NCBI GenBank assembly: GCA_902776195.1
Contig: CACYPF010000012.1
Span: 1-64,000, forward strand
Direction of reading: 5' to 3'
Source of the DNA: an uncultured Prevotellaceae bacterium
Lineage (GTDB): Bacteria > Bacteroidota > Bacteroidia > Bacteroidales > Bacteroidaceae
Length of the DNA: 64,000 nucleotides
Part shown: positions 1 to 64,000 of the stretch, in pieces
Layout of the letters: each line of letters begins with the position of its first letter
How positions within the stretch are numbered: the stretch's first letter is position 1
Made by a program: the position numbers and the translations under genes
Notes under the pieces: model-generated
Told to the model about the DNA's origin: nothing
Database searches by the model: none
Seen by the model: only the letters and a program-made list of their open reading frames with translations

Positions 1-37
1 TTAAAAAGAGTATCAGAAATTTGAAGAACACTTACGT

Positions 38-278
38 ATTTCGCAAAAACATATAACCATATAACATGATGTGGATCCAATGCCCTTGTACAAAGGGATT
101 GAGCCATGTTACATGTTGCCTAAACATGTAACATACATGTAACATACATATAACATTTGGGGTGAGAAGCATGTTATATGTATGTTACATGTTCAGCAAA
201 CATATAACATGCTTTAAAGCCTCTGTTTATCGGGGTTTGCGCCCTGTCATGTTATATGGTTATATGTTTTTGCGAAAT
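38..278. repeat. Nested inverted-repeat element (MITE-like)
   Basis: The outer arms, 38-69 and 247-278, are perfect 32-bp inverted complements beginning ATTTCGCAAAAACATATAAC. Inside them is a second perfect 22-bp inverted pair, 135-156 and 171-192, around a 14-nt loop. The region between is built from ACATGTAACATAC-type repeats. There is no coding potential. The architecture suits a non-autonomous mobile element or a long cruciform, but no transposase or clear target duplication is visible. Confidence 0.7.
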
Positions 279-525
279 TCTTTTTTTATTCAGCACAGAG
301 ACACCGCATGCGGGTTGCGAAGCCCTAGGCTCCGAGGGTCGAAGCCCTAAGTTTCAAGGGTCGAAGGTGCCGCCTCCAGGGGTCGAAAGTACGGGCTTCG
401 TAGGGCTTGGGGATTATCTCTAAGCCCCTTGGGGATAGTTCCTTTACCCCCAAAGGAATGCTTTGCGTGACCCATGGGAGGCATCGGAGTACCCCCATAA
501 CAGATATCGGAACGAGGGATAAACA
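279..525. other. Intergenic stretch without a recognisable gene
   Basis: No convincing coding sequence is present. The stretch contains several scattered copies of GGGTCGAA (about 336-388) and short stem-forming segments around 415-460. The short open frames here lack promoters, family resemblance and coding character. Confidence 0.5.
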
Positions 526-613
526 ATATCTTTATCAAATGGAGGCTTTAATTGACCCGATTAAGGGCTTTAATCGGTATGAAAAGAGGCTTCAGTCGGT
601 AACAAAGCAATGG

Positions 614-650
614 TCAGTCGGTAACTGAGTGCTGGTCAGTCGGTAACTGA
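614..650. repeat. 22-bp-period repeat of TCAGTCGGTAACTGA
   Basis: Two copies of the imperfect 15-bp palindrome TCAGTCGGTAACTGA start at 614 and 636, and a degenerate copy starts at 592, all spaced exactly 22 bp. The same units at the same period occur at 4477-4535 (reverse complement, three copies), 10026-10062 and 45144-45180. Confidence 0.75.
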
Positions 651-681
651 TCTCATAGTATTTTTAAGAAAATCGAAAAAC

Positions 682-831
682 CTACTCCCCTTCTCCCGTC
701 ATGTGGCTCAAAGTCCGATAAATAAAGGGCGCAGGGCACGGGAGTAGTTAACGATACATCTCCCGTACTACTCCCGTCTTGAAACGCCCTGTACATCGGC
801 GTTTCAGAAGAAAACGGGAGAAGGGGAGTAG
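682..831. mobile_element. Short inverted-repeat insertion (MITE-like)
   Basis: The ends, 682-699 and 814-831, are perfect 18-bp inverted repeats (CTACTCCCCTTCTCCCGT). A second inverted pair, 738-748 and 767-777, uses the related ACGGGAGTAGT. The element is absent from the otherwise matching radA upstream copy at 10081-10100, which gives an empty site. The sequence TCGAAAA occurs on both flanks and may be a target duplication. No coding capacity is seen. Confidence 0.65.
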
Positions 832-885
832 TTTTTTCGAAAATAGAGAAAAAATAAAAAGTTTGGCATATTCGGTTATTTTTTG

Positions 886-894
886 TATCTTCGC
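886..894 (+). promoter_or_regulatory. Duplicate radA promoter (-7 TATCTTCGC)
   Basis: The -7 element TATCTTCGC and the -33 TTTG at 862-865 are identical in spacing to the radA promoter at 10134-10142. Here it reads into a 27-codon remnant and then against the minus-strand array genes. Confidence 0.6.
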
Positions 895-901
895 AGTCGA
901 T

Positions 902-985
902 ATGGCAAAAGACAAGACAAGGAATCATGGGGTCGGTTTTGAGACCTGCCTGGCAGGTGGAAGCCAATTAATCAGTGAACACTAA
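902..985 (+). pseudogene. Truncated radA 5' end (MAKDKT remnant)
   Basis: The frame opens with MAKDKT, identical to the first six residues of RadA at 10150, then runs into unrelated sequence and stops after 27 codons at 985. It is the coding tip of the duplicated radA promoter region and encodes no RadA domain. Whether the peptide is made is unknown. It overlaps by a few bases the end of the minus-strand gene at 982. Confidence 0.7.
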
Positions 986-1422
986 ATAATTAAAAGTATA
1001 ATATAAACAATTGAAAATATAAACAGCCCCCATGCCATTAATTTCCATTTAAAATGTTCTCTGTCAGGCTTTGAGGCAAATTTCCAATAATATTTTTCTT
1101 CTTTTTCATCTTTTTCAAACCAATAATATTCTAAAATTAAAGAAAGCACTATAATAATACTAAAATAAATAATTTTATAGACGCTGTTTCTGAACAGAGT
1201 CTGTGTAATTTCCATATTTATCAAACTCATAAAGGAATAAGATATACATAAGAGATAATTCATTAGCATAAGAAGGAAAAACTTTTTAGCCAACATAGCA
1301 TTGTAACTTACTTTACCATTATGGTAAACAACAGGCTCAAATTTTTGAGTGAACAAATGTAAACCGTATAATATGTGATTCATAAAACACACCATTTTCT
1401 TTTCATTTTTAATTGTTATCAT
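982..1422 (-). CDS. Small multi-spanning membrane protein, unknown function
   Basis: A 146-residue AT-rich protein with three or four hydrophobic segments (about residues 45-65, 80-105 and the C-terminal 20) separated by a charged stretch rich in Glu and Lys. I do not recognise the family. It has the same length and plan as the next gene (1518-1964): a short N-terminal helix with aromatic YG and YT motifs, paired central spans, an acidic/basic linker and a terminal span, so the two look like diverged paralogs. It lies last in the minus-strand array, behind junction 1462-1490. The start could also be the Met at codon 10 or 14. A membrane immunity protein is possible from context only. Confidence 0.6.
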   Translation of the reverse strand: MITIKNEKKMVCFMNHILYGLHLFTQKFEPVVYHNGKVSYNAMLAKKFFLLMLMNYLLCISYSFMSLINMEITQTLFRNSVYKIIYFSIIIVLSLILEYYWFEKDEKEEKYYWKFASKPDREHFKWKLMAWGLFIFSIVYIILLII

Positions 1423-1517
1423 TTTTTCAAGTTCTCAGATTTAAAAGCATAATACCACTTTAGGATCATTTAGAACCGTCCCCAGCTTTCTCGCAGCTTT
1501 CTCGTCGATGACAGACT

Positions 1518-1964
1518 TTAAAGATTGTTGTAATATAATTTATTCCCTATTATAAAGAGGACAATTCCAAAGAAGAATATAAAAGCACCTATTATCATCC
1601 ATTTAATTTTTACAGAGCGAGATTCTTGGTCAAATTGTTCAAAATAGGTTAAGCCCTTATCTCCTTCTAAAGATGTCATTTGTGTTATAATAAAATAGAT
1701 TGTTATAAACAGGAAAAAATACACAGTCTTAAAAGTTGAACTATCATTTATAAAAAAAGGGAAAATAAATCTCAATAGATAGCATAGTAGAGCCATACAA
1801 CCATCTACATATAGTAGTACCATAAAACAACACAGCTTAAACCCCAGTTGTCCCCGATAATAATTCTTTCTTCCCACATATGTTATAGGAATATCAAGTC
1901 CTCTCGTATAAAGATATATACCAAAATATATTCTATTTATAAACTTAATTAATCTTTCATTCAT
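1518..1964 (-). CDS. Small multi-spanning membrane protein, unknown function
   Basis: A 148-residue protein with hydrophobic segments near residues 42-72, 82-100 and 122-142 and a short charged loop before the last span. It is a likely distant paralog of the 982-1422 product. Its ATG overlaps the stop of an upstream leader ORF as ATGA (1961-1964), so translation is probably coupled to that leader. Promoter, leader and 5' junction (1978-2000) lie directly upstream, and a 3' junction follows at 1462-1490. No family is recognised. Context suggests an immunity-type or other defence accessory gene, but nothing in the protein proves it. Confidence 0.65.
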   Translation of the reverse strand: MNERLIKFINRIYFGIYLYTRGLDIPITYVGRKNYYRGQLGFKLCCFMVLLYVDGCMALLCYLLRFIFPFFINDSSTFKTVYFFLFITIYFIITQMTSLEGDKGLTYFEQFDQESRSVKIKWMIIGAFIFFFGIVLFIIGNKLYYNNL

Positions 1965-2056
1965 AATGCAAATAGAGAAATTTGGGGACTCAATGATCCA
2001 CTTCTCCTAAGGATAGGTGAGCTCCTTTTGTATATTTGGAAACAAGTTTTTGTCAT
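1961..2056 (-). CDS. 31-residue leader ORF of the cassette array
   Basis: The frame starts MTKTCFQIYKRSS, reads through the 5' junction as SGSLSPQI and ends in TGA, which overlaps the ATG of the 1518-1964 gene (ATGA). The same leader start occurs at 2760 (fused in frame to the lipoprotein gene) and at 46459 (21 codons). It sits just downstream of a TACCTTTGC promoter. Its role is probably to deliver ribosomes to cassette genes that lack their own initiation signals, like ORF11 in integron attI1 (analogy only). Confidence 0.55.
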   Translation of the reverse strand: MTKTCFQIYKRSSPILRRSGSLSPQISLFAL

Positions 2057-2078
2057 TTGTTATATTAATTAATACTGT

Positions 2079-2087
2079 GCAAAGGTA
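2079..2087 (-). promoter_or_regulatory. Cassette promoter, -7 TACCTTTGC
   Basis: The minus strand reads TACCTTTGC followed by CAGTATTAATTAATATA and the leader ATG at 2056. The same block is present at 46430-46458 on the plus strand. It fits the Bacteroidetes sigma-ABfr consensus TAnnTTTG. Confidence 0.7.
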
Positions 2088-2130
2088 TTTCTTTTATTTC
2101 ATAGAACAAAATATTTCACAATAAAATGGT

Positions 2131-2673
2131 TCATTCAGAGTCCCCAGTTTTCTGAACTACTCTGTATGTATGGAAATATATAACATCATCCTTACTTTTA
2201 ATTTCATAATAAGGTATATATTTATTATTTCCTCCGAAAGGATCATATTTCATGCCTATAGAAAGAATCCTTTTCCCTGATTTATCATACTTATTATATT
2301 TCAATCTTCTATTGGATTCTATATCATAAACAATATAAACCTCTTTAACATCATTAGCATTATAATCAATATGCCATCTTCCATATAAAGTTATACGGGT
2401 CGTATCATTTTTATCTTCCGTATCATGATATGGCTCTTTATAGGATAAATATCTCGGATAGTTTGAAACAACACATGAGCCGTTTTCATTAAATGTCAGA
2501 TGATAATTTTCATCATCAGATATCCAAGTTCTACCACAAACGTCTTTTTTTTCTATAGAATGATCAGGTAGCAATTGCATATATATTGTTTTTTTATCAT
2601 CATCATCAAAAGTACATGAAATTAATGATGTTGAAAATATACATATAAGAACACTTAATAATATTCGTCTCAT
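2131..2673 (-). CDS. Predicted lipoprotein, unknown function
   Basis: A 180-residue product with a lipoprotein signal: basic start MRR, hydrophobic run and lipobox SLISC at about residues 16-20, followed by an acidic DDDDKK tether. The mature part is polar and beta-rich and contains a GRWHIDYN segment. The open frame extends upstream to 2760, because the array leader is fused in frame through the junction as SGSLRVPKFPKM. The first start after the junction (2673) is chosen because it gives a normal signal peptide. The last residues TGDSE and the stop come from the 3' junction repeat. A surface or periplasmic immunity lipoprotein is an inference from context. Confidence 0.7.
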   Translation of the reverse strand: MRRILLSVLICIFSTSLISCTFDDDDKKTIYMQLLPDHSIEKKDVCGRTWISDDENYHLTFNENGSCVVSNYPRYLSYKEPYHDTEDKNDTTRITLYGRWHIDYNANDVKEVYIVYDIESNRRLKYNKYDKSGKRILSIGMKYDPFGGNNKYIPYYEIKSKDDVIYFHTYRVVQKTGDSE

Positions 2674-2760
2674 TTTAGGAAATTTGGGGACTCTCAATGA
2701 TCCACTTCTCCTAAGGATAGGTGAGCTCCTTTTGTATATTTGGAAACAAGTTTTTGTCAT
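2674..2760 (-). CDS. Leader segment fused in frame to lipoprotein gene
   Basis: The same leader as at 1961-2056, but the junction GGATCATTGAGAGTCCCC here keeps the frame open. The leader therefore continues without a stop into the lipoprotein at 2673. Translation from 2760 would give the lipoprotein a 29-residue basic N-terminal extension. It is listed to record the fusion, since an independent peptide is not expected. Confidence 0.45.
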
Positions 2761-2793
2761 TGTATATTAATTAATACTGTGCAAAGAAATGGA

Positions 2794-3489
2794 TCATTCA
2801 GAGTCCACAGCTTTCTCCTGTTCCATATATGAGATAAAAGACTTGCAAAATTGTTGATATTGTCTATAATGACGATTATCAGCTATCGCTTGCTTGTCAT
2901 ATACATTACAGATGAATGAATCATCTGTTTCCCCTTGTAATGTTTTCTGCTCCATAGACTTTAATCTATGACTCATATAATTTAAAGCATGGTTTTTCTC
3001 CCCCTCCAAATAGTAATAAATTGGCAAGTTATGAAGTTCATCCGCCTGGTTAATCAGTAGACCACTCTCCATATCATTAATGATATTACTGGTCACAGAA
3101 TATCTCCCAAGGTAAGGTATGGCAAAATCGACAATACATCTATACATGTCATCTACTATCATCTTAAGATCAGTATCTGATATTACGTCTGTGACTTTCC
3201 ATGTTTTGTAAGTTTTTTCGTGTGTAAGGTATCCTATGGTAGTCCCTATTGTTCCCACAGTATAACATTCCAATTGTCTGCCAATCTCTATTACTTTAGG
3301 GTATGACACTCCTACATAGATGTTATAATATCTGACAAAATGCTCATTCTGGTTAGAATATAGAAAGTTTATTATTTGCTGGACTCCATTAAACTCTCTT
3401 ATAAATCCATCTCCACCTTTTCTCTTAAACCCGAGCGAGACAAGATGTCTTTCCAGATAATTATTATATACAATTGATTTCTGTTTCAT
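2794..3489 (-). CDS. DUF4304-like protein, candidate immunity protein
   Basis: A 231-residue soluble protein with no signal peptide. The N-terminus (residues about 8-45) has the pattern 'lvsLGFKRKGgdgFIRefngvqQIINF', which resembles DUF4304-type proteins common in Bacteroidota defence and immunity loci. The family call is tentative. A possible promoter TAAATTTGC lies about 10-15 bp before the ATG, and the 5' junction 3549-3573 is further upstream. The C-terminal residues VDSE and the stop lie in the 3' junction (2789-2812), as in the neighbouring lipoprotein gene. It is AT-rich compared with the core genes. Confidence 0.65.
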   Translation of the reverse strand: MKQKSIVYNNYLERHLVSLGFKRKGGDGFIREFNGVQQIINFLYSNQNEHFVRYYNIYVGVSYPKVIEIGRQLECYTVGTIGTTIGYLTHEKTYKTWKVTDVISDTDLKMIVDDMYRCIVDFAIPYLGRYSVTSNIINDMESGLLINQADELHNLPIYYYLEGEKNHALNYMSHRLKSMEQKTLQGETDDSFICNVYDKQAIADNRHYRQYQQFCKSFISYMEQEKAVDSE

Positions 3490-3605
3490 TTTTCTGCAAA
3501 TTTACAACTTTATTTTAATAATATAATCCCCGAAGATTGTTTTTTCAGAAATTTGGGGACTCAATGATTCACTTCTCCTAAGGATAGGTGAGCTCCTTTT
3601 GTATA

Positions 3606-4247
3606 TCACTTGACTAATCCCAATTTTTTCAAAATGGGGATGACGACATTGGGAGAATAACAGTTCTGCTCTTTTGATGCGGCTTTGTATTCCGCCAGGA
3701 GGTCATCATGACCTTCCAACAATTTGAGCATAAACTTCTCGTCAATAGGTTCCACAAAGGCATCCTCGGCGGAAGTAGGCGACAAGACATAACACTGGTA
3801 GTTGTCATTGTTCGTTGAAGCAGCGATAGCTCCACCGATTAATCCAAACATGAAGGCTGCGCCAGCGGTATTTGACCGTGCGTTAGTGCTTAGGGCAATG
3901 AACAGAAAGCGTCCCCTGTCATAAGCCATAGCAGATGAGTACCAATTACCCAACACATTCCCTTCAACCTTCATCTCACGACAATTCACATATAGAGAGT
4001 CATTATGCATGATGAAGCGGGCTTTCTTCTTGAGCAGCTTGTCTGTTTTCTTATCCCCTGTTCTGGGCTTATAGTTGGAGCCTCCCCACCATAATGACTT
4101 GTTACCCGAGCGGTATTCAAACCTCAGTTGCTCTAACGGGAACCATGTATCAGTCAAGTAGTCCAAATACGACAGGCAATACTTATTTTGTGCCTCGCAA
4201 ACAGTTACGAGACTAAGCAGCAATAATAGTAATATGGTCTTTTTCAT
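3606..4247 (-). CDS. Exported protein, unknown function
   Basis: A 213-residue product with a clear signal peptide (MKKTILLLLLLSLVTVCEAQ). The frame is open upstream to 4298, but the ATG at 4247 gives the signal peptide directly at the N-terminus. The mature part contains KARFIMHNDSLYVNCREM and a Gly/Ala-rich segment (about residues 135-150) that may insert in a membrane. Its -7 element (4287-4295) lies inside the left arm of the long inverted repeat whose other arm is at 45115-45430. The stop abuts a truncated array leader and 5' junction (3549-3605). No family is recognised. Confidence 0.65.
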   Translation of the reverse strand: MKKTILLLLLLSLVTVCEAQNKYCLSYLDYLTDTWFPLEQLRFEYRSGNKSLWWGGSNYKPRTGDKKTDKLLKKKARFIMHNDSLYVNCREMKVEGNVLGNWYSSAMAYDRGRFLFIALSTNARSNTAGAAFMFGLIGGAIAASTNNDNYQCYVLSPTSAEDAFVEPIDEKFMLKLLEGHDDLLAEYKAASKEQNCYSPNVVIPILKKLGLVK

Positions 4248-4278
4248 TGTATTATTCTTATTATTTAATAACATAAAA

Positions 4279-4562
4279 TTTATACTGCAAAGGTACAAAA
4301 TTAGTTACAATTTGCAAACACTTTTACAACTTTTTATGAAAAGGAAAGCACGTAAAGTGGTGACGGTGACGGTTACAGTTTAGTGAAATCGTACTTAATA
4401 TAAATATACATGTTTTATTCGCATTTTGGGATTCTCATTTTTGGAAAACTGTAACCGTCACCGTTTTTATTGTGCATCAGTTACCGACTGAAGGACGCTC
4501 AGTTACCGACTGAAGGGTGCTCAGTTACCGACTGATTCCAGCGACAGTGCGCACAATTAACA
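4279..4562. repeat. Left arm of long inverted repeat (pair with 45115-45430)
   Basis: This is the reverse complement of 45115-45430 with few differences. Shared parts are the promoter TACCTTTGC block, GTGACGGTGACGGTTACA and its inverted partner, the three 22-bp-period TCAGTTACCGACTGA units (4477, 4499, 4521) and the GATTCCAGCGACAGTGCGCA tail. The left arm has about 34 extra bases near 4381-4411; the right arm has one fewer 22-bp unit and different sequence between the two blocks. The arms are about 40.5 kb apart. Confidence 0.85.
4287..4295 (-). promoter_or_regulatory. Promoter, -7 TACCTTTGC, for exported protein gene
   Basis: The minus strand reads TACCTTTGC about 40 bp upstream of the ATG at 4247, in the arm of the inverted repeat. 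The identical promoter in the other arm (45414-45422) drives a 19-codon leader instead. Confidence 0.65.
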
Positions 4563-4629
4563 CTGAACCATAAAGATGGCCTGCGGTATGTTCCAAAGTG
4601 TATTGTCCTTCAGACGGCAAAATAACAAT

Positions 4630-4659
4630 GAGGAGCCGACTATCTCTGGCCGGCTCCTC
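4630..4659 (-). terminator. Rho-independent terminator of the C10 peptidase operon
   Basis: GAGGAGCCG (4630-4638) pairs with CGGCTCCTC (4651-4659) across a 12-nt loop, about 45 bp downstream of the peptidase stop. The minus strand continues with a T-rich stretch. Confidence 0.6.
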
Positions 4660-4704
4660 TGTCATCAATCTAATTTATCATGTTTCTCCGACGAGGGGGG
4701 ATTA

Positions 4705-7700
4705 CTATGGTGTGATCTTGGTGGAGTACTCTAAGGTTATGTCACCTTCTCTCTCTAATTTGCGCGTGGTGATGTCGGCTGTGGTAATATGTTGAATAGT
4801 GTTTGCTTGGAAAGCATCCATATCCCAATTGTCTACACGATCTACGATGTCGGCATTTATTTGCCATGTACCGCTTCCTGTGTAGGTAATTTCATACTCC
4901 TCGATATTTTTCTTTCGAGTTATCTTGTACTCACAGTCTATTTTGTGGCTAATTGTACCACCTAATAGATTATAGAACCAATAATAGCTATTACTTGGGT
5001 CTTCTGCTTTGTTCATGATGTTTACAAAGTCTTCGATGGTTTTTTCCGTAAACTGATGAGTAGTCTTGATAGTGAATTTACCACTTGCTTCCAATCCGTT
5101 ATTCTCAAACTTGCCTACAATGTCATCACCGATAGTGAAAATACCGGAATTCTCTTGCACGGTTATAAAGTTGTGACGTTGGAAGAATTTCTCTAACTCA
5201 GTCTGGAAACGTGCCTTGCGATTCATTCCTCCGTCCATTTCAATAAATGCACCTGGCGTGGATAAACGCATGTATTTTCTATCGAATGGGTGTGTACCAT
5301 AACATTCATATTCTGTTTCAATTTTATATGGAACATAACTCAGCTTGAGATTCTTCAATTTCGGTGCTTCCACCTCAACACCACCACTGGCAAGGTCAAT
5401 GGTAACAAACAATTTACTACCTACTGCAGTTATTTTGAAGTCGAAGGCTTTCTGGTCGGCTTCCTCTAAATCTGCCAGTGTGATGTGAGGCCGTAAATTG
5501 TAGTGCAGCAGTGAATATACAGTGCACCCCATAGAAGCTGTTCCTTCATCGCTAATGACATACTTTGAGTATTTCATATCATCAGGAGCATCAGTAAATC
5601 GCACAGTCCACCCAGCGTACTTGGAGATATTTCCCTCCTTGCACGACGAGTCGATAATCTTGATATATACACGAGTGTTTACTTGGTCTGCCACGTCTTT
5701 CAAAGACTTATAGTAGCGGTTGAAGGCTACTGTCTTTAAGTTTTCTTTGATAGCTTCGAAAACTGATACCAGTTCACCATTCATCAGTTCGGCAAAATAT
5801 TCATCCTCTAACTGCTTTTGGAGACTGGGTTGAACATCTGGCACACTAGAAAAGAGTGTCCAGAAATTTGTTTTATGACAACATTCAGACCAGGCTAGAT
5901 TAAATTCATTATCCCAGATTCTGCTTAAGTATAACCGTACAGATTGTTCTATATAGGCATCGAGGCGATTTTTTGTCATGTTGCCCTTGGCAAAAGCAGG
6001 TAAGAAATATTCGTACCAATCAGCAGGAGACCGATAGCAACTCTTCACGTCATCATCCTTTTTCCCTTTGCTGCTATAGAAATAATGATAGGCATCTCTG
6101 GCCATGTCGTGGGTGCGTTCCTGAGCCTTGGTACCAAACTTTTGGAGTGCTACACCGATGAAAGCCACAGTGGCCATGGAGGCCGACATAATGGGGGTTC
6201 CTATTTGTGTGGCGAGTGAGCCGGAGACATAATTTAGGATGGTGCTTAATGTACCAGCAGCTACACCCGTATTATCGTCTTTGATATAGGCAATGGCCAC
6301 ATCGAGGATATTCAATGCCATATTGAAATAGCCAATATTCTGTACGATGTCGTTTATTACGGTCGGACGGAAATAGAGCGGATCGCCGACGGCATTGACC
6401 ATGCCCCAGAGGCCATCAAGACCTATGCTCTGCCAAATACCTATGTCATTTTTCACGTCCATAACCATTTTTACGTTTGGATCGTCACTTGACACCAATG
6501 CCAGCAGCTTTTGGGCTGCCTCGTCAAGGGTCTTGTTCAAGTCTATCTTTTGCCCATAATAGAAATTCAGAGTTTCCAATAGGCCTCCTTCTCCAAGTAG
6601 GAAGAAGATGCCGTAGTCAGACAGATGGTTGGTGGTAATGGTGATGCTACCGGTCTGTTCGTCATAAGTGAAGAAAACTGGTTCCCACTCACCCGCCTCT
6701 TTATTGTAATAGGCTGCATATACCTTTTCGTTTTCAGCCAGGGTCACTGGGATGGTAATTTTGGCAGTGCCATTAAGCTCATGGCGCCCGTCAGACATAC
6801 TTAAGTCGATGGAGAATCCGTGTGTTATTCCCTCCATGACATTAGGTTTCAACACCGAGTTGCGAACGCAGAGCTGCACGTCGCTGTCTATCACTGTTGG
6901 GTCGAACCGTACTTTGCACTTCTGAGCTTCAACAGTGAGGTTGTTTTCATCCAAATCGAATATCTCAGCATTCTCATAAACAAAGCCTGGTGCCCATTCA
7001 ATGCTGTCAACGGCAGCTACCGAGGTGACGAGGTCTTCTTTGCCGCTGCGCCTGATGATCACCTGCTTGCCATCCTCGCTCACCTCTATGCTCTTAATCT
7101 CGTTCACAGGGATGTTCACACGTTGGCTACCATTCTCATCGGCTGCGCTGACCACCATGTTATATTGCAATCCCTGTGGAGGCATAGGCATATACTCTTC
7201 CTCTGCAAAGATTCTGTTGAATCTGCGCCAGCCGGGGGCATTACGGTAGAGTTCTTCAGTACCTACAGGTACATACAGTGCTGGGTCGTTCTCGAATATT
7301 TGGTCGTTGAATGTATCGTCGCTGATCTTGGGAGGCACAACAGCTAAGCAATATAGCAAGTTGGGGGATAAGGATGTAAGGTCTTGGAATGCTCCGTCCA
7401 TTTCGAGGATGTGACCTGGTATATCGGGGGCATCTTTAGTGCGAATACTTTTGGGTTCTAGTTTCACAACTGTCTCAGGAATCTCTGAGAGGAAGCGCCT
7501 ACGGTTGACTGTCATTAGCACGCTCGTACCGTTGCTGTTGCAGAGATATTCCTGGGTGTATGGAGAACAGAGGAAATGTGGATTATTCTCCACTTTGAAG
7601 AACGACAGAATTGCTCCCCTGAAAGCATCAGGCTCGATGGATTTAAGTTTGGGAGGGACAATAAATGTCTCATTAGGAAATGTGCAACTGGCAAAGGCTT

Positions 7701-9333
7701 GAGAACCAATCTCTTCCAGCATGGTAAAATTAGGAGTACTCTTAAAATTACACATGGCAAATGCTTCTCTGCCCAATTTTGTAATATGTGCCAGCCAGTC
7801 ACCGCAGTCAGGAGAGCCTGCCGGCTGGGCAAAAGCATAGTCATCTACCTCGAAAGCAGGGCTTTTGCAAACGACTTCTGTTATGGGGCAGAGATAAAAA
7901 GCTTTCTTGCCAATGCGCTTTACGGAGGCACCGATGGTCAGTTTTTTGATATTTGCCGTTTGGAAAGCTTCATCGGGCACCTCTTTCACTCGGTCGCACA
8001 AAACGACCTCGTCAATTTTGCTGTATATAAAAGTAAAAGGCTCAATGATTTCCACATTATCACCAATAACTACTTTAGTGAAACGTCCCTTATTATAAAA
8101 AGCGTTGGTCTTGATGCGAGTTACTTTATAATCGTTCCCAGCATCGTCTTTGACAGTGGCAGGTATGATTAGTTCGCCATTTTCACGGCCCATTTCGCCT
8201 TCAGGATAGTCCAACACTTCGGCTGTTCCATTCTTTAGCATACCATACTCAATACCATCTATCACCTTAATGATTGCGTCGTAAGGGCGAACGCCCACAA
8301 ACATATAAGCATCCCAAACGTAATTGATGGCAGAGAGTTTATAGAATCCATCGCTTATTCCGCCCCAGCCGTAGTTGAAGTGGAAATAGTCATTAGTAGT
8401 ATAACCGTCGCAAACCAGTGCATGAGACTCTCCAACAACAGGGGCTCCACAGTAGAGGACTGGGCGTTTCTGTCCAAGTTCTGCTTTGATTTTATCGGCT
8501 AGAAGTAATGTCAGACGGGCAGTTTCAGTGGTAATTCCGTCTTCATATTGAAAGTTTTTGATTAAGGCTTCACTGCTAAATGGAGTTGGGCTCCCTCCAG
8601 GAGCATATGCTGTTCTAAAAGCTGTTCCAATGTCTGCCATCAGCTTAGCTACTGCATCAGCCTGTTTGGCAGTATAATTGGCATCGTAGTTGTCAAGCAT
8701 GTTATCCCAATCGTAGGTTCGACCGGAGAAATCGTTGTCGTCCACTTTACCGTGGGTTGTTTTGGGCCATTTCCAGTAGTTCATCACCTGTGCCAACGCC
8801 GTAGGGTAACATCCTGTCGGACAGCCTTCTGGGCAGTAGTTGCTATAAGGAGCAATTTGATTCCATGTAGTTGTCAAAAGAGGACCAATGACGATGGTAC
8901 CAATGTCTATCGTAGCACGTCTCAGGTTCATTTTAAAAAGTGAAGGATTCTGACGTAAAGAATCAATACCTGCAGAATAATTCTTCAGCAGGCCCTTCAA
9001 CTGCACCGGAGCCTTTTCATACTCAAACGCTCCATGGTCGCAATAACCTAATATCTCGTCGCTGGTGCCGCCCTCACCCGACACGACCACAAAACCCTGG
9101 TCGTTGCCGAAATTGATGACGTAGACATTGTCCTTGCCTACTATCTTCGACTTCTCGCTATAGACGAGTTGTGGGTTGGATGTTGCCAATGCCCTGCGTG
9201 CCTTTGGCTGCTTGGCAGCTTCGTGCTTAGCAAACTGCCGGGCGGTCTGGAGGGCTTGCTCCAACGTGACGTCGTCAGCAAACATCGTTGCTGCTGACAG
9301 GACGAGAATGAGGAGTAGGAATAGCTTTTTCAT
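4705..9333 (-). CDS. Secreted C10 family cysteine peptidase with BspA-type leucine-rich repeats
   Basis: A 1542-residue protein. Residues 1-19 are a signal peptide, about 20-145 an inhibitory propeptide of the SpeB/streptopain type, and about 150-350 the C10 catalytic domain. The likely nucleophile is Cys175 in GCYPTALAQVMNYW and the likely His is His304 in SHALVCDGY, followed by FHFNYGWGG. Residues about 395-700 carry BspA-type repeats (IGKKAF, IGSQAF, IEPDAF). The remaining 800 residues are of unknown fold and contain a small-residue-rich, possibly membrane-active stretch near 1000-1100. No T9SS sorting domain is visible at its C-terminus. Its ATG overlaps the stop of the upstream gene (ATGA, 9330-9333), so the two are coupled. 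SpeB-like host or competitor proteolysis is possible; the substrate is unknown. Confidence 0.85.
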   Translation of the reverse strand: MKKLFLLLILVLSAATMFADDVTLEQALQTARQFAKHEAAKQPKARRALATSNPQLVYSEKSKIVGKDNVYVINFGNDQGFVVVSGEGGTSDEILGYCDHGAFEYEKAPVQLKGLLKNYSAGIDSLRQNPSLFKMNLRRATIDIGTIVIGPLLTTTWNQIAPYSNYCPEGCPTGCYPTALAQVMNYWKWPKTTHGKVDDNDFSGRTYDWDNMLDNYDANYTAKQADAVAKLMADIGTAFRTAYAPGGSPTPFSSEALIKNFQYEDGITTETARLTLLLADKIKAELGQKRPVLYCGAPVVGESHALVCDGYTTNDYFHFNYGWGGISDGFYKLSAINYVWDAYMFVGVRPYDAIIKVIDGIEYGMLKNGTAEVLDYPEGEMGRENGELIIPATVKDDAGNDYKVTRIKTNAFYNKGRFTKVVIGDNVEIIEPFTFIYSKIDEVVLCDRVKEVPDEAFQTANIKKLTIGASVKRIGKKAFYLCPITEVVCKSPAFEVDDYAFAQPAGSPDCGDWLAHITKLGREAFAMCNFKSTPNFTMLEEIGSQAFASCTFPNETFIVPPKLKSIEPDAFRGAILSFFKVENNPHFLCSPYTQEYLCNSNGTSVLMTVNRRRFLSEIPETVVKLEPKSIRTKDAPDIPGHILEMDGAFQDLTSLSPNLLYCLAVVPPKISDDTFNDQIFENDPALYVPVGTEELYRNAPGWRRFNRIFAEEEYMPMPPQGLQYNMVVSAADENGSQRVNIPVNEIKSIEVSEDGKQVIIRRSGKEDLVTSVAAVDSIEWAPGFVYENAEIFDLDENNLTVEAQKCKVRFDPTVIDSDVQLCVRNSVLKPNVMEGITHGFSIDLSMSDGRHELNGTAKITIPVTLAENEKVYAAYYNKEAGEWEPVFFTYDEQTGSITITTNHLSDYGIFFLLGEGGLLETLNFYYGQKIDLNKTLDEAAQKLLALVSSDDPNVKMVMDVKNDIGIWQSIGLDGLWGMVNAVGDPLYFRPTVINDIVQNIGYFNMALNILDVAIAYIKDDNTGVAAGTLSTILNYVSGSLATQIGTPIMSASMATVAFIGVALQKFGTKAQERTHDMARDAYHYFYSSKGKKDDDVKSCYRSPADWYEYFLPAFAKGNMTKNRLDAYIEQSVRLYLSRIWDNEFNLAWSECCHKTNFWTLFSSVPDVQPSLQKQLEDEYFAELMNGELVSVFEAIKENLKTVAFNRYYKSLKDVADQVNTRVYIKIIDSSCKEGNISKYAGWTVRFTDAPDDMKYSKYVISDEGTASMGCTVYSLLHYNLRPHITLADLEEADQKAFDFKITAVGSKLFVTIDLASGGVEVEAPKLKNLKLSYVPYKIETEYECYGTHPFDRKYMRLSTPGAFIEMDGGMNRKARFQTELEKFFQRHNFITVQENSGIFTIGDDIVGKFENNGLEASGKFTIKTTHQFTEKTIEDFVNIMNKAEDPSNSYYWFYNLLGGTISHKIDCEYKITRKKNIEEYEITYTGSGTWQINADIVDRVDNWDMDAFQANTIQHITTADITTRKLEREGDITLEYSTKITP

Positions 9334-9791
9334 GATTTCGTGAATTTAAAGGTGAAAAGGTTGGTCTTGACGATATAAAGTCCCTTGCTGAGGCTCTGCA
9401 GGGAGATGACGGCATTGCCGGCATCATCGATGCGGTATTGTCCAGCTGTCATGCCTCGCATATTATAGATGTAAACCTGTGAGCCAGGGTCGCCACCGCT
9501 GATATACAGGGTGCCGTCGGTGAACCGGAACTTGGCATCGGGCTTCACCTGCTCAACGGCTGTTGCTTCAGATAAAGCAAAGTCGATTTTCTGCAACAGG
9601 TACAGCGGATACTGCACAGAGGTCTTGGTAGTGGTGATGACCAGCTGGTTGTCGACATACGTCACTACAGGCTTCTCGGAAAAGGCAAAGTTGGCTACTT
9701 TCCCGTCTTTCTGATGGATGGCTATGGCGTTCTGAGCACTCGCACTCAGACAGCATGCCAATAGCAAAAGGGAGCATAGTCTTTTCTTCAT
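9330..9791 (-). CDS. Small secreted protein with T9SS type A C-terminal sorting domain
   Basis: A 153-residue product. A signal peptide (about residues 1-19, ending SASA) is followed by a short domain with KDGKVANFAFSEKP and IDFA motifs seen near the N-terminus of many Prevotella secreted proteins. Residues about 90-153 resemble the type IX secretion C-terminal domain (VYIYNMRGMTAGQY, then LSKGLYIVK and a terminal KFTKS). There is almost nothing between signal and sorting domain. It is the first gene of a two-gene operon, translationally coupled to the C10 peptidase, and could be its surface anchor, chaperone or inhibitor; this role is inference. Confidence 0.75.
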   Translation of the reverse strand: MKKRLCSLLLLACCLSASAQNAIAIHQKDGKVANFAFSEKPVVTYVDNQLVITTTKTSVQYPLYLLQKIDFALSEATAVEQVKPDAKFRFTDGTLYISGGDPGSQVYIYNMRGMTAGQYRIDDAGNAVISLQSLSKGLYIVKTNLFTFKFTKS

Positions 9792-9825
9792 TGTTCTTTT
9801 AAATTTATGATTAATAATTTATTTT

Positions 9826-9834
9826 GCAAAAATA
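9826..9834 (-). promoter_or_regulatory. Promoter, -7 TATTTTTGC, of the C10 operon
   Basis: The minus strand reads TATTTTTGC about 35 bp before the ATG at 9791. The half-site GACTAACAATTTGCAA at 9855-9870 covers the -33 position. Confidence 0.55.
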
Positions 9835-9872
9835 GGAAAAGAGTTCGAGAAAAGGACTAACAATTTGCAATA

Positions 9873-9910
9873 TCGACTAACAATTTGCAAATTTGCAAAT
9901 TGTTAGTCGA
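9873..9910. promoter_or_regulatory. Perfect 38-bp palindrome, candidate operator
   Basis: The sequence TCGACTAACAATTTGCAA and its complement form a perfect 38-bp palindrome, and an extra half-site GACTAACAATTTGCAA lies at 9855-9870 with the left half's orientation. It lies 40-75 bp upstream of the C10 operon -7 element. Placement and symmetry suggest a regulator site. A cruciform or repeat remnant is the alternative. Confidence 0.5.
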
Positions 9911-9959
9911 TTATTTGTTAATTAACGGATTTTGGAACCATACGTCAGCTCGGTATAAG

Positions 9960-10168
9960 ATATCTTTATCAAATGGAGGCTTTAATTGACCCGATTAAGG
10001 GCTTTAATCGGTATGAAAAGAGGCTTCTGTCGGTAACAAAACAGGGGTCAGTCGGTAACTGATCTCATAGTATTTTTAAGAAAATCGAAAAAAGAGAAAA
10101 AATAAAAAGTTTGGCATATTCGGTTATTTTTTGTATCTTCGCAGTCGATATGGCAAAAGACAAGACAA
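9960..10168 (+). repeat. Right copy of radA upstream duplication
   Basis: The direct repeat partner of 526-920, without the inverted-repeat insertion. It runs from ATATCTTTATC through the 22-bp-period units (10026, 10048) and the radA promoter to the sixth codon of radA. The stretch 9911-9959 holds nothing recognisable. Confidence 0.85.
10134..10142 (+). promoter_or_regulatory. radA promoter, -7 TATCTTCGC
   Basis: TATCTTCGC is preceded by -33 TTTG at 10110-10113. The ATG at 10150 is only 7 bp downstream, so the mRNA is nearly leaderless. Confidence 0.6.
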
Positions 10169-11556
10169 TGTATGTCTGCGAGAACTGCGGACAGGAATCA
10201 GCAAAATGGATTGGTAAGTGTCCGTCGTGCGGACAGTGGAACACGTTCAAGGAGATCAAGGTTGCCGACACCCGTAAACAGGTGACGGCAACATCGGCGG
10301 CGGCATCGGCTGGCAGACAACTGCGAGAGAACAAGGTGCTACGACTGCGTGACATCTCTGCCCATGACGACCCTCGTATTGATATGCACGACGAGGAGCT
10401 GAACCGCGTACTGGGTGGCGGTCTCGTACCCGGCTCCATCGTCCTGTTAGGTGGTGAACCCGGTATCGGCAAGTCTACCCTCTCCCTCCAGACCATGCTG
10501 AACCTGCCAGAGAAGAAAGTGCTGTATGTCAGCGGTGAGGAGAGTGCCCACCAGCTGAAGATGCGTGCCGAGCGACTTATTGCCTCCCCTCAACAGGGGA
10601 GGTTGGAGGGGTCTGACAACTTCATGATTCTCTGCGAAAACTCTTTGGAGGCGATTTTCGACCATATCAAAGAGGTACAACCCGAACTGATCATCATCGA
10701 CTCTATCCAGACCATTGCCACGGAGGATGTGGAGTCATCGGCGGGCAGCATCGCACAGGTGCGGGAATGTGCATCGGCACTGCTCCGCTTTGCCAAGACC
10801 AGCGGGGTACCCGTCATTCTGATTGGTCATATCACCAAGGAAGGAACTTTGGCAGGTCCGAAGATCTTGGAGCATATCGTGGACACCGTCATTCAGTTTG
10901 AGGGCGACCAGCATTATATGTACCGCATCCTGCGAAGCATCAAGAACCGTTTCGGTTCTACCTCAGAACTGGGTATCTATGAGATGCAGCAGACAGGACT
11001 GCGACAGGTCAGCAACCCCTCAGAACTATTGTTGACGGAAGACCATGACGGACTCTCGGGTGTTGCCATCAGCAGTGCCATCGAGGGTGTCCGTCCTTTC
11101 TTGGTAGAGACACAGGCATTGGTCAGCACCGCAGCTTACGGTACCCCCCAGCGTTCAGCGACAGGTTTCGACCAGCGTCGTCTGAACATGCTCCTTGCGG
11201 TGTTGGAGAAACGAGTGGGTTTCAAACTCATGCAGAAGGATGTCTTCCTGAATATCGCAGGAGGACTGAGAGTCACCGATATGGCAATGGACCTCAGTGT
11301 CATTGCCGCCGTCCTGTCGTCTAATGTCGACACACCCATTGAGAGTGGCTGGTGCATGGCTGGTGAGGTCGGACTCAGTGGTGAGGTACGTCCCGTTGCA
11401 CGTATTGAGCAGCGTATCTCAGAGGCGGAGAAACTGGGTTTCTCGCACATCATCATCCCCAAATACAACCTCTCGGGACTGAACCGCAAGAAGTTCAACA
11501 TAGAACTTGTTCCCGTCCGCAAGGTAGAGGAGGCGCTGCGTGCTTTGTTCGGGTAA
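10150..11556 (+). CDS. radA: DNA repair protein RadA
   Basis: A RecA-like ATPase that promotes branch migration in recombinational repair. The start MAKDKT at 10150 is preferred over the longer frame (10111) because the -7 element lies between them. Visible are the four-Cys zinc finger (CENCGQES...CPSCG, residues 9-26), Walker A GGEPGIGKST, Walker B LIIIDSIQT, the RadA-specific KNRFGSTSELGIYEM and a Lon-like C-terminal domain (about 300-468). The length of 468 aa is normal. Residues 147-155 (SPQQGRLEG) are encoded by a GC-rich inverted repeat, CCTCCCCTCAACAGGGGAGG at 10583-10602, that looks like a tolerated in-frame repeat. Its 5' end is duplicated at 902-920. Confidence 0.95.
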   Translation: MAKDKTMYVCENCGQESAKWIGKCPSCGQWNTFKEIKVADTRKQVTATSAAASAGRQLRENKVLRLRDISAHDDPRIDMHDEELNRVLGGGLVPGSIVLLGGEPGIGKSTLSLQTMLNLPEKKVLYVSGEESAHQLKMRAERLIASPQQGRLEGSDNFMILCENSLEAIFDHIKEVQPELIIIDSIQTIATEDVESSAGSIAQVRECASALLRFAKTSGVPVILIGHITKEGTLAGPKILEHIVDTVIQFEGDQHYMYRILRSIKNRFGSTSELGIYEMQQTGLRQVSNPSELLLTEDHDGLSGVAISSAIEGVRPFLVETQALVSTAAYGTPQRSATGFDQRRLNMLLAVLEKRVGFKLMQKDVFLNIAGGLRVTDMAMDLSVIAAVLSSNVDTPIESGWCMAGEVGLSGEVRPVARIEQRISEAEKLGFSHIIIPKYNLSGLNRKKFNIELVPVRKVEEALRALFG

Positions 11557-11583
11557 TAGTTTTGGTATTTACTAAAAAAGTAT

Positions 11584-11592
11584 TACCTTTGC
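11584..11592 (+). promoter_or_regulatory. Promoter, -7 TACCTTTGC, of TonB receptor gene
   Basis: TACCTTTGC with TTTG at 11561-11564, 22 bp before the ATG at 11614. The 57-bp intergenic space leaves no room for a cobalamin riboswitch. Confidence 0.65.
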
Positions 11593-11613
11593 ACCCGCTT
11601 TTTTACAATTCAC

Positions 11614-13635
11614 ATGATGTACAAACCAAATTTCAATCAGCGCAAGGCACTCCGCTTCCACCATTTTACCAGGAAGGGATATGCACTTTTTGCCTGCTTG
11701 GGACGAGTAGTAACCATCAGTGTGCTGAGTGTAGCGACACTGACCTCTGCAAGTGCTGCCATTGACGACAAGGGCATGACAGAGACTGTTACCACCAATG
11801 ATGACCAGACAGACAAAGAGGCGACGTTGGATGACGTGGAAGTCACCGGGTCACGCGCACCGCTTGCATTAGGGCAAGCAGCGAGAATGGTCACTGTACT
11901 GAGCCGTGAGGATATTCAGGCGGCGCCAGTACAAAGTATTAACGATTTATTAAAGTACGCTGTAGGCGTGGATGTCCGTCAACGAGGACCGATTGGTGCA
12001 CAGACGGATATCGGAATCAGAGGCAGCACGAGTGAGCAGATCACCGTCTTGCTCAACGGCATCAACATCTGTGATCCACAGACAGGTCACAACGCTTTCG
12101 ACTTCCCCTGCGACATCGCGGACATCGAGCGCATAGAGATCCTTGAGGGTCCCGCAGGTCGTGTGTATGGCACCAGTTCGCTGGTGGGGGCGATTAATAT
12201 CGTGACGAAAGATGCCGGAAGCAAAACGGCTGATGTACGGCTGGAGGGTGGCTCCTTCGGTTACCTGTCGACAGCAGGCCGCATAGGCTTGAACCGGCAC
12301 AGTCTGAGTGCCAGCTACACCCGCAGCGACGGTTATTCACGGTCGAAAGCAGGAGCCCTGAACAGCGACTACAGCGGAGGTAAAGTGTTTTATCAAGGCG
12401 GATATGCCCATGAGAACCTTCGTCTGAAATGGAATGCAGGACTGTCCGCGAAGGGGTTCGGCTCGAACACGTTCTACAGTGCGAAGTTCGACGAGCAGTT
12501 TGAGAAGACGGTGAAACTCTTCACTGCTCTGCAGGGAGAGCTGACAGCGGGACCGTTACATCTACGCCCAAGTATCTACTGGAACCGTTCGCACGACCGG
12601 TTTGAACTAATCAGAGGCTCTGAGGACAAGGTACCTTTCAACTACCACCGTACGGATGTCTTCGGCATCAACCTCAACAGTTACTTCGACTGGCTGTTGG
12701 GACGAACAGCCTTTGGTGCCGAGTTCCGCAATGAGGACATTGTCAGTACTAATCTCGGTGAGCCACTCTCCGACCCGTTCAGTCATTATAAGGTGGGACT
12801 GAACCGCTCTAACCTCTCCTTCCATCTGGAGCATAACATCCTGTTGAAACGTTTCACCCTCTCGGCTGGCTTCATTGCAGTGAAGAACACCTGGAACCAG
12901 ATGCCGTTTAAGGTATATCCGGGTATCGATGCCAGCTACCGTATCGGTGACAACTGGAAGATCTATGCCTCGTATAACTCATCCCTCCGCATGCCTTCCT
13001 TTACCGAACTGTACTACAGCGTAGGAGGTCATAAGGCAGACAAATACCTGAAGCCAGAGGAACTGCATGCTATCGAGGGCGGTGTGAAATTCAACACGAC
13101 ACACTTCAGTGCCAAGGCAAGTGTCTTCCACCATCATGCCCGCAACATGATTGACTGGGTGATGGATACCCGCGAGACGGAACCCGTCTGGGAGAGTGTC
13201 AACCACACGAAGGTTAACACTACCGGATTGGAGGCATCTGCCATTCTTCACTCTTCACTCTTCACTCTTCACTTAGCCTACTGCTACCTGCACCAGGGCA
13301 AGGACACGGAGGACTATCTACAGTCGCAATATTCCCTTGAGTATCTGCGTCACAAGCTGACGGCATCATTGCTCCTGCATCTCATGAAACAGCTCGACCT
13401 CTCGGTGAACTATCGTTTCCAAGACCGTATGGGAACCTATACGACTGTCGACGGAGAGGTGAAGAACTATCATCCCTACTCCGTAGTAGACGCGAGACTC
13501 AGTTGGAATGCCGACAGCTATTCCATATACATAGAGACAAACAACCTGACCAGCAAGCGGTATGTAGACTACGGCAACGTGCCACAACCCGGGTGCTGGG
13601 TAATGGCTGGTGCCAGATACCATTTCAACCTTTAA
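11614..13635 (+). CDS. TonB-dependent outer membrane receptor (BtuB/ZnuD-like)
   Basis: A 673-residue receptor with a long signal region (about 1-50, ending ATLTSASAA). A TonB-box-like segment TLDDVEVTGSRAP is followed by the plug (about 75-190; GIRGSTSEQITVLLNGI and VYGTSSLVGAINIVTK) and a 22-strand barrel ending in ARYHFNL. The size and plug resemble cobalamin and zinc receptors more than SusC; the substrate is not determined. The convergent neighbour is a His-rich CobW-type metal GTPase, which makes a metal or cobalamin role plausible. In-frame heptamer repeats (four TCTTCAC, 13245-13272) encode part of a barrel strand or loop, and slippage there would frameshift the gene. Confidence 0.85.
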   Translation: MMYKPNFNQRKALRFHHFTRKGYALFACLGRVVTISVLSVATLTSASAAIDDKGMTETVTTNDDQTDKEATLDDVEVTGSRAPLALGQAARMVTVLSREDIQAAPVQSINDLLKYAVGVDVRQRGPIGAQTDIGIRGSTSEQITVLLNGINICDPQTGHNAFDFPCDIADIERIEILEGPAGRVYGTSSLVGAINIVTKDAGSKTADVRLEGGSFGYLSTAGRIGLNRHSLSASYTRSDGYSRSKAGALNSDYSGGKVFYQGGYAHENLRLKWNAGLSAKGFGSNTFYSAKFDEQFEKTVKLFTALQGELTAGPLHLRPSIYWNRSHDRFELIRGSEDKVPFNYHRTDVFGINLNSYFDWLLGRTAFGAEFRNEDIVSTNLGEPLSDPFSHYKVGLNRSNLSFHLEHNILLKRFTLSAGFIAVKNTWNQMPFKVYPGIDASYRIGDNWKIYASYNSSLRMPSFTELYYSVGGHKADKYLKPEELHAIEGGVKFNTTHFSAKASVFHHHARNMIDWVMDTRETEPVWESVNHTKVNTTGLEASAILHSSLFTLHLAYCYLHQGKDTEDYLQSQYSLEYLRHKLTASLLLHLMKQLDLSVNYRFQDRMGTYTTVDGEVKNYHPYSVVDARLSWNADSYSIYIETNNLTSKRYVDYGNVPQPGCWVMAGARYHFNL

Positions 13636-13638
13636 AGA

Positions 13639-13673
13639 ACATGCTCGGATTCGCCTTTGAATCCGAGCATGTA
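13639..13673. terminator. Bidirectional terminator between TonB receptor and CobW genes
   Basis: ACATGCTCGGATTC and GAATCCGAGCATGT form a 14-bp perfect stem in the gap between convergent stop codons, followed by TATTTTT on the plus strand. Confidence 0.8.
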
Positions 13674-13676
13674 TTT

Positions 13677-14903
13677 TTATGCTAAGCAGAAATCCAGGTC
13701 TTTGGTGATCTGCTCTTTATCCAGATGCTGTCCGATGAACACCAGCTTCTGCATACGGTCACCATACTGATCGTCCCAGTCATGCCGCAGCTTCTCGTCA
13801 CGTGCCATCATCATGTCCAGCTCCTCCTTCGGCATGGTGGCATACCACTGTCCCGCATTACGCAGTGACACCTGTCTGCCTGCCTGCTCAAAGACGTAGC
13901 AGATGTCTTCCTCGCCCTTGAAATAGCAGATACCTTTAGCACGGATGATGCTCTTGGGCCACTTACGGGCGACAAACTCGTCGAACAAGCCAAGGTTCAA
14001 AGGACGACGGGCATAATAGACGAAGGTGCCGATACCATACTCCTCAGCCTCGCCTTCATCATGGTGATGGTGGTGGTGCTCATGCTCGTGGTGATGGTCA
14101 TGCTCGTGGTGATGTTCATGGTCATCATGGTCGTCGTCATCATCCTCATCCTCGTCATGACCGTTCTCCAGTTCCTGAATCCAGGCTGCAGAGGTGGCAA
14201 CCTCATCAAAATTGAACTTCTCTGTATGAATCAGTTTTTCAAGGTCCACGTCACAATAGTCGCACTCAATAATCTCCGCCTTGGGCTGGATGGTACGGAT
14301 AATCTCCCTCACCTTACCCAGTTCCTCTTTCGACACCTCTGAGGCTTTGTTGAGCAGAATGATGTTACAGAACTCGATCTGTTGGATGACGAGGTTCTCA
14401 ATATCCTCCTCGTCGATATTCTGGCGCAACAGGTCGTTGCCACCCTCAAACTCGTCACGCATCCGGAGGGCATCGACCACCGTCACGATACTGTTGAGTT
14501 GCAGGTAACCGTCCTTCACATACTCAGGACCTAAAGAGGGAATACTGCAGATGGTCTGTGCGATAGGACCAGGCTCACAGATACCACTTGCCTCGATGAC
14601 GATATAGTCGAAGCGGTGCATGGCGAGGATGTCCTGCAACTGCTTCACCAAGTCCATCTTCAGTGTACAGCAGATACAACCGTTCTGCAACGCCATCAGT
14701 GAGTCGTCCTGTTGTCCGACGACCCCACCCTTCTCTATCAGGTCAGCATCGATATTCACCTCACCGATATCATTGACGATAACAGCAAACTTTATCCCTT
14801 TCTTATTCTGCAAGATGCGGTTCAGAAGTGTTGTCTTACCACTGCCTAAATAACCCGTAAGCAGCAGGACGGGAATGTTCTGAATATTCATTGTCTCTTT
14901 CAT
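13677..14903 (-). CDS. CobW/ZNG-type metallochaperone GTPase with His-rich loop
   Basis: A COG0523 G3E GTPase, 408 aa. Walker A is GYLGSGKTTLLNRIL (about 17-31), the metal-binding CxCC motif is GCICCTLKMDL (about 75-85), Walker B EASGICEP and the base motif NKAS follow, and a CobW C-terminal domain ends the protein. A long acidic and His-rich insertion (about residues 248-290, with runs such as HDHHHEHEHHHHHHDE) is typical of Zn(II) or Ni(II) handling members. It probably inserts or buffers metal in the cytosol. The start could be the second Met (14891). The promoter is TACCTTTGC at 14921-14929. The convergent TonB receptor may supply the metal. Confidence 0.85.
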   Translation of the reverse strand: MKETMNIQNIPVLLLTGYLGSGKTTLLNRILQNKKGIKFAVIVNDIGEVNIDADLIEKGGVVGQQDDSLMALQNGCICCTLKMDLVKQLQDILAMHRFDYIVIEASGICEPGPIAQTICSIPSLGPEYVKDGYLQLNSIVTVVDALRMRDEFEGGNDLLRQNIDEEDIENLVIQQIEFCNIILLNKASEVSKEELGKVREIIRTIQPKAEIIECDYCDVDLEKLIHTEKFNFDEVATSAAWIQELENGHDEDEDDDDDHDDHEHHHEHDHHHEHEHHHHHHDEGEAEEYGIGTFVYYARRPLNLGLFDEFVARKWPKSIIRAKGICYFKGEEDICYVFEQAGRQVSLRNAGQWYATMPKEELDMMMARDEKLRHDWDDQYGDRMQKLVFIGQHLDKEQITKDLDFCLA

Positions 14904-14920
14904 CTTTGATTATCTGGACT

Positions 14921-14929
14921 GCAAAGGTA
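14921..14929 (-). promoter_or_regulatory. Promoter, -7 TACCTTTGC, of CobW gene
   Basis: The minus strand reads TACCTTTGC about 18 bp before the ATG at 14903. No Zur-like palindrome was recognised. Confidence 0.6.
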
Positions 14930-15063
14930 ATCATTTTCCGCCAAACAAACAAAATCTCACGATTTCTTTTCAATTTGCAAACTCCGTCTTACATTATGAA
15001 TATAAGTAAGCAAAAAAGTTTTAAATTATGAACTATGAACTATGAACTATGAACTTATTTTCG

Positions 15064-15072
15064 TATCTTTGC
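15064..15072 (+). promoter_or_regulatory. pgk promoter, -7 TATCTTTGC
   Basis: TATCTTTGC about 42 bp before the ATG. Just upstream (about 15026-15054) is a short tandem repeat of ATGAACT units, a low-complexity spacer of the kind seen also at 53780-53808. Confidence 0.65.
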
Positions 15073-15114
15073 GTTCGATTTTGAATATTCAAACCAATTA
15101 AATAACACAACATT

Positions 15115-16386
15115 ATGACAATCAATGAATTCAACTTTGCCGGTAAGAAGGCAATCGTACGTGTAGACTTCAACGTACCCCTGGACGAGAACGGAAAAAT
15201 TACTGATGACACCCGTATCCGCGGTGCCCTTCCTACTTTGAAGAAGATCCTTGCCGACGGTGGTGCTACCATCATCATGTCACACATGGGCAAGCCCAAA
15301 GGTAAGGTAGACATGAAGAAGTCTCTGGGTCAGATCCGTGAGGCTGTGGAGAAGGCACTGGGCGTTCCCGTAGCTTTCGCTCCTGACTGCGCTAAGGCTC
15401 AGGATGCTGCCAAGGCTCTGAAGATGGGTGAGGCACTGTTGCTGGAGAACCTCCGTTTCTATCCTGAGGAGGAGGGTAAGCCCGTAGGTATCGACAAGGA
15501 AGATCCTAAATATGACGAGGCAAAGAAGGCTATGAAGGCTTCTCAGAAGGAGTTTGCCAAGACACTCGCCTCCTATGCTGACTGCTACGTGATGGATGCC
15601 TTCGGTACTGCTCACCGCAAGCATGCCTCTACTGCCGTCATCGCTGACTATTTCGATGCTGACAACAAGATGCTGGGTCTGCTGATGGAGAAAGAGGTAA
15701 AGGCTGTCGACGCTGTCCTCTCTGACATCAAGCGTCCTTTCGTTGCCATCATGGGTGGCTCTAAGGTAAGTTCTAAGATCGGTATCATCGAGAACCTGCT
15801 CGGAAAAGTTGACAAGCTCATCCTCTGTGGTGGTATGACATACACCTTCGCCAAGGCTCACAACGGTGAGATTGGCAACTCTATCGTAGAGCTCGACAAG
15901 CTGGATGTTGCCCTGGGTGTCGAGGAGCTCGCCAAGAAGAATGGCGTGGAGCTCGTACTGGGTTCTGACTGCACCGCTACCAACGGTCTCGACTTCGACA
16001 CGATGACTGTAAAGCCAGGTTCTGAGATCATCACCTGCCCTGCCAACAAGGTTCCTGCCGGTTTCGAGGGTGTTGACGCTGGTCCTGAGAGCCAGAAGGC
16101 TTTCGCTGAGGCAATCAAGGGTGCCAAGACCATTCTGTGGAACGGTCCTGCTGGTGTCTTCGAGTGCGACGACTTCACTGCCGGTAGCCGTGCTATCGGT
16201 GATGCCATCGCCAAGGCTACCGCTGAGGGTGCCTTCTCACTGATTGGTGGCGGTGACTCTGTAGCATGTGTCAACAAGTTCGGTCTCGCCGATCAGGTAA
16301 GCTACATCTCTACTGGTGGTGGTGCCCTCCTCGAGGCCATCGAGGGTAAGGTACTCCCAGGTGTTGCAGCCATCAAGGGCGAGTAA
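15115..16386 (+). CDS. pgk: Phosphoglycerate kinase
   Basis: Glycolytic enzyme converting 1,3-bisphosphoglycerate and ADP to 3-phosphoglycerate and ATP in the cytosol. The protein of 423 aa shows the N-terminal substrate motif [10 protein letters not shown], the basic [18 protein letters not shown] and the C-terminal nucleotide motif [15 protein letters not shown] with [12 protein letters not shown]. It is slightly longer than the roughly 390-415 aa norm but typical for Bacteroidota. It has its own promoter and a strong terminator directly downstream, so it is monocistronic. Strong codon bias toward CTG, GGT and GCT suggests high expression. Confidence 0.97.
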
Positions 16387-16407
16387 TCTAATAAAACGTT
16401 TACGTAT

Positions 16408-16447
16408 AAAAAATCCCGATATGCCGTACAGCGTATCGGGATTTTTT
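16408..16447 (+). terminator. pgk terminator
   Basis: AAAATCCCGATA pairs with TATCGGGATTTT, with a U tract. The tail overlaps the next promoter (TACCTTTGC, 16449-16457). Confidence 0.8.
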
Positions 16448-16448
16448 T

Positions 16449-16457
16449 TACCTTTGC
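16449..16457 (+). promoter_or_regulatory. Promoter, -7 TACCTTTGC, of 84-aa gene
   Basis: TACCTTTGC begins within two bases of the T tract of the pgk terminator and 27 bp before the ATG at 16484. Confidence 0.65.
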
Positions 16458-16483
16458 ATCAACAAACTATTAAACAACATTCT

Positions 16484-16738
16484 ATGAGCAAGAAATTCGT
16501 CATTGGAGACCGTACGAAAGATGAGTACATCTCCGTTTTAGACATCGAGAAGAAAAAGTTAGAGTTTACCAACCATCTGGGCTCGGCTAAGGAGTTCCAC
16601 GGTTTTGAGGACACCAAGGCTATCCTGAAGCAGTTACAGGCTGAGACAGGTGGTTATCTGGAGGACTTACAGGTCTATATCAAGGATGAGGACGGCAAGG
16701 CACACCGCCCCGACGAGCGCGACATGATGCCACTGTAA
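16484..16738 (+). CDS. Small conserved-looking cytosolic protein
   Basis: An 84-residue acidic/basic soluble protein starting MSKKFVIGDRTKDEYISVLD, with no signal or membrane segment. The frame is open further upstream, but the promoter and terminator positions place the start at 16484. It has its own promoter and terminator, which argues for a real gene. I do not recognise the family. Confidence 0.75.
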   Translation: MSKKFVIGDRTKDEYISVLDIEKKKLEFTNHLGSAKEFHGFEDTKAILKQLQAETGGYLEDLQVYIKDEDGKAHRPDERDMMPL

Positions 16739-16760
16739 ATGTCAAGGTTAAAGTCAAAAT

Positions 16761-16796
16761 AAAAAATGGACTTCGGAATCGAAGTCCATTTTTTTA
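16761..16796. terminator. Bidirectional terminator
   Basis: AAAAAATGGACTTC pairs with GAAGTCCATTTTTT around a short loop, between the 84-aa gene and the convergent EF-G2 gene. Confidence 0.8.
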
Positions 16797-16812
16797 TTAG
16801 GATTTAAATCGT

Positions 16813-18972
16813 TTAATCCTCTTCCTTCATCTCAGCCTCATGCTCCTTAATGAGCTGCTGCTGGATATCGTTCGGTACAAGTTCGTAGCTGGAGAACTGG
16901 GTAGAGAACGATGCACGTCCACCAGTCAGTGAGCTGAGTGCGATAGAGTAGCTGGCAAGTTCCTTCAGAGGAATCTTCGCCGTCAATTTCTGATAACCAT
17001 TCTCGCTGTCCATACCCATGATGATGGCACGACGACCCTGCAGGTCACTCATCACATCACCCATATAGTCGGCAGGAACGAGTACCTCCAGGTCATAGAT
17101 AGGCTCCAACACCTTAGGACCAGCCTCCTTGAAGGCAGCGGAGAAAGCGTTACGGGCGGCAAGCATGAACGAGAGCTCGTTAGAGTCTACCGGGTGCATC
17201 TTACCATCATAGACGATAACACGGACATCACGGGCATAAGAACCGGTCAACGGTCCCTGCTCCATACGCTCCATCACACCTTTCAGGATAGCAGGCATGA
17301 AGCGCATATCGATGGCACCACCCACTACGGAGTTGATGAAGACGAGTTTGCCGCCCCACTCCAGGTCTTTCTCTTCCTTCGACTTGATGTTCATCTTGAA
17401 CTCCTGACCGTTGATAGTGAAAGAGGTTGGGTCAGGCATGCCGTCGGTATAAGGCTCCACAATCAGGTGTACCTCACCAAACTGTCCGGCACCACCCGAC
17501 TGTTTCTTATGACGATAATCAGCACGAGCCATCTTCGTGATCGTCTCACGATAAGGGATCTTTGGCTCCTGATACTCTATCTGGATCTTCTCGTTGTTCT
17601 CCATACGCCACTTCAATGTGCGGAGGTGGAACTCACCCTGACCATGAACGATGATCTGACGTAACTCCTTCGACTGCTCAACCACCCATGTGGGGTCTTC
17701 CTGACGCATGCGCTGCAGTGCTGCCATCATCTTCTCAGTCTCTGCCTCATTCACTGCCTTGATGGCACGAGAGAACTTGGAGTTAGGATATCTGATGAAG
17801 TCGAACTTATTCTCCACATCCTTGCCATTGAGGGTGTTGCCCGTCTTCACATCCTTCAGTTTCACGGTACAGCCGATATCACCTGCTACGAGCTGGTCTA
17901 CCTGGATACGGTTAGCACCTGCACAAGCATACAAAGTACCGATACGCTCCTTAGAGCCACGGTCGGCATTGGTCAGGTCGTCACCGCTCTTCACCACACC
18001 ACTCATCACCTTGAAATACTGCACCTCACCGATATGGGGCTCCACACCAGTCTTGAAGAAGTACAGGGAGGTAGGAGCACTGGCATCAGCAGGAACATCC
18101 TTTCCAGCGGCATTCTTAATGACAGGCATCTCACTGACGAAAGGTACGACATTACCCAAGAACTCCATCAGACGGCGGACACCCATGTCCTTGCCTGCAC
18201 AAACGCAGAAGACAGGAAAGATAGAGCGAGTCACCAGACCCTTGCGGATTCCCTCACGCATCTCGTCCTCGGTGAGATCCTCACTCTCGAAGAACTTCTC
18301 CATCAGCGTGTCGTCACCGGCAGCGGCAGCCTCTACCAGAGCGGCTTTCCACTCCTTCGCCTTTGCCATCTCCTCAGCGGGGATATCCTCGATGATAGGA
18401 GCACCACCCTCGGGCTTCCAAGAGTATTTCTTCATCAGCAGCACGTCAATCACACTGTTGAAGCCGGGACCTGTCTGGATAGGATACTGTACGGGAACAC
18501 AGTTATTGCCATAGACCTCCTTCAACTGAGCGAGGATCTGGTCATAGTCACAGTTCTCACGGTCAAGCTGGTTGACGAGGAAGATAACAGGCTTCTTCAG
18601 TTTCTCGGTATTGCGGAAGGCATTCATCGTACCTACCTCAGGACCGTATTGTCCGTTGATGAGGATGACAGCCTGGTCGGTAACGTTCAATGCCGTGATA
18701 GCACCACCGACGAAGTCATCGGAACCCGGACAGTCGATGATGTTCAACTTTTTATTATTCCACTCTACATGAAAAACAGTAGAGAACACCGAATAGCCAT
18801 ATTCCTGTTCAACAGGGAAATAATCGCTCATGGTGTTCTTACCCTCTACGGTACCGCGGCGCTTGATGATGCCAGCTTCGTAGACCATTGCTTCGGCAAG
18901 AGTAGTCTTGCCGCTACCCGCACTGCCAAGCAGTGCAATGTTTTTGATTTCGTTTGTTTGATAAACTTTCAT
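16813..18972 (-). CDS. Elongation factor G paralog (EF-G2) with altered switch II
   Basis: A 719-residue translational GTPase-family protein with all five EF-G domains. Walker A is GSAGSGKTT (16-24), the base-recognition motif is NQLDRE, and domains III-V end in a short acidic tail. The switch II motif, DTPGHVDF in EF-G, reads DCPGSDDF here, so the catalytic His is Ser84. Bacteroides EF-G2 is known as a paralog that supports translocation without GTP hydrolysis and is induced on carbon limitation; by similarity this may be its ortholog. It is monocistronic, with a weak TAATTTTAGC promoter-like site at 19009-19018. Confidence 0.88.
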   Translation of the reverse strand: MKVYQTNEIKNIALLGSAGSGKTTLAEAMVYEAGIIKRRGTVEGKNTMSDYFPVEQEYGYSVFSTVFHVEWNNKKLNIIDCPGSDDFVGGAITALNVTDQAVILINGQYGPEVGTMNAFRNTEKLKKPVIFLVNQLDRENCDYDQILAQLKEVYGNNCVPVQYPIQTGPGFNSVIDVLLMKKYSWKPEGGAPIIEDIPAEEMAKAKEWKAALVEAAAAGDDTLMEKFFESEDLTEDEMREGIRKGLVTRSIFPVFCVCAGKDMGVRRLMEFLGNVVPFVSEMPVIKNAAGKDVPADASAPTSLYFFKTGVEPHIGEVQYFKVMSGVVKSGDDLTNADRGSKERIGTLYACAGANRIQVDQLVAGDIGCTVKLKDVKTGNTLNGKDVENKFDFIRYPNSKFSRAIKAVNEAETEKMMAALQRMRQEDPTWVVEQSKELRQIIVHGQGEFHLRTLKWRMENNEKIQIEYQEPKIPYRETITKMARADYRHKKQSGGAGQFGEVHLIVEPYTDGMPDPTSFTINGQEFKMNIKSKEEKDLEWGGKLVFINSVVGGAIDMRFMPAILKGVMERMEQGPLTGSYARDVRVIVYDGKMHPVDSNELSFMLAARNAFSAAFKEAGPKVLEPIYDLEVLVPADYMGDVMSDLQGRRAIIMGMDSENGYQKLTAKIPLKELASYSIALSSLTGGRASFSTQFSSYELVPNDIQQQLIKEHEAEMKEED

Positions 18973-19071
18973 ATCGGTTATGTTTTAGGTTTAATTTCGA
19001 TAAGCGACGCTAAAATTAGTCATTTTCATGCGAAAAACCGCAAAACACTTTCAAATATTAAACTTTATTAG

Positions 19072-19080
19072 TACTTTTGT
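19072..19080 (+). promoter_or_regulatory. hemW promoter, -7 TACTTTTGT
   Basis: TACTTTTGT lies 17 bp before the ATG at 19098. The longer frame starting at 19077 would begin inside the promoter and was rejected. Confidence 0.5.
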
Positions 19081-19097
19081 TCCAAAATAGCAACAAG

Positions 19098-20231
19098 ATG
19101 GCTGGCATATATATACATATCCCCTTCTGTAAGAGCCGTTGTATCTACTGCGCCTTCTACTCCACCACCGATCTGCGGTGGCGGCAGCGATACGTGGATG
19201 CGGTATGTAGGGAGTGGCAATTACGGAGCCACGAACTGTCCACGCCTGTCACGACCGTCTATTTCGGCGGCGGCACTCCCAGTCAGCTCACCCCTCAGCA
19301 ACTGCAGCAGTTACTCACTGCCCTGCCCTCGTCAGCCCCCGAGGCGACCATCGAGGCAAACCCCGACGACATCACCCCGACGTATGCTGCGATGTTATCG
19401 CAGCTCGGCATCAACCGTGTCTCCATGGGTGCCCAGAGCTTCGACGACCAACGACTGCGTTTCCTCCACCGCCGCCACACCTCTGGTCAGGTGAAGGAAG
19501 CCGTCCACCATCTCCGTTCTGCCGGCATCCACAACATCAGCATCGACCTGATGTATGGTTTCCCGGGCGAAACGCTCTCCGATTGGGAGCGCGACATCAA
19601 TGCCGCCCTCGCCCTCGACGTAGAGCATATCTCCGCCTACTGCCTTACGGTAGAAAAGGGCACACCCCTTTTCTACCAAATGAGAAATGAGAACCAACGG
19701 TCGACGACCGAAGGGGAAGTCAAATTAGAAATGAGAAATGGCTCGGAGGAACTGGAGCGGGCGATGTACGAACGGCTCATTGACAAGTTGGAGGCGGCAG
19801 GCTATGAGCATTACGAGATATCAAACTTTGCCAAACCGGGATTCCGCTCCCGCCATAACAGCAGCTACTGGCAGGACATCCCCTACATCGGGCTGGGTGC
19901 TGCCGCCCATTCGTACGATGGCAAATGCCGTAGTTGGAATATCAGCGACATCCGACAGTATATGGAGGCAATGGAACGAGGGGAACGTCTTTTCGAGTCG
20001 GAAACACTTGACGACGACACACACTATAACGACCGCATCACCGTCGCTTTGCGAACCCGTGAGGGGCTCGATCTTACCACGCTCTCACCGAAGCACCGCC
20101 GCTACTGTCTGAAGGAGGCACAGCGGTTTATTGACAACGGAGAGCTCCGCATCGACGACGACCACCTTTCGCTGACCCGCAAAGGACTGTTCATCAGCGA
20201 CTATATCATGAGTTCATTAATATATATATAA
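19098..20231 (+). CDS. hemW: HemW-like radical SAM protein
   Basis: A 377-residue radical SAM protein starting MAGIYIHIPFCKSRCIYCAF, with the cluster motif CxxxCxYC, then GGTPS, an N-terminal HemW core and the C-terminal HNSSYWQDIPYIGLGAAAHSY. HemW proteins are annotated as coproporphyrinogen oxidase-like but act as heme chaperones in other bacteria; which applies here is not decided. Codons around 19670-19740 encode an unusual insertion (MRNENQRSTTEGEVKLEMRNG-like) built from repeated AAATGAGAAATG units that otherwise occur between genes. It sits 6 bp before the next gene and is probably cotranscribed with it. Confidence 0.88.
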   Translation: MAGIYIHIPFCKSRCIYCAFYSTTDLRWRQRYVDAVCREWQLRSHELSTPVTTVYFGGGTPSQLTPQQLQQLLTALPSSAPEATIEANPDDITPTYAAMLSQLGINRVSMGAQSFDDQRLRFLHRRHTSGQVKEAVHHLRSAGIHNISIDLMYGFPGETLSDWERDINAALALDVEHISAYCLTVEKGTPLFYQMRNENQRSTTEGEVKLEMRNGSEELERAMYERLIDKLEAAGYEHYEISNFAKPGFRSRHNSSYWQDIPYIGLGAAAHSYDGKCRSWNISDIRQYMEAMERGERLFESETLDDDTHYNDRITVALRTREGLDLTTLSPKHRRYCLKEAQRFIDNGELRIDDDHLSLTRKGLFISDYIMSSLIYI

Positions 20232-20237
20232 TAAGGT

Positions 20238-22340
20238 ATGAGAAAATTCATCGCTATCATGGCAACAATAACAGCCACTACAGCACATGCGCAAAGTCTG
20301 CAGTATCCGAAGACACAGAAAGACGGTACCGTAGACCAGTATTTCGGAACAGCGGTCGCCGACCCCTACCGCTGGCTGGAGAATGACACCAGTCAGCAGA
20401 CAGCAGCATGGGTGGAGGCAGAGAACAAGGTCACCAATGCTTATCTCTCGAAGATTCCTTTCCGGCAGAAACTGCTCAAGCGACTCACTGAGCTGTCGAA
20501 CTACGAGAAGATCACGGCTCCTCGCAAACGGCATGGGAAATGGTACTTTTATAAGAACAATGGTTTGCAGAACCAGTACGTGATGTATGTCATGGACGAG
20601 TTGGGGGGTGAGCCACGGGTGTTCCTCGACCCTAACACACTCAGCACGGATGGTACGGTGGCACTCAAGGGAGTCTATTTCTCAAACAACGGGAAATATG
20701 CTGCCTATTCCATCTCCCGCTCGGGTTCCGACTGGCAGGAGTTTTTCGTCATCGACCTGAAGACAGGACAGCTCACCAATGACCATATCGAATGGGCGAA
20801 GTTCTCGGGGGCAGCATGGCAGGGCGACGGTTTCTATTATTCGGCATACGACGCTCCGACAAAAGGCAAGGAGTTCTCGAATGTCAACGAGGGACATAAG
20901 ATTTACTATCATAAGATAGGGACACCACAGTCTGAGGACGTGTTGTTCTATCAGAACGCTGCCTACCCGAAACGCTTCTATACGTGTTCCACCAACGATG
21001 AGGAGACGATGATGTTCCTCTATGAGGATGGTGCGGGCGCCGGTAACATGCTGTATGTCCGTGACCTCCGCAAACCCGATAGTCAGTTCATCCAGATGAC
21101 AGCAGACATGGAGTATCGCTATACACCTTTCCATACAGATGGTGACAAGATTTACCTCATCACTAACTATGGGGCTCCCAAGAACCGCATCATGACGGCA
21201 GATATCCGTAAACCGGGTGTCGGCGACTGGCAGGAGCTGATCGGTGAACAGCAGAACGTACTGAATAATGTGGATGTCATCAACCGCCAGCTGCTTCTCA
21301 CTTATAGTCAAGATGCCAGCGACCATGCATACCTCTATGGTATTGACGGCAAACAAATCCGGGAGATAACACTCCCTTCCGTGGGTAGTGTGGGATTCAC
21401 GGGTGACGAGAAGGAACCGGAATGCTTCTATACCTTCACGTCATTCACCGTCCCCGGCACCGTCTACCGCTATGACATGGCGACGGGCAAGAGCACTCTC
21501 TATGCCCAGCCGAAGGTGAAATTCAACACCAATGACTACGTATCGGAACAGGTGTCCTTCCAGAGCAAGGACGGCACCCGCATCCCTATGTTCCTGACGT
21601 ATAAAAAAGGTAAGAAGGAAAAGGTAAGAAGTAAGAGACCAGTATATCTGTACGGCTACGGTGGCTTCAACATCTCATTGGTTCCCTCTTTCTCTGCAAA
21701 CCGCATTCCTTTCTTGGAACAGGGCGGCATCTATGCGCAGGTCACCCTCCGCGGTGGCGGTGAGTATGGGGAGGAGTGGCACCAGGCTGGAACGAAGATG
21801 AACAAGCAGAATGTCTTTGACGACTTCATCGGAGCTGCCGAATGGCTCATCAACGAGGGGTATACCTCTAAAGACAAGATTGCCATCGTGGGTGGCTCGA
21901 ATGGTGGACTGCTCGTTGGCGCCTGTATGACACAGCGTCCCGACCTCTTCCGGGTTGCCATCCCACAGGTAGGTGTGATGGACATGCTGCGCTATCATAA
22001 GTTCACGATTGGGTGGAACTGGGCTCCTGACTATGGTACCAGTGAGGACTCCAAGGAGATGTTCGAATACCTCAAGGGCTATTCCCCACTCCATAATCTG
22101 AAAAAGGGTACCTCCTACCCTGCCACCCTCGTCACTACTGCCGACCATGACGACCGGGTAGTACCAGCCCACTCGTTCAAGTTCGCCGCTACCCTGCAGG
22201 AGTGTAACGCTGGTCCCAACCCCACCCTCATCCGCATCGACACGAAAGCGGGACATGGTGGTGGCAAGCCTCTCGCCAAAATCTTAGAGGAGCAGGCTGA
22301 CATCTACGGCTTCATTATGCAGAACCTGGGAATGAAATAA
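20238..22340 (+). CDS. Prolyl oligopeptidase family serine peptidase (S9A)
   Basis: A 700-residue enzyme with a signal peptide (1-19, ending AHAQ), so it is probably periplasmic. The N-terminal beta-propeller (about 75-420) is followed by an alpha/beta hydrolase domain with LYGYGGFNI, the nucleophile elbow GGSNGGLL, the acid in TTADHDDRVVPAHS and the catalytic His in KAGHGGG. It cleaves peptides after proline. The length is normal. A lysine/arginine-rich loop (KKGKKEKVRSKR) precedes the hydrolase domain and is coded by low-complexity sequence at about 21600-21640. Confidence 0.92.
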   Translation: MRKFIAIMATITATTAHAQSLQYPKTQKDGTVDQYFGTAVADPYRWLENDTSQQTAAWVEAENKVTNAYLSKIPFRQKLLKRLTELSNYEKITAPRKRHGKWYFYKNNGLQNQYVMYVMDELGGEPRVFLDPNTLSTDGTVALKGVYFSNNGKYAAYSISRSGSDWQEFFVIDLKTGQLTNDHIEWAKFSGAAWQGDGFYYSAYDAPTKGKEFSNVNEGHKIYYHKIGTPQSEDVLFYQNAAYPKRFYTCSTNDEETMMFLYEDGAGAGNMLYVRDLRKPDSQFIQMTADMEYRYTPFHTDGDKIYLITNYGAPKNRIMTADIRKPGVGDWQELIGEQQNVLNNVDVINRQLLLTYSQDASDHAYLYGIDGKQIREITLPSVGSVGFTGDEKEPECFYTFTSFTVPGTVYRYDMATGKSTLYAQPKVKFNTNDYVSEQVSFQSKDGTRIPMFLTYKKGKKEKVRSKRPVYLYGYGGFNISLVPSFSANRIPFLEQGGIYAQVTLRGGGEYGEEWHQAGTKMNKQNVFDDFIGAAEWLINEGYTSKDKIAIVGGSNGGLLVGACMTQRPDLFRVAIPQVGVMDMLRYHKFTIGWNWAPDYGTSEDSKEMFEYLKGYSPLHNLKKGTSYPATLVTTADHDDRVVPAHSFKFAATLQECNAGPNPTLIRIDTKAGHGGGKPLAKILEEQADIYGFIMQNLGMK

Positions 22341-22355
22341 AAGAGATTCTTTCAA

Positions 22356-22405
22356 AACGAAGAGGATGTGTCATTGTCGCAGGGCACATCCTCTTCGTTG
22401 TATTT
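22356..22405. terminator. Bidirectional terminator between peptidase and mutB
   Basis: AACGAAGAGGATGTG (22356-22370) pairs with CACATCCTCTTCGTT (22385-22399) between convergent genes. Confidence 0.8.
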
Positions 22406-22420
22406 ATAAGATGTAATTTC

Positions 22421-24520
22421 TTACTCCTCGTCAAGCAGAATCTTCATCATCTCAACGGCTGCCTTTGCCACGCTGGTACCAGGACCGAAGATGGCGGCAA
22501 CACCAGCCTTGTAGAGGAAGTCGTAATCCTGAGCGGGGATGACACCACCGGCAATGACCATGATATCCTCACGACCGAGCTTCTTCAACTCCTCGATGAG
22601 CTGCGGGATGAGCGTCTTATGACCGGCAGCCAACGAAGAGGCACCGACTACATGCACGTCATTCTCGACAGCCTCACGGGCAGCCTCGGCAGGAGTCTGG
22701 AACAACGGTCCCATATCCACGTCGAAGCCACAGTCAGCATAACCGGTGGCAACGACCTTAGCACCACGGTCGTGACCGTCCTGACCCATCTTGGCAATGA
22801 AGATACGGGGACGGCGACCTTCCTTCTTCGCGAACTCGTCGGTCAGCTTGCAAGCCAACTCGAAGTCGCTGTCGTTCTTTGATTCTGAACTATACACGCC
22901 TGAAATTGTTCTGATTACTGCTTTATAACGACCTACGATCTCCTCGCAGGCATCTGAAATCTCACCAAGGAAGTCACGGACACACTCCGTGATAGCCTTG
23001 AGGGCTGCCTGACAAGCCGCCTCGTCACGAGTAGCACGAACCTGGGCAAGGCTCTCCTCCTGCTGTTTGCGCACAGCAGTATTGTCGACTTCGAGGATGT
23101 CGATAGGATCCTCATGCTCCAGACGATACTTGTTAGTACCTACGATGGTCTGTACACCAGAGTCGATGCGAGCCTGGGTACGGGCTGCAGCCTCCTCGAT
23201 ACGCATCTTAGGCAGACCGGTCTCGATAGCCTTTGCCATACCACCCAGTTTCTCAATCTCCTGGATGTGCTCCCAAGCCTTATGAACGAGCTCGTTGGTG
23301 AGTGTCTCCACATAGTAGGAACCAGCCCATGGGTCAATCTGTTTGCAGACCTTGGTCTCGTTCTGGATATAGATCTGGGTATTACGTGCGATACGCGCCG
23401 AGAAGTCGGTTGGCAGTGCGATAGCCTCATCAAGGGCATTGGTGTGCAGCGACTGGGTGTGACCCAGTACGGCAGCCATTGCCTCGATACAGGTACGACC
23501 TACGTTATTGAAAGGATCCTGCTCAGTGAGCGACCAACCAGAAGTCTGGGAGTGGGTACGCAGTGCGAGAGACTTCGGGTTCTTGGCACCGAATGACTTC
23601 ACAATCTTCGCCCACAACAGACGACCGGCACGCATCTTGGCAATTTCCATGAAGTGGTTCATACCGATAGCCCAGAAGAAGGACAGACGAGGTGCGAAGG
23701 CATCCACGTCGATACCTGCATTAACACCCGTACGCAGATAGTCCATACCATCGGCAAGGGTATAGGCAAGTTCGATGTCAGCGGTAGCACCAGCCTCCTG
23801 CATGTGGTAACCAGAGATAGAGATGCTGTTGAACTTAGGCATCTTCTGTGAGGTATACTCGAAGATATCAGCGATGATCTTCATCGAGAATGCGGGGGGA
23901 TAGATATAGGTGTTACGCACCATGAACTCCTTGAGGATATCGTTCTGGATGGTACCAGCCATCTCCTCGAGTTGTGCGCCCTGCTCCAGACCTGCCACGA
24001 TATAGAAGGCAAGGATAGGCAGCACCGCACCGTTCATCGTCATGGAGACAGACATCTTGTTCAAGGGGATACCCGAGAACAGCACCTTCATATTCTCCTC
24101 GTTACAGATACTTACACCAGCCTTACCCACATCACCAACGACACGTGCGTTGTCGGGGTCGTAGCCACGGTGTGTAGGCAGGTCGAAGGCAACGGAAAGT
24201 CCCTTCTGACCAGAGGCGAGGTTACGGCGATAGAACGCATTCGACTCCTCAGCGGTAGAGAATCCGGCATACTGACGGATGGTCCACGGACGGAACGGAT
24301 ACATCATCGAGTACGGACCACGGAGATAGGGAGGGATACCTGCCGTGAAGTCGAGGTGCTCCATATCCTCCAAGTCCTCCTTAGTATATACTGGACGAAC
24401 CTCAATGTGCTCTGGTGTCTTCCAGTCAGCCACAATATTGTTGTCCTTGATCCACTTGGCACCATCTTGAGCATGAATGCCAGCATAAATATCGATATCT
24501 TTAAATTGTTTACGCATCAT
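22421..24520 (-). CDS. mutB: Methylmalonyl-CoA mutase large (catalytic) subunit
   Basis: A 699-residue adenosylcobalamin enzyme interconverting succinyl-CoA and R-methylmalonyl-CoA. The N-terminal TIM barrel has the start region KWIKDNN and [14 protein letters not shown]. The C-terminal cobalamin domain (about 570-699) has [11 protein letters not shown], with the axial His, then SSLAAGH and VIAGG. AGGAGG lies 5 and 8 nt before two adjacent ATGs (24520, 24517). It follows mutA by 14 bp. Together with the downstream decarboxylase subunits at 28364-31065 it forms the succinate-to-propionate route. Confidence 0.96.
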
Positions 24521-24534
24521 TCAATCCTCCTATA

Positions 24535-26388
24535 TTAGATTCCAAGTTTCTGATTATATTCTTTCAAAGTCTCCAGCACGTTACACTTCACATGGACGAA
24601 GTTCTCGATACCGGCAGCCTTCAGGTCCTCCATGCAAGCTGGAGCACCGGCTACGACGAACATCGCACGACCATTCAAGTATTTGAAGGCAGGGATGGCA
24701 TACTCCGCATACTCGTCATCGGAAGAGCAGATGACCACGATGTCGGCATTAGCCTCCAAGGCAGCATCAACACCCTCCTCTACCGTCTTGAAGCCAAGGT
24801 TGTCAATCACCTTATAGCCGGCACAGGCAAGGAAGTTGCAAGAGAACTGGGCACGAGCCTGACGCATGGCGAGGTTACCGATGGTCAGCATAAACGCAGT
24901 GGGAACCTTCGTTTCCTCCGTATGGATGCGGAGGTCTTCAAAGTCGGCAGCCAGACGGGTAGTCTCCAGTTTCTTGAAAGGAGTCTCACAGTTACCACCA
25001 TGGCAGCAACCGGCAGCGGCACTGAGTGCACGCTTGCCCTCACTCTTCTCAGTGAAGTTCGGGAACTGGTTGGTACCGAGGATGAACTCCTTACGTTTGG
25101 CAGCATCACCATGACGCTTCACATTGGTAGCATTGATGTCATCCTGTACGATGCCTTTCTTGACAGCCTCCAGGAAACCGCCCTCATCCTCTATCTTCAG
25201 GAAGATCTTCCAAGCCTCCTGTGCAAGGGCATCGGTGAGGTGCTCGATATAATAAGAACCGGCAGACGGGTCAACGATACGGTCAAAATGGCTCTCCTCC
25301 TTGATCAGCAACTGCTGGTTACGGGCGATACGCTCACTGAAGTCTGTTGCCTTCTCGTAAGGAGCGTCGAATGGAGTAACCACCATGGAGTGAACACCAC
25401 CCAGGGCAGCACTCATCGCCTCCGTCTGAGAACGGAGCAGGTTGACGTAAGAGTCAAACAGGGTCTGGTTATACGTAGACGTAGAGGCATTGATAATCAT
25501 CTTGCATGCACAGTCGCACTTCGGCTCATACTGCTTCACGATCTGAGCCCACAACAGACGGGCGGCACGGAACTTGGCAATCTCCATGAAGTAGTTCTCG
25601 GAGATACCCATATAGAACTTGATGCTCTTGGCAGCGGTATCAACATCGATGCCGGCATCTACCAACTCCTGGAGGTACTCATTACCCCATGCCAATGCAT
25701 AGCCCAACTCCTGAACGATATAAGCACCGGCATTGTTGAGGGTATCGGAATGTACCATCACACAGCGCAGGTTGGGATAGTCCTTCAGGGTCTCCACAAT
25801 CTTAGGCAGGTTGGCAAGCATCGGTGTGGTATCCTTACCTTTCTGCAACATCTTGTCGATGGGGTCGAAACCGACACCACCCACAATCTTCTCCTTGTCA
25901 TAACCCATCTTCTCGAAATACTTCACAAGGATCCCTGCAAGCTCGACGGCATGACGGGGACAGGTGCGGTAGCTGACCTCCACGATATCCAAACGGATAT
26001 CCTTGAGCAGGGTCTCGATGAACTCTTCGCTCACCATGTCACCACCGAAGCGGAAACCGATGGAGTCGATACCCTTGTTCAGGATGTCGAGTGCCTTCTT
26101 GTTTGCCTCAACAGGGTCATCCACTTTGATGTTCTGACGCACATACCACTCATTGGAGTCCTTCTTGTTACCACGGACAAATGGGAACTCGCCGGGCAGG
26201 GCATCAGGTGTTTTCAGGTTCGCCAAATCCTCTCGGCGATAGAAAGGCTGTACGTTAAAGCCTTCATTGGTTCTCCACACGAGCCGCTTCTGGAAGTCAG
26301 CACCTTTCAGGTCCACTTCTATCTTGTCCAGCCACTCCTGGGTGGTTGGTGCCTGGAACTCGGTGAAGAGTTTCTCTTTGTTTGCCAT
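24535..26388 (-). CDS. mutA: Methylmalonyl-CoA mutase small subunit
   Basis: A 617-residue partner of MutB in the heterodimer. It has the same barrel-plus-Rossmann architecture, but its C-terminal domain lacks the DxHxxG cobalamin motif (the region reads FLACAGYKVIDNLGFKTVEEG), as expected for the non-catalytic subunit. A Cys/His cluster CCHGGNCE near residue 480 lies in the linker. First gene of the mutAB operon, with promoter TACCTTTGT at 26462-26470. Confidence 0.95.
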   Translation of the reverse strand: MANKEKLFTEFQAPTTQEWLDKIEVDLKGADFQKRLVWRTNEGFNVQPFYRREDLANLKTPDALPGEFPFVRGNKKDSNEWYVRQNIKVDDPVEANKKALDILNKGIDSIGFRFGGDMVSEEFIETLLKDIRLDIVEVSYRTCPRHAVELAGILVKYFEKMGYDKEKIVGGVGFDPIDKMLQKGKDTTPMLANLPKIVETLKDYPNLRCVMVHSDTLNNAGAYIVQELGYALAWGNEYLQELVDAGIDVDTAAKSIKFYMGISENYFMEIAKFRAARLLWAQIVKQYEPKCDCACKMIINASTSTYNQTLFDSYVNLLRSQTEAMSAALGGVHSMVVTPFDAPYEKATDFSERIARNQQLLIKEESHFDRIVDPSAGSYYIEHLTDALAQEAWKIFLKIEDEGGFLEAVKKGIVQDDINATNVKRHGDAAKRKEFILGTNQFPNFTEKSEGKRALSAAAGCCHGGNCETPFKKLETTRLAADFEDLRIHTEETKVPTAFMLTIGNLAMRQARAQFSCNFLACAGYKVIDNLGFKTVEEGVDAALEANADIVVICSSDDEYAEYAIPAFKYLNGRAMFVVAGAPACMEDLKAAGIENFVHVKCNVLETLKEYNQKLGI

Positions 26389-26461
26389 AATTGTGTATAT
26401 ATTATATAAGTTGTTTTAAGTTCACCGCTCTGTAAACATGGCAGGTTGCCAATAACAGCCC

Positions 26462-26470
26462 ACAAAGGTA
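26462..26470 (-). promoter_or_regulatory. mutAB promoter, -7 TACCTTTGT
   Basis: The minus strand reads TACCTTTGT about 75 bp before the mutA ATG. No cobalamin riboswitch features were recognised in this short leader. Confidence 0.55.
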
Positions 26471-26563
26471 GCAATAATTTCTCAATTCCCGAAGAATTTA
26501 ATAATATTTTCATATTTATGAAAAATAGTTGCACAAACTTGCGGATATTGCGCAATTTCTTTG

Positions 26564-26572
26564 TACCTTTGC
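26564..26572 (+). promoter_or_regulatory. Promoter, -7 TACCTTTGC, of AspT-like gene
   Basis: TACCTTTGC lies 25 bp before the ATG at 26597. It is divergent from the mutAB promoter, with about 95 bp between the two -7 elements. Confidence 0.65.
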
Positions 26573-26596
26573 AACCGTTTTTCAGAAATACATGCT

Positions 26597-28288
26597 ATGG
26601 AATCCTTGCAATGGTTAAAAGATTTATTTACGACTACTGACTCTGTTGCGCATATAGCTTTACTATATGCAATAGTCATTGCAGTCGGTGTTTATTTGGG
26701 CAAAATTAAGTTCTGGGGTATCTCCTTGGGAGTAACATTTGTACTGTTTGCCGGTATTGTGGCAGGACACTTCGGGTTCACCGCACCACTGCCTATTCTG
26801 ACATTTATTCAGGACTTCGGACTTATCTTGTTTGTATTCATGATTGGTATGCAGGTCGGTCCGGGTTTCTTCGAGAGTTTCGGAAAGGCGGGCATCAAGC
26901 TCAATGCTCTTGCGACCACCGGTATCCTGCTGAACATACTGGTGATGTTCGCCTGTTACTTCATCTTTTTCGACACGTCCAACCCTATCAACCTGCCCAT
27001 GATGGTAGGTACGCTGTATGGTGCTGTCACCAACACCCCGGGACTTGGTGCTGCCAACGAGGCGTTACAGGCTGTATTCCCCAATGGTGCCCCACAGATA
27101 GCATCAGCATACGCTTGTGCCTATCCCCTTGGTGTGTTAGGCATCATCGGTGCTACTATATTAATAAGGTATATCTGTAAAGTTAAGTTGGAGAAGGAAG
27201 AGGAAGAATTGGTTGCCATGGATGAGACCAAAGCCAACAAGAAGCCCTATAAGATGCACTTGGAGGTGACCAACAAATACCTGGAGGGAAAGACTCTTTT
27301 GCAGGTCCACGACTTCCTGAACCGTGACTTCGTAGTGTCACGCCTTGTCCATAACGGAGAGTTATGTATCCCTAACCGTGACACTGTCTTCCACTTGGGT
27401 GATCAGATGCTGATCGTCTGTGCCGAGGCTGACCAGGAAGCCATCATGGCATTCATCGGACCTAAGCTCGACATCGACTTCGAACAGTCTGACCAGCCGC
27501 TGGTATCCAAGCGTATCCTGATTACCAACCCCAGTGTCAATGGCAAGACCCTTGCCTCCATGCATTTCTCCAGTGTACACGGTGTTAATGTCACCCGTAT
27601 CACCCGTCATGGATTAGACCTCTTCGCCTCAGCGTCCCTCCCGATGCAGGTGGGTGACAAGATCATGGTAGTAGGTCCAGAGGATGCCGTCGACCGTGTA
27701 GCAAACAAGATGGGTAACTCCATCCGTCGTCTGAATGCGCCTAATATCGCCACCATCTTTGTCGGCATCATCTTAGGTATCATCTTCGGCTCCCTGCCAG
27801 TCGCCATCCCCGGTATGCCTGTTCCTTTGCGACTGGGTATCGCAGGCGGTCCGTTGATCATTGCTATCCTCATTGGGCGTTACGGTTATAAGATCCACTT
27901 GGTAACCTATACGACAACCTCCGCAAATATGATGCTGCGAGAGATAGGACTGGTGCTGTTCCTTGCCAGCGTGGGAATCAAGGCGGGTGCCAACTTCTTT
28001 GAGACAGTGGTGGAAGGTGACGGACTTTTGTATGTACTGACTGGTTTCCTGATTACCGTCATTCCTATTCTTATTGTAGGACCTATAGCCCGTATCCGGT
28101 ATAACTTCAATTACTTCACGATCATGGGTATGATAGCAGGTACCTATACGGATCCCCCCGCACTTGCCTATGCCAACTCGGTATGCTCCAAGGAGGCTCC
28201 TGCTATTGGCTACTCCACAGTATACCCGCTATCCATGTTCCTCCGCATCTTCACGGCACAGATTGTAGTGCTGTTCTTCTGCGGCTAG
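26597..28288 (+). CDS. AspT/YidE/YbjL family transporter with two RCK_C domains
   Basis: A 563-residue inner-membrane protein. Two membrane halves (about 15-195 and 375-563) carry the duplicated AspT/YidE/YbjL motif regions ([14 protein letters not shown] and [31 protein letters not shown] and [15 protein letters not shown]). Between them are two cytoplasmic TrkA-C (RCK_C) domains (about 205-290 and 300-365). AspT members exchange aspartate and alanine; substrates of the wider family are mostly unknown. It is next to the propionate genes, so dicarboxylate export is possible. The start at 26597 is chosen because the longer frame begins inside the promoter. Confidence 0.85.
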
Positions 28289-28295
28289 TTTATCA

Positions 28296-28342
28296 TCTAG
28301 AACGCTCTAGAACGTTCTAGAATAATCTAGAAAAATCTAGAA
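28296..28342. repeat. Five TCTAGAA repeats at exact 10-bp spacing
   Basis: TCTAGAA occurs at 28296, 28306, 28316, 28326 and 28336, each followed by three variable bases. The run fills the space between the AspT-like gene and the OadG-fusion gene. The 10-bp period places the sites on one face of the helix. Operator or tandem-repeat origin is undecided. Confidence 0.7.
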
Positions 28343-28363
28343 AATATAATACACAAAACAAAA

Positions 28364-29398
28364 ATGAAACAAATCTCATTCCTATTAGGCCTACTCGCTG
28401 CCGTTTGCCTCCCGATGCATGCACAAATGGATGCCAGCATCAAACTGAATGAGGTAATGACCGACAACCAGTCGAGCCTGATTGATGAATACGGAACACG
28501 ACATGCATGGGTGGAGATAGCCAATATCTCGCATTCTACATACAACATCCGTGGCATGTACCTGACTACTGACCGTTCCGTACTAGACAAGTCAATGAGC
28601 GTGCCGGAACGCGTCAAGCGGATGAGCATCATCCCTAATGGTGATGCACGTACTAACTTGAGCGGTCGCCAGCTTATCGTTTTCCAACTGAACAGCCAGC
28701 CCGCCAAAGGCGCACTGCATCTCGCTGTTAAGGTAGACCCTTCTAAACCAACGTGGATTGCCCTTTACAATGGCAATGCCACCCAGTTAATTGACTCTGT
28801 GACTGTCCCTGTCCTGCAAGCTGACCAGTCGTTTGCCCGTATTGCCAACAATGGCACTCCCGCTGATTGGGAAGTTAAGTCTCATGACCGCGTGACACTG
28901 GGTATTCAGAACATGACAACCGTCAGTGAGTCGAAGATAGAGAAATTCAAACGTGAGGACCCGCATGGTATCGCCATGGCAATCATGGCAATGGGTATCG
29001 TATTCCTTTGCCTTGCATTATTATGGATCTTCTTCTCCCTCTTCGGAATGTTCATGCGTCATCAGGAGATGGCTAAAAAGGTTATCAACACCCAACCTAT
29101 CAAGCCTATCACCAAGACTGTAGAGATGACGATGGAGGTAGGTCATAAGACGGGTGTCATTCTACAGGAAGGTCTGAAGACCAAGGGTATCGACCGTGAG
29201 GTATACCTCGCCGTCATCGGTATGGCTCTGCAGCAGTACCGCGACAACGTCCATGACGTGGAAAGCGGAGTGATAACCATCAAGCACCGCGACACAGGCT
29301 GGGACGACGAGTATGCACAGATGACTCATTTCCATGATCCTGTCATGCCGACCTCTCATCAGGCGCCGAAGATTCCTACTGGACCAGAGTTAAAGTAA
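28364..29398 (+). CDS. Lamin-tail/OadG fusion, gamma subunit of Na+-pumping decarboxylase
   Basis: A 344-residue protein: signal peptide (1-20, ending MHAQ), a lamin-tail-like beta domain (about 25-185; IKLNEVMTDNQSS, WVEIANIS, WEVKS), then one membrane helix (about 207-232) and an OadG-type cytoplasmic tail. OadG subunits anchor the carboxyltransferase to the membrane part of the oxaloacetate or methylmalonyl-CoA decarboxylase. The fusion is characteristic of Bacteroidota. The following genes supply the biotin carrier and the beta subunit. Confidence 0.85.
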   Translation: MKQISFLLGLLAAVCLPMHAQMDASIKLNEVMTDNQSSLIDEYGTRHAWVEIANISHSTYNIRGMYLTTDRSVLDKSMSVPERVKRMSIIPNGDARTNLSGRQLIVFQLNSQPAKGALHLAVKVDPSKPTWIALYNGNATQLIDSVTVPVLQADQSFARIANNGTPADWEVKSHDRVTLGIQNMTTVSESKIEKFKREDPHGIAMAIMAMGIVFLCLALLWIFFSLFGMFMRHQEMAKKVINTQPIKPITKTVEMTMEVGHKTGVILQEGLKTKGIDREVYLAVIGMALQQYRDNVHDVESGVITIKHRDTGWDDEYAQMTHFHDPVMPTSHQAPKIPTGPELK

Positions 29399-29423
29399 TG
29401 TTTAAAGTTTAAAGTTAAGAGAT

Positions 29424-29879
29424 ATGAGTAAGTATCAATATAAAGTACAAGGTGTTGACTACGAAGTAGAGATTGAGGAAGTAGAAGGCAACATCGCCAA
29501 AGTAAATGTGAACGGCATTCCATTTGAGGTAGAACTGCAGCAGCCTATCAATGCTGCCAAGCACCCCACCATCGTAAAGCCCAAGGTTGAGGCACCCAAA
29601 CCTAGTGCCGCTCCTGTTGCTGCCGCCGCTCCTGCTGCTCCTGCACAACCTGCTGCCGCAGGTGCCGGTAACGCCCAAAAGGCGCCACTCCCCGGTACTA
29701 TCACCAGTATCAATGTCAAGGTAGGCGACACCGTAGCCGTCGGTGATACCGTTATCGTACTTGAAGCGATGAAAATGCAGAACAATATCGAGGCAGAGTA
29801 TGCCGGTACCGTCACATCTATCACTGTCAATCAAGGCGATTCAGTCATGGAAGGTGCCGTTCTGCTTACCATAGGTTAA
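29424..29879 (+). CDS. Biotin carrier subunit of methylmalonyl-CoA decarboxylase
   Basis: A 151-residue biotinyl carrier protein. A short N-terminal beta domain (1-50), an Ala/Pro-rich flexible linker (about 55-85; PSAAPVAAAAPAAPAQPAAA) and a biotinyl domain with EAMKMQNNIEA, whose Lys is the biotinylation site. It shuttles the carboxyl group between the carboxyltransferase and the beta subunit. 25 bp after the OadG-fusion gene and 34 bp before the beta subunit. Confidence 0.92.
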   Translation: MSKYQYKVQGVDYEVEIEEVEGNIAKVNVNGIPFEVELQQPINAAKHPTIVKPKVEAPKPSAAPVAAAAPAAPAQPAAAGAGNAQKAPLPGTITSINVKVGDTVAVGDTVIVLEAMKMQNNIEAEYAGTVTSITVNQGDSVMEGAVLLTIG

Positions 29880-29913
29880 TTGAGAAATGAGAATTGAAAA
29901 TTAAGAATTAACT

Positions 29914-31065
29914 ATGTGGCAATTTATCGTAGAAAACTTCAATGAGTTCCTGACCTACACGGGCTTTGCCAATGCAACGGCAGGAAACCTCATCATGATA
30001 GCAGTTGGCGCGCTCTTTATCTGGCTTGCCATCAAGAAAGACTTTGAGCCGCTACTTTTGGTCCCCATCGGTCTGGGTATTATCCTCGGCAACATTCCCT
30101 TCCGTGCGGATGCCGGACTGGAGATCGGTCTGTATGAGGACAACTCTGTACTGAACATATTCTATCAGGGCGTACGTCAAGGATGGTATCCCCCATTGAT
30201 ATTCTTAGGAATCGGAGCGATGACGGACTTCTCTGCCCTTCTCGCTAATCCGAAACTGATGCTTATTGGAGCCGCTGCCCAGTTCGGTATTTTCGGAGCA
30301 TATATGTTTGCCCTTGCTTTAGGATTCGAGCCTAACCAAGCAGCAGGTATCGCAATCATCGGTGGTGCTGACGGTCCTACCGCTATCTTCCTGTCAAGTA
30401 AGCTCTCCCCCAACCTGATGGGAGCCATTGCCGTATGCGCCTATAGCTATATGGCATTAGTACCTCTGATTCAGCCACCATTGATGCGTCTGCTAACGAC
30501 CAAGAAAGAGCGTGTCATCAAGATGAAGCCCGCTCGTCAGGTGTCACAGACGGAGCGTATCTTGTTCCCGATCATCGGTTTGTTACTGACAACCTTTATT
30601 GTTCCATCTGGCTTGCCCTTGCTGGGTATGCTCTTCTTTGGTAACCTGTTGAAGGAGTCTGGCAAGACCACCCGTCTCGCAAAGACAGCAGGGGCCGCAC
30701 TGAACGACATCGTGGTCATGCTGTTAGGACTGACTGTAGGCTGCTCTACACAGGCATCCGAATTCCTGACCATCAACACCATTTATATTTTCATGATTGG
30801 TGCCGGTGCCTTCATCATCGCCACAATGAGTGGTGTGTTGTTTGTCAAAGTAATGAATCTCTTCTTGCCGCAAGACAAGAAACTCAACCCACTGATTGGT
30901 AATGCCGGTGTGAGTGCTGTACCTATGGCGGCACGTATCTCCAACAACCTTGGACTGGAATACGACCGCCACAACTTCCTGCTGATGCATGCCATGGGAC
31001 CTAATGTCGCAGGTGTTATCGGGTCTGCGGTAGCAGCTGGCGCATTGCTTGGATTCCTATCATAA
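29914..31065 (+). CDS. Na+-translocating decarboxylase beta subunit
   Basis: A 383-residue, multi-spanning protein of the OadB/MmdB/GcdB family. It has about nine membrane segments, the GGADGPTAIF motif (about residues 149-158) with the Asp implicated in Na+ and carboxybiotin handling, and a C-terminal GNAGVSAVPMAARISN and MGPNVAGVIGSA. It couples decarboxylation to sodium export and closes the operon, with a terminator at 31086-31118. With MutAB next door the substrate is most likely methylmalonyl-CoA. The carboxyltransferase (alpha) gene is not in this window. Confidence 0.93.
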   Translation: MWQFIVENFNEFLTYTGFANATAGNLIMIAVGALFIWLAIKKDFEPLLLVPIGLGIILGNIPFRADAGLEIGLYEDNSVLNIFYQGVRQGWYPPLIFLGIGAMTDFSALLANPKLMLIGAAAQFGIFGAYMFALALGFEPNQAAGIAIIGGADGPTAIFLSSKLSPNLMGAIAVCAYSYMALVPLIQPPLMRLLTTKKERVIKMKPARQVSQTERILFPIIGLLLTTFIVPSGLPLLGMLFFGNLLKESGKTTRLAKTAGAALNDIVVMLLGLTVGCSTQASEFLTINTIYIFMIGAGAFIIATMSGVLFVKVMNLFLPQDKKLNPLIGNAGVSAVPMAARISNNLGLEYDRHNFLLMHAMGPNVAGVIGSAVAAGALLGFLS

Positions 31066-31085
31066 CCCAACTATTTCAAAAAAAA

Positions 31086-31118
31086 AGGCAATCTTATGAT
31101 GGATTGCCATTTTTTTTT
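31086..31118 (+). terminator. Terminator after decarboxylase operon
   Basis: AAAGGCAATC pairs with GATTGCCATTT, with a T9 tract that runs directly into the next promoter (31120-31128). Confidence 0.8.
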
Positions 31119-31119
31119 G

Positions 31120-31128
31120 TATCTTTGC
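31120..31128 (+). promoter_or_regulatory. Promoter, -7 TATCTTTGC, of partner-switch operon
   Basis: TATCTTTGC starts right after the terminator T tract, 27 bp before the ATG at 31155. It probably drives all six genes to 35769, which are separated by 3-23 bp. Confidence 0.65.
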
Positions 31129-31154
31129 AGGGTTATTTATAGAATAAATGTCTC

Positions 31155-31589
31155 ATGAGAAGTCAACAGGACGAAAACGCAAAGAAGCGTCGGCTTACGA
31201 TTAAGAACGAAGTGGATGAGCTTACCAAACTTCCAGAATTCGTTGATACAGTCTGTGAAGAAGCTGGTGTTGACATGGCACTGATTGCCAGTCTCAACCT
31301 TGCTTTGGAGGAAGCAGCTACCAACGTGGTACTTTATGCCTACGCCGGGGGAACAGGTTTTGTGGACATTGACGCCATATATACCCCTCAACAATTGAAA
31401 TTTGTCATTACAGATACTGGCATACCCTTCGACCCTACACAAATGAAAGATGCAGACATCACACTTAGTGCCGAAGAGCGTCCTATCGGTGGATTGGGTA
31501 TTTTTCTTGTCCGGCAAATCATGGACACCGTCCATTACGAACGTGTTAATGATCATAACGTACTCACTCTTATTAAGAACTTGAGCTGA
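31155..31589 (+). CDS. RsbW-type anti-sigma factor/serine kinase
   Basis: A 144-residue HATPase_c_2 protein. The N box LNLALEEAATNVVLYAY (about 53-69), the G1 box ITDTGIPFDP and the G2 region RPIGGLGIFLVRQIMD are all present. Such kinases phosphorylate STAS antagonists and bind sigma or other partners in partner switching. First gene of an operon that also encodes two STAS proteins. No PP2C phosphatase is encoded nearby. Confidence 0.88.
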   Translation: MRSQQDENAKKRRLTIKNEVDELTKLPEFVDTVCEEAGVDMALIASLNLALEEAATNVVLYAYAGGTGFVDIDAIYTPQQLKFVITDTGIPFDPTQMKDADITLSAEERPIGGLGIFLVRQIMDTVHYERVNDHNVLTLIKNLS

Positions 31590-31603
31590 ACAAAGAATAG
31601 GCA

Positions 31604-33397
31604 ATGGAGAATATCGTATTCTTTGGATTAAGCATCCAGGCATGGATAACCATCTTCACGGTGTTGAGCATTTTCATCGTGATGGCACGTACCCGTGTCC
31701 CTGCCGTCGTTGCCTTTCTTGGAGCACTTACAATTCTCTTAGTGACTGGCATTGTGACTGAGGCAGAAGGTATGGCAGGATTCGGTAGTGAGCCTGTCGT
31801 GGTACATGCTGCCTTCTTTGTCGTCATGGCAGGTCTCATGCAGACTGGTGTACTCTATTGGCTGACAAAACACATGCTGGGAACACCTGCCAATTACAAA
31901 CAGGCTATAGTCAAACTAATGGTTCCCATCGCCACACTAAGTGCTTTTCTGAATTCTGTTAATGTGGTCGCACTGTTTGTGGAAGTCGTGAAATTATGGG
32001 CACGTAAACTGGAAGCCAAGCCCTCACGACTGTTAATGCCCTTGAGTTATGCAGCCACACTGGGAGGTTCCTGCACACTGATCGGCAACTCTTCAAATCT
32101 GGTCATCTCAGGTCTGTATGCAGATCTTACCGGAAATACCTTAGGACTCTTCGCCCCTTTCTTTCCCGGACTTTTCTGCACCATTGTAGGAATCGTCCTT
32201 ATCATTATCTTCCGGGAAATGATTCCACACCGCGACTCCCCAGAAGCATCATTTGAATCCACCAGCGACTATACAGTAGAACTCCTTGTACCAACAGAGA
32301 ATCAAGCTGTTGGACTGACTGCTGACGAGGCTGGCCTACGCCATGTCCGTGGAGGTTCTCTTATTGAGATTGTACGATTTGACAAAGAAATCATCACACC
32401 AGTCCCCAAAGACGAGTTTATCTTAGGGGGTGACCGTTTGATTTATTCCGGACAAATCAACGAAATCCTTGAATTGAAGCGTACGCATGGATTGGTGGCA
32501 GCAGATCATCACGTATACAACATCAGTGAGATAGACAACAATCGTAAGATGCGGACAGCCTATATCGGCTTTGGAAGTAACCTCATTGGCTCTCGAATGA
32601 GTGACAATGATTTTGAGCATAGCACGGATATCATCTTAGTGGCAGTAGCACGTCAGGGAAAACGTGTGGATACGCAACCACGTGAGGTAGTGTTGGAGGC
32701 TGGTGATACACTCCTTCTGGAATGTCCGCCCAAGGATGACCGCCAACTGGATGCGATCACCAAAGGCAGTCTGACATTCTTTGACTCCCATTTCGTTCCA
32801 CAGTTAGACAAGAGGACCATTATTTCATCGGTCATTCTCATTGGCATGTTCATCCTTTCTCTACTACATGTCATGCCCTTGATGGCATCAACCATGCTTG
32901 CAGCTGGTGCCATGCTCATCTTCAAGTGTTGCCGTGCCCAGAACGTAACAAAATACATCGAGTGGGATCTCCTACTCATCCTTGGTGCTACTGTTGTATT
33001 CAGTACCGCCATTACCAAGACGGGGGTTGCCCATGTTGCAGCCAATGAAGTATTACAAATCTGTGGACACAACCCGATCATCATCATGGCAGTGATGTGT
33101 ATCCTTGCCTCCCTGGTCAGTGAGTTCGTCAGTGATGTTGGTTCTTGCGGTATCTTCTTTCCTATCGTTTACCAAGAAGCCATTGCCTTGGGATGTGACC
33201 CAACACCTTTCGTCATTTCCCTGATGATCGCTGTCACGACGAGTTTTGCATCCCCTATCGGTTCGAACACCCACATGCTTATCTACGGTCCTGGCGGTTT
33301 CAAGTTTACTGATTTCATGAAAGTCGGATTACTGATGCACGTCATCCTATTGGCAGCAAATCTGCTCATCGTAAATATCTTATATCCATTGAACTAA
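31604..33397 (+). CDS. SLC13/DASS-type anion permease with RCK_C domains
   Basis: A 597-residue membrane carrier. The N-terminal half has six or so spans and the signature NSVNVVALFVEVV and GGSCTLIGNSSNLV. A cytosolic insert (about 210-390) has two TrkA-C-like domains. The C-terminal half includes FVSDVGSCGIFFPIV and TTSFASPIGSNTHMLIYGPGGF. Related carriers move sulfate, dicarboxylates or other anions with Na+; the substrate is not clear. It is unusual inside a partner-switching operon. Confidence 0.87.
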   Translation: MENIVFFGLSIQAWITIFTVLSIFIVMARTRVPAVVAFLGALTILLVTGIVTEAEGMAGFGSEPVVVHAAFFVVMAGLMQTGVLYWLTKHMLGTPANYKQAIVKLMVPIATLSAFLNSVNVVALFVEVVKLWARKLEAKPSRLLMPLSYAATLGGSCTLIGNSSNLVISGLYADLTGNTLGLFAPFFPGLFCTIVGIVLIIIFREMIPHRDSPEASFESTSDYTVELLVPTENQAVGLTADEAGLRHVRGGSLIEIVRFDKEIITPVPKDEFILGGDRLIYSGQINEILELKRTHGLVAADHHVYNISEIDNNRKMRTAYIGFGSNLIGSRMSDNDFEHSTDIILVAVARQGKRVDTQPREVVLEAGDTLLLECPPKDDRQLDAITKGSLTFFDSHFVPQLDKRTIISSVILIGMFILSLLHVMPLMASTMLAAGAMLIFKCCRAQNVTKYIEWDLLLILGATVVFSTAITKTGVAHVAANEVLQICGHNPIIIMAVMCILASLVSEFVSDVGSCGIFFPIVYQEAIALGCDPTPFVISLMIAVTTSFASPIGSNTHMLIYGPGGFKFTDFMKVGLLMHVILLAANLLIVNILYPLN

Positions 33398-33420
33398 AAA
33401 ACATTTAAATAATTTAGCTT

Positions 33421-33729
33421 ATGAAGACTACATTCCGTGAAGAAAACGGCAAATACATTGCCACATTAGAAGGACGACTGGATACCGTTGCTTCTGAGCA
33501 AACTGCGAAAGACCTATCTCCTCTAAAAGATTGCACAGGTCATGACATCATCATTGACTGCACAAATTTAGAGTATATTAGCAGTTCTGGTCTGCGTATA
33601 TTATTGGACATCCGTAAGAACGCTGCTGCAGTAGGCAGTAAAGTAACTATACAGAATATCAATAAAGAAATTCAGAAGGTGTTTCAAATGACTGGCTTCA
33701 ACACCTTATTCGACATTAAAAATCAATAA
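33421..33729 (+). CDS. STAS-domain anti-sigma factor antagonist
   Basis: A 102-residue RsbV/SpoIIAA-like protein. The phosphorylation segment DCTNLEYISSSGLRILLDIRK (about 45-65) carries the conserved Ser. It is expected to bind the RsbW-type kinase encoded upstream when unphosphorylated. 12 bp before a second STAS gene. Confidence 0.9.
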   Translation: MKTTFREENGKYIATLEGRLDTVASEQTAKDLSPLKDCTGHDIIIDCTNLEYISSSGLRILLDIRKNAAAVGSKVTIQNINKEIQKVFQMTGFNTLFDIKNQ

Positions 33730-33741
33730 ATATTTAAGAAT

Positions 33742-34044
33742 ATGACTATCGAAATTAAAGAAATGAATGGCGGTTATACTGCCGAGTTTAGTGGTCGTCT
33801 TGATACGCCCGCTGCTGTTCAAGCAACTAAAGACATGCAGCCCCTAATGGAGCAGGCAGATAAAGAGATTATTCTGGATTGCACCAATTTGGAATATATC
33901 AGCAGTTCTGGTCTTCGTCTTTTCTTAAGTCTCCGAAAAGAGACAGCGGCAAAAGGCGGTAAGGTCATTATTAAAAATATCAATGACGAGATAAAGAAAG
34001 TCTTTATGATGACTGGATTCTATAATCTCTTTGAGATTAAATAG
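33742..34044 (+). CDS. STAS-domain anti-sigma factor antagonist (second copy)
   Basis: A 100-residue paralog of the preceding product with the same NLEYISSSGLR phosphorylation motif and a matching C-terminus (MTGFYNLFEIK versus MTGFNTLFDIK), so a tandem duplication. The two differ mostly in the N-terminal half, which suggests divided inputs or targets. Three bp separate it from the next gene. Confidence 0.9.
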   Translation: MTIEIKEMNGGYTAEFSGRLDTPAAVQATKDMQPLMEQADKEIILDCTNLEYISSSGLRLFLSLRKETAAKGGKVIIKNINDEIKKVFMMTGFYNLFEIK

Positions 34045-34047
34045 GAT

Positions 34048-35145
34048 ATGACGGAATACGGACTGGATATTCATTGCACCATGCTGTTAGAAGACTATCG
34101 GGATCTTATTCCGAAATACCGTCTTCTTCAGCAGGTGGTAATGGAGAAACTTGGTGAGTTGGTCAAGAAATCTGGTATTGAACTGAACTCCATGGAGTCC
34201 CGCATAAAGACGGAAAAGTCTTTAGCAGGGAAACTACAACGGAAAGGTTCTAAATATCATTCTATTTATAACATCACTGATATCATCGGTGCTCGTATCA
34301 TTACATTTTATAATGAAGACGTGGACCGTATCGCGTCGATGGCAGAGACATTGTTCGATATCGACTGGTCAAACTCCATTGACAAGCGCAAGATGCATCA
34401 ATACGACAGTTTCGGTTACAACTCACTACATTACATCTGCAAGCTGCCCAAAACATTGTATTACAACGAGAAGTTCCCTGAGCTAAACGACATCCCGTTT
34501 GAATTACAGATGCGCACGGCACTTCAACATGTATGGTCTGCTATCCAACATGACATCGGCTACAAGAACGACATAGAGATACCTATAGAATATCATCGTA
34601 ACCTCAGCCGCCTTGCCGGCATGCTGGAACTGGCAGACAACGAGTTTAGCCGTATCCGTACAGACATCAGTGACTACCGCAGACGTATTGAGAGTCTTGT
34701 GAAGGATGGCAAATTGGAAGAAATACCACTCGATGGTGACACCTTCCGCTCCTATATGGACATGCAGCCATTCGACAAATTGAACAAGCAGATTGCCGCT
34801 ATTACACAGGCGGAGCTACTTCCGGCTACCCCCATGTCCTATCTTCACCTGTTACGTGAAATGGGCATGAACACATTAGGTGATATCGAGCGATTAATTA
34901 AAGAGAATTCTGATGATGCCTATCAACTGGCACTCTTCCAGTTAGGGGCTACAGACATTGACATTCTCTCCTCCAATATCGGAATTCAGAACATCTGTAT
35001 CGTATACATCCTAAAGAATGATGGAGGCAAGCTGGGACTCCGATGGATGTTCGACATCATCAATGGTGCCTCAGAACATAACAATGACATGGCACAAATA
35101 ATTTTGGAGCAGGCATCCAAACTGTCTTTCATGAATAAGCAGTAA
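34048..35145 (+). CDS. RelA/SpoT-domain protein, alarmone synthetase-like
   Basis: A 365-residue protein with a RelA/SpoT nucleotidyltransferase domain at about 40-190: RIKTEKSLAGKLQRKG, ITDIIGARI (DxxGxR-type), DSFGYNSLHYI (GYxSxH-type), ELQMRTALQHVWSAIQHDIGYK. No HD hydrolase or TGS domain is present. The C-terminal 150 residues are helical and unassigned. It could make (p)ppGpp or a related nucleotide. Its position between two STAS genes and a LuxR regulator suggests partner switching may control its activity; this is inference. Confidence 0.85.
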   Translation: MTEYGLDIHCTMLLEDYRDLIPKYRLLQQVVMEKLGELVKKSGIELNSMESRIKTEKSLAGKLQRKGSKYHSIYNITDIIGARIITFYNEDVDRIASMAETLFDIDWSNSIDKRKMHQYDSFGYNSLHYICKLPKTLYYNEKFPELNDIPFELQMRTALQHVWSAIQHDIGYKNDIEIPIEYHRNLSRLAGMLELADNEFSRIRTDISDYRRRIESLVKDGKLEEIPLDGDTFRSYMDMQPFDKLNKQIAAITQAELLPATPMSYLHLLREMGMNTLGDIERLIKENSDDAYQLALFQLGATDIDILSSNIGIQNICIVYILKNDGGKLGLRWMFDIINGASEHNNDMAQIILEQASKLSFMNKQ

Positions 35146-35157
35146 GTCACAGAAGAA

Positions 35158-35769
35158 ATGGAACACATCCCTATGCCACAAGGAAGACCGTTACTCGCCA
35201 TTGTTGACAGCAACACACTGGCAACATTAGGTCTGAAACAGATTCTACAGAATGTTATGCCTATCATGACAGTTGAGACGTTTGGCTCCTTCGCAGAACT
35301 GGAAGCTAACCAACCAGATAGGTATGTTCACTATTTTGTGGCAATGGACATTGTCTTACAGGAGAGACAATTCTTCCAAGAAAGACAGCGTAAGACCATA
35401 GTACTGACTTTACAGCTGGAAGATACTGCACGACTGTCAGGGTTTCACAGTCTCTGTATTAATCAACCAGAGCCACAGCTTATTCGTCAGCTTCTGATGC
35501 TTGCCCAGCATGCCCATGGCGGTGGGAAGAACCTTCCACCTATGCCAAAGGTCTTACAACAGAAAATCCTATCCGACCGTGAGATAGAGGTAATGTCACT
35601 TATCGTCCAGGGGTATATTAACAAAGAGATAGCTGATAAGTTGAATATCGGACTCGCCACGGTTATTACCCATCGCAAGAATATCATGGACAAACTGGGC
35701 ATGAAAAGCGTATCCGCACTTACTATCTATGCAGTGATGCACGGATACGTAGACATCAATAAGATATAG
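35158..35769 (+). CDS. LuxR-type response regulator with atypical receiver
   Basis: A 203-residue regulator. The N-terminal 120 residues look like a receiver fold (LLAIVDSNTLATLGLKQIL; YFVAMDIVL), but the acidic pocket is reduced to single Asp residues, so phosphorylation is doubtful. The C-terminal LuxR HTH (about 140-203) has LSDREIEVMSLIVQGYINKEIA. Last gene of the partner-switch operon, ending 3 bp from a convergent gene with a strongly similar HTH. Confidence 0.85.
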   Translation: MEHIPMPQGRPLLAIVDSNTLATLGLKQILQNVMPIMTVETFGSFAELEANQPDRYVHYFVAMDIVLQERQFFQERQRKTIVLTLQLEDTARLSGFHSLCINQPEPQLIRQLLMLAQHAHGGGKNLPPMPKVLQQKILSDREIEVMSLIVQGYINKEIADKLNIGLATVITHRKNIMDKLGMKSVSALTIYAVMHGYVDINKI

Positions 35770-35772
35770 TTA

Positions 35773-36732
35773 TTACAGTTTTACCGAAGAGATGTCAACA
35801 AGTCCGTTGACAATCGCATAAATCGTCAGACCTGCCGGAGAGTGAATCTGCAGTTTACGGGCGATATTACGTCTATGTGTGATAACGGTATTAGTAGAGA
35901 TACACAGATGATCAGCAATTTCCTTGTTGGACATACCCTGTACCAAAGCAATAATCACATCCCTTTCACGATCTGACAGTGCCTCACTGTTATCCTGTCC
36001 GCTCTTGAATACCATGGTAGAGATATTCCTCGTCACCGTATTCTGCTTCTGTTGTTGTTCCAAACGGCGGACTGCAGGCACGAATATATTGTCTTCCACC
36101 TCTGCATGCTGCATCAGCCATTCCTCATTATTATAAATATCATAGAGAGTTGCCGTCAATTTATTATTACTATGAGGGTCAGAAGGCAAATATTTGATAA
36201 TCATCAGTTTCAACTCACGCAAAGCCCTGTCCGTTGACTCATGATGCTTGGAAAACGTCTCTACATTATAATCATTCACCGTACGCCCCTCCAATAATGC
36301 TATCACATAAGGGAATAAGGTCTTCTCCTCGTATTTCATGTGACGCTGTATCTCACGGGCATAGCCGTCGTAGAATTTCAGGATTAGATGCCCCAGGGAG
36401 TCATTCTCATCGAAGCTCTCCGCCAACTGCCTCCTGATAGACGGCAGTTGATAATCGAGGAAATAGGCATGGCTGGCATCCAGGTAATGGAGCAGGGTAC
36501 GAACATCAATCTGATCGTCATCCACCTTGCTTGTTGAGCCATTCATGGTGAAGTTGACGACAGCAAGGAAGGTATAGGTATCCACATGATTCATCTCACA
36601 GGTCTCCCAAACGGTCTTGTCGCCAAATCCCAGGTTAATGCCGAAACTACCCAGTGCCTGCAAAAGATTATAGTTATCCTTGATAAGCGTAATCATCTTA
36701 TCTTCAGGCTCGTACATCTTCAGATTTTTCAT
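35773..36732 (-). CDS. Hemerythrin-LuxR fusion regulator with ScdA_N-like domain
   Basis: A 319-residue one-component regulator. Residues about 10-50 resemble the ScdA/RIC N-terminal domain (LLQALGSFGINLGFGDKTVWETC, lacking the usual CC pair). About 75-235 is a hemerythrin-like domain with metal-ligand-like residues in ASHAYFLDYQL, RHMKYEEKTLFPYV, FSKHHE and HAEVEDNIFV. The C-terminal HTH is LSDRERDVIIALVQGMSNKEIA. Hemerythrin domains bind O2 or NO at a di-iron site. Start 36732 is chosen because the TACTTTTGC promoter (36765-36773) lies inside the longer frame. Divergent from the porin/imelysin operon, its likely target. Confidence 0.85.
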   Translation of the reverse strand: MKNLKMYEPEDKMITLIKDNYNLLQALGSFGINLGFGDKTVWETCEMNHVDTYTFLAVVNFTMNGSTSKVDDDQIDVRTLLHYLDASHAYFLDYQLPSIRRQLAESFDENDSLGHLILKFYDGYAREIQRHMKYEEKTLFPYVIALLEGRTVNDYNVETFSKHHESTDRALRELKLMIIKYLPSDPHSNNKLTATLYDIYNNEEWLMQHAEVEDNIFVPAVRRLEQQQKQNTVTRNISTMVFKSGQDNSEALSDRERDVIIALVQGMSNKEIADHLCISTNTVITHRRNIARKLQIHSPAGLTIYAIVNGLVDISSVKL

Positions 36733-36764
36733 ACCTCTTATATACCTTATTATATATTGACGGT

Positions 36765-36773
36765 GCAAAAGTA
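36765..36773 (-). promoter_or_regulatory. Promoter, -7 TACTTTTGC, of hemerythrin regulator
   Basis: The minus strand reads TACTTTTGC 32 bp before the ATG at 36732. Confidence 0.6.
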
Positions 36774-36850
36774 GTGAATTTACGGGACTCATGCAATAGT
36801 TATAAACAAATTCATCATTTTTAGGTATTGTAGGAAAGCGTAAAACAATC

Positions 36851-36859
36851 TACCTTTGC
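36851..36859 (+). promoter_or_regulatory. Promoter, -7 TACCTTTGC, of porin operon
   Basis: TACCTTTGC lies 30 bp before the ATG at 36890. The 157-bp divergent region between 36732 and 36890 holds both promoters. Confidence 0.65.
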
Positions 36860-36889
36860 AGCGGAAAAAGAAATAAGGATAAACCAAAT

Positions 36890-38293
36890 ATGATGAAGAA
36901 AGTTTTATTGACACTCGTATGTCTTGCCACCTGTTTTGCAGCCAGTGCGCAAGAGAACAAAAATGACAGTCTTTCACAGCGAACTTTTTGGGACCGTCTT
37001 AGTATCGGTGGCTATGGTGAAATAGCCTTTTCCCGTAATTTCTATAGTGACCATGTCAGTCGCTACAGCCAGCCTGAGGCACATAAGGATGACCCCAGCC
37101 ACGGTCGTTTCGACATTCCCCATTTCACCATCGCCTTAGGCTACGACTTCGGTAAAGGGTGGACATTCGGTACCGAGATTGAGTTCGAGCATGGCGGTAA
37201 TGGTATCGCCTACGAGAAAGAGGACGAAGAAGGCGGAGAATGGGAACAGGAGACGGAGAAAGGCGGAGAGGTTGAGCTGGAGCAGTTCTGGATTCAGAAG
37301 TCTTTCGCCAAATGGGCAAACATCCGTGCTGGACACATCGTCGTACCTGTCGGTCTGAACAATGCCCATCATGAGCCCCTCAATTTCTTCACGGTCTACC
37401 GCCCGGAGGGTGAGAACACCATTCTCCCTTCCACATGGCACCAGACAGGTATCTCTTTCTGGGGACGTTACAAAGACTTCCGCTATGAGGCACAGTTCCT
37501 TGCCGGTCTGAATGCCGACCACTTCACGAATACCGGTTGGATTCACAAAGGTCATAAATCACCGTTGGAGTTTGATATTGCCAACAAATACGGTATCGCC
37601 CTGCGTATGGATAACTACTCCATTCCCGGACTGCGTATCGGTCTGAGCGGCTACTATGGACACAGCATCGGCAACAGCTATCCCCGTAATGCCAATGGCG
37701 TGGATAACGAATACAAGGGAGTGGTAGCCATCGGCTCTATCGACTTCACCTATAATGCCCACAACTGGATTGTCCGCGGACAGGCAGACTATGGTTATCT
37801 CGGTGATGCCGAGCAGTTGAAGTATGTCTATAACCGTCTGAACTCCAAGTCACCATACAAGCACTCTGCCTTTGTCAGCAAGAATGCTTATGCCATCGGT
37901 ATTGAAGCTGGTTACGACATCTTCTCACAGATTCACTATACCCGTAAGCACAACCAGAAGATGTATATTTTCGGACGTTATGAGCAATACAACCCTTATG
38001 CCAGCAAGACAAAGGACACAGAGTATGGTTATACGGAGGTGAAGCGTCTTGCCTTCGGTCTCAACTACCATCCACTCAAACAGGTAGTGGTGAAGGCTGA
38101 ATACTCTCACCGTTTCCTCAAGAGTATCTATAATGACGAGCCGTCCCTTAATCTGGGTGTTGCTTACGAGGGATTCTTTGACCTTGGTCATAAGAAACTT
38201 GCCCAACAGGAGCAGTATGACGTACAGAAGCTCAATGAGCGCATCAACCAACTGCAACAGCAATTAGATGAATTGAAACAAAAAACAATGTAA
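36890..38293 (+). CDS. Outer membrane porin-like beta-barrel protein
   Basis: A 467-residue protein with a signal peptide (about 1-21, ending ASAQ) and alternating aromatic/hydrophobic strands across the barrel (GYGEIAF, FTIALGYDF, WTFGTEIEFEHG). A Glu-rich loop (EKEDEEGGEWEQETEKGGEVELE, in parts) lies near 105-130. The C-terminus has a coiled coil (LNERINQLQQQLDELKQ), unusual for a plain porin and possibly a periplasmic or peptidoglycan contact. First gene of an operon with imelysin, a di-heme protein and CcsBA; the substrate is unknown, iron species being plausible. Confidence 0.8.
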   Translation: MMKKVLLTLVCLATCFAASAQENKNDSLSQRTFWDRLSIGGYGEIAFSRNFYSDHVSRYSQPEAHKDDPSHGRFDIPHFTIALGYDFGKGWTFGTEIEFEHGGNGIAYEKEDEEGGEWEQETEKGGEVELEQFWIQKSFAKWANIRAGHIVVPVGLNNAHHEPLNFFTVYRPEGENTILPSTWHQTGISFWGRYKDFRYEAQFLAGLNADHFTNTGWIHKGHKSPLEFDIANKYGIALRMDNYSIPGLRIGLSGYYGHSIGNSYPRNANGVDNEYKGVVAIGSIDFTYNAHNWIVRGQADYGYLGDAEQLKYVYNRLNSKSPYKHSAFVSKNAYAIGIEAGYDIFSQIHYTRKHNQKMYIFGRYEQYNPYASKTKDTEYGYTEVKRLAFGLNYHPLKQVVVKAEYSHRFLKSIYNDEPSLNLGVAYEGFFDLGHKKLAQQEQYDVQKLNERINQLQQQLDELKQKTM

Positions 38294-38312
38294 ACATAAA
38301 TCACAAACAAAA

Positions 38313-39641
38313 ATGAAAAAGTACTTAATTTTCTCTTTCGCAGCCCTGATGGGTGCAATGACCTTCACTGCTTGCGGTGATGATGACAACAAAAATGGTG
38401 GCAAAGAAGATGGTGGCGATAATACCGAGTTCAATATCGTGACAACATCTCCTATTGTTGACAAAGATTCTTATGCCGACAATACAACAGGTTACAATGA
38501 TAAATCTTTTGGTAATGCCGCCATTGAAGGTTGCACTGATCTCGTTGATGAGCTGACAGCTGCCAACGCTGTCATTACGGCTTCTAAGCTCACAGACGTT
38601 CAAGAGTCTTATCTGTATCTGGTACTCGACAACTTAGTTGACAATGTAATCGTACCAACTTATACCGATCTCGCTGACAATGTAGAGGACTTGGAAAAGA
38701 CACTGAAGGGTCTCACCGTCAGCACCATCACACAGTCCCAGATTAACAAGGCATGTGAGGACTTCAAGGCTGCCCGTCTTCATTGGGAGCGTTCTGAGGC
38801 ATTCCTGATGGGTGCCGCCTCAGACTTCGATATCGACCCGACCATCGACTCATGGCCTCTGAACCGTTCTTTGCTGTTGAGCTACTTCAACAATGGCATG
38901 AGTGAAGAGATGCTGAACGATGCCACCATCCTCGGTTTCCATGCTATGGAGTTCATCCTCTTCCGTGACGGTCAGCCCCGTAAGGTCGCAGAGTTCCAAG
39001 GAACTGACACCTATAAGGGCTTCGAGAAGATTAAAGGTGAGCAAGAACTGACATACGCCCAGACCATCTGCACCCTGTTGAAGCAGCGTTGCTTCCAGTT
39101 ACAGGTAGCATGGGAGGGAGAGACAACGGCAAATGCCAGCCGTGTGTCTGTCGTAAAGGCTGCCGGTCTTGACTATACCACAGAGAACGGACTGAGCTAT
39201 GGTGAGAATCTGGTAGGCGCTGGTGTTAACAGCAAGAGCACTTTCAAATCACTGAAGGCAGCGATTGCCCAGGTACTCTCTGACGACGAGGGCAGCTGTG
39301 TAGGTATTGCCAATGAGGTAGGTACCGCAAAGATTGCCAATCCCTTCTCTGCCGGTGACGTGTCATACGTGGAGTCACCTTACAGCTATAACTCTATTGC
39401 TGACTTCCGTGACAACATCCGCTCAATCCGTAATATCTGGTTGGGATCTACCGATAAGACAGCCAACAAATACAGTTTCCACACTTTCTTTGCCAGTGTG
39501 AAACAAGAGAGTGTCAACCAGGACTTAGAGAGCACCTATGTGCGCGCTATCGAGGCAATCAGCAATATGCCCTCTCCTTTCGTAAAGTATTGCTGCACCA
39601 TCTGGAATATTAATTTCGAAGATGATAATGACTGGGAATAA
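38313..39641 (+). CDS. Imelysin-like (M75/IrpA) lipoprotein
   Basis: A 442-residue lipoprotein with lipobox FTAC (Cys at about 21) and an acidic tether. The imelysin fold carries the GxHxxE motif in GFHAMEFILF (about 208-217) and duplicated helical bundles. Imelysin family proteins, despite the peptidase name, are linked to iron uptake; EfeO-type relatives bind iron. 19 bp after the porin gene. Confidence 0.88.
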   Translation: MKKYLIFSFAALMGAMTFTACGDDDNKNGGKEDGGDNTEFNIVTTSPIVDKDSYADNTTGYNDKSFGNAAIEGCTDLVDELTAANAVITASKLTDVQESYLYLVLDNLVDNVIVPTYTDLADNVEDLEKTLKGLTVSTITQSQINKACEDFKAARLHWERSEAFLMGAASDFDIDPTIDSWPLNRSLLLSYFNNGMSEEMLNDATILGFHAMEFILFRDGQPRKVAEFQGTDTYKGFEKIKGEQELTYAQTICTLLKQRCFQLQVAWEGETTANASRVSVVKAAGLDYTTENGLSYGENLVGAGVNSKSTFKSLKAAIAQVLSDDEGSCVGIANEVGTAKIANPFSAGDVSYVESPYSYNSIADFRDNIRSIRNIWLGSTDKTANKYSFHTFFASVKQESVNQDLESTYVRAIEAISNMPSPFVKYCCTIWNINFEDDNDWE

Positions 39642-39667
39642 ATAGACAGACATAGACTATTTAGTGC

Positions 39668-39699
39668 TAAGCGCCTCACCCTAAAAAGGTGAGACGCTT
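39668..39699 (+). terminator. Intra-operon hairpin between imelysin and di-heme genes
   Basis: AAGCGCCTCACC pairs imperfectly with GGTGAGACGCTT. There is no U tract, so it may be an mRNA-processing or attenuator hairpin rather than a full terminator. Confidence 0.45.
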
Positions 39700-39734
39700 C
39701 AGCCGTTAAAATAATAACCTTTAAAATAAGTAAT

Positions 39735-41516
39735 ATGATGAAATTGAAAAACCTATCAAAAGTGATGCTCGGACTTGCTGTCCTCTCACTGGCGGCATGC
39801 TCTGATGACAACACTCCAAGCGGAATCGGTGAACTGACACCAGAGGAGAGCGCCTTTGGTAAGGCAAACGACGTGTTTACCGCCGAGGAATGGTATCCTG
39901 GCGGTCAGTTGGGAACGACGGAGAAGGCAAGCTACTCAGCCATCACTCCTGCCGCTGAAGCCATGGAGGAAGACTTCAACACGGGTGAGGACTTCTTCGA
40001 GCATCTCTACACCTTCGACGTGGCACCCCGTAAGGGACTCGGTCCCGCATGGGTCCGCAACGGCTGTATTGCCTGCCACCCCAGTTACGGTCACGGCAAG
40101 CGCCAGACCGAATATCGCGCCAACACCATCGGCAACGGTTACCTGCTGGTTGTCTATCACCCCACAGAGGCATATACCGAGGATGGGGTACGCTACACCA
40201 CCAGCAACTCCCCTTATATCTCTGAGGTAACTGGTATGCCTCAGACACAGGCGATGTCTCCCTTCAAGGCTCCTATCGACGAGAGTCAGATCAAGATTGA
40301 GTGGAAAGACGTGACCAAGATGCCAAGTGGTCTGTCCATGACCTTCCCTGACGGTGAGAAATATGCTTTGATCTATCCTGAGGTGACCATCCCTGCCACC
40401 GCCTTCAACACCAATCCCGTACCTACCAACTACGAGGTACGCCTGGAGTCTACCATTGGTGTCTATGGCACTGGACTTATTGATGCCATCAGCGATGATG
40501 ACATGCGTGAGCAGTATCGCAAGGAGGCTCCTTACGTAGACCTGAACCCTGCTATGTGGGACAAGGCTGCCAATGACTTCGCAGCCTCTGCTTACTATGG
40601 TGCTGGCTATAATGACACCAAAAGCCATAATGGCGGCAAGGGTATCGTGAAGAAGTTCACCTATGCCATGACCCGCGGCTCACTGCAGGATGGTGCCGGT
40701 GCCAACGCTATCTGGAACATCACCAATGTGACACGCTCCGACCGTCACTGGCTCTACAGCACGACAGCATGGGCTCAGGCTCAGAGTGAGGACGCTGAGG
40801 TCATCGCCTATATCAAGGAGCATGGTGCCTCTCCGCTGAGCATCCTGCACCCGTACTATGCCGACGGTACCGACGAGGGCATCAGGGCTCGTGTCTATGA
40901 GGTGCTGAATACTCCCAGCATAGCCTACAAAGACACCTTCGAGAAGTACCTGCTGAACGACGAGTACTATGGTGGTGAGGAGGAGATGTCCGACAAGCAG
41001 TACTACCAGTTCATGGTATGGCACCGCGGACTTGCCGTTCCTGCCGCCCGTAACCTCGACGACAAGGACGTGCAGCGTGGTAAGACGCTGTTCACACAGA
41101 TGGGATGCGCCCAGTGTCACCGTCCTTCCTGGACAACAGGTGCCGACAATATGTGGGTGGATGCCAGCATCAAGGCTTATGCGCAGAGTATCGGCAAGGA
41201 TGCCAGTGAGATGCTGCCCAAATATCCTTACCAGAAGATATGGCCTTATACCGACATGGTACAGCACCGTCTCTTCATGGAGAACGACATCCGTACAGGC
41301 TGGTGCCGCACCACCCCACTCTGGGGACGTGGTTTGTCCCGTCAATTGACGGGTGCTGACGACCGTCTGCATGACTGCCGTGCCCGTACCGTCATCGAGG
41401 CGATTATGTGGCATGCCTACTCCAAGCAGTCGGATGCCTACAGCTCCGCCGTACAGTTCTATAACTTACCGAAAGCAGACCGTGACGCTGTCGTGAAGTT
41501 CATTGAATCTATTTAA
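39735..41516 (+). CDS. Di-heme oxidoreductase (DUF1111 family) lipoprotein
   Basis: A 593-residue lipoprotein: lipobox LAAC (Cys at about 22), then two c-type heme motifs, CIACH (about residue 111) and CAQCH (about 457). The family is related to MauG/cytochrome c peroxidase proteins and commonly pairs with imelysin proteins. It probably handles electrons or iron redox on the periplasmic side. The neighbouring CcsBA would attach the hemes. A second Met follows the first (39738). Confidence 0.88.
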   Translation: MMKLKNLSKVMLGLAVLSLAACSDDNTPSGIGELTPEESAFGKANDVFTAEEWYPGGQLGTTEKASYSAITPAAEAMEEDFNTGEDFFEHLYTFDVAPRKGLGPAWVRNGCIACHPSYGHGKRQTEYRANTIGNGYLLVVYHPTEAYTEDGVRYTTSNSPYISEVTGMPQTQAMSPFKAPIDESQIKIEWKDVTKMPSGLSMTFPDGEKYALIYPEVTIPATAFNTNPVPTNYEVRLESTIGVYGTGLIDAISDDDMREQYRKEAPYVDLNPAMWDKAANDFAASAYYGAGYNDTKSHNGGKGIVKKFTYAMTRGSLQDGAGANAIWNITNVTRSDRHWLYSTTAWAQAQSEDAEVIAYIKEHGASPLSILHPYYADGTDEGIRARVYEVLNTPSIAYKDTFEKYLLNDEYYGGEEEMSDKQYYQFMVWHRGLAVPAARNLDDKDVQRGKTLFTQMGCAQCHRPSWTTGADNMWVDASIKAYAQSIGKDASEMLPKYPYQKIWPYTDMVQHRLFMENDIRTGWCRTTPLWGRGLSRQLTGADDRLHDCRARTVIEAIMWHAYSKQSDAYSSAVQFYNLPKADRDAVVKFIESI

Positions 41517-41551
41517 TACACTGTTTTCTTGCCTGAATGGCAGATAATGTG

Positions 41552-41560
41552 TATCTTTGC
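41552..41560 (+). promoter_or_regulatory. Promoter, -7 TATCTTTGC, before ccsBA
   Basis: TATCTTTGC lies 5 bp before the ATG at 41566, giving the gene its own nearly leaderless transcript as well as possible readthrough. Confidence 0.55.
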
Positions 41561-41565
41561 ACAAT

Positions 41566-43734
41566 ATGAAGAAAACTGTCATAGCATTCTATATCGTGGT
41601 GATAGCCGTCATGGCTGTCGCCACGATTGTTGAGAAATACCAAGGTACCTCCTATGTCTCTGAGCATATCTACGGTTCCTGGTGGTTCTCTGCCCTTTGG
41701 GCTGTCCTCACCGCCTTTGCCGTCGGCTATTTTATCAGACAGCGGGTACGCCGTGCCTTTGCCGTCACCCTCCATCTGTCGTTTGTCGTCATCCTACTCG
41801 GTGCCATGCTGACGCATCTCACCGCCGAGAAGGGAATTGTCTACCTGCGCACCGGTCAGTCTACTGACCGTTATATGACGGAGGACATGCAACTGCACCC
41901 CCTGCCCTTCTCAGTAAGGCTCGACCGCTTCGAGGTGGAGTATCATGAGGGGACGAGTGCCGCTGCCGACTATGTCTCTACCATCACGATGGATGACGGC
42001 AAGGAACAGAAGCAGGAGAGGATCTCCATGAATAATATCGCTTCCTTCCATTCCGTACGTCTCTATCAGAGCAGTTTCGACGAGGACATGCAAGGCAGTA
42101 TCCTTGCTATGAACAGTGACCCCTGGGGCATCCCCGTTACCTATCTGGGCTATGCCCTTCTCTTCATCTCCCTCATCTGGATGCTCTTTGACCCTCACGG
42201 CACTTACCGGCGACTGCTGCGCTCCCCGCTCCTGAAACGGGGAATGATGCTGCTGGCACTCTTCCATCTTACCTCTTCCATCTCACCTCTTCACGCCGCT
42301 CCCCGTGTACTGCCGAAAGAGACTGCCGAGAAGTTCGGACAACTCTTCATGGTATATAACGACCGGGTATGTCCGGTACAGACCTACGCCATCGACTTCA
42401 CCAAGAAACTCTATGGCAAGCGCTCGTATGGGGAATATTCTGCCGAACAGGTACTCACCGGTTTTGTCTTCTTCCACGACGACTGGGCAGAAGAGCCGGT
42501 CATCAAGGTGAAGGGCGGAGAACTGAAAGGTCGCCTCGGCATCCCCGACTATGCCAGCATGAACTATTTCTTCGGCAAGAACGGCTATATCCTCGGTCCT
42601 TACGTCCAGGAGTTCTACCAAGGACAGCAACAGGAGAGTTTCCACAAACAGGTGGCAAAGATGGACGAGAAACTCATGCTCATCATGGACTTGCACAAGG
42701 GAACGCCCTTGAAACTCCTGCCCTATCAGGACAAAGGTACTATCACCTGGTATGCCCCCACTGACAACCTCCCTGAGCAGATGGACGAGGAACACCGGAA
42801 ATACATCCGTGACGTGTTCACCCTCCTCAACGGAGAGATACAGGCAGGCAACTACCAGCGTGCCAATGCCTTCCTCGACAAGATGCAGGACTACCAGAAG
42901 ACTTTCGGAGCCTCCTCCCTGCCTACTGACACACAGGTCAAGGCTGAGCGTATATATAATAAGGTGGCGTTTGCCACCATCCTCTTCATGGCATGTCTCA
43001 CCATGGGTATCCTCTCGTTCCTCTTGCTGATATTCAACAAGATGCGCCCCACGTTCTGGTGGCAGCGGGGTTTCCTGTTGCTGGCATTCCTCGCCCTGTC
43101 GTACGCTCTTGCCCTGCGATGGATCATCACAGGGACCATCCCCATGTCGAACGGTTACGAGACCATGCTCTTCCTTGCCTGGAGCATCATGCTGCTGTCA
43201 CTCATCGTGTGCAGCTGGTTCCCTATCATGCTCACCTTCGGTTTCCTGTTGTCGGGCTTCTTCCTACTGGTGAGCCATATCTCACAGATGGACCCGCAGA
43301 TCAGTCATCTGATGCCCGTCCTCAACTCCCCCCTGCTGACCATCCATGTCAGCATCATCATGATGTCGTTCGCACTGCTGTCACTGACCTGTATCTGTGG
43401 CATCACCGCATTCATCATGCGCCGGCAGGCAGAGGAGTTGAAACTGCTGTCGCAGCTCTTCCTCTTCCCTGCCCTCACCTGTCTGGGCTTCGGCATCTTC
43501 ATCGGTGCCATCTGGGCGAATGTGTCATGGGGCACCTACTGGAACTGGGACCCGAAGGAGACATGGGCACTCATCACCTTTATGATCTATGCCGTAGGTG
43601 TCCATGAGCAGTCCTTGCCTTTCCTCCGCAAGCCTACCCTGTACCATCTGTATATGACACTTGCCTTCCTGACCATCCTTATGACCTACTTTGGTGTGAA
43701 TTATTTCCTAGGTGGCATGCACAGCTATGCATAA
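41566..43734 (+). CDS. ccsA: Cytochrome c biogenesis fusion protein CcsBA
   Basis: A 722-residue inner-membrane system II cytochrome c synthase. The N-terminal CcsB/ResB-like part (several helices plus a large periplasmic region, about 75-455) is followed by the CcsA part (about 460-722) with the heme-binding tryptophan-rich motif WGTYWNWDPKETWALITF. It exports heme and ligates it to CxxCH apocytochromes, here probably the di-heme protein encoded just upstream. Residues near 230-245 are coded by CTCTTCCAT-type low-complexity sequence. The start at 41566 avoids placing codons in the promoter. Confidence 0.9.
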   Translation: MKKTVIAFYIVVIAVMAVATIVEKYQGTSYVSEHIYGSWWFSALWAVLTAFAVGYFIRQRVRRAFAVTLHLSFVVILLGAMLTHLTAEKGIVYLRTGQSTDRYMTEDMQLHPLPFSVRLDRFEVEYHEGTSAAADYVSTITMDDGKEQKQERISMNNIASFHSVRLYQSSFDEDMQGSILAMNSDPWGIPVTYLGYALLFISLIWMLFDPHGTYRRLLRSPLLKRGMMLLALFHLTSSISPLHAAPRVLPKETAEKFGQLFMVYNDRVCPVQTYAIDFTKKLYGKRSYGEYSAEQVLTGFVFFHDDWAEEPVIKVKGGELKGRLGIPDYASMNYFFGKNGYILGPYVQEFYQGQQQESFHKQVAKMDEKLMLIMDLHKGTPLKLLPYQDKGTITWYAPTDNLPEQMDEEHRKYIRDVFTLLNGEIQAGNYQRANAFLDKMQDYQKTFGASSLPTDTQVKAERIYNKVAFATILFMACLTMGILSFLLLIFNKMRPTFWWQRGFLLLAFLALSYALALRWIITGTIPMSNGYETMLFLAWSIMLLSLIVCSWFPIMLTFGFLLSGFFLLVSHISQMDPQISHLMPVLNSPLLTIHVSIIMMSFALLSLTCICGITAFIMRRQAEELKLLSQLFLFPALTCLGFGIFIGAIWANVSWGTYWNWDPKETWALITFMIYAVGVHEQSLPFLRKPTLYHLYMTLAFLTILMTYFGVNYFLGGMHSYA

Positions 43735-43771
43735 AAAGAAGTTTTTCTTTGGTTCTGTGCATGTTTTTCAT

Positions 43772-43780
43772 TACCTTTGC
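43772..43780 (+). promoter_or_regulatory. Promoter, -7 TACCTTTGC, of Rid-family gene
   Basis: TACCTTTGC lies 18 bp before the ATG at 43798. Confidence 0.65.
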
Positions 43781-43797
43781 ACGCAAATAAAAAAACA

Positions 43798-44943
43798 ATG
43801 GAAAATAGCACCCATACTATAACATTCGAGAAAGCATACGCTGAGATATATCAGTTTGACAACGGGACAGAAGTAAAGGAATTTCATGCAATGATTCACG
43901 TCAGTGAACCAGGACTTCCTTTCGCCAACCAGTTAGAAGCGGTACTCAATGCCTATAACTCACTGGTAGAGGAGAAGCTGCCTGGTGCACAGGCTGTTTT
44001 CAAACGCTATTTCCTCAGTGATGCCGCCAACCAGCAGGACGAGGTGATTGTCGCCGACATGACAGACTGTGCCAAGAGCATCATCCAGCAGGCTCCCCTT
44101 GACGGTACGAAGATTGCCTTGTGGGTTTATTTCATGACAGGTGTCAGGACATCTGTCACCCATGGCGGTCTCTATGCCGTTGAGCACAATGGCTTCAAGC
44201 ACCTGTGGAACGGCAGTGCCCATAACCTTGCCGCCAATTCCGAATACCAGACACGTCTGCTCTTCAACGAGTATAACATGCAACTGCTGGAGGAGGGCTG
44301 TACCCTGAAGGACAACTGCATCCGCACCTGGTTCTTCGTCAATGACGTGGACCTTAACTACGGGGGGGTCGTCCGTGCCCGTAACCAGTTCTTCTTCACA
44401 CAGGGACTCACCGTCAACACACACTTCATCGCCTCTACGGGTATCGGTGGCAGACAGGCTGACCCTAACGTGCTGTCGCAGATGGACAACTATGCCATCG
44501 CAGGCATCGAGCAGGAGCAGATACACTACCTCTATGCCCCCACCCACCTCAACCGCACCAGCGACTACGGGGTGAGTTTCGAGCGTGGCACCCGTGTTGA
44601 CTATCAGGACCGCCGCCATGTGTTTATCTCCGGTACGGCAAGTATCAACAACAAGGGCGAGATCAAATATCCCAAGAACATCGTCAAGCAGACGGAGCGT
44701 ATGTGGGAGAATGTGGAGACCCTTCTTGCCGAGGCGGAATGCACCTACGACGACGTGTGCTATATGGTGGTCTATCTGCGTGACACCTCTGACTATCAGC
44801 TGGTACACAAGATGTATGAGACACGGTTCCATGGCAAGCCCTATGTCATCGTCCATGCTCCCGTCTGCCGTTCCGGCTGGCTGGTAGAGATGGAGTGTAT
44901 GGCTATACGCAAGGTTGATAATCCATCATTCAAGGCATTTTAG
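43798..44943 (+). CDS. Large Rid/YjgF-superfamily protein
   Basis: A 381-residue cytosolic protein about three times the size of RidA. The C-terminal half (about 235-381) has the YjgF-like segments VFISGTASINNKGEI, QTERMWENVETLLAEAECTYDDVCYMVVYLRD and APVCRSGWLVEMECMAI. The N-terminal half (about 10-200) looks like a diverged copy with FVNDVDLNYGGVVRARN. Chorismatase-type enzymes are related, but the reaction here is unknown. The start at 43798 follows the promoter. Its stop codon is immediately followed by an RHS relic, marking the edge of an accessory islet. Confidence 0.8.
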   Translation: MENSTHTITFEKAYAEIYQFDNGTEVKEFHAMIHVSEPGLPFANQLEAVLNAYNSLVEEKLPGAQAVFKRYFLSDAANQQDEVIVADMTDCAKSIIQQAPLDGTKIALWVYFMTGVRTSVTHGGLYAVEHNGFKHLWNGSAHNLAANSEYQTRLLFNEYNMQLLEEGCTLKDNCIRTWFFVNDVDLNYGGVVRARNQFFFTQGLTVNTHFIASTGIGGRQADPNVLSQMDNYAIAGIEQEQIHYLYAPTHLNRTSDYGVSFERGTRVDYQDRRHVFISGTASINNKGEIKYPKNIVKQTERMWENVETLLAEAECTYDDVCYMVVYLRDTSDYQLVHKMYETRFHGKPYVIVHAPVCRSGWLVEMECMAIRKVDNPSFKAF

Positions 44944-45072
44944 GCGAATACCTATCAGGATGGAAGGATGATTAACTACGCATACAGTGCGACAGGAACT
45001 AAGTTGTCGGTAACCTATGAATCATTGAGAACTGTCCCCAAATTTCACTGGGGATATTATCCAAGTTTATGA
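44944..45072 (+). pseudogene. Fragment of an RHS-repeat protein core
   Basis: Starting at the base after the Rid stop codon, one frame reads ANTYQDGRMINYAYSATG, then TKLSVTYE, which fits the Bacteroidota RHS core pattern (DG..I.Y.Y.A.GTKL.V.Y). It then passes through an array junction as SLRTVPKF and stops at 45072. There is no start codon or promoter. It is the remnant of a polymorphic toxin gene whose body is gone, and it links the junction repeats to RHS tips. Confidence 0.7.
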
Positions 45073-45114
45073 ATACGAAAAATGGATCATTGAGTCCCCC
45101 AATTTCCTATTGGG

Positions 45115-45430
45115 TTAATTGGTTGTGCGCACTGTCGCTGGAATCAGTCGGTAACTGAGCATCCTTCAGTCGGTAACCGACTTCCTTCCGTTGACAATGC
45201 ATAAGGTACAACATTTAACATGCGATGTCAAAAGTTCCTGCCCCAAACGTGTACGAAAACGTGCACAATAAAAACGGTGACGGTGACGGTTACAGTTTTC
45301 CAAAAATGAGAATCCCAAAATGCGAATAAAATGTAACCGTCACCGTCACCACTTTACGTGCTTTCCTTTTCATAAAAAGTTGTAAAAGTGTTTGCAAATT
45401 GTAACTAATTTTATACCTTTGCAGTATAAA
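45115..45430. repeat. Right arm of long inverted repeat (pair with 4279-4562)
   Basis: The reverse complement of the left arm: TGCGCACTGTCGCTGGAATC, two 22-bp-period units (45144, 45166), the GTGACGGTGACGGTTACAG block and the TACCTTTGC promoter (45414-45422). The stretch 45181-45270 between the shared parts is unique to this arm. Confidence 0.85.
45414..45422 (+). promoter_or_regulatory. Promoter, -7 TACCTTTGC, in right repeat arm
   Basis: The same promoter block as at 4287-4295. Here it reads into the leader ORF at 45451. Confidence 0.6.
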
Positions 45431-45450
45431 AACTTAAAACAAAGATACTA

Positions 45451-45510
45451 ATGTCTCAAATACAAACATCTGTAAGTGGATCATTGAGAGTCCCCCCAAA
45501 ATTTCCTTAA
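45451..45510 (+). CDS. 19-residue leader ORF running into a junction
   Basis: The frame reads MSQIQTSVSGSLRVPPKFP and stops. Its second half is the junction repeat translated in the same frame as the lipoprotein leader at 2760 (SGSLRVPKFP). No full gene follows directly, so the cassette behind it looks lost or degraded. Confidence 0.4.
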   Translation: MSQIQTSVSGSLRVPPKFP

Positions 45511-45520
45511 ACCCCAAAAA

Positions 45521-45595
45521 GTCTTTTATGACCCTAATGATCCGAAATGGTTGCCAGAATCGCCCACATACATAGGTCCCCAAAAGAAATGATAC
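45521..45595 (+). pseudogene. Possible coding remnant
   Basis: One frame reads KVFYDPNDPKWLPESPTYIG before a stop at 45595. The composition looks protein-like (YDPNDPKW), but there is no start, and it lies just behind a junction. It may be the tail of a lost cassette gene or toxin. I recognise no family. Confidence 0.3.
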
Positions 45596-45626
45596 ATGGG
45601 AATATTGTATAATGCAATAAAATTCG

Positions 45627-45635
45627 TACCTTTGC
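45627..45635 (+). promoter_or_regulatory. Promoter, -7 TACCTTTGC, of 45660 gene
   Basis: TACCTTTGC lies 25 bp before the ATG at 45660. It differs from the shared cassette promoter in its flanks. Confidence 0.6.
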
Positions 45636-45659
45636 TACTGAAAAAAATTTATTACAAAT

Positions 45660-46358
45660 ATGAAAGTAACAAGAAAGCAGTTGTTTAAGAAGCTTATTCC
45701 ATTCTTTGAGAAGGAAATGGGATATACATATTTTAAGGACACAATCTCTCCTGCTAGTGGTTTATTTGCAAAGAAAATTGATGAGAAAATTTATGTTTGT
45801 ATAGGTATAGATACAAGTAACTTGTATGAAAATGCATTTGATTGTAATTATTATATGGGACTATCTCTGACTTATGCATTATTATATGAAGGAATTAGAG
45901 ATGCCTATTTGCGATCTTGGCAATTGTTCTCAGAAGAGGAATTGAATAAATATCGTAGTATTGGCGCATTTTCTGAGTATTTTTGGTGGCACAGCGATGA
46001 TGATAATTCTATCGAATCGTTTAAGGACGCAGTGCGACTAACCGAACCACGATTTATAAATAATTTATGCTTAAGAGAACGCATTGCTGCTAATGAAGAA
46101 GCTAAACATCAGCACGACCTAACAACAAAAGTCAGAATGCTTGTACAATGTGGAGTATCTGATTTTGAGACTCAATTCGTCCCAGAAAAAGAAAAAGATG
46201 GTATCCCTTTAGTTTGGTTTACTGCTGCTGAGTTTGTCCAAAAAGATGAAAGATACTTCAATAAGCATACAGTGTTTAGACTTGCTGCAGAAGCATATCG
46301 GCAATACATACTTGACAATGGGAAAGCTATAGAATCTCATAGGAGAACTGGGGACTGA
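45660..46358 (+). CDS. Soluble protein of unknown function in cassette islet
   Basis: A 232-residue AT-rich protein without signal peptide or membrane segments. N-terminal KQLFKKLIPFFEKEMGYTYFKD and a central NYYMGLSLTYALL and WWHSDDDNSIESF are visible. The general plan (short basic helix, then a beta-rich aromatic region) is similar to the DUF4304-like 2794 product, but I cannot assign a family. The C-terminal TGD and stop lie in the 3' junction. An immunity role is inferred from context only. Confidence 0.6.
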   Translation: MKVTRKQLFKKLIPFFEKEMGYTYFKDTISPASGLFAKKIDEKIYVCIGIDTSNLYENAFDCNYYMGLSLTYALLYEGIRDAYLRSWQLFSEEELNKYRSIGAFSEYFWWHSDDDNSIESFKDAVRLTEPRFINNLCLRERIAANEEAKHQHDLTTKVRMLVQCGVSDFETQFVPEKEKDGIPLVWFTAAEFVQKDERYFNKHTVFRLAAEAYRQYILDNGKAIESHRRTGD

Positions 46359-46429
46359 ATCCATAAGAAAGCTGGGGACTGAATGATCCATTTTCTAGTG
46401 AAATATTTTGTCCTATGAAATAAAAGAAA

Positions 46430-46438
46430 TACCTTTGC
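46430..46438 (+). promoter_or_regulatory. Cassette promoter, -7 TACCTTTGC
   Basis: The same spacer-promoter block as at 2079-2087, here after the 3' junction of the 45660 gene and 21 bp before the leader ATG at 46459. Confidence 0.65.
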
Positions 46439-46458
46439 ACAGTATTAATTAATATACA

Positions 46459-46524
46459 ATGACAAAAACTTGTTTCCAAATATACAAAAGGAGCTCCCCC
46501 AAATTTCCAGAACTGGTCTATTAA
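46459..46524 (+). CDS. 21-residue leader ORF of cassette array
   Basis: MTKTCFQIYKRSS is identical to the left-array leader. The junction is then shortened to PKFPELVY and a stop, 50 bp before the lipoprotein ATG. It records a deletion within the 5' junction, and coupling to the next gene is lost. Confidence 0.45.
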   Translation: MTKTCFQIYKRSSPKFPELVY

Positions 46525-46573
46525 ATGGAGTATATAAAATATATCCTTGGCTTAAAAAACAAAAATTTTGAAA

Positions 46574-47119
46574 ATGAAAAAATTGGTTTTTCTGTTAATA
46601 ACCTTAATAACAGGATGTAGAACAAGCGAGAACAGCATATCTACTGAAGATGGCAAAGCCGTCATATTGGCTATAAAGGAATATGTAAAAGATCATCCCG
46701 ATTATGACCAGTTTTTACTAATAGATTCATGGAAAGAACGCTTTTCTATAGAGAAATATCCCTCTGGATATATTTTAGGACCATATTATCAAGGCATGCT
46801 AAAGAAGATTGACAAATATCAATGTATTGATATTAAAAAATCACGCATTTATATTAATAGTTCTACTCTAAAATTAAATAATGAGATATGTATATTATAT
46901 CAATCTGGAGCAGAAACTTTTGACGAAGATTATTATATCATCAATGATTCGTGGTCAGATTATATATATAAAGCGGTTTTCCTGTATAATAAAGATGGTA
47001 ATTGGTGTGTTAATCATAGACCAGATACTATTTTCGCTCCAAAACGTGTTGAATCTAACATTCATTTCCAAACAGAGGAAAATGGTGGGGAGACTGATTA
47101 TACTAACTTTGGCAAGTGA
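46574..47119 (+). CDS. Predicted lipoprotein, unknown function
   Basis: A 181-residue lipoprotein with lipobox LITGC (Cys at about 14). The ATG at 46574 is preferred to an in-frame TTG at 46568. The mature part is polar with several Tyr/Ile-rich strands (SRIYINSS, EDYYIINDSWSDYIYKAVF, NWCVNHRPDTIF). Not recognised. As in the left array, the gene lies between a leader/5' junction and a 3' junction (47143-47165). A periplasmic immunity protein is possible. Confidence 0.65.
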   Translation: MKKLVFLLITLITGCRTSENSISTEDGKAVILAIKEYVKDHPDYDQFLLIDSWKERFSIEKYPSGYILGPYYQGMLKKIDKYQCIDIKKSRIYINSSTLKLNNEICILYQSGAETFDEDYYIINDSWSDYIYKAVFLYNKDGNWCVNHRPDTIFAPKRVESNIHFQTEENGGETDYTNFGK

Positions 47120-47169
47120 CTTCGTCGATAAAGAAAGCTGAAGAAACTGGGGTCTAAATGATCCATTTT

Positions 47170-47452
47170 CTAGTGAAATATTTTGTCCTATGAAATAAAA
47201 GATTTACTCCGATATCTCCTATGCCTCACTCTAATATCTCCCATAGCTCATTCCAATATCTCCCGTGGTGTACGGGAGATATTCCTTTACCCTATTAGAG
47301 ACTATTCCTTAGGGGGTATGTCTTAGCCTGAAACAGAACCCGTTTTCTCATGTAGTGGATCACTGAATGATCAATAGAACCGACCCCATGATTCTCAAGC
47401 GGTTTTTGCGCAAATTTTCCAAGATTCTCTTGCAAATATCAAGAAATTGTTA
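47170..47452. other. Intergenic region with short repeats and a hairpin
   Basis: After the 3' junction the cassette spacer is truncated before its promoter. Then come three imperfect 22-23-bp units of ATATCTCCYATRGCTCAYTC type (47211-47283), the last forming a 12-bp stem AATATCTCCCGT/ACGGGAGATATT (47255-47283). A degraded junction follows at 47370-47394. No gene is seen. Confidence 0.55.
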
Positions 47453-47461
47453 TAACTTTGC
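47453..47461 (+). promoter_or_regulatory. Promoter, -7 TAACTTTGC, of histidine kinase gene
   Basis: TAACTTTGC lies 25 bp before the ATG at 47486. Confidence 0.6.
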
Positions 47462-47485
47462 AGTCTAACCATCCGACCGACCGTT

Positions 47486-49432
47486 ATGACACAAAAACGC
47501 ATATTCTTCTTCGCTGCGCTCATTATAGCGCTGGCTGGTCCGCTGTTGCTCTCATGCCAACACGGAACCGGCAGCAAGGCAGACACGTCAGGCGACTCCG
47601 TCAACTGGAACGACTCCTGCTTTGCACTCGTGAAGCATGCCCTTAACTATTATAATAATGACGAGACCGACTCGCTCGAAAAGTTTGCGGCATGGAGCAT
47701 GGCAGTCTGTGCCGAGCATAACCAGCGCCAGTGGTATTACAATATCTGGGCAGTACTGGCAGAGGCTTACGTTTGGGACAACCAGTTCGACAAGGCAACG
47801 GACGAAGCCCACCGCATGCAGGAGGAAGCCGAGAAGCGCAAGGAGAATTATGGTCTGTTCTTATCGTATAAGACACTGGGGGTAGGCTATGCCCATGCCA
47901 ATAACCACAAAGAAGCAGAGGTACATTTGAAAAAGGCCATTGGATACTTCCCCAAAGGGGCTACACCGGGTGAACTGTTCTACTGCTATAATACGCTCTG
48001 CGAAGAACAGCTGAAGATGAAACACTATGCGGCTGTGGACAGTACATTGAAGGCATGGCAGAAAGAAATAGACCGCCATCCCGTCATCCCTAATGACTCG
48101 GATGCCGCAGCTTACGCCGATTTCCATTACTCTTTCCATTCGTCTCGTGCAAACTATCTGCTGGAGACAGGTAACTATCAACAGGCGGAGGCTGCCATCG
48201 ACTCTGCAGCATATTATGAGGGCACTGCAGGCAACAGTGTCCTTAACCTCATCGCTATCGCACAGCAACGCAGTCAACTGGCAAGGGAACAAGGACGTAT
48301 TGGAGAAGCCCTGCGGCACAGTGCCCATCTGTTAGAATTAGCCAGAAAAAGCACTGATAGCAGCAATGTAACTCTTGCCCTTGAGGAGTATGCCAGAGTC
48401 CTGGAGAAGGCAGGGCGTTTTGAGGATGCCCTGAAAACGTATCACCGGCTCGATGAGTTGAAAGACTCACTCACCGCCATCGACCAGCACGACCGGTTGA
48501 ACCATCTGAACAAACAGTTTGCCGTCAACGAGTTGCAGGCTGCTAATGCTCAGCTCGAACAACGTTCGCGCTTCACCACAGGCAGTATCGCCATGATCAT
48601 GGGTATCTGTGCCATTCTCGTCTTCCTGGTCTATAACAGTCGCTGGAGCCGCCAGCTGGAAATCAAGAACAGGCAATTGCAGCGAGAGCGCAACGTGGTA
48701 GTAGCACAGAACAAGCAACTTGCCATCGAGCGTGACCGTGCCGAGGCGGCATCGAAGGCGAAGACAGCCTTCATCCAGAGTATGACACACGAGATACGCA
48801 CCCCGCTCAACCACATCAGTGGCTTCACCCAGGTGCTTGCCATGCCAGACATCGAACTGCCTGACGACGAGCGACTTGAAATCAGCCAGCGCATCCAGGA
48901 CAGTACGCTTCATCTGACCAATATCCTCGACGACCTCATCCAGATTTCCGATCTGGAGAGCAGCAGCGAGTTGCCACCGGCAAAGAACTATTATCCTGCC
49001 CTGATTGTGGCACAAGCCTTAGAAGCCGTCAGCCCGTCGGTAGTGGCTGATGTAGCCCTTGAGAACCATTGCCAGGTGCCCGACGATATGGAGGTCAGCA
49101 CCTATCCGCACATGATACAGACTGTCCTCGCACGTCTGCTTGACAATGCCGCCAAGTTCACTCATCTGGGCAGCATCACGCTCACGCTGACCCAAGAAGA
49201 CGACAAGCTACATTTCTCTGTTGCCGACACAGGACCGGGTATTCCTGCCGACAAGCGCGAGTTTATCTTTGAGCGCTTTGCCAAACTGGACAGTTTTGCA
49301 CAGGGCACCGGTCTCGGACTCTCTGTAGCACGCATGATCGCCGAACGCCTTGGAGGAACGCTCACCCTCGATGCCGACTATACGGGAGGCTCCAAGTTCG
49401 ACTTCATCATTCCCATATCATTTAAATCGTAA
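47486..49432 (+). CDS. TPR-containing sensor histidine kinase
   Basis: A 648-residue kinase. The N-terminal signal/lipobox-like segment (LLLSC at about 20-24) is followed by a periplasmic TPR region (about 35-350) and one membrane helix (about 372-390; IAMIMGICAILVFLVY). A coiled coil leads to HisKA with FIQSMTHEIRTPLNHISGF (phospho-His about 439) and HATPase_c with DNAAKFT, DTGPGIP and GTGLGLSVARMIAERLGG. There is no receiver or output domain and no adjacent response regulator, so the partner is elsewhere. The signal is unknown. Confidence 0.88.
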   Translation: MTQKRIFFFAALIIALAGPLLLSCQHGTGSKADTSGDSVNWNDSCFALVKHALNYYNNDETDSLEKFAAWSMAVCAEHNQRQWYYNIWAVLAEAYVWDNQFDKATDEAHRMQEEAEKRKENYGLFLSYKTLGVGYAHANNHKEAEVHLKKAIGYFPKGATPGELFYCYNTLCEEQLKMKHYAAVDSTLKAWQKEIDRHPVIPNDSDAAAYADFHYSFHSSRANYLLETGNYQQAEAAIDSAAYYEGTAGNSVLNLIAIAQQRSQLAREQGRIGEALRHSAHLLELARKSTDSSNVTLALEEYARVLEKAGRFEDALKTYHRLDELKDSLTAIDQHDRLNHLNKQFAVNELQAANAQLEQRSRFTTGSIAMIMGICAILVFLVYNSRWSRQLEIKNRQLQRERNVVVAQNKQLAIERDRAEAASKAKTAFIQSMTHEIRTPLNHISGFTQVLAMPDIELPDDERLEISQRIQDSTLHLTNILDDLIQISDLESSSELPPAKNYYPALIVAQALEAVSPSVVADVALENHCQVPDDMEVSTYPHMIQTVLARLLDNAAKFTHLGSITLTLTQEDDKLHFSVADTGPGIPADKREFIFERFAKLDSFAQGTGLGLSVARMIAERLGGTLTLDADYTGGSKFDFIIPISFKS

Positions 49433-49454
49433 ATAGCTAATAGGTAAATCGTAA

Positions 49455-50729
49455 ATGAAGAGAATCTTTTTATCCCTCGTCGGTTTCTCACCACTGCGCG
49501 ACAATCTCAAGACCGAAGTGCTGGCTGGTCTCACTACCTTCGCCACCATGTCATATATCCTGGCACTGCTGCCCGCCATGTTCAGTCCGCTGGCAAAGGT
49601 CGGATTTCCTATTGACACGGTATTCACCGCCACCGCCCTTGCAACCATAGTCGGCACACTGCTCATGGCATTTGTGGCACGCAAGCCTTTTGGTCAGGCG
49701 CCAGGACTTTCGCTCAACGTGTTCTTCATCGAGACCGTCTGCCTCTCAATGGGCTATTCGTGGCAGTTTGCCCTCACCGCCGTGCTCATTGAGGGTATAC
49801 TCTTTGTTCTTCTTTGCGTAAGCAACTTGCGACATGTCATCTTCGACATGGTGCCAGTCTCGCTGAAATATGCCATCGCCGCAGGCATCGGTTTCTTTAT
49901 CGCTATGATAGGTATGAAGAATAGCGGACTGCTTGCCACGGGAACCATCTTCAATCATATCAACACCCTGACCAGTCCCTCCTCGCTGCTCTTCCTGTTG
50001 GGTCTGGTGCTCACGGGAGCATTCGCTATCATGCGGTTTCGGGGAGGACTTTTGCTCAGCATCGTTATCGTCACGTTGGTGGGCATTCCTTTAGGCGTGA
50101 CGACATTGCCCGACAGGCTGTTCTCACTACCCGACTCACCTGCCCCGCTGTTCTGCCAGTTCTCATGGAACGACTTGCTCTCGCCTGACCTCTGGGTATG
50201 TGTGCTGACGATGCTCTTCTTCGACATCTTCGACAGTCTCGGTACAATTGTCGGCGTAATGGCAACATCGGGCAGCATCCGTAAGAACGGTCGGATACCC
50301 CACATGCAACGTATCATGCTCAGCGATGCCCTCGGCACCGTGGGCGGAGCCTGTCTGGGCACCAGTACCGTGACCACTTACGTGGAGAGTGCCACCGGCG
50401 TTGCCGAAGGCGGACATACGGGACTCACAGCCCTTGTCGTTGCACTCTGCTTCACCCTGAGTCTGTTCTTCGCACCGCTATTCCTTGCCATCCCCGCCGT
50501 TGCCACCGCCCCAGTACTGGTTGTGGCAGGTTTCCACCTATTTGGCTCCATGCGCCATATCAGCATCTCACGTCCCAAGGAGGCTATGCCCGCCTTTCTC
50601 TGTATCCTGCTCATGCCTATCACGGGCAGTATCACCGACGGTATTATCATCGGACTCGCCACCTATATCTTACTCTCATTCATAGAGGACTGGACCGGTC
50701 GGTTCAAGAAGCCAACAGACAAGAACTGA
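49455..50729 (+). CDS. NCS2 family (AzgA-like) purine permease
   Basis: A 424-residue inner-membrane carrier with about 12-14 helices. Signature stretches are TTFATMSYILALLPAMFSP, FGQAPGLSLNVFF, DIFDSLGTIVGV and ALGTVGGACLGTSTVTTYVESATGVAEGG. The family takes up adenine, guanine or hypoxanthine with H+. It has the usual length. The 22-bp gap to the kinase gene suggests cotranscription, but no functional link is known. Confidence 0.9.
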   Translation: MKRIFLSLVGFSPLRDNLKTEVLAGLTTFATMSYILALLPAMFSPLAKVGFPIDTVFTATALATIVGTLLMAFVARKPFGQAPGLSLNVFFIETVCLSMGYSWQFALTAVLIEGILFVLLCVSNLRHVIFDMVPVSLKYAIAAGIGFFIAMIGMKNSGLLATGTIFNHINTLTSPSSLLFLLGLVLTGAFAIMRFRGGLLLSIVIVTLVGIPLGVTTLPDRLFSLPDSPAPLFCQFSWNDLLSPDLWVCVLTMLFFDIFDSLGTIVGVMATSGSIRKNGRIPHMQRIMLSDALGTVGGACLGTSTVTTYVESATGVAEGGHTGLTALVVALCFTLSLFFAPLFLAIPAVATAPVLVVAGFHLFGSMRHISISRPKEAMPAFLCILLMPITGSITDGIIIGLATYILLSFIEDWTGRFKKPTDKN

Positions 50730-50811
50730 ACTTATCACTTTGTCAATCAATTAACTAAACACTAAAATTGAAGTGAGACGCTTTTACAAAGTGAAGCGAC
50801 TAAAAGAATTG

Positions 50812-50841
50812 AAAAAGGCTTGGATTTCTCCAAGCCTTTTG
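50812..50841. terminator. Terminator between permease and rny
   Basis: AAAAGGCTTGGA pairs with TCCAAGCCTTTT between convergent genes, with a T-rich tail in both directions, 4 bp from the rny stop. Confidence 0.8.
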
Positions 50842-50844
50842 GTT

Positions 50845-52380
50845 TTATTTCGCATAAGCAACGGAACGCGTCTCACGTATGACAGTGATCTTCACCTGTC
50901 CGGGGTACGTCATCTCGTTCTGTATCTTCGTGGCTATCTCACCGCTGAGTGCCTCCGTCTCAGCATCGTCCATCTTGTCGGCACCGACGATGACACGTAA
51001 CTCACGACCAGCCTGGATGGCGTATGTCTTGGTGACACCAGGATAGCTCATGGCGATAGCCTCCAAGTCGTTCAGACGCTTGATATAAGCCTCGACAATC
51101 TCACGGCGGGCACCGGGACGGGCACCGCTGATGGCATCACAGATCTGTACGATAGGAGCCAGCAGTGTCTGCATCTCCATCTCGTCATGGTGAGCACCAA
51201 TGGCATTGCAGATATCGGGCTTCTCCTTGTACTTCTCTGCAATCTTGGCACCATAGATAGCGTGTGGATCATCTGTGTCCTCATCGGGCACCTTACCGAT
51301 ATCATGCAACAGTCCGGCACGCTTTGCCTTCTTCGGGTTCAGTCCCAGCTCAGCAGCCATGACAGCACAGAGGTTAGCGGTCTCACGGGCATGCTGCAAC
51401 AGGTTCTGACCATAAGAGGAACGGTATTTCATCTTACCGATGATACGGATCAGTTCCGGGTGCAAGCCATGGATACCCAGGTCGATGGCGGTACGCTTAC
51501 CCGTCTCAATGACCTCATTCTCCAACTGTTTCTTCACCTTGGCAACGACCTCCTCAATACGGGCAGGATGGATACGGCCGTCGCTCACCAACTGGTGGAG
51601 GGCAAGACGACAGGTCTCACGACGGATGGGGTCGAAAGCAGAGATGACGATAGCCTCAGGAGTATCGTCCACCACAATCTCGACACCACAGGCAGCCTCC
51701 AATGCACGGATGTTACGACCCTCACGACCGATGATACGGCCTTTCACGTCATCATTGTCGATATGGAAGACGCTGACAGAGTTCTCGATGGCAGTCTCCG
51801 TGGCAACACGCTGGATGGTCTGGATGACAATCTTCTTAGCCTGTGCATTGGCATTGAGCTTCGCCTCGTCCATAATCTCATTGATATAGCTGGCGGCATC
51901 CGTCTTAGCCTCATCCTTCATCGCCTCCACCAGACGAGCCTTCGCCTCCTCGGCACTCAGTCCGGAGAGTTCCTCCAGTTTGGTGCGCTCCTGCAGCTGC
52001 ATCTTCTCCAACTCCTCATTCTTGAGGGCAAGGAGTTTCTTCTCGTTGTCGATACGTGTCTGCTGGTTGTCCAAGTCGTTCTTACGGCGACCCAGTTCCT
52101 CCTGACGCTGGTTGAGGGAGATCTCACGCTGTTTCAAGCGGTTCTCGTTCTGCTGGATATGCTGGTTGCGCTGCTGCACCTCCTTCTCCAGCTCGCTCTT
52201 CTTGTTGAGGAATTTCTCCTTGACTTCCAACAGCTTTTTCTCCTTAATCACTTCTGCCTCTTTCTTGGCAGCCTTTACCATTTCGTTATATTTCCCGGTA
52301 ATGACATAACGGAAAATCAAAAATCCGCACAATCCTCCCAAAATGAGAGAGACCACGGCTGTAATAATGACAATAATCAT
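50845..52380 (-). CDS. rny: Ribonuclease Y
   Basis: A 511-residue membrane-anchored endoribonuclease starting mRNA decay. It has an N-terminal helix (4-26), a long coiled coil (about 35-170), a KH domain (about 200-265; [20 protein letters not shown]) and an HD domain with LLHDIGK (about 350) and GAHHDE. The length is normal. Upstream are zapA and a coiled-coil gene on the same strand. Confidence 0.95.
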
Positions 52381-52417
52381 AAATTATATTATATATTGAG
52401 TTAATGTTCTCATATCA

Positions 52418-52717
52418 TCAACGCGACGAACCCAAGGCATCCTCAATCTCTTTGGTGAGGCGGGTAAGAACATTATCATAGGGGGCAGTATCATTGTGTG
52501 AGCGCTCCTTCTGGTATAACAACGCTATATCAACCAGCGTCATTAACGAGATGATGTGCTCACTCTTCCGACCTTTATAGGCTTGTGCATAGGCATTATA
52601 GCGGTCGGTGATGAGTTTGGCTGCCGAACGATAGTACTCCTCGTCCTCACGCTTGACGGTGACTTCGATTTCCTCATCGTAGACATGCAGCCTGATATGT
52701 AGTTTGTCTTCTGCCAT
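52418..52717 (-). CDS. zapA: Cell division protein ZapA
   Basis: A 99-residue ZapA-family protein that bundles FtsZ filaments. The N-terminal beta segment LHIRLHVYDEEIEVTVKREDEEYYRSAAKLI is followed by helices with SLMTLVDIALLYQKE. 37 bp before rny and 14 bp after the coiled-coil gene, so probably one operon. Confidence 0.88.
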   Translation of the reverse strand: MAEDKLHIRLHVYDEEIEVTVKREDEEYYRSAAKLITDRYNAYAQAYKGRKSEHIISLMTLVDIALLYQKERSHNDTAPYDNVLTRLTKEIEDALGSSR

Positions 52718-52731
52718 GTTGCTTGTTTTCC

Positions 52732-53031
52732 CTATTGTTCTTCGTCACTTAGGATTGCAATGCACTTATTGACATCCCGTATGAGCTTCGACAACCGTTC
52801 CTTGGCACCGTCCAGGTCACCATCGGTAATCTCGATCATCTTAGCCATTTTAAGAGAGTTATAGTCATTCTGCCTCTGTTCCAACTTCTCCTGCAGCAGT
52901 TTAATGTCCTGCTCGTTCTTCTCAACCATCGCATAAAGCTCCTCGTTCTCCCTCTTCAGCTCTTGAAAACGGAGAATCATCTGCCTCAGGCGTGTCTCGA
53001 ACGCAGTGATTGTTTTCTCATTAGGCGTCAT
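52732..53031 (-). CDS. Small coiled-coil protein upstream of zapA
   Basis: A 99-residue, almost fully helical protein with heptads over about 10-70 (LRQMILRFQELKRENEELYAMVEKNEQD, in parts). Linkage to zapA suggests a divisome partner comparable to ZapB, but the sequence alone does not prove this. Confidence 0.75.
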   Translation of the reverse strand: MTPNEKTITAFETRLRQMILRFQELKRENEELYAMVEKNEQDIKLLQEKLEQRQNDYNSLKMAKMIEITDGDLDGAKERLSKLIRDVNKCIAILSDEEQ

Positions 53032-53108
53032 AATTTCCTCACTTTATTTTACAAAGGTAGTATATTTTTGGGTATCCACCTTCCTTTAAGTAAAGATTTA
53101 ACGTTTTT

Positions 53109-53741
53109 TTATTTCGTTTCGGTATCAGCAGGGCGTTTTTCCTTCTTAGCGAGCATCACTACCTTGTAAACGAAATCTGTTACCCACTGCTGGGAGAAGC
53201 CCAGTTTCTGGTCGTATTGACGGATGGCAACGACGGTCTTCATCACACCGGCATCAGAGAAGTCATTCTTATGGAAGATGTCATTGACGGTCTTCTCCGT
53301 CATCGTATACAGCGCTTTCTTCAAGAAACCCGGCAGGCGTAACTTGAACTTCATCAGGTTACCTGTCAACATCAGTAAGTCCTGTGAGAAAGCTGAGAAC
53401 TGGATCATATAGGTCTGGATATCCTGCGGCTTCTTACAACGCTTACGGATGCTCTGGTCTATCTCTTTGGTGAAGTCATCACTCATACCATAGATTTCCT
53501 TGAGCATCTTTTTGCAGCGCGATTTCTCCGCCAAGCCCAACTTATTGTTCTGAGTCGGTACATGCAAGGTTGCCTTAAACACACGCAAGTCAGGCAACGC
53601 TGCCATATTGGTAATACCCAGGTCAGACGCCATCACAGCCTGAAAATATACACGGATAAGGGTCATGAAATCCTCCATGCCTCCCGCTTTCTGTTGTCCT
53701 TCGTCGTCTTTACGACCGAACAGTTTTGAAAAAAATCCCAT
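53109..53741 (-). CDS. Conserved-looking cytosolic protein, unknown function
   Basis: A 210-residue basic helical protein beginning MGFFSKLFGRKDDEGQQKAG, with no signal peptide or membrane segment. The middle is rich in Phe and Lys (FSAFSQDLLMLTGNLMKFKLRLPGF, in parts). I do not recognise the family. It has its own promoter (53762-53770). Confidence 0.75.
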   Translation of the reverse strand: MGFFSKLFGRKDDEGQQKAGGMEDFMTLIRVYFQAVMASDLGITNMAALPDLRVFKATLHVPTQNNKLGLAEKSRCKKMLKEIYGMSDDFTKEIDQSIRKRCKKPQDIQTYMIQFSAFSQDLLMLTGNLMKFKLRLPGFLKKALYTMTEKTVNDIFHKNDFSDAGVMKTVVAIRQYDQKLGFSQQWVTDFVYKVVMLAKKEKRPADTETK

Positions 53742-53761
53742 AATAAATTGAATTTAACGGT

Positions 53762-53770
53762 GCAAAGGTA
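53762..53770 (-). promoter_or_regulatory. Promoter, -7 TACCTTTGC, of 210-aa gene
   Basis: The minus strand reads TACCTTTGC 20 bp before the ATG at 53741. Between it and the rmlA promoter lies a low-complexity run of CATAATTCATAG-type units (53780-53808). Confidence 0.65.
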
Positions 53771-53814
53771 CTAAATAATTCATAATTCATAGTTCATAAT
53801 TCATAAATATTTTA

Positions 53815-53823
53815 TAACTTTGC
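53815..53823 (+). promoter_or_regulatory. rmlA promoter, -7 TAACTTTGC
   Basis: TAACTTTGC lies 29 bp before the ATG at 53852. Confidence 0.6.
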
Positions 53824-53851
53824 CATCAAAATCAAATAAAACAGGATTATT

Positions 53852-54724
53852 ATGAAAGGAATTGTATTAGCGGGAGGCAGCGGCACACGTCTCTACCCTA
53901 TCACCAAAGGAATCAGCAAACAACTGATTCCCATCTTCGACAAGCCGATGATCTACTACCCCATCTCTGCCTTGATGCTGGCAGGTATCCGTGAGATTCT
54001 GATCATCTCCACCCCCTATGACTTACCAGGGTTCAAGCGACTGCTGGGTGACGGCTCTGAACTCGGTGTGCGTTTTGAGTATGCGGAGCAACCTTCTCCT
54101 GACGGACTGGCTCAAGCATTCATCATCGGTGAGCAATTCATTGGTAAGGACTGTGCCTGCTTAGTATTGGGCGACAACATTTTCTATGGCAGTGGATTCA
54201 CGGGATTACTCAAACAGAGTGTGGAGAATGCAGAGAAATACGGACAGGCAACTGTTTTCGGCTATTACGTGAATGACCCTGAGCGCTATGGCGTGGCAGA
54301 ATTTGATGCAGAAGGAAACTGTCTGAGCATTGAGGAGAAACCTGCCAACCCCAAGTCCAACTATGCAGTGGTAGGTCTCTATTTCTACCCCAACAGCGTG
54401 GTAGAGATTGCCAAGAACATCAAACCCAGTGCTCGCGGTGAATTGGAAATCACTACAGTCAACCAGGAATACCTGAGACAGAAGAACCTGAAAGTACAGA
54501 CCCTGCAACGTGGGTTCGCATGGCTTGACACTGGAACACACGACTCCCTGTCCGAGGCTTCCACTTTCATCGAGGTGATAGAGAAACGGCAAGGCCTCAA
54601 GGTCGCCTGTCTGGAGGAAATCGCTTTCAAGCGGGGATGGATTACCAAAGAGCAGTTACGGGCAATTGCCGAACCGATGGCAAAGAACGATTACGGCAAA
54701 TACTTGTTACAGTTAGCAAAATAA
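53852..54724 (+). CDS. rmlA: Glucose-1-phosphate thymidylyltransferase
   Basis: A 290-residue enzyme making dTDP-glucose, the first step to dTDP-L-rhamnose. [20 protein letters not shown] (nucleotide and sugar binding), [18 protein letters not shown] and EEKP are all in place and the length is typical. It is monocistronic. The last enzyme of the pathway (RmlD) is encoded at 61307-62155; RmlB and RmlC are not in the window. Confidence 0.95.
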
Positions 54725-54726
54725 GT

Positions 54727-54760
54727 CAAAGGGCAGCGAAAAGGCTGCTCTTTGAGCTTT
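54727..54760 (+). terminator. rmlA terminator
   Basis: CAAAGGGCAGC pairs with GCTGCTCTTTG (with a G-U pair), followed by a T-rich run. Confidence 0.65.
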
Positions 54761-54818
54761 TTACCTTCCTTTATGTCACTTTTTTACTATTTTTTTTGGT
54801 AGAAAGAATTTATTTACT

Positions 54819-54827
54819 TACTTTTGC
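54819..54827 (+). promoter_or_regulatory. Promoter, -7 TACTTTTGC, of sigma factor gene
   Basis: TACTTTTGC lies about 75 bp before the ATG at 54903, a longer leader than is usual in this window. Confidence 0.6.
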
Positions 54828-54902
54828 ACACAAATAACAGTTAATAACTTAAACAGATTGCCTATCGAACAAACTTCTACTTCAATATTAAAACGTTAAA
54901 GT

Positions 54903-55502
54903 ATGAAGACATATGCAAACCGCACAGACGAGGAGCTTGCCCTTCTCTATACGGCGGGAGACAACAAGGCTTTTGATGAGTTATTAGCAAGAAACCAGCA
55001 GAAGTTGTTTAATTATATTCTGTTCGTTGTCCGCGACCAGGACATAGCGAATGATATATTCCAAGACACTTTCATCAAGGCTATCACGAAGTTGCAAGAA
55101 GGGAAATACGCAGACTCAGGGAAGTTCTCTTTCTGGCTGACACGTATTGCCCATAATGTCATCATCGACAAGTTCCGCCGTACCAAGAGCGAACACATCA
55201 TAGAGCCTAACGTTGACAACGACCTCAGTCATCTGAGTAATGACACATTGACGGAAGGAAGCAGAGAGAGCGAGTATGTCAACACTCAAATCATGGATGA
55301 CGTACGACACTTGATGGACACACTTCCTGCAACCCAAAGAGAAGTGGTATATATGCGTTACTATCAAGAGCTATCCTTCAAGGAGATCGCAGAACTCACA
55401 GGAGTGAGCATCAACACCTCTTTGGGACGGATGCGTTATGCCCTCATCAACATGCGGCGCATGGCAAAACAGCATCAAATGTTTCTTGACTTGGATATTT
55501 AA
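54903..55502 (+). CDS. ECF-like sigma-70 family factor
   Basis: A 199-residue sigma factor. Region 2 (about 25-90) has DIFQDTFIKAITKL and FWLTRIAHNVIIDKFRR. Region 4 (about 130-190) has LPATQREVVYMRYYQELSFKEIAELTGVSINTSLGRMRYAL. Regions 1 and 3 are absent. No anti-sigma gene is adjacent: the next gene (rpe) is convergent and overlaps it by 4 bp. Regulon unknown. Confidence 0.9.
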   Translation: MKTYANRTDEELALLYTAGDNKAFDELLARNQQKLFNYILFVVRDQDIANDIFQDTFIKAITKLQEGKYADSGKFSFWLTRIAHNVIIDKFRRTKSEHIIEPNVDNDLSHLSNDTLTEGSRESEYVNTQIMDDVRHLMDTLPATQREVVYMRYYQELSFKEIAELTGVSINTSLGRMRYALINMRRMAKQHQMFLDLDI

Positions 55503-56146
55503 AGACTTCGCAGTCCTTTGATAACTTGCTCAGGATTGGGAGCCTTAAACACATAGCTTCCACTGACCAATACGTCGACCCCTGCCTTTACTAAGCGAGG
55601 AGCAGTCTCCGCCTGTACACCACCATCTACCTCTATCAAGGTATGATAGCCACCCTCATCTATCATCCGACGCAGTCGCTGGACTTTCTGAATGGTATTC
55701 TCTATAAACTTCTGTCCGCCAAAACCTGGGTTGACACTCATGAGCAATACCATATCGACATCACCGAGGATATCCTCCAACATACCGACTGGTGTTGCCG
55801 GATTCAGCGTCACACCAGCCTTCATCCCTGCATCATGGATTTCCTGAACGGTACGGTGCAAATGACCACATGCCTCATAATGCACATTCATCATCATCGC
55901 ACCTAACTTTGCCGTCTGTTGGATATACTGCTCGGGATGCACAATCATATAATGTACGTCCAGAGGTTTCTTACACAACGAGGCGACTGCCTCTAATACA
56001 GGAAAACCAAACGAGATGTTAGGCACAAACACGCCATCCATCACATCCAGATGAAGCCAGTCGGCTTCACTCCGGTTAATCATTTCAATGTCTTTGTCGA
56101 GATGCAGGAAATCGGCAGCAAGCAATGAAGGAGATACTTTCGTCAT
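55499..56146 (-). CDS. rpe: Ribulose-phosphate 3-epimerase
   Basis: A 215-residue TIM-barrel enzyme interconverting ribulose 5-phosphate and xylulose 5-phosphate. Motifs are SPSLLAADFLHL, WLHLDVMDGVFVPNISFG, VHYMIVHPE, MSVNPGFGGQKFI and EVDGGV, with phosphate binding in VSGSYVF. Last in the minus-strand run fmt - small ORF - rpe. Confidence 0.95.
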   Translation of the reverse strand: MTKVSPSLLAADFLHLDKDIEMINRSEADWLHLDVMDGVFVPNISFGFPVLEAVASLCKKPLDVHYMIVHPEQYIQQTAKLGAMMMNVHYEACGHLHRTVQEIHDAGMKAGVTLNPATPVGMLEDILGDVDMVLLMSVNPGFGGQKFIENTIQKVQRLRRMIDEGGYHTLIEVDGGVQAETAPRLVKAGVDVLVSGSYVFKAPNPEQVIKGLRSL

Positions 56147-56156
56147 TTTTCTTTCT

Positions 56157-56288
56157 TTAATTCAGACCTTGCACCATGTAGGTATTGTCTGGTTGTCTAA
56201 CAGTTCTGTACATACGAGCCAGTTGCTTGATAAACAAGATGGTTGACTCACGAGGCTGAATTAAGTTTTCTTGAGTAGAAATTTGCAT
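56157..56288 (-). CDS. 43-residue small protein between fmt and rpe
   Basis: The frame starts MQISTQENLIQPRESTILFI, continues KQLARMYRTVRQPD and ends TYMVQGLN. It stops 10 bp before the rpe ATG and begins 71 bp after the fmt stop, same strand. The amphipathic helical stretch ESTILFIKQLARMYRTV looks like a real protein. Function unknown. Confidence 0.55.
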   Translation of the reverse strand: MQISTQENLIQPRESTILFIKQLARMYRTVRQPDNTYMVQGLN

Positions 56289-56359
56289 AGGCAATATATT
56301 TAAATGTTCCTACTCTTGAAACGTTCAGCTAAGTTGTTTTATTTTACTATTAACAATAT

Positions 56360-57322
56360 TTATTTTATACTATACGACTCCATGTCTTTCATCCCATTGA
56401 GGAAGTCATGCGTCGCCATCCGTTTTTTTCCTGCAAGTTGCAGTTCTTCAATGGCGAGCCATTCATTGCTGGCAGCAACCAACAGCGACTTACCTTCTAC
56501 TGTTATACTACCCTTCCCTGCGGTTGTAGGCTTTCCGGTCTTTCTTGTCTTAAAGATCTTAAGAACAGTTTCTTTCCCATCAGGGGCGACCAAGGTCGTC
56601 CATGCCCCAGGATAGGGACTAAGTCCTCGAATGAAGTCATATACCTGCTTAGCGGTCTTCGACCAATCAATCTCACAAGTCTCCTTGAAGATTTTAGGAG
56701 CAGGATGAAGTGAAGAATCGTCTTGTGCCACCGTTTCCGGATGACCGTCAGCGGTGATAATACGTTCTAAGGTTTGCAGGCAGATGTCTGCGCCCAAGTG
56801 CATCAGCCCATCATAGACGTATTCCACATCAGCATCGTCAGGAATATCGAAAGGCAGTTGCATGATGACACGACCCGTATCGATGTCATGATCAAGGAAG
56901 AACGTAGTCACACCTGTCCGTGTCTCGCCATTAATGACTGCCCAGTTGATGGGTGCCGCCCCACGATATTGTGGTAACAAGGCGGCATGGACATTGAAAG
57001 TTCCGTATTCTGGCATAGCCCACACGACTTCCGGCAGCATACGGAAAGCTACGACCACCTGCAGGTTTGCCTGATAAGAGCGCAACTGCTCCACAAATAC
57101 CGGGTCTTTCATCTTCTCTGGTTGTAAGACTGGGAGTCCTTTCTCCAAAGCATATTGCTTTACGGCTGAAGGCTGTAGCACCGAGCCATGCCGCCCTACG
57201 GGCTTGTCTGGCTGTGTCACCACCGCCACTACATGATAACCATTCTCCACCAGAGCCTTCAGTGTCTCCACGGCAAACTCAGGGGTTCCCATAAATACAA
57301 TTCGCAGATCTTCTTTCTTCAT
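56360..57322 (-). CDS. fmt: Methionyl-tRNA formyltransferase
   Basis: A 320-residue enzyme formylating initiator Met-tRNA. The catalytic domain has VFMGTPEFAVETL, LPQYRGAAPINWAVINGE and TGVTTFFLDHDIDTG, and the C-terminal OB-like domain spans about 210-320. Usual length. 12 bp after the ClC gene in the same operon run. Confidence 0.95.
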   Translation of the reverse strand: MKKEDLRIVFMGTPEFAVETLKALVENGYHVVAVVTQPDKPVGRHGSVLQPSAVKQYALEKGLPVLQPEKMKDPVFVEQLRSYQANLQVVVAFRMLPEVVWAMPEYGTFNVHAALLPQYRGAAPINWAVINGETRTGVTTFFLDHDIDTGRVIMQLPFDIPDDADVEYVYDGLMHLGADICLQTLERIITADGHPETVAQDDSSLHPAPKIFKETCEIDWSKTAKQVYDFIRGLSPYPGAWTTLVAPDGKETVLKIFKTRKTGKPTTAGKGSITVEGKSLLVAASNEWLAIEELQLAGKKRMATHDFLNGMKDMESYSIK

Positions 57323-57334
57323 ACAACAAAATCC

Positions 57335-59143
57335 TTAGTCTTGACTAAAATCATGCACCATCTTACGATAGGCGCTGTACATTCGCTTACGGGAGATATA
57401 CCCTTTCAGATGGCGGTCCTCATCCAACACAGGAAGCCAGTCTGCCTGCGTCCGCTCAAAGGTTTTCATCACCTCCGTCATCGAAGTACCATCATCCAGC
57501 ACTGCGGCAGGAGCCGTCATCAACTGACTTGCCTTAAAATGATGATACAACTCCGTACGGAACATGACATGACGTATCCTAACGATATTAATCTCTCCCA
57601 ACAGACTGCCAGCGGCATCTACCACAGGCAGGACACTGTGACGGGAACGACTGATCTTATGAACCATCTGTCCTAACTCCATGTCTGGGTCAACCCCCTG
57701 GTAGTCACGGTCAATCACTGAGTCCAGACTCATCAATGTCAGCACGGCATGGTCGGTATGATGGGTAATGAGTTTACCCTGTCGCGCCAGTCGCATGCCA
57801 TAGATACTATGAGGTTCAAAGATGATAATCGTCAGATAGGCGAATACCGACACGATCATCAAAGGTACAAAAAGATTATAACCACTCGTTATCTCCGCGA
57901 TGAGGAAGATACCAGTCAATGGAGCATGCATCACGCCAGACATCACTCCTGCCATTCCCAGTAAAGCGAAATTCTTCTCAGGAACATAGACACCTATCTG
58001 ATTCATGTTCCACAAACGGGAGAACAAGAAACCGGTAAAACAGCCGATAAACAAAGAGGGCGCAAACGTACCGCCGCAGCCGCCTCCTCCATTAGTCGCA
58101 CTGGTGGCAAAAACCTTTGTAAAAAGTACCAAAGCAAGATAACCTATCAGGTATTCATGATGACCATAGAACAGAGAGTTGTCCAGTATCTGGTTCCAGT
58201 CTGCCTCTGTCTTACCATTCAACAGGAGGTTAATGGCATGATAACCTTCTCCGTATAATGAAGGGAAGAGGAAAATCAAGGTACTCAAAATGGCACCACC
58301 AATAACCAGGCGCACATAGGGTTTGTCCTTAAAGCGGGCGAACATATCCTCACAAGCATTCATCGTCCGGATGAAATAAAGACTCACCAGACCACAACTG
58401 ACACCTAACAAGATGGTGGCTGGAACACGCTGAACCGTCCAGTCTGAGTCAAGATGAAAGGAGAACAGCACTGCATTACCACTGAAAATATAGGTAAAAC
58501 AGGTCGCTGTGACACAAGACACCAATATCGGCAACAACGATGCCATGGTCAGATCGATCATCAAGACCTCCAAGGTGAATACCAGTCCTGCTATCGGTGC
58601 CTTAAAAATGCCGGCAATGGCACCGGCAGCACCGCATCCTACCAATGTCATCAGTGTCTTACTATCCAACTTGAACAGCTGTCCTAAATTCGAGCCAATG
58701 GCAGAACCCGTCAAGACAATAGGTGCCTCGGCACCCACAGAGCCACCGAACCCGATGGTGATGGCGGAGGCTATCACACTCGACCATGTATTATGTGCCT
58801 TCAGTCTTGACTTATTCGATGAGATAGCATACAGAATACGGGTAATACCATGAGAAATATTATCTTTGACGATATGACGAACAAAGAGAGAGGTAAGATA
58901 GATACCTATCACAGGATAGACCAGATACAGCCAGTTATAACTTGTTGCGGTAAACTGCCCTGTCAACAGAGCGACAATCTGGTTAATCATCCCATGCAAC
59001 ACAAATGCCGCCACAGCAGCAAACAAGCCCACAAAAAAGGCAAGGACCAGTAAGAACATTTTGTCACTTACATGCTCCACCCGCCATTCGTGCAGCCTCT
59101 GCACCCATGTAGCTCTTGCAGTATCCTCTGGTTGACGACTCAT
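57335..59143 (-). CDS. ClC-family chloride channel/transporter with CBS domains
   Basis: A 602-residue protein. The membrane core (about 30-455) has the pore motif GGSVGAEAPIVLTG, in which the gating Glu is kept but the usual GREGP reads GAEAP, and GGGCGGTFAPSLFIGC. Two CBS domains follow (about 470-590). Whether it is a channel or an H+/Cl- antiporter cannot be told. Its ATG shares one base with the stop of the upstream sua5-like gene (TAATG), so the two are coupled. Confidence 0.9.
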   Translation of the reverse strand: MSRQPEDTARATWVQRLHEWRVEHVSDKMFLLVLAFFVGLFAAVAAFVLHGMINQIVALLTGQFTATSYNWLYLVYPVIGIYLTSLFVRHIVKDNISHGITRILYAISSNKSRLKAHNTWSSVIASAITIGFGGSVGAEAPIVLTGSAIGSNLGQLFKLDSKTLMTLVGCGAAGAIAGIFKAPIAGLVFTLEVLMIDLTMASLLPILVSCVTATCFTYIFSGNAVLFSFHLDSDWTVQRVPATILLGVSCGLVSLYFIRTMNACEDMFARFKDKPYVRLVIGGAILSTLIFLFPSLYGEGYHAINLLLNGKTEADWNQILDNSLFYGHHEYLIGYLALVLFTKVFATSATNGGGGCGGTFAPSLFIGCFTGFLFSRLWNMNQIGVYVPEKNFALLGMAGVMSGVMHAPLTGIFLIAEITSGYNLFVPLMIVSVFAYLTIIIFEPHSIYGMRLARQGKLITHHTDHAVLTLMSLDSVIDRDYQGVDPDMELGQMVHKISRSRHSVLPVVDAAGSLLGEINIVRIRHVMFRTELYHHFKASQLMTAPAAVLDDGTSMTEVMKTFERTQADWLPVLDEDRHLKGYISRKRMYSAYRKMVHDFSQD

Positions 59144-59724
59144 TACTTTCTGATAATAGTTACCTCACCATTCTCTTTCAGACGAATGATACTGGATGGT
59201 TTATGAGGTTTATGCTCCTGACGGCGGCTCCAACATACATAGTCGACCGCCTCAACAATACGAGGATCAATATCACAATAATTCTGGGCAGCAGGTTCCC
59301 CACTGATATTCGCCGAAGTGGATACCAATGCTTTCTGGAAACGATAACACAATTCTTTTGAGAAAGCCTCCTGAGTGATGCGCATTCCAATACTGCCATC
59401 CTCCGCGATCAGATTCGGAGCCAGATTGATAGCACCGTCGAGAATCAAGGTCGTTGGTTTGGCATCACCGTCTTTTAAGCTATCTATGAGTTGCCATGCC
59501 ACGTCAGGAACATTTCTGACATAACGTTGCAAACGAGCATCGGAGTCGACCAGGCAAATCAATGCCTTTGAGTCATCACGCTGTTTGATCTCATACACCC
59601 GTTTTACAGCTTCCTCATTAGTGGCATCACAACCAATGCCCCATACCGTATCCGTAGGATAGAGTATCACCCCACCCTTTCGCAGTACCTCGACCGCATT
59701 CTTAATATCTTCTTCTCTTGTCAT
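59143..59724 (-). CDS. Threonylcarbamoyl-AMP synthase (YrdC/Sua5 domain)
   Basis: A 193-residue enzyme for the t6A37 modification of ANN-decoding tRNAs. YPTDTVWGIGCDATNEEAVKRVYEIKQRD, LICLVD, TSANISGEPAAQNY and KPSSIIRL match the family. It is the short YrdC form without the Sua5 C-terminal domain. Its ATG shares one base with the prfC stop (TGATG at 59722-59726). Confidence 0.9.
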   Translation of the reverse strand: MTREEDIKNAVEVLRKGGVILYPTDTVWGIGCDATNEEAVKRVYEIKQRDDSKALICLVDSDARLQRYVRNVPDVAWQLIDSLKDGDAKPTTLILDGAINLAPNLIAEDGSIGMRITQEAFSKELCYRFQKALVSTSANISGEPAAQNYCDIDPRIVEAVDYVCWSRRQEHKPHKPSSIIRLKENGEVTIIRK

Positions 59725-61310
59725 CAGAACTCACTGGTAAAATGGAACTTAATGTGTTTGAAGTCTTCCTGAGCCATAGAGAGCACATAACCGGAGTCGG
59801 CAAGGAATACATCACGTCCCTCCTTGTCTTTCGCCATATACTGGTACTTACGTTTCTTGAAGTTTTCCAACTCAGCGGCATCGTCACTCTCTATCCAGCA
59901 AGCCTTATAGAGATGGACGGGTTCCCAACGACACTTGGCATTATACTCGTTCTCTAAACGATATTGGATGACCTCAAACTGCAACTGTCCGACAGTACCG
60001 ATAATCTTGCGACCATTGAACTGGTTGACAAACAACTGGGCGACACCCTCGTCCATCAACTGGTCGATACCCTTCTGGAGTTGTTTAGACTTCATCGGGT
60101 CGTCATTCTCTATATACTTGAAGAGCTCTGGGGAGAACGAGGGTAAGCCACGGAAATGCAACTGCTCCCCCTCCGTCAGGGTGTCACCAATCTTAAAGAT
60201 ACCATTGTCTGGCAATCCCACGATATCTCCAGGCCAAGCCTCATCAATAGTAGACTTACGCTGAGCCATAAACTGGGTAGGACTTGAGAAACGCAATGTC
60301 TTACCCTGACGCACATGCAGATAGGGTTGGTTGCGCTGGAACTTTCCGCTACATACCTTACAGAAGGCGATACAAGAACGGTGATTGGGGTCGATATTGG
60401 CAGTAATCTTAAAGATAAAACCTGTGAACTTCGGTTCCTCTGGCTTCACCATACGCTCCTCCGCTTTGGTATCGCGAGGACTGGGAGCAATCTCCACAAA
60501 ACAGTTCAGCAGTTCCTGCACACCAAAGTTATTCAAAGCAGAACCAAAAAAGACAGGAGCCACTTCGGCAGAACGATACGTCTCCACCTCAAACTCAGGA
60601 TAGACACCATCCACCAGTTCCAAGTCCTCACGCAGTTTAGCGGCATCCTGCTCTCCTACCCGCTCGTCAAGGACAGAACTGTTGACATCCACTTCCACCT
60701 TCTCTGTTACCCGTTGCTTGTCAGGAGTAAACAAATCCAGTTTCTGCTCATAGATATTATAAACGCCCTTAAATTTCGCACCTTGGTTGATAGGCCATGA
60801 CAAGGGACGTACCTTAATCTCCAGTTCCTGCTCTAACTCGTCCAACAAATCGAACGGGTCACGACCTTCACGGTCCATCTTGTTAATGAAGATAATAACA
60901 GGAGTGTTACGCATCCGGCAGACAGACATCAGCTTACGTGTCTGTGTCTCCACACCTTTTGCGCCATCCACCACGATAATAGCAGAATCCACAGCAGTCA
61001 GTGTCCGATAAGTATCCTCGGCAAAGTCTTGGTGACCTGGGGTATCCAGAATATTCACCTTATACTCTATATTGGAACCGTCAGGAGTGTAGTCGAACTC
61101 CATCACCGAGGTAGACACAGAGATACCACGTTGTTTCTCTATATCCATCCAGTCGGAGGTCGCCGTTTTCTTAATCTTGTTGTTCTTGACAGCACCCGCA
61201 ACCTGTATCTGTCCACCAAACAAAAGGAATTTCTCCGTCAGTGTGGTCTTACCTGCATCTGGGTGCGATATAATCGCAAACGTCCGTCTTCTTTCTATCT
61301 CTTGATTCAT
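59724..61310 (-). CDS. prfC: Peptide chain release factor 3
   Basis: A 528-residue GTPase that recycles RF1/RF2. G1 [10 protein letters not shown]3 DTPGHQDF (catalytic His present, unlike EF-G2 here), G4 NKMDRE, then the RF3 C-terminal domain. The start at 61310 is chosen because its ATG overlaps the rmlD stop as ATGA (61307-61310), giving translational coupling. The longer frame starts 15 bp earlier. Confidence 0.95.
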
Positions 61311-62155
61311 AATTTCTCTATACAATCTTTTAAACTATCTTCCCAATAAGGAATCTCAATACCATATACCTTTTTGATCTTTGTCTTATCCAATACAGAA
61401 TAATGGGGGCGGCGGGCTGGTGTCGGATACTCCGCTGTATGCAAAGGCTTCACATGACAGGTAGTAATACCAGCGATACGATGAATCGCCTTGGCAAAAT
61501 CATACCATGAGATGACACCCTCATTAGAGAAATGATACAAACCTGGTACAATACCTTTATTAATAGCGGTCATAATAGCCACAGCCAAGTCACGGGCATA
61601 GGTGGGTGTTCCTATCTGGTCGAAGATGACACCCAGTTCCGGACGTTCCTTTCCCAACCGGATCATCGTCTTCACGAAGTTATTGCCAAAAGCACTATAG
61701 AGCCATGCGGTACGGATGATCATTGACTGCTCGCAAAGTTTCTGCACATTCAGTTCTCCAACCAGTTTTGTACGACCATAGACACTATTGGGACATGTCT
61801 CGTCATCCTCGACGTAAGGAATGTGACTGGTACCATCAAAAACGTAATCGGTGGATATCTGAATCATCCACCCTCCACGGCTACCCACCGCAGAAGCAAG
61901 ATAAGCAGGAGCCTCCGCATTCAGTTTGGTACATAGCTCTTCATTTTCCTCTGCCTTATCGACTGCTGTATAAGCAGCACAATTGACGACACCATCTATC
62001 TGATGCTCTTGAACGAACGACCTGATAGCATCCACGTCAGTGATGTCTAATTCCTGCACATCGGTATTAAACCACTGATGCTGGGGATTATCCTTCTCCA
62101 GCAACTGCATCTCATTACCCAACTGACCATTACAGCCTGTTATCAATATATTCAT
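61307..62155 (-). CDS. rmlD: dTDP-4-dehydrorhamnose reductase
   Basis: A 282-residue short-chain dehydrogenase-type reductase for the last step of dTDP-L-rhamnose synthesis. Motifs are [12 protein letters not shown] (NAD(P) binding), [21 protein letters not shown] and the catalytic YGRTKLVGE. It is coupled to prfC by ATGA overlap and lies 1 bp after the DUF4924 gene. Confidence 0.93.
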
Positions 62156-62156
62156 C

Positions 62157-62702
62157 TTACTCGAATTCTAACGGTTCTTGCTTATCTTTCAAATAATAAT
62201 CATTTAACATACCTATAAAAGTGGATATCTCTTTGATGGCGTGCTGAGTCTCCAATGAGACCTCCTTTTTCTGAAGACGCAGCATCATGACCCCATATAA
62301 GGAATTAAAACAAGTCTCTATCTCATTCTCTTCCTTATTGGCACCATGATTACGCAACTCCACGATATATGGCAGAACCTTATAATATTCAGAGTTATAG
62401 AAAGGAAACTTAGAACTTCCCAACAACTGGACATGCAACTCCTCCAACTGCTGAAGAACTACTTTATTAATTTGGATATGTCCCTTTTCCCTACAACCCT
62501 CTTCATTCATCATACGTATCAGATTCCCAAACCAATCGGCCTCATCCTCTTTCTGCTCGTCAGTATAGTCAAACCGGTCAATATATTCACGGCGGATACG
62601 ACTCAAAGAACAACCAAAGGCACGGATAGTGTCCTCCACCTGCCACATATAAAGCAGATATTCCGCTATATTCTTTCTTCTTAACTCTTGCGCTATTAAC
62701 AT
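62157..62702 (-). CDS. DUF4924 family protein
   Basis: A 181-residue helical cytosolic protein (AQELRRKNIAEYLLYMWQVEDTIRAFG) seen in Bacteroidota and recognised as DUF4924 by its N-terminal pattern. Function unknown. It lies 2 bp after the LysE gene and 1 bp before rmlD, in the long minus-strand operon. Confidence 0.8.
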   Translation of the reverse strand: MLIAQELRRKNIAEYLLYMWQVEDTIRAFGCSLSRIRREYIDRFDYTDEQKEDEADWFGNLIRMMNEEGCREKGHIQINKVVLQQLEELHVQLLGSSKFPFYNSEYYKVLPYIVELRNHGANKEENEIETCFNSLYGVMMLRLQKKEVSLETQHAIKEISTFIGMLNDYYLKDKQEPLEFE

Positions 62703-62704
62703 TT

Positions 62705-63367
62705 CTAAAATCTCAACAGGTTTGTTGTCGTTCCCAATAACATAATAATAGAACCAATAATCACCGCAACACCGATAATCTGATTGATCAGGCGAATACC
62801 AAAATCATCAAACTTCGCCCGTATTTTGTCCACCAGCCATGTCAGCCCCCACCACCAAAGCAATGCACCTCCTACAATACTCATAAAACCTACCAACATC
62901 TCAAAAGGATGGTTTGGCAAGACAAATGCGAACTGAGCGTACATTGCCAAGAAAAGGAAAACGATGAGAGGATTGGAGAATGTCACAAGGAATGCCGTCC
63001 ACGTGTTATACCATAGGGAGCCTTTTTGTTGCCCAGACTGGTGCATCTTCTTAGTAGGATCTGTGTAATAAGTAAAAAGTCCAAAGCACAGAAGCATTAC
63101 ACTACCAACGATTTGTAAGTAGAACCGATTCTGGTCATTAGTGATAAAGTCCATCACAAACGACATACCAAATCCCGCGATTCCAGCATAGATGATATCA
63201 CTGATAGCCGCGCCCAGACCTGTAGCAAATCCATACCAGCGCCCTTTGTTCAACGTTCGCTGCACACAAAGGATGCCAACAGGACCCATTGGGGCTGAGG
63301 CTATCATACCAATCAGCATGCCCTTGAAGATGAAATCTAATATATTAATAGGTATATGTAATGGCAT
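62705..63367 (-). CDS. LysE/RhtB-family exporter
   Basis: A 220-residue inner-membrane protein with six helices. The family motif region ASAPMGPVGILCVQRTLNKGRWYGFATGLGAAISD is followed by FLVTFSNPLIVFLF. Members export amino acids; the substrate here is unknown. The start at 63367 follows the promoter TATCTTTGC (63375-63383). Probably the first gene of the operon reaching rpe. Confidence 0.88.
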   Translation of the reverse strand: MPLHIPINILDFIFKGMLIGMIASAPMGPVGILCVQRTLNKGRWYGFATGLGAAISDIIYAGIAGFGMSFVMDFITNDQNRFYLQIVGSVMLLCFGLFTYYTDPTKKMHQSGQQKGSLWYNTWTAFLVTFSNPLIVFLFLAMYAQFAFVLPNHPFEMLVGFMSIVGGALLWWWGLTWLVDKIRAKFDDFGIRLINQIIGVAVIIGSIIMLLGTTTNLLRF

Positions 63368-63374
63368 ATCGGAT

Positions 63375-63383
63375 GCAAAGATA
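63375..63383 (-). promoter_or_regulatory. Promoter, -7 TATCTTTGC, of LysE-rmlD-prfC operon
   Basis: The minus strand reads TATCTTTGC 7 bp before the ATG at 63367, giving a nearly leaderless transcript. Confidence 0.6.
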
Positions 63384-63468
63384 CGAAAAAATAACAACAG
63401 AACGCACAGATTTATTAGTTTTTATATTTTTTAATCGGTATATTTTTCGATTTCTCTAATTTCTTTCG

Positions 63469-63477
63469 TACCTTTGC
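63469..63477 (+). promoter_or_regulatory. Promoter, -7 TACCTTTGC, of glucokinase gene
   Basis: TACCTTTGC lies about 45 bp before the ATG at 63523. Confidence 0.65.
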
Positions 63478-63522
63478 AAAATCATAAGCTAAATATTCTA
63501 TAACTTAAAACATATATTAATT

Positions 63523-64000
63523 ATGAACGAACAACAAGGAATCAAGCCGTATGTTATCGGCTTAGACTTAGGAGGAACCAATTCCGTCTTCGGTATTGTT
63601 GACGCTCGTGGCGACATCAAGGCTACAACAGCTATCAAAACAGGCGGCTTTGAGAAAGTTGAAGACTATGTCAAGGCATCAGTAGAAGCACTACAGCCTA
63701 TCATAGAGCAAGTTGGCGGTACCGACAAGATCAAGGCGATGGGTATTGGCGCTCCTAACGGGAACTACTATAATGGCACTATTGAGTTTGCCCCAAACCT
63801 TCCTTGGGCTCACAATGGTATCGTACCATTGGCAAAATTGTTCAGTGACCAGCTGGGTATTCCCGTCGCACTGACAAATGACGCTAACGCTGCTGCTATC
63901 GGCGAGATGGTATACGGTGTTGCTCGTGGTATGAAGAACTTTATTGTTATCACCCTTGGTACTGGCGTAGGCTCTGGTATCGTGGTTAACGGACAATTGC
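63523..64000 (+). CDS. ROK-family glucokinase (partial, cut by window end)
   Basis: The first 159 codons of a ROK kinase. The phosphate loop is VIGLDLGGTNSVFGIVD, then AMGIGAPNGNYYNGTIEFAPNLPWA and the catalytic TNDANAAAIGE, with ITLGTGVGSGIVVNG at the edge. It would phosphorylate glucose with ATP. The C-terminal half, with the ROK zinc motif, lies outside the window. Confidence 0.9.
   Translation, partial: MNEQQGIKPYVIGLDLGGTNSVFGIVDARGDIKATTAIKTGGFEKVEDYVKASVEALQPIIEQVGGTDKIKAMGIGAPNGNYYNGTIEFAPNLPWAHNGIVPLAKLFSDQLGIPVALTNDANAAAIGEMVYGVARGMKNFIVITLGTGVGSGIVVNGQL

Follow-up and report, generated by a model that had tools for sequence, protein, structure and literature searches.

Two arrays of short genes, A and B, lie in the window (the whole 64-kb stretch of DNA analysed, from an uncultured Prevotellaceae bacterium), and their parts, including the copies of a junction repeat between the genes, are collected in Table 1. 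The array A genes from 982 to 3489 are all on the minus strand, with a GC content of 30.0% against 47.1% for the window, in agreement with the AT-richness claimed by an earlier note on this DNA. The genes are mostly unrelated, as also claimed, but 982-1422 and 1518-1964 are distant paralogs (25% aa identity, E 1e-10), and the product described as DUF4304-like does match that Pfam family, barely over the cut-off (23.6 vs 23.2 bits). Contigs of the window genome break at arrays, and contigs C1 and C12 start at or near arrays.

Table 1. Features of arrays A and B in the window (TIR, terminal inverted repeat)
Array	Position	Strand	Feature	Remarks
A	922..941	+	Second-family TIR, GAATCATGGGGTCGGTTTTG, one edge of the array	Motif scan; family also flanks a TIRYT gene in L135, with other copies elsewhere in the genome
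A	982..1422	-	Gene 1, predicted small membrane protein, paralog of gene 2	Near-identical tf2-5 copy, 98.9% over 525 nt
A	1463..1490	+	TIR, AACCG variant, on the 3' side of gene 2 and upstream of gene 1	Outer end partly duplicated ahead of it
A	1518..1964	-	Gene 2, small membrane protein	
A	1977..2153	-	Complete spacer: both TIRs, promoter-like stretch, leader ORF	Miniature TIRYT derivative
A	2131..2673	-	Gene 3, lipoprotein-like	C-terminus exchanged for TIR codons (GDSE)
A	2679..2816	-	Spacer without part of the promoter	As RNA, long TIR hairpin (z -7.7, folding vs shuffles)
A	2794..3489	-	Gene 4, DUF4304	VDSE end inside TIR
A	3542..3606	-	Half spacer, downstream TIR end only	Common to RUG037 from about 3548 onward
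A	3606..4247	-	DUF6563 gene at the array edge	98.6% identity to RUG037 over 734 nt, half spacer included
B	45019..45108	+	Two TIR copies, left edge	
B	45478..45505	+	TIR	
B	45660..46358	+	Gene 1, 232 aa, without Pfam match	tf2-5 copy 93% identical as DNA over 705 nt
B	46366..46509	+	TIR, promoter-like stretch and leader of spacer	Downstream TIR of the spacer without inner part
B	46568..47119	+	Gene 2, lipoprotein-like	Weak NCBIfam match to T6SS immunity lipoprotein (E 0.072, below cut-off)
B	47141..47199	+	TIR and truncated promoter part behind gene 2	
B	47369..47392	+	Second-family TIR	Homology to the UBA2755 right flank stops inside it

A motif scan for GGATCATTNAGAGTCCCC with up to 3 mismatches gave 4 sites in the window against 0.14 expected, a count reached in 0 of 100 shuffles of the window; three sites were inside array A (2128, 2686 and 2791), and the fourth was at 45478. 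Further junction copies with other middles (none, or AACCG) were located at 1463, 1984 and 3555, and in the second array at 45.0-47.2 kb. The proposed design, a direct copy before the start of each gene and an inverted copy at its stop, was found for genes 2131-2673 and 2794-3489, in which the inverted copy supplies the last codons (GDSE and VDSE, respectively), and the direct copy of the latter, at 3555, reads GAATC. It did not extend to the remaining array genes: the start of 1518-1964 is preceded by a direct copy, but its inverted copy starts 35 nt past the stop and contributes no codons; 982-1422 has no direct TIR upstream by a gene-by-gene motif check, its sole junction being an inverted-type copy upstream (1463), with a different repeat downstream (922-941); and 3606-4298 is in contact with the truncated spacer 3542-3606 only.

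The junction repeat and TIRYT transposon ends

The repeat described in the earlier note is real, and above chance in the window, but it is not cassette-specific: it is the terminal inverted repeat of a TIRYT element, which has an HUH, IS200-like tyrosine transposase (TIRYT or TIRtron, Di Nocera et al. 2013, PMC3733652; subclass 2.1 in PMC6006769). The junction TIR is 23-28 nt long and has the form GAAANNNGGGGAC(x)CTGAATGATCC; across 76 distinct copies conservation fades 7 nt outside TCCCC (..NNNTTTC), which defines the outer end. In related genomes, TIRYT genes are flanked by such ends, oriented alike, and the transposase stop codon is itself part of the 3' end. At two loci (L124 and L103), the order is GGGGAC(GGTT)CTGAATGATYCACTT, a promoter-like stretch, and a TIRYT ORF with a Pfam Y1_Tnp match ending in ..AKSGS and stop, the stop codon and the 3' element end being one sequence, AGTGGATCATGA(GAACC)GTCCCC; L131 has a near-identical arrangement, with an upstream end reading CTCGTGATCC. 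The TIR motif reads GGGGACGG, GGGGACTC or GGGGTCGG here and GGGGACAG in some other TIRYT TIRs of the genus, the TIRYT motif being GGGGWSAS. The TIRYT link emerged from longer members of the genus (260-300 aa); in a first sample of 30 Y1_Tnp loci of the genus, no junction motif was found near any. The same ends flank the transposase gene itself, and a design belonging to the cassettes is not supported; TIRs also stand beside toxin-antitoxin pairs, lone accessory genes and ordinary genes that appear truncated, and occur singly outside arrays by toxin-antitoxin, HEPN-MNT and ordinary genes.

For the spacers between array genes, 25 distinct sequences of 85-198 nt (cores included) were compared. 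A promoter pattern was called in 21 and not in the other 4, and among the 21, 17 face a co-directional gene within 250 nt and 4 have the gene ahead on the other strand. Because their ends, their orientation and the place of the promoter match the TIRYT unit while the transposase ORF is missing, the spacers are, as judged from sequence, miniature elements (MITEs) with a promoter-like stretch, and all 25 can be described as short TIR-bounded non-coding derivatives. One tf2-5 spacer with one degenerate end (L163:7906-8103) still encodes a TIRYT C-terminus (85-88% over 26 aa, E 2e-9 and 8e-10), and weaker TIRYT-like remnants were detected in L018 (window genome, contig C6; C-terminal, E 7e-6) and in L163, L171 and L162 (E 5e-5 to 3e-4). 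Folding of spacers gave a long hairpin (z -7.7, -3.95 and -8.5); for two single TIRs, folding did not exceed that of shuffles (z 0.84 and 0.33), and these two are therefore not named REPs in the strict sense. Comparison of the spacer with plasmids and phages gave no match, and with viral contigs one matching stretch, carrying a truncated DUF6563 gene.

Immunity content and exchange between genomes

The junction search gave 33 stretches, 22 of them Prevotellaceae, including 6 from the isolate Prevotella sp. tf2-5; these 22 and L075 were scanned, 10 non-Prevotellaceae stretches were left out as presumed chance matches, and DNA searches of the genus scored at most five candidates per genome. Gene 3 of array A is 98.9% identical, over 529 nt of DNA, to a UBA2755 gene that overlaps an RHS gene (L175), and a 59% aa homolog of gene 2 stands directly behind a 1735-aa RHS gene (tf2-5, L164); at least two window genes look like orphan immunity genes. 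A gene behind an RHS-like fragment in L016 recurs, 99.3% identical over 536 nt, in L160 without such a fragment; the RHS-like fragments of L016 and L167 had no Pfam match. In three sets, 2/7, 2/10 and 3/10 array products had Pfam matches above cut-off, not all to immunity families; the immunity families above cut-off were Imm-NTF2-2 in tf2-5 and Imm11 in RUG11506, with an identical protein in the window genome (L017). For DUF4304 homologs at 13 loci of other genomes, a motif test gave no RHS neighbour; GGGGACGGTT ends with GATCA-type arms were nearby at three of these loci (L186, L192 and L194), and looser ends at a fourth (L187).

A gene order fixed by vertical inheritance is not what relatives show, in line with the earlier note: they carry different genes at one chromosomal site, a turnover of loci for which no clean empty site was isolated. 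Some array genes are shared nearly identically with tf2-5, a more distant species: the 982-1422 unit is 98.9-99.6% alike in three matches, and the array B flank is 83.2% alike over 5254 nt between tf2-5 and the window. Other array genes common to tf2-5 and RUG11506 or UBA2755 are only 76-92% alike. The 982-1422 unit occurs in new contexts in the window and at two tf2-5 loci (L077 and L078), as does the MKYYKL unit in three genomes, and the edges of relocated units are the TIR outer end or the spacer beyond. The joint between one gene and its TIR differs between genomes (L062 vs L070), and such varying joints are not produced by exchange within spacers alone. Bracketed genes in the loci examined (n = 30) had a median GC of 31.7% (range 25.7-60.9%), and these comparisons support the view that the AT-rich array genes are, at least in part, horizontally moving. 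An AID-like reading of array function, as put forward in the earlier note, is likewise supported, short of proof, by the AT-rich, immunity-type genes and the repeated intergenic sequence, but the recombinase that defines rAID arrays was not found beside the arrays.

Explanations of the arrays and comparison with known systems

The arrays are probably TIRYT-miniature arrays serving as a store of orphan immunity genes that are exchanged at the MITEs. A MITE between a toxin and its immunity gene would cut the antidote loose, an upstream MITE would supply the freed gene with its own promoter, and the downstream TIR would contribute a stop as well as one part of a strong RNA hairpin. As homology handles, near-identical MITEs would let DNA from a related strain be swapped gene by gene, and a TIRYT acting in trans would provide a second possible route; we infer gene entry and swapping by miniature recombination or by such trans transposition. 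Weighing against this reading, no intact TIRYT was found in the window genome, so that present mobility is conjectural; 982-1422 has no direct TIR upstream, the DUF4304 homologs had no RHS neighbour in the motif test, most array products matched no Pfam family above cut-off, and TIRs also occur singly.

Movement driven by the TIRYT, in which the two TIR elements around a gene would travel as one unit (a composite or giant REPIN) through single-strand transposition, in hosts that still have the transposase, is unlikely. Relocated units with edges at the TIR outer end or the spacer beyond would fit it, as would the TIRYT genes with matching ends in related genomes, but no Y1_Tnp profile match was found in the window genome (G000), RUG037 or RUG11506 (for the window genome, neither a PF01797 match at E 0.001 nor a TIRYT at E 1e-30, in an assembly 93.55% complete), TIRYT-like genes of tf2-5 and UBA2755 were without junction-type ends, and the ends on either side of a gene unit face inward, the reverse of the TIRYT arrangement.

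In L070, 14 ends alternate strictly over about 6.5 kb, which, with the mostly co-directional promoters and the exchange edges that fall at TIRs, argues against MITEs merely gathering in accessory islands, where insertions are harmless, the regular look being chance and the MITEs having no role. The alternation is lost further along, at 11776 and 12301 of L160, and the single TIRs outside arrays speak for this passive accumulation, which we consider quite unlikely.

For an rAID system proper, where a conserved intergenic motif is the site at which a XerD-like tyrosine recombinase inserts immunity genes, the chances appear slim. The short, co-oriented, AT-rich genes and conserved intergenic sequence match the rAID definition in the available part of its description (PMC12247911), and the orphan immunity content agrees with it, but the intergenic motif here is an HUH-element end. 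The window genome has seven PF00589 matches, none on contigs C12 or C2, and on C1 and C6 the distance to the array pieces is about 144 kb and 52 kb; a tyrosine recombinase near the junction copies, to which the earlier note had pointed, was not found next to the window-genome arrays, contigs C1 and C12 beginning at or near arrays. In favour of rAID, the recombinase closest to any TIR-like site, C5:38838, lies some 5 kb from a lone site of that kind (C5:33837), on a contig where no array was observed. In tf2-5 the recombinase next to the L162 cluster is a XerD adjoining aroQ, and this pair has 90% and 93% aa identity to a window-genome pair on C6 that is about 52 kb from the only exact core of that contig. 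A tyrosine recombinase was rejected as the array enzyme for lack of linkage in these two genomes.

Integron gene cassettes, exchangeable small genes between repeats, share the array layout and a folded attachment site might be seen in the spacer hairpins, but this reading is scarcely credible given the promoter-like stretches in most spacers, gene-TIR joints that vary between genomes, and no integrase found adjoining arrays in the PF00589 survey of the window genome. Orphan tip/immunity arrays behind rhs or cdiA genes hold toxin fragments and immunity genes in series. RHS-like fragments and immunity-type genes also stand in series here (L016, L069/L171), but the modules are parted by TIRs, and many genes are without a toxin remnant.

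In common with TIRYT/TIRtron elements (PMC3733652, PMC6006769), a Y1/HUH transposase gene lies between TIRs with a GGGGWS.. motif, TIRs overlap the 3' end of the gene, and TIR dimers occur elsewhere in genomes; promoter-bearing TIR dimers between immunity genes are absent from the available parts of those descriptions, and the main array genomes here have no TIRYT with matching ends. Co-oriented short low-GC orphan immunity genes, conserved intergenic sequence and signs of horizontal exchange are shared with rAID arrays, so far as the accessible text of PMC12247911 describes them, but no linked tyrosine recombinase was found here, the intergenic sequence is an HUH-transposon miniature, and the cognates seem to be RHS-type proteins. 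REPINs or BIMEs mobilised by RAYT also have two inverted ends and a linker and depend on a Y1 transposase; compared with the accessible portions of their descriptions (PMC3116915, PMC2817692), the array linker differs in holding a promoter-like stretch and a leader ORF, and the arrays in being low copy (19 exact TIR cores in the window genome) and clustered at accessory genes. Among the open-access matches listed, none joined TIRYT or RAYT ends with immunity arrays in the text available.

By its sequence, the array would best be filed as a variant of the orphan-immunity array built on TIRYT miniatures. An HUH-transposon cassette system, in which promoter-bearing TIRYT miniatures detach immunity genes that are then collected, expressed singly and traded between Prevotella species, much as in an integron or rAID system but with the integrase of neither, can be put forward tentatively, and the other TIR families near DUF4304 homologs may do likewise with related genes.

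The array shows the make-up of the junctions and what look like intermediate steps, namely a toxin-immunity pair followed by a TIR, that antidote without its toxin, and the antidote between two miniatures. These steps form a concrete, testable route for the separation of antidote and toxin and would give a little-studied transposase family a possible role, and the array suggests how antidotes against the toxins of rivals may separate from those toxins and spread.

Array layout and origin of the junction

Read on the minus strand from 3489 to 982, array A repeats the order gene, end GGGGAC(x)CTGAATGATCC, linker, inverted end GGATCATTGAG(x)TCCCC, AAATTTC and next gene, and the linker contains a short leader ORF and a promoter-like TTTTG - about 19 nt - TACCTTTG stretch. 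Promoters were called from pattern alone, and the promoter type of this stretch is presumed. Array B has the same build on the plus strand. The earlier note had described small-gene cassettes bounded by one junction sequence, and the repeat is indeed far above chance in the window (4 matches, 0.14 expected); taken gene by gene, the design fitted fully for two of the genes named there and partially for the remaining ones, and the genes are not all unrelated, two of them being paralogs.

The ends and spacers of the arrays are of TIRYT origin (TIR-associated tyrosine transposase; "end" denotes one terminal inverted repeat, TIR, and "spacer" the stretch with two TIRs between array genes). In the genus, inverted copies of GGGGAC-type ends flank several Y1_Tnp genes of the longer kind. 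At L124 and L103, TIRYT loci of related genomes, these flanks are the window array ends, in spacer orientation and with the promoter-like stretch at the same place, and the C-terminal transposase codons (AKSGS and stop) are encoded by the 3' end itself; a third unit, at L131, is nearly the same. The stop codon lay within the downstream end, judged by eye, for 12 of 25 distinct TIRYT genes with resolved frame (32 loci taken, 6 frames unresolved, 2 loci identical), and the ends that supply GDSE, VDSE, KAGDGSE or WGRF to array genes behave in the same way. The second motif, which caps the arrays, is the terminus of a different TIRYT, located at L135. Passages of the two papers that use the term TIRYT in the open-access literature searched report GGGGWSAS as common to some TIRs (PMC3733652) and place 20 of 26 described examples in subclass 2.1 (PMC6006769).

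The TIR varies in its middle part (AACCG in 36 copies, nothing in 20, AG in 17), and 6 copies carry a partly palindromic 29–34 nt insert, TCATCGACGAAGTCGCTTGCCAGAGCAAG(..), which seems to be a smaller element sitting within the TIR. At one site two tandem copies of the outer TIR piece GAGAAAGCTG precede a complete end, which looks as though a later end had become attached to what was left of an earlier one; similar stacks were seen by eye at two further sites. Of 13 loci in other genomes with a DUF4304 homolog, three (L186, L192 and L194) clearly have TIRYT-like ends from other families nearby, and a fourth (L187) fits more loosely; the L194 homolog is about 270 nt from a TIRYT match.

Coordinates of arrays and associated features (window positions unless a locus is named)
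Feature	Position	Remarks
Array A	982-3489	minus-strand genes
Array B	45.0-47.2 kb	plus strand
Capping motif	922; 47375	
Tandem GAGAAAGCTG	1480-1500	only stack detected by pattern scan
Stacked TIR pieces, by eye	46350-46389; 47141-47165	
Large inverted repeat	38-278	117-nt arms, 77% complementary; adjoins contig start
Further inverted repeat, ACGGTGACGGTTACAGTTT	4354-4467; 45273-45352	promoter-like stretch; edges of both arrays
Same repeat, matching UBA2755 site	L177 about 5430-5620	
22-nt units TCAGTCGGTAACTGA	592-651; 4476-4540; about 45143	accompany ACGGTGACGGTTACAGTTT repeat
TIRs with TCATCGACGAAGTCGCTTGCCAGAGCAAG insert	L017:875; L027:6867; L161:7143; L163:2671 and 5642; L178:5775	
tf2-5 spacer, one end degenerate	L163:7906-8103	
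99% segments	L163:1-2597 with L168:6556-7657 and L177:5687-7163	
Short, apparently truncated genes	L177:1684-2037; L173:5792-6175	terminal TIR codons ESWGRF / SWGRF

Spacers as miniatures

The array spacers are miniatures of the TIRYT element. In a Prevotella sp. tf2-5 spacer with one degenerate end, the C-terminus of the TIRYT is still encoded; array edges in the window's own genome (L018), tf2-5 and RUG11506 contain weaker remnants that resemble TIRYT. Many spacers have one extra T at the 3' end (GGATCATTGAG instead of GGATCATGAG), which removes the transposase stop, and the leader ORF of the window spacer type therefore runs toward the next gene; it shares its reading frame with the window lipoprotein ORF (2131-2673), and an overlap with the beginning of the 1518-1964 gene was read by eye. 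Since conservation among 76 distinct ends declines 7 nt beyond TCCCC, the element terminates with about TTTC. Folded as RNA, a spacer forms a single long hairpin by pairing of its ends (three spacers, z −7.7, −3.95 and −8.5), and two single TIR ends folded no better than shuffles. The promoter-like pattern points in the gene direction in 17 of 21 spacers. No TIRYT was found in the window genome; a Y1_Tnp match was present in 6 of 11 locus genomes searched, and the L124 gene (G158) was the only one among those 11 with matching ends.

Distribution and exchange between genomes

A 161-nt junction query gave 15 pieces within the own genome and was present in 3 of 150 genus genomes, the own genome included (even sample; genus samples comprised 150 and 399 genomes). 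The exact gapped core was counted 19 times in the own genome, 27 in tf2-5, 8 in RUG037 (one genome with G035, core coordinates being identical), 7 in RUG11506, 6 in UBA2755, and once or twice in each of seven further genomes, and the reversed pattern was absent from all genomes scanned for it. Of the 33 stretches carrying the junction pattern in a named collection, 22 were Prevotellaceae. Array edges are missing in the own genome, as several contigs (C1, C3, C12, C14, C15, C27, C31, C37) have a terminus close to TIRs. The clearest array, tf2-5 L070/L160, has 14 ends in strict alternation, with 0.5–1.3 kb between ends flanking a gene and spacers of 140–169 nt (cores included), and the alternation breaks farther along, at the 982-1422 gene copy. 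One viral contig (L102, IMG/VR) has a TIR together with a prematurely ending copy of a DUF6563 gene.

Some units have been shared horizontally in recent time. Long stretches of the window genome match RUG037 (97.0% over 5608 nt, left flank of array B) and Prevotella sp. UBA2755 (98.6% over 3390 nt, right flank), the left flank also matches tf2-5 (83.2% over 5254 nt), and each of the three carries other genes at the array B site despite matching flanks. Units of tf2-5 match the window genome or RUG037 at 98.7–99.6% in five cases, of which three concern the single unit 982-1422, and at 93% in one; other array genes common to tf2-5 and RUG11506 or UBA2755 are 76% to 99% identical. Unit matches to UBA2755 and RUG037 themselves (98.6–98.9%) are not above flank identity, so there only changed position argues for movement. 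Next to array B, tf2-5 matches RUG037 or UBA2755 at 99% along segments of 1.1 and 1.5 kb, although housekeeping flanks match at 83–84%.

Edges of shared DNA lie at or within ends for the 982-1422 unit, the MKYYKL unit, the stretch from DUF6563 to the next gene and the right edge of array B (47373), which suits exchange at miniatures. In other cases one and the same gene meets an end at differing points (L062 versus L070; lipoprotein versus L082), which needs new joining events or deletions. Two apparently truncated genes with terminal TIR codons suggest past insertion or deletion at TIRs.

RHS links and array content

Two window genes have RHS-linked relatives. In UBA2755 (L175), an RHS gene of 1106 aa (DUF6443 and RHS repeat) overlaps at its 3' end with a copy of the window lipoprotein gene (98.9% over 529 nt). 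This copy has 20 further codons and a stop of its own ahead of the TIR; the window gene has 7 other codons in their place, the last encoded by the TIR, so it was trimmed and its end replaced. In tf2-5 (L164), a 59% homolog of 1518-1964 lies 50 nt after a 1735-aa RHS gene and is followed by a TIR. A third gene, outside the window (L016), stands behind an ORF that is RHS-like by eye and gave no Pfam match, part of which shares 74.6% identity with the L175 RHS gene across 346 nt; in L160 this gene (99.3% over 536 nt) lies between TIRs without the RHS-like ORF.

Imm-NTF2-2 and Imm11 proteins (the latter identical in RUG11506 and the own genome, L017) occur in the arrays above cut-off and Imm40 below it, together with HicA/HicB, nucleotidyltransferase/HepT and ankyrin proteins; as predicted from these matches, immunity genes are a main array content, not the sole one. 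A miniature between toxin and antidote would free the antidote, homologous recombination between miniatures would be the main swapping route, and the array may serve as an orphan immunity store.
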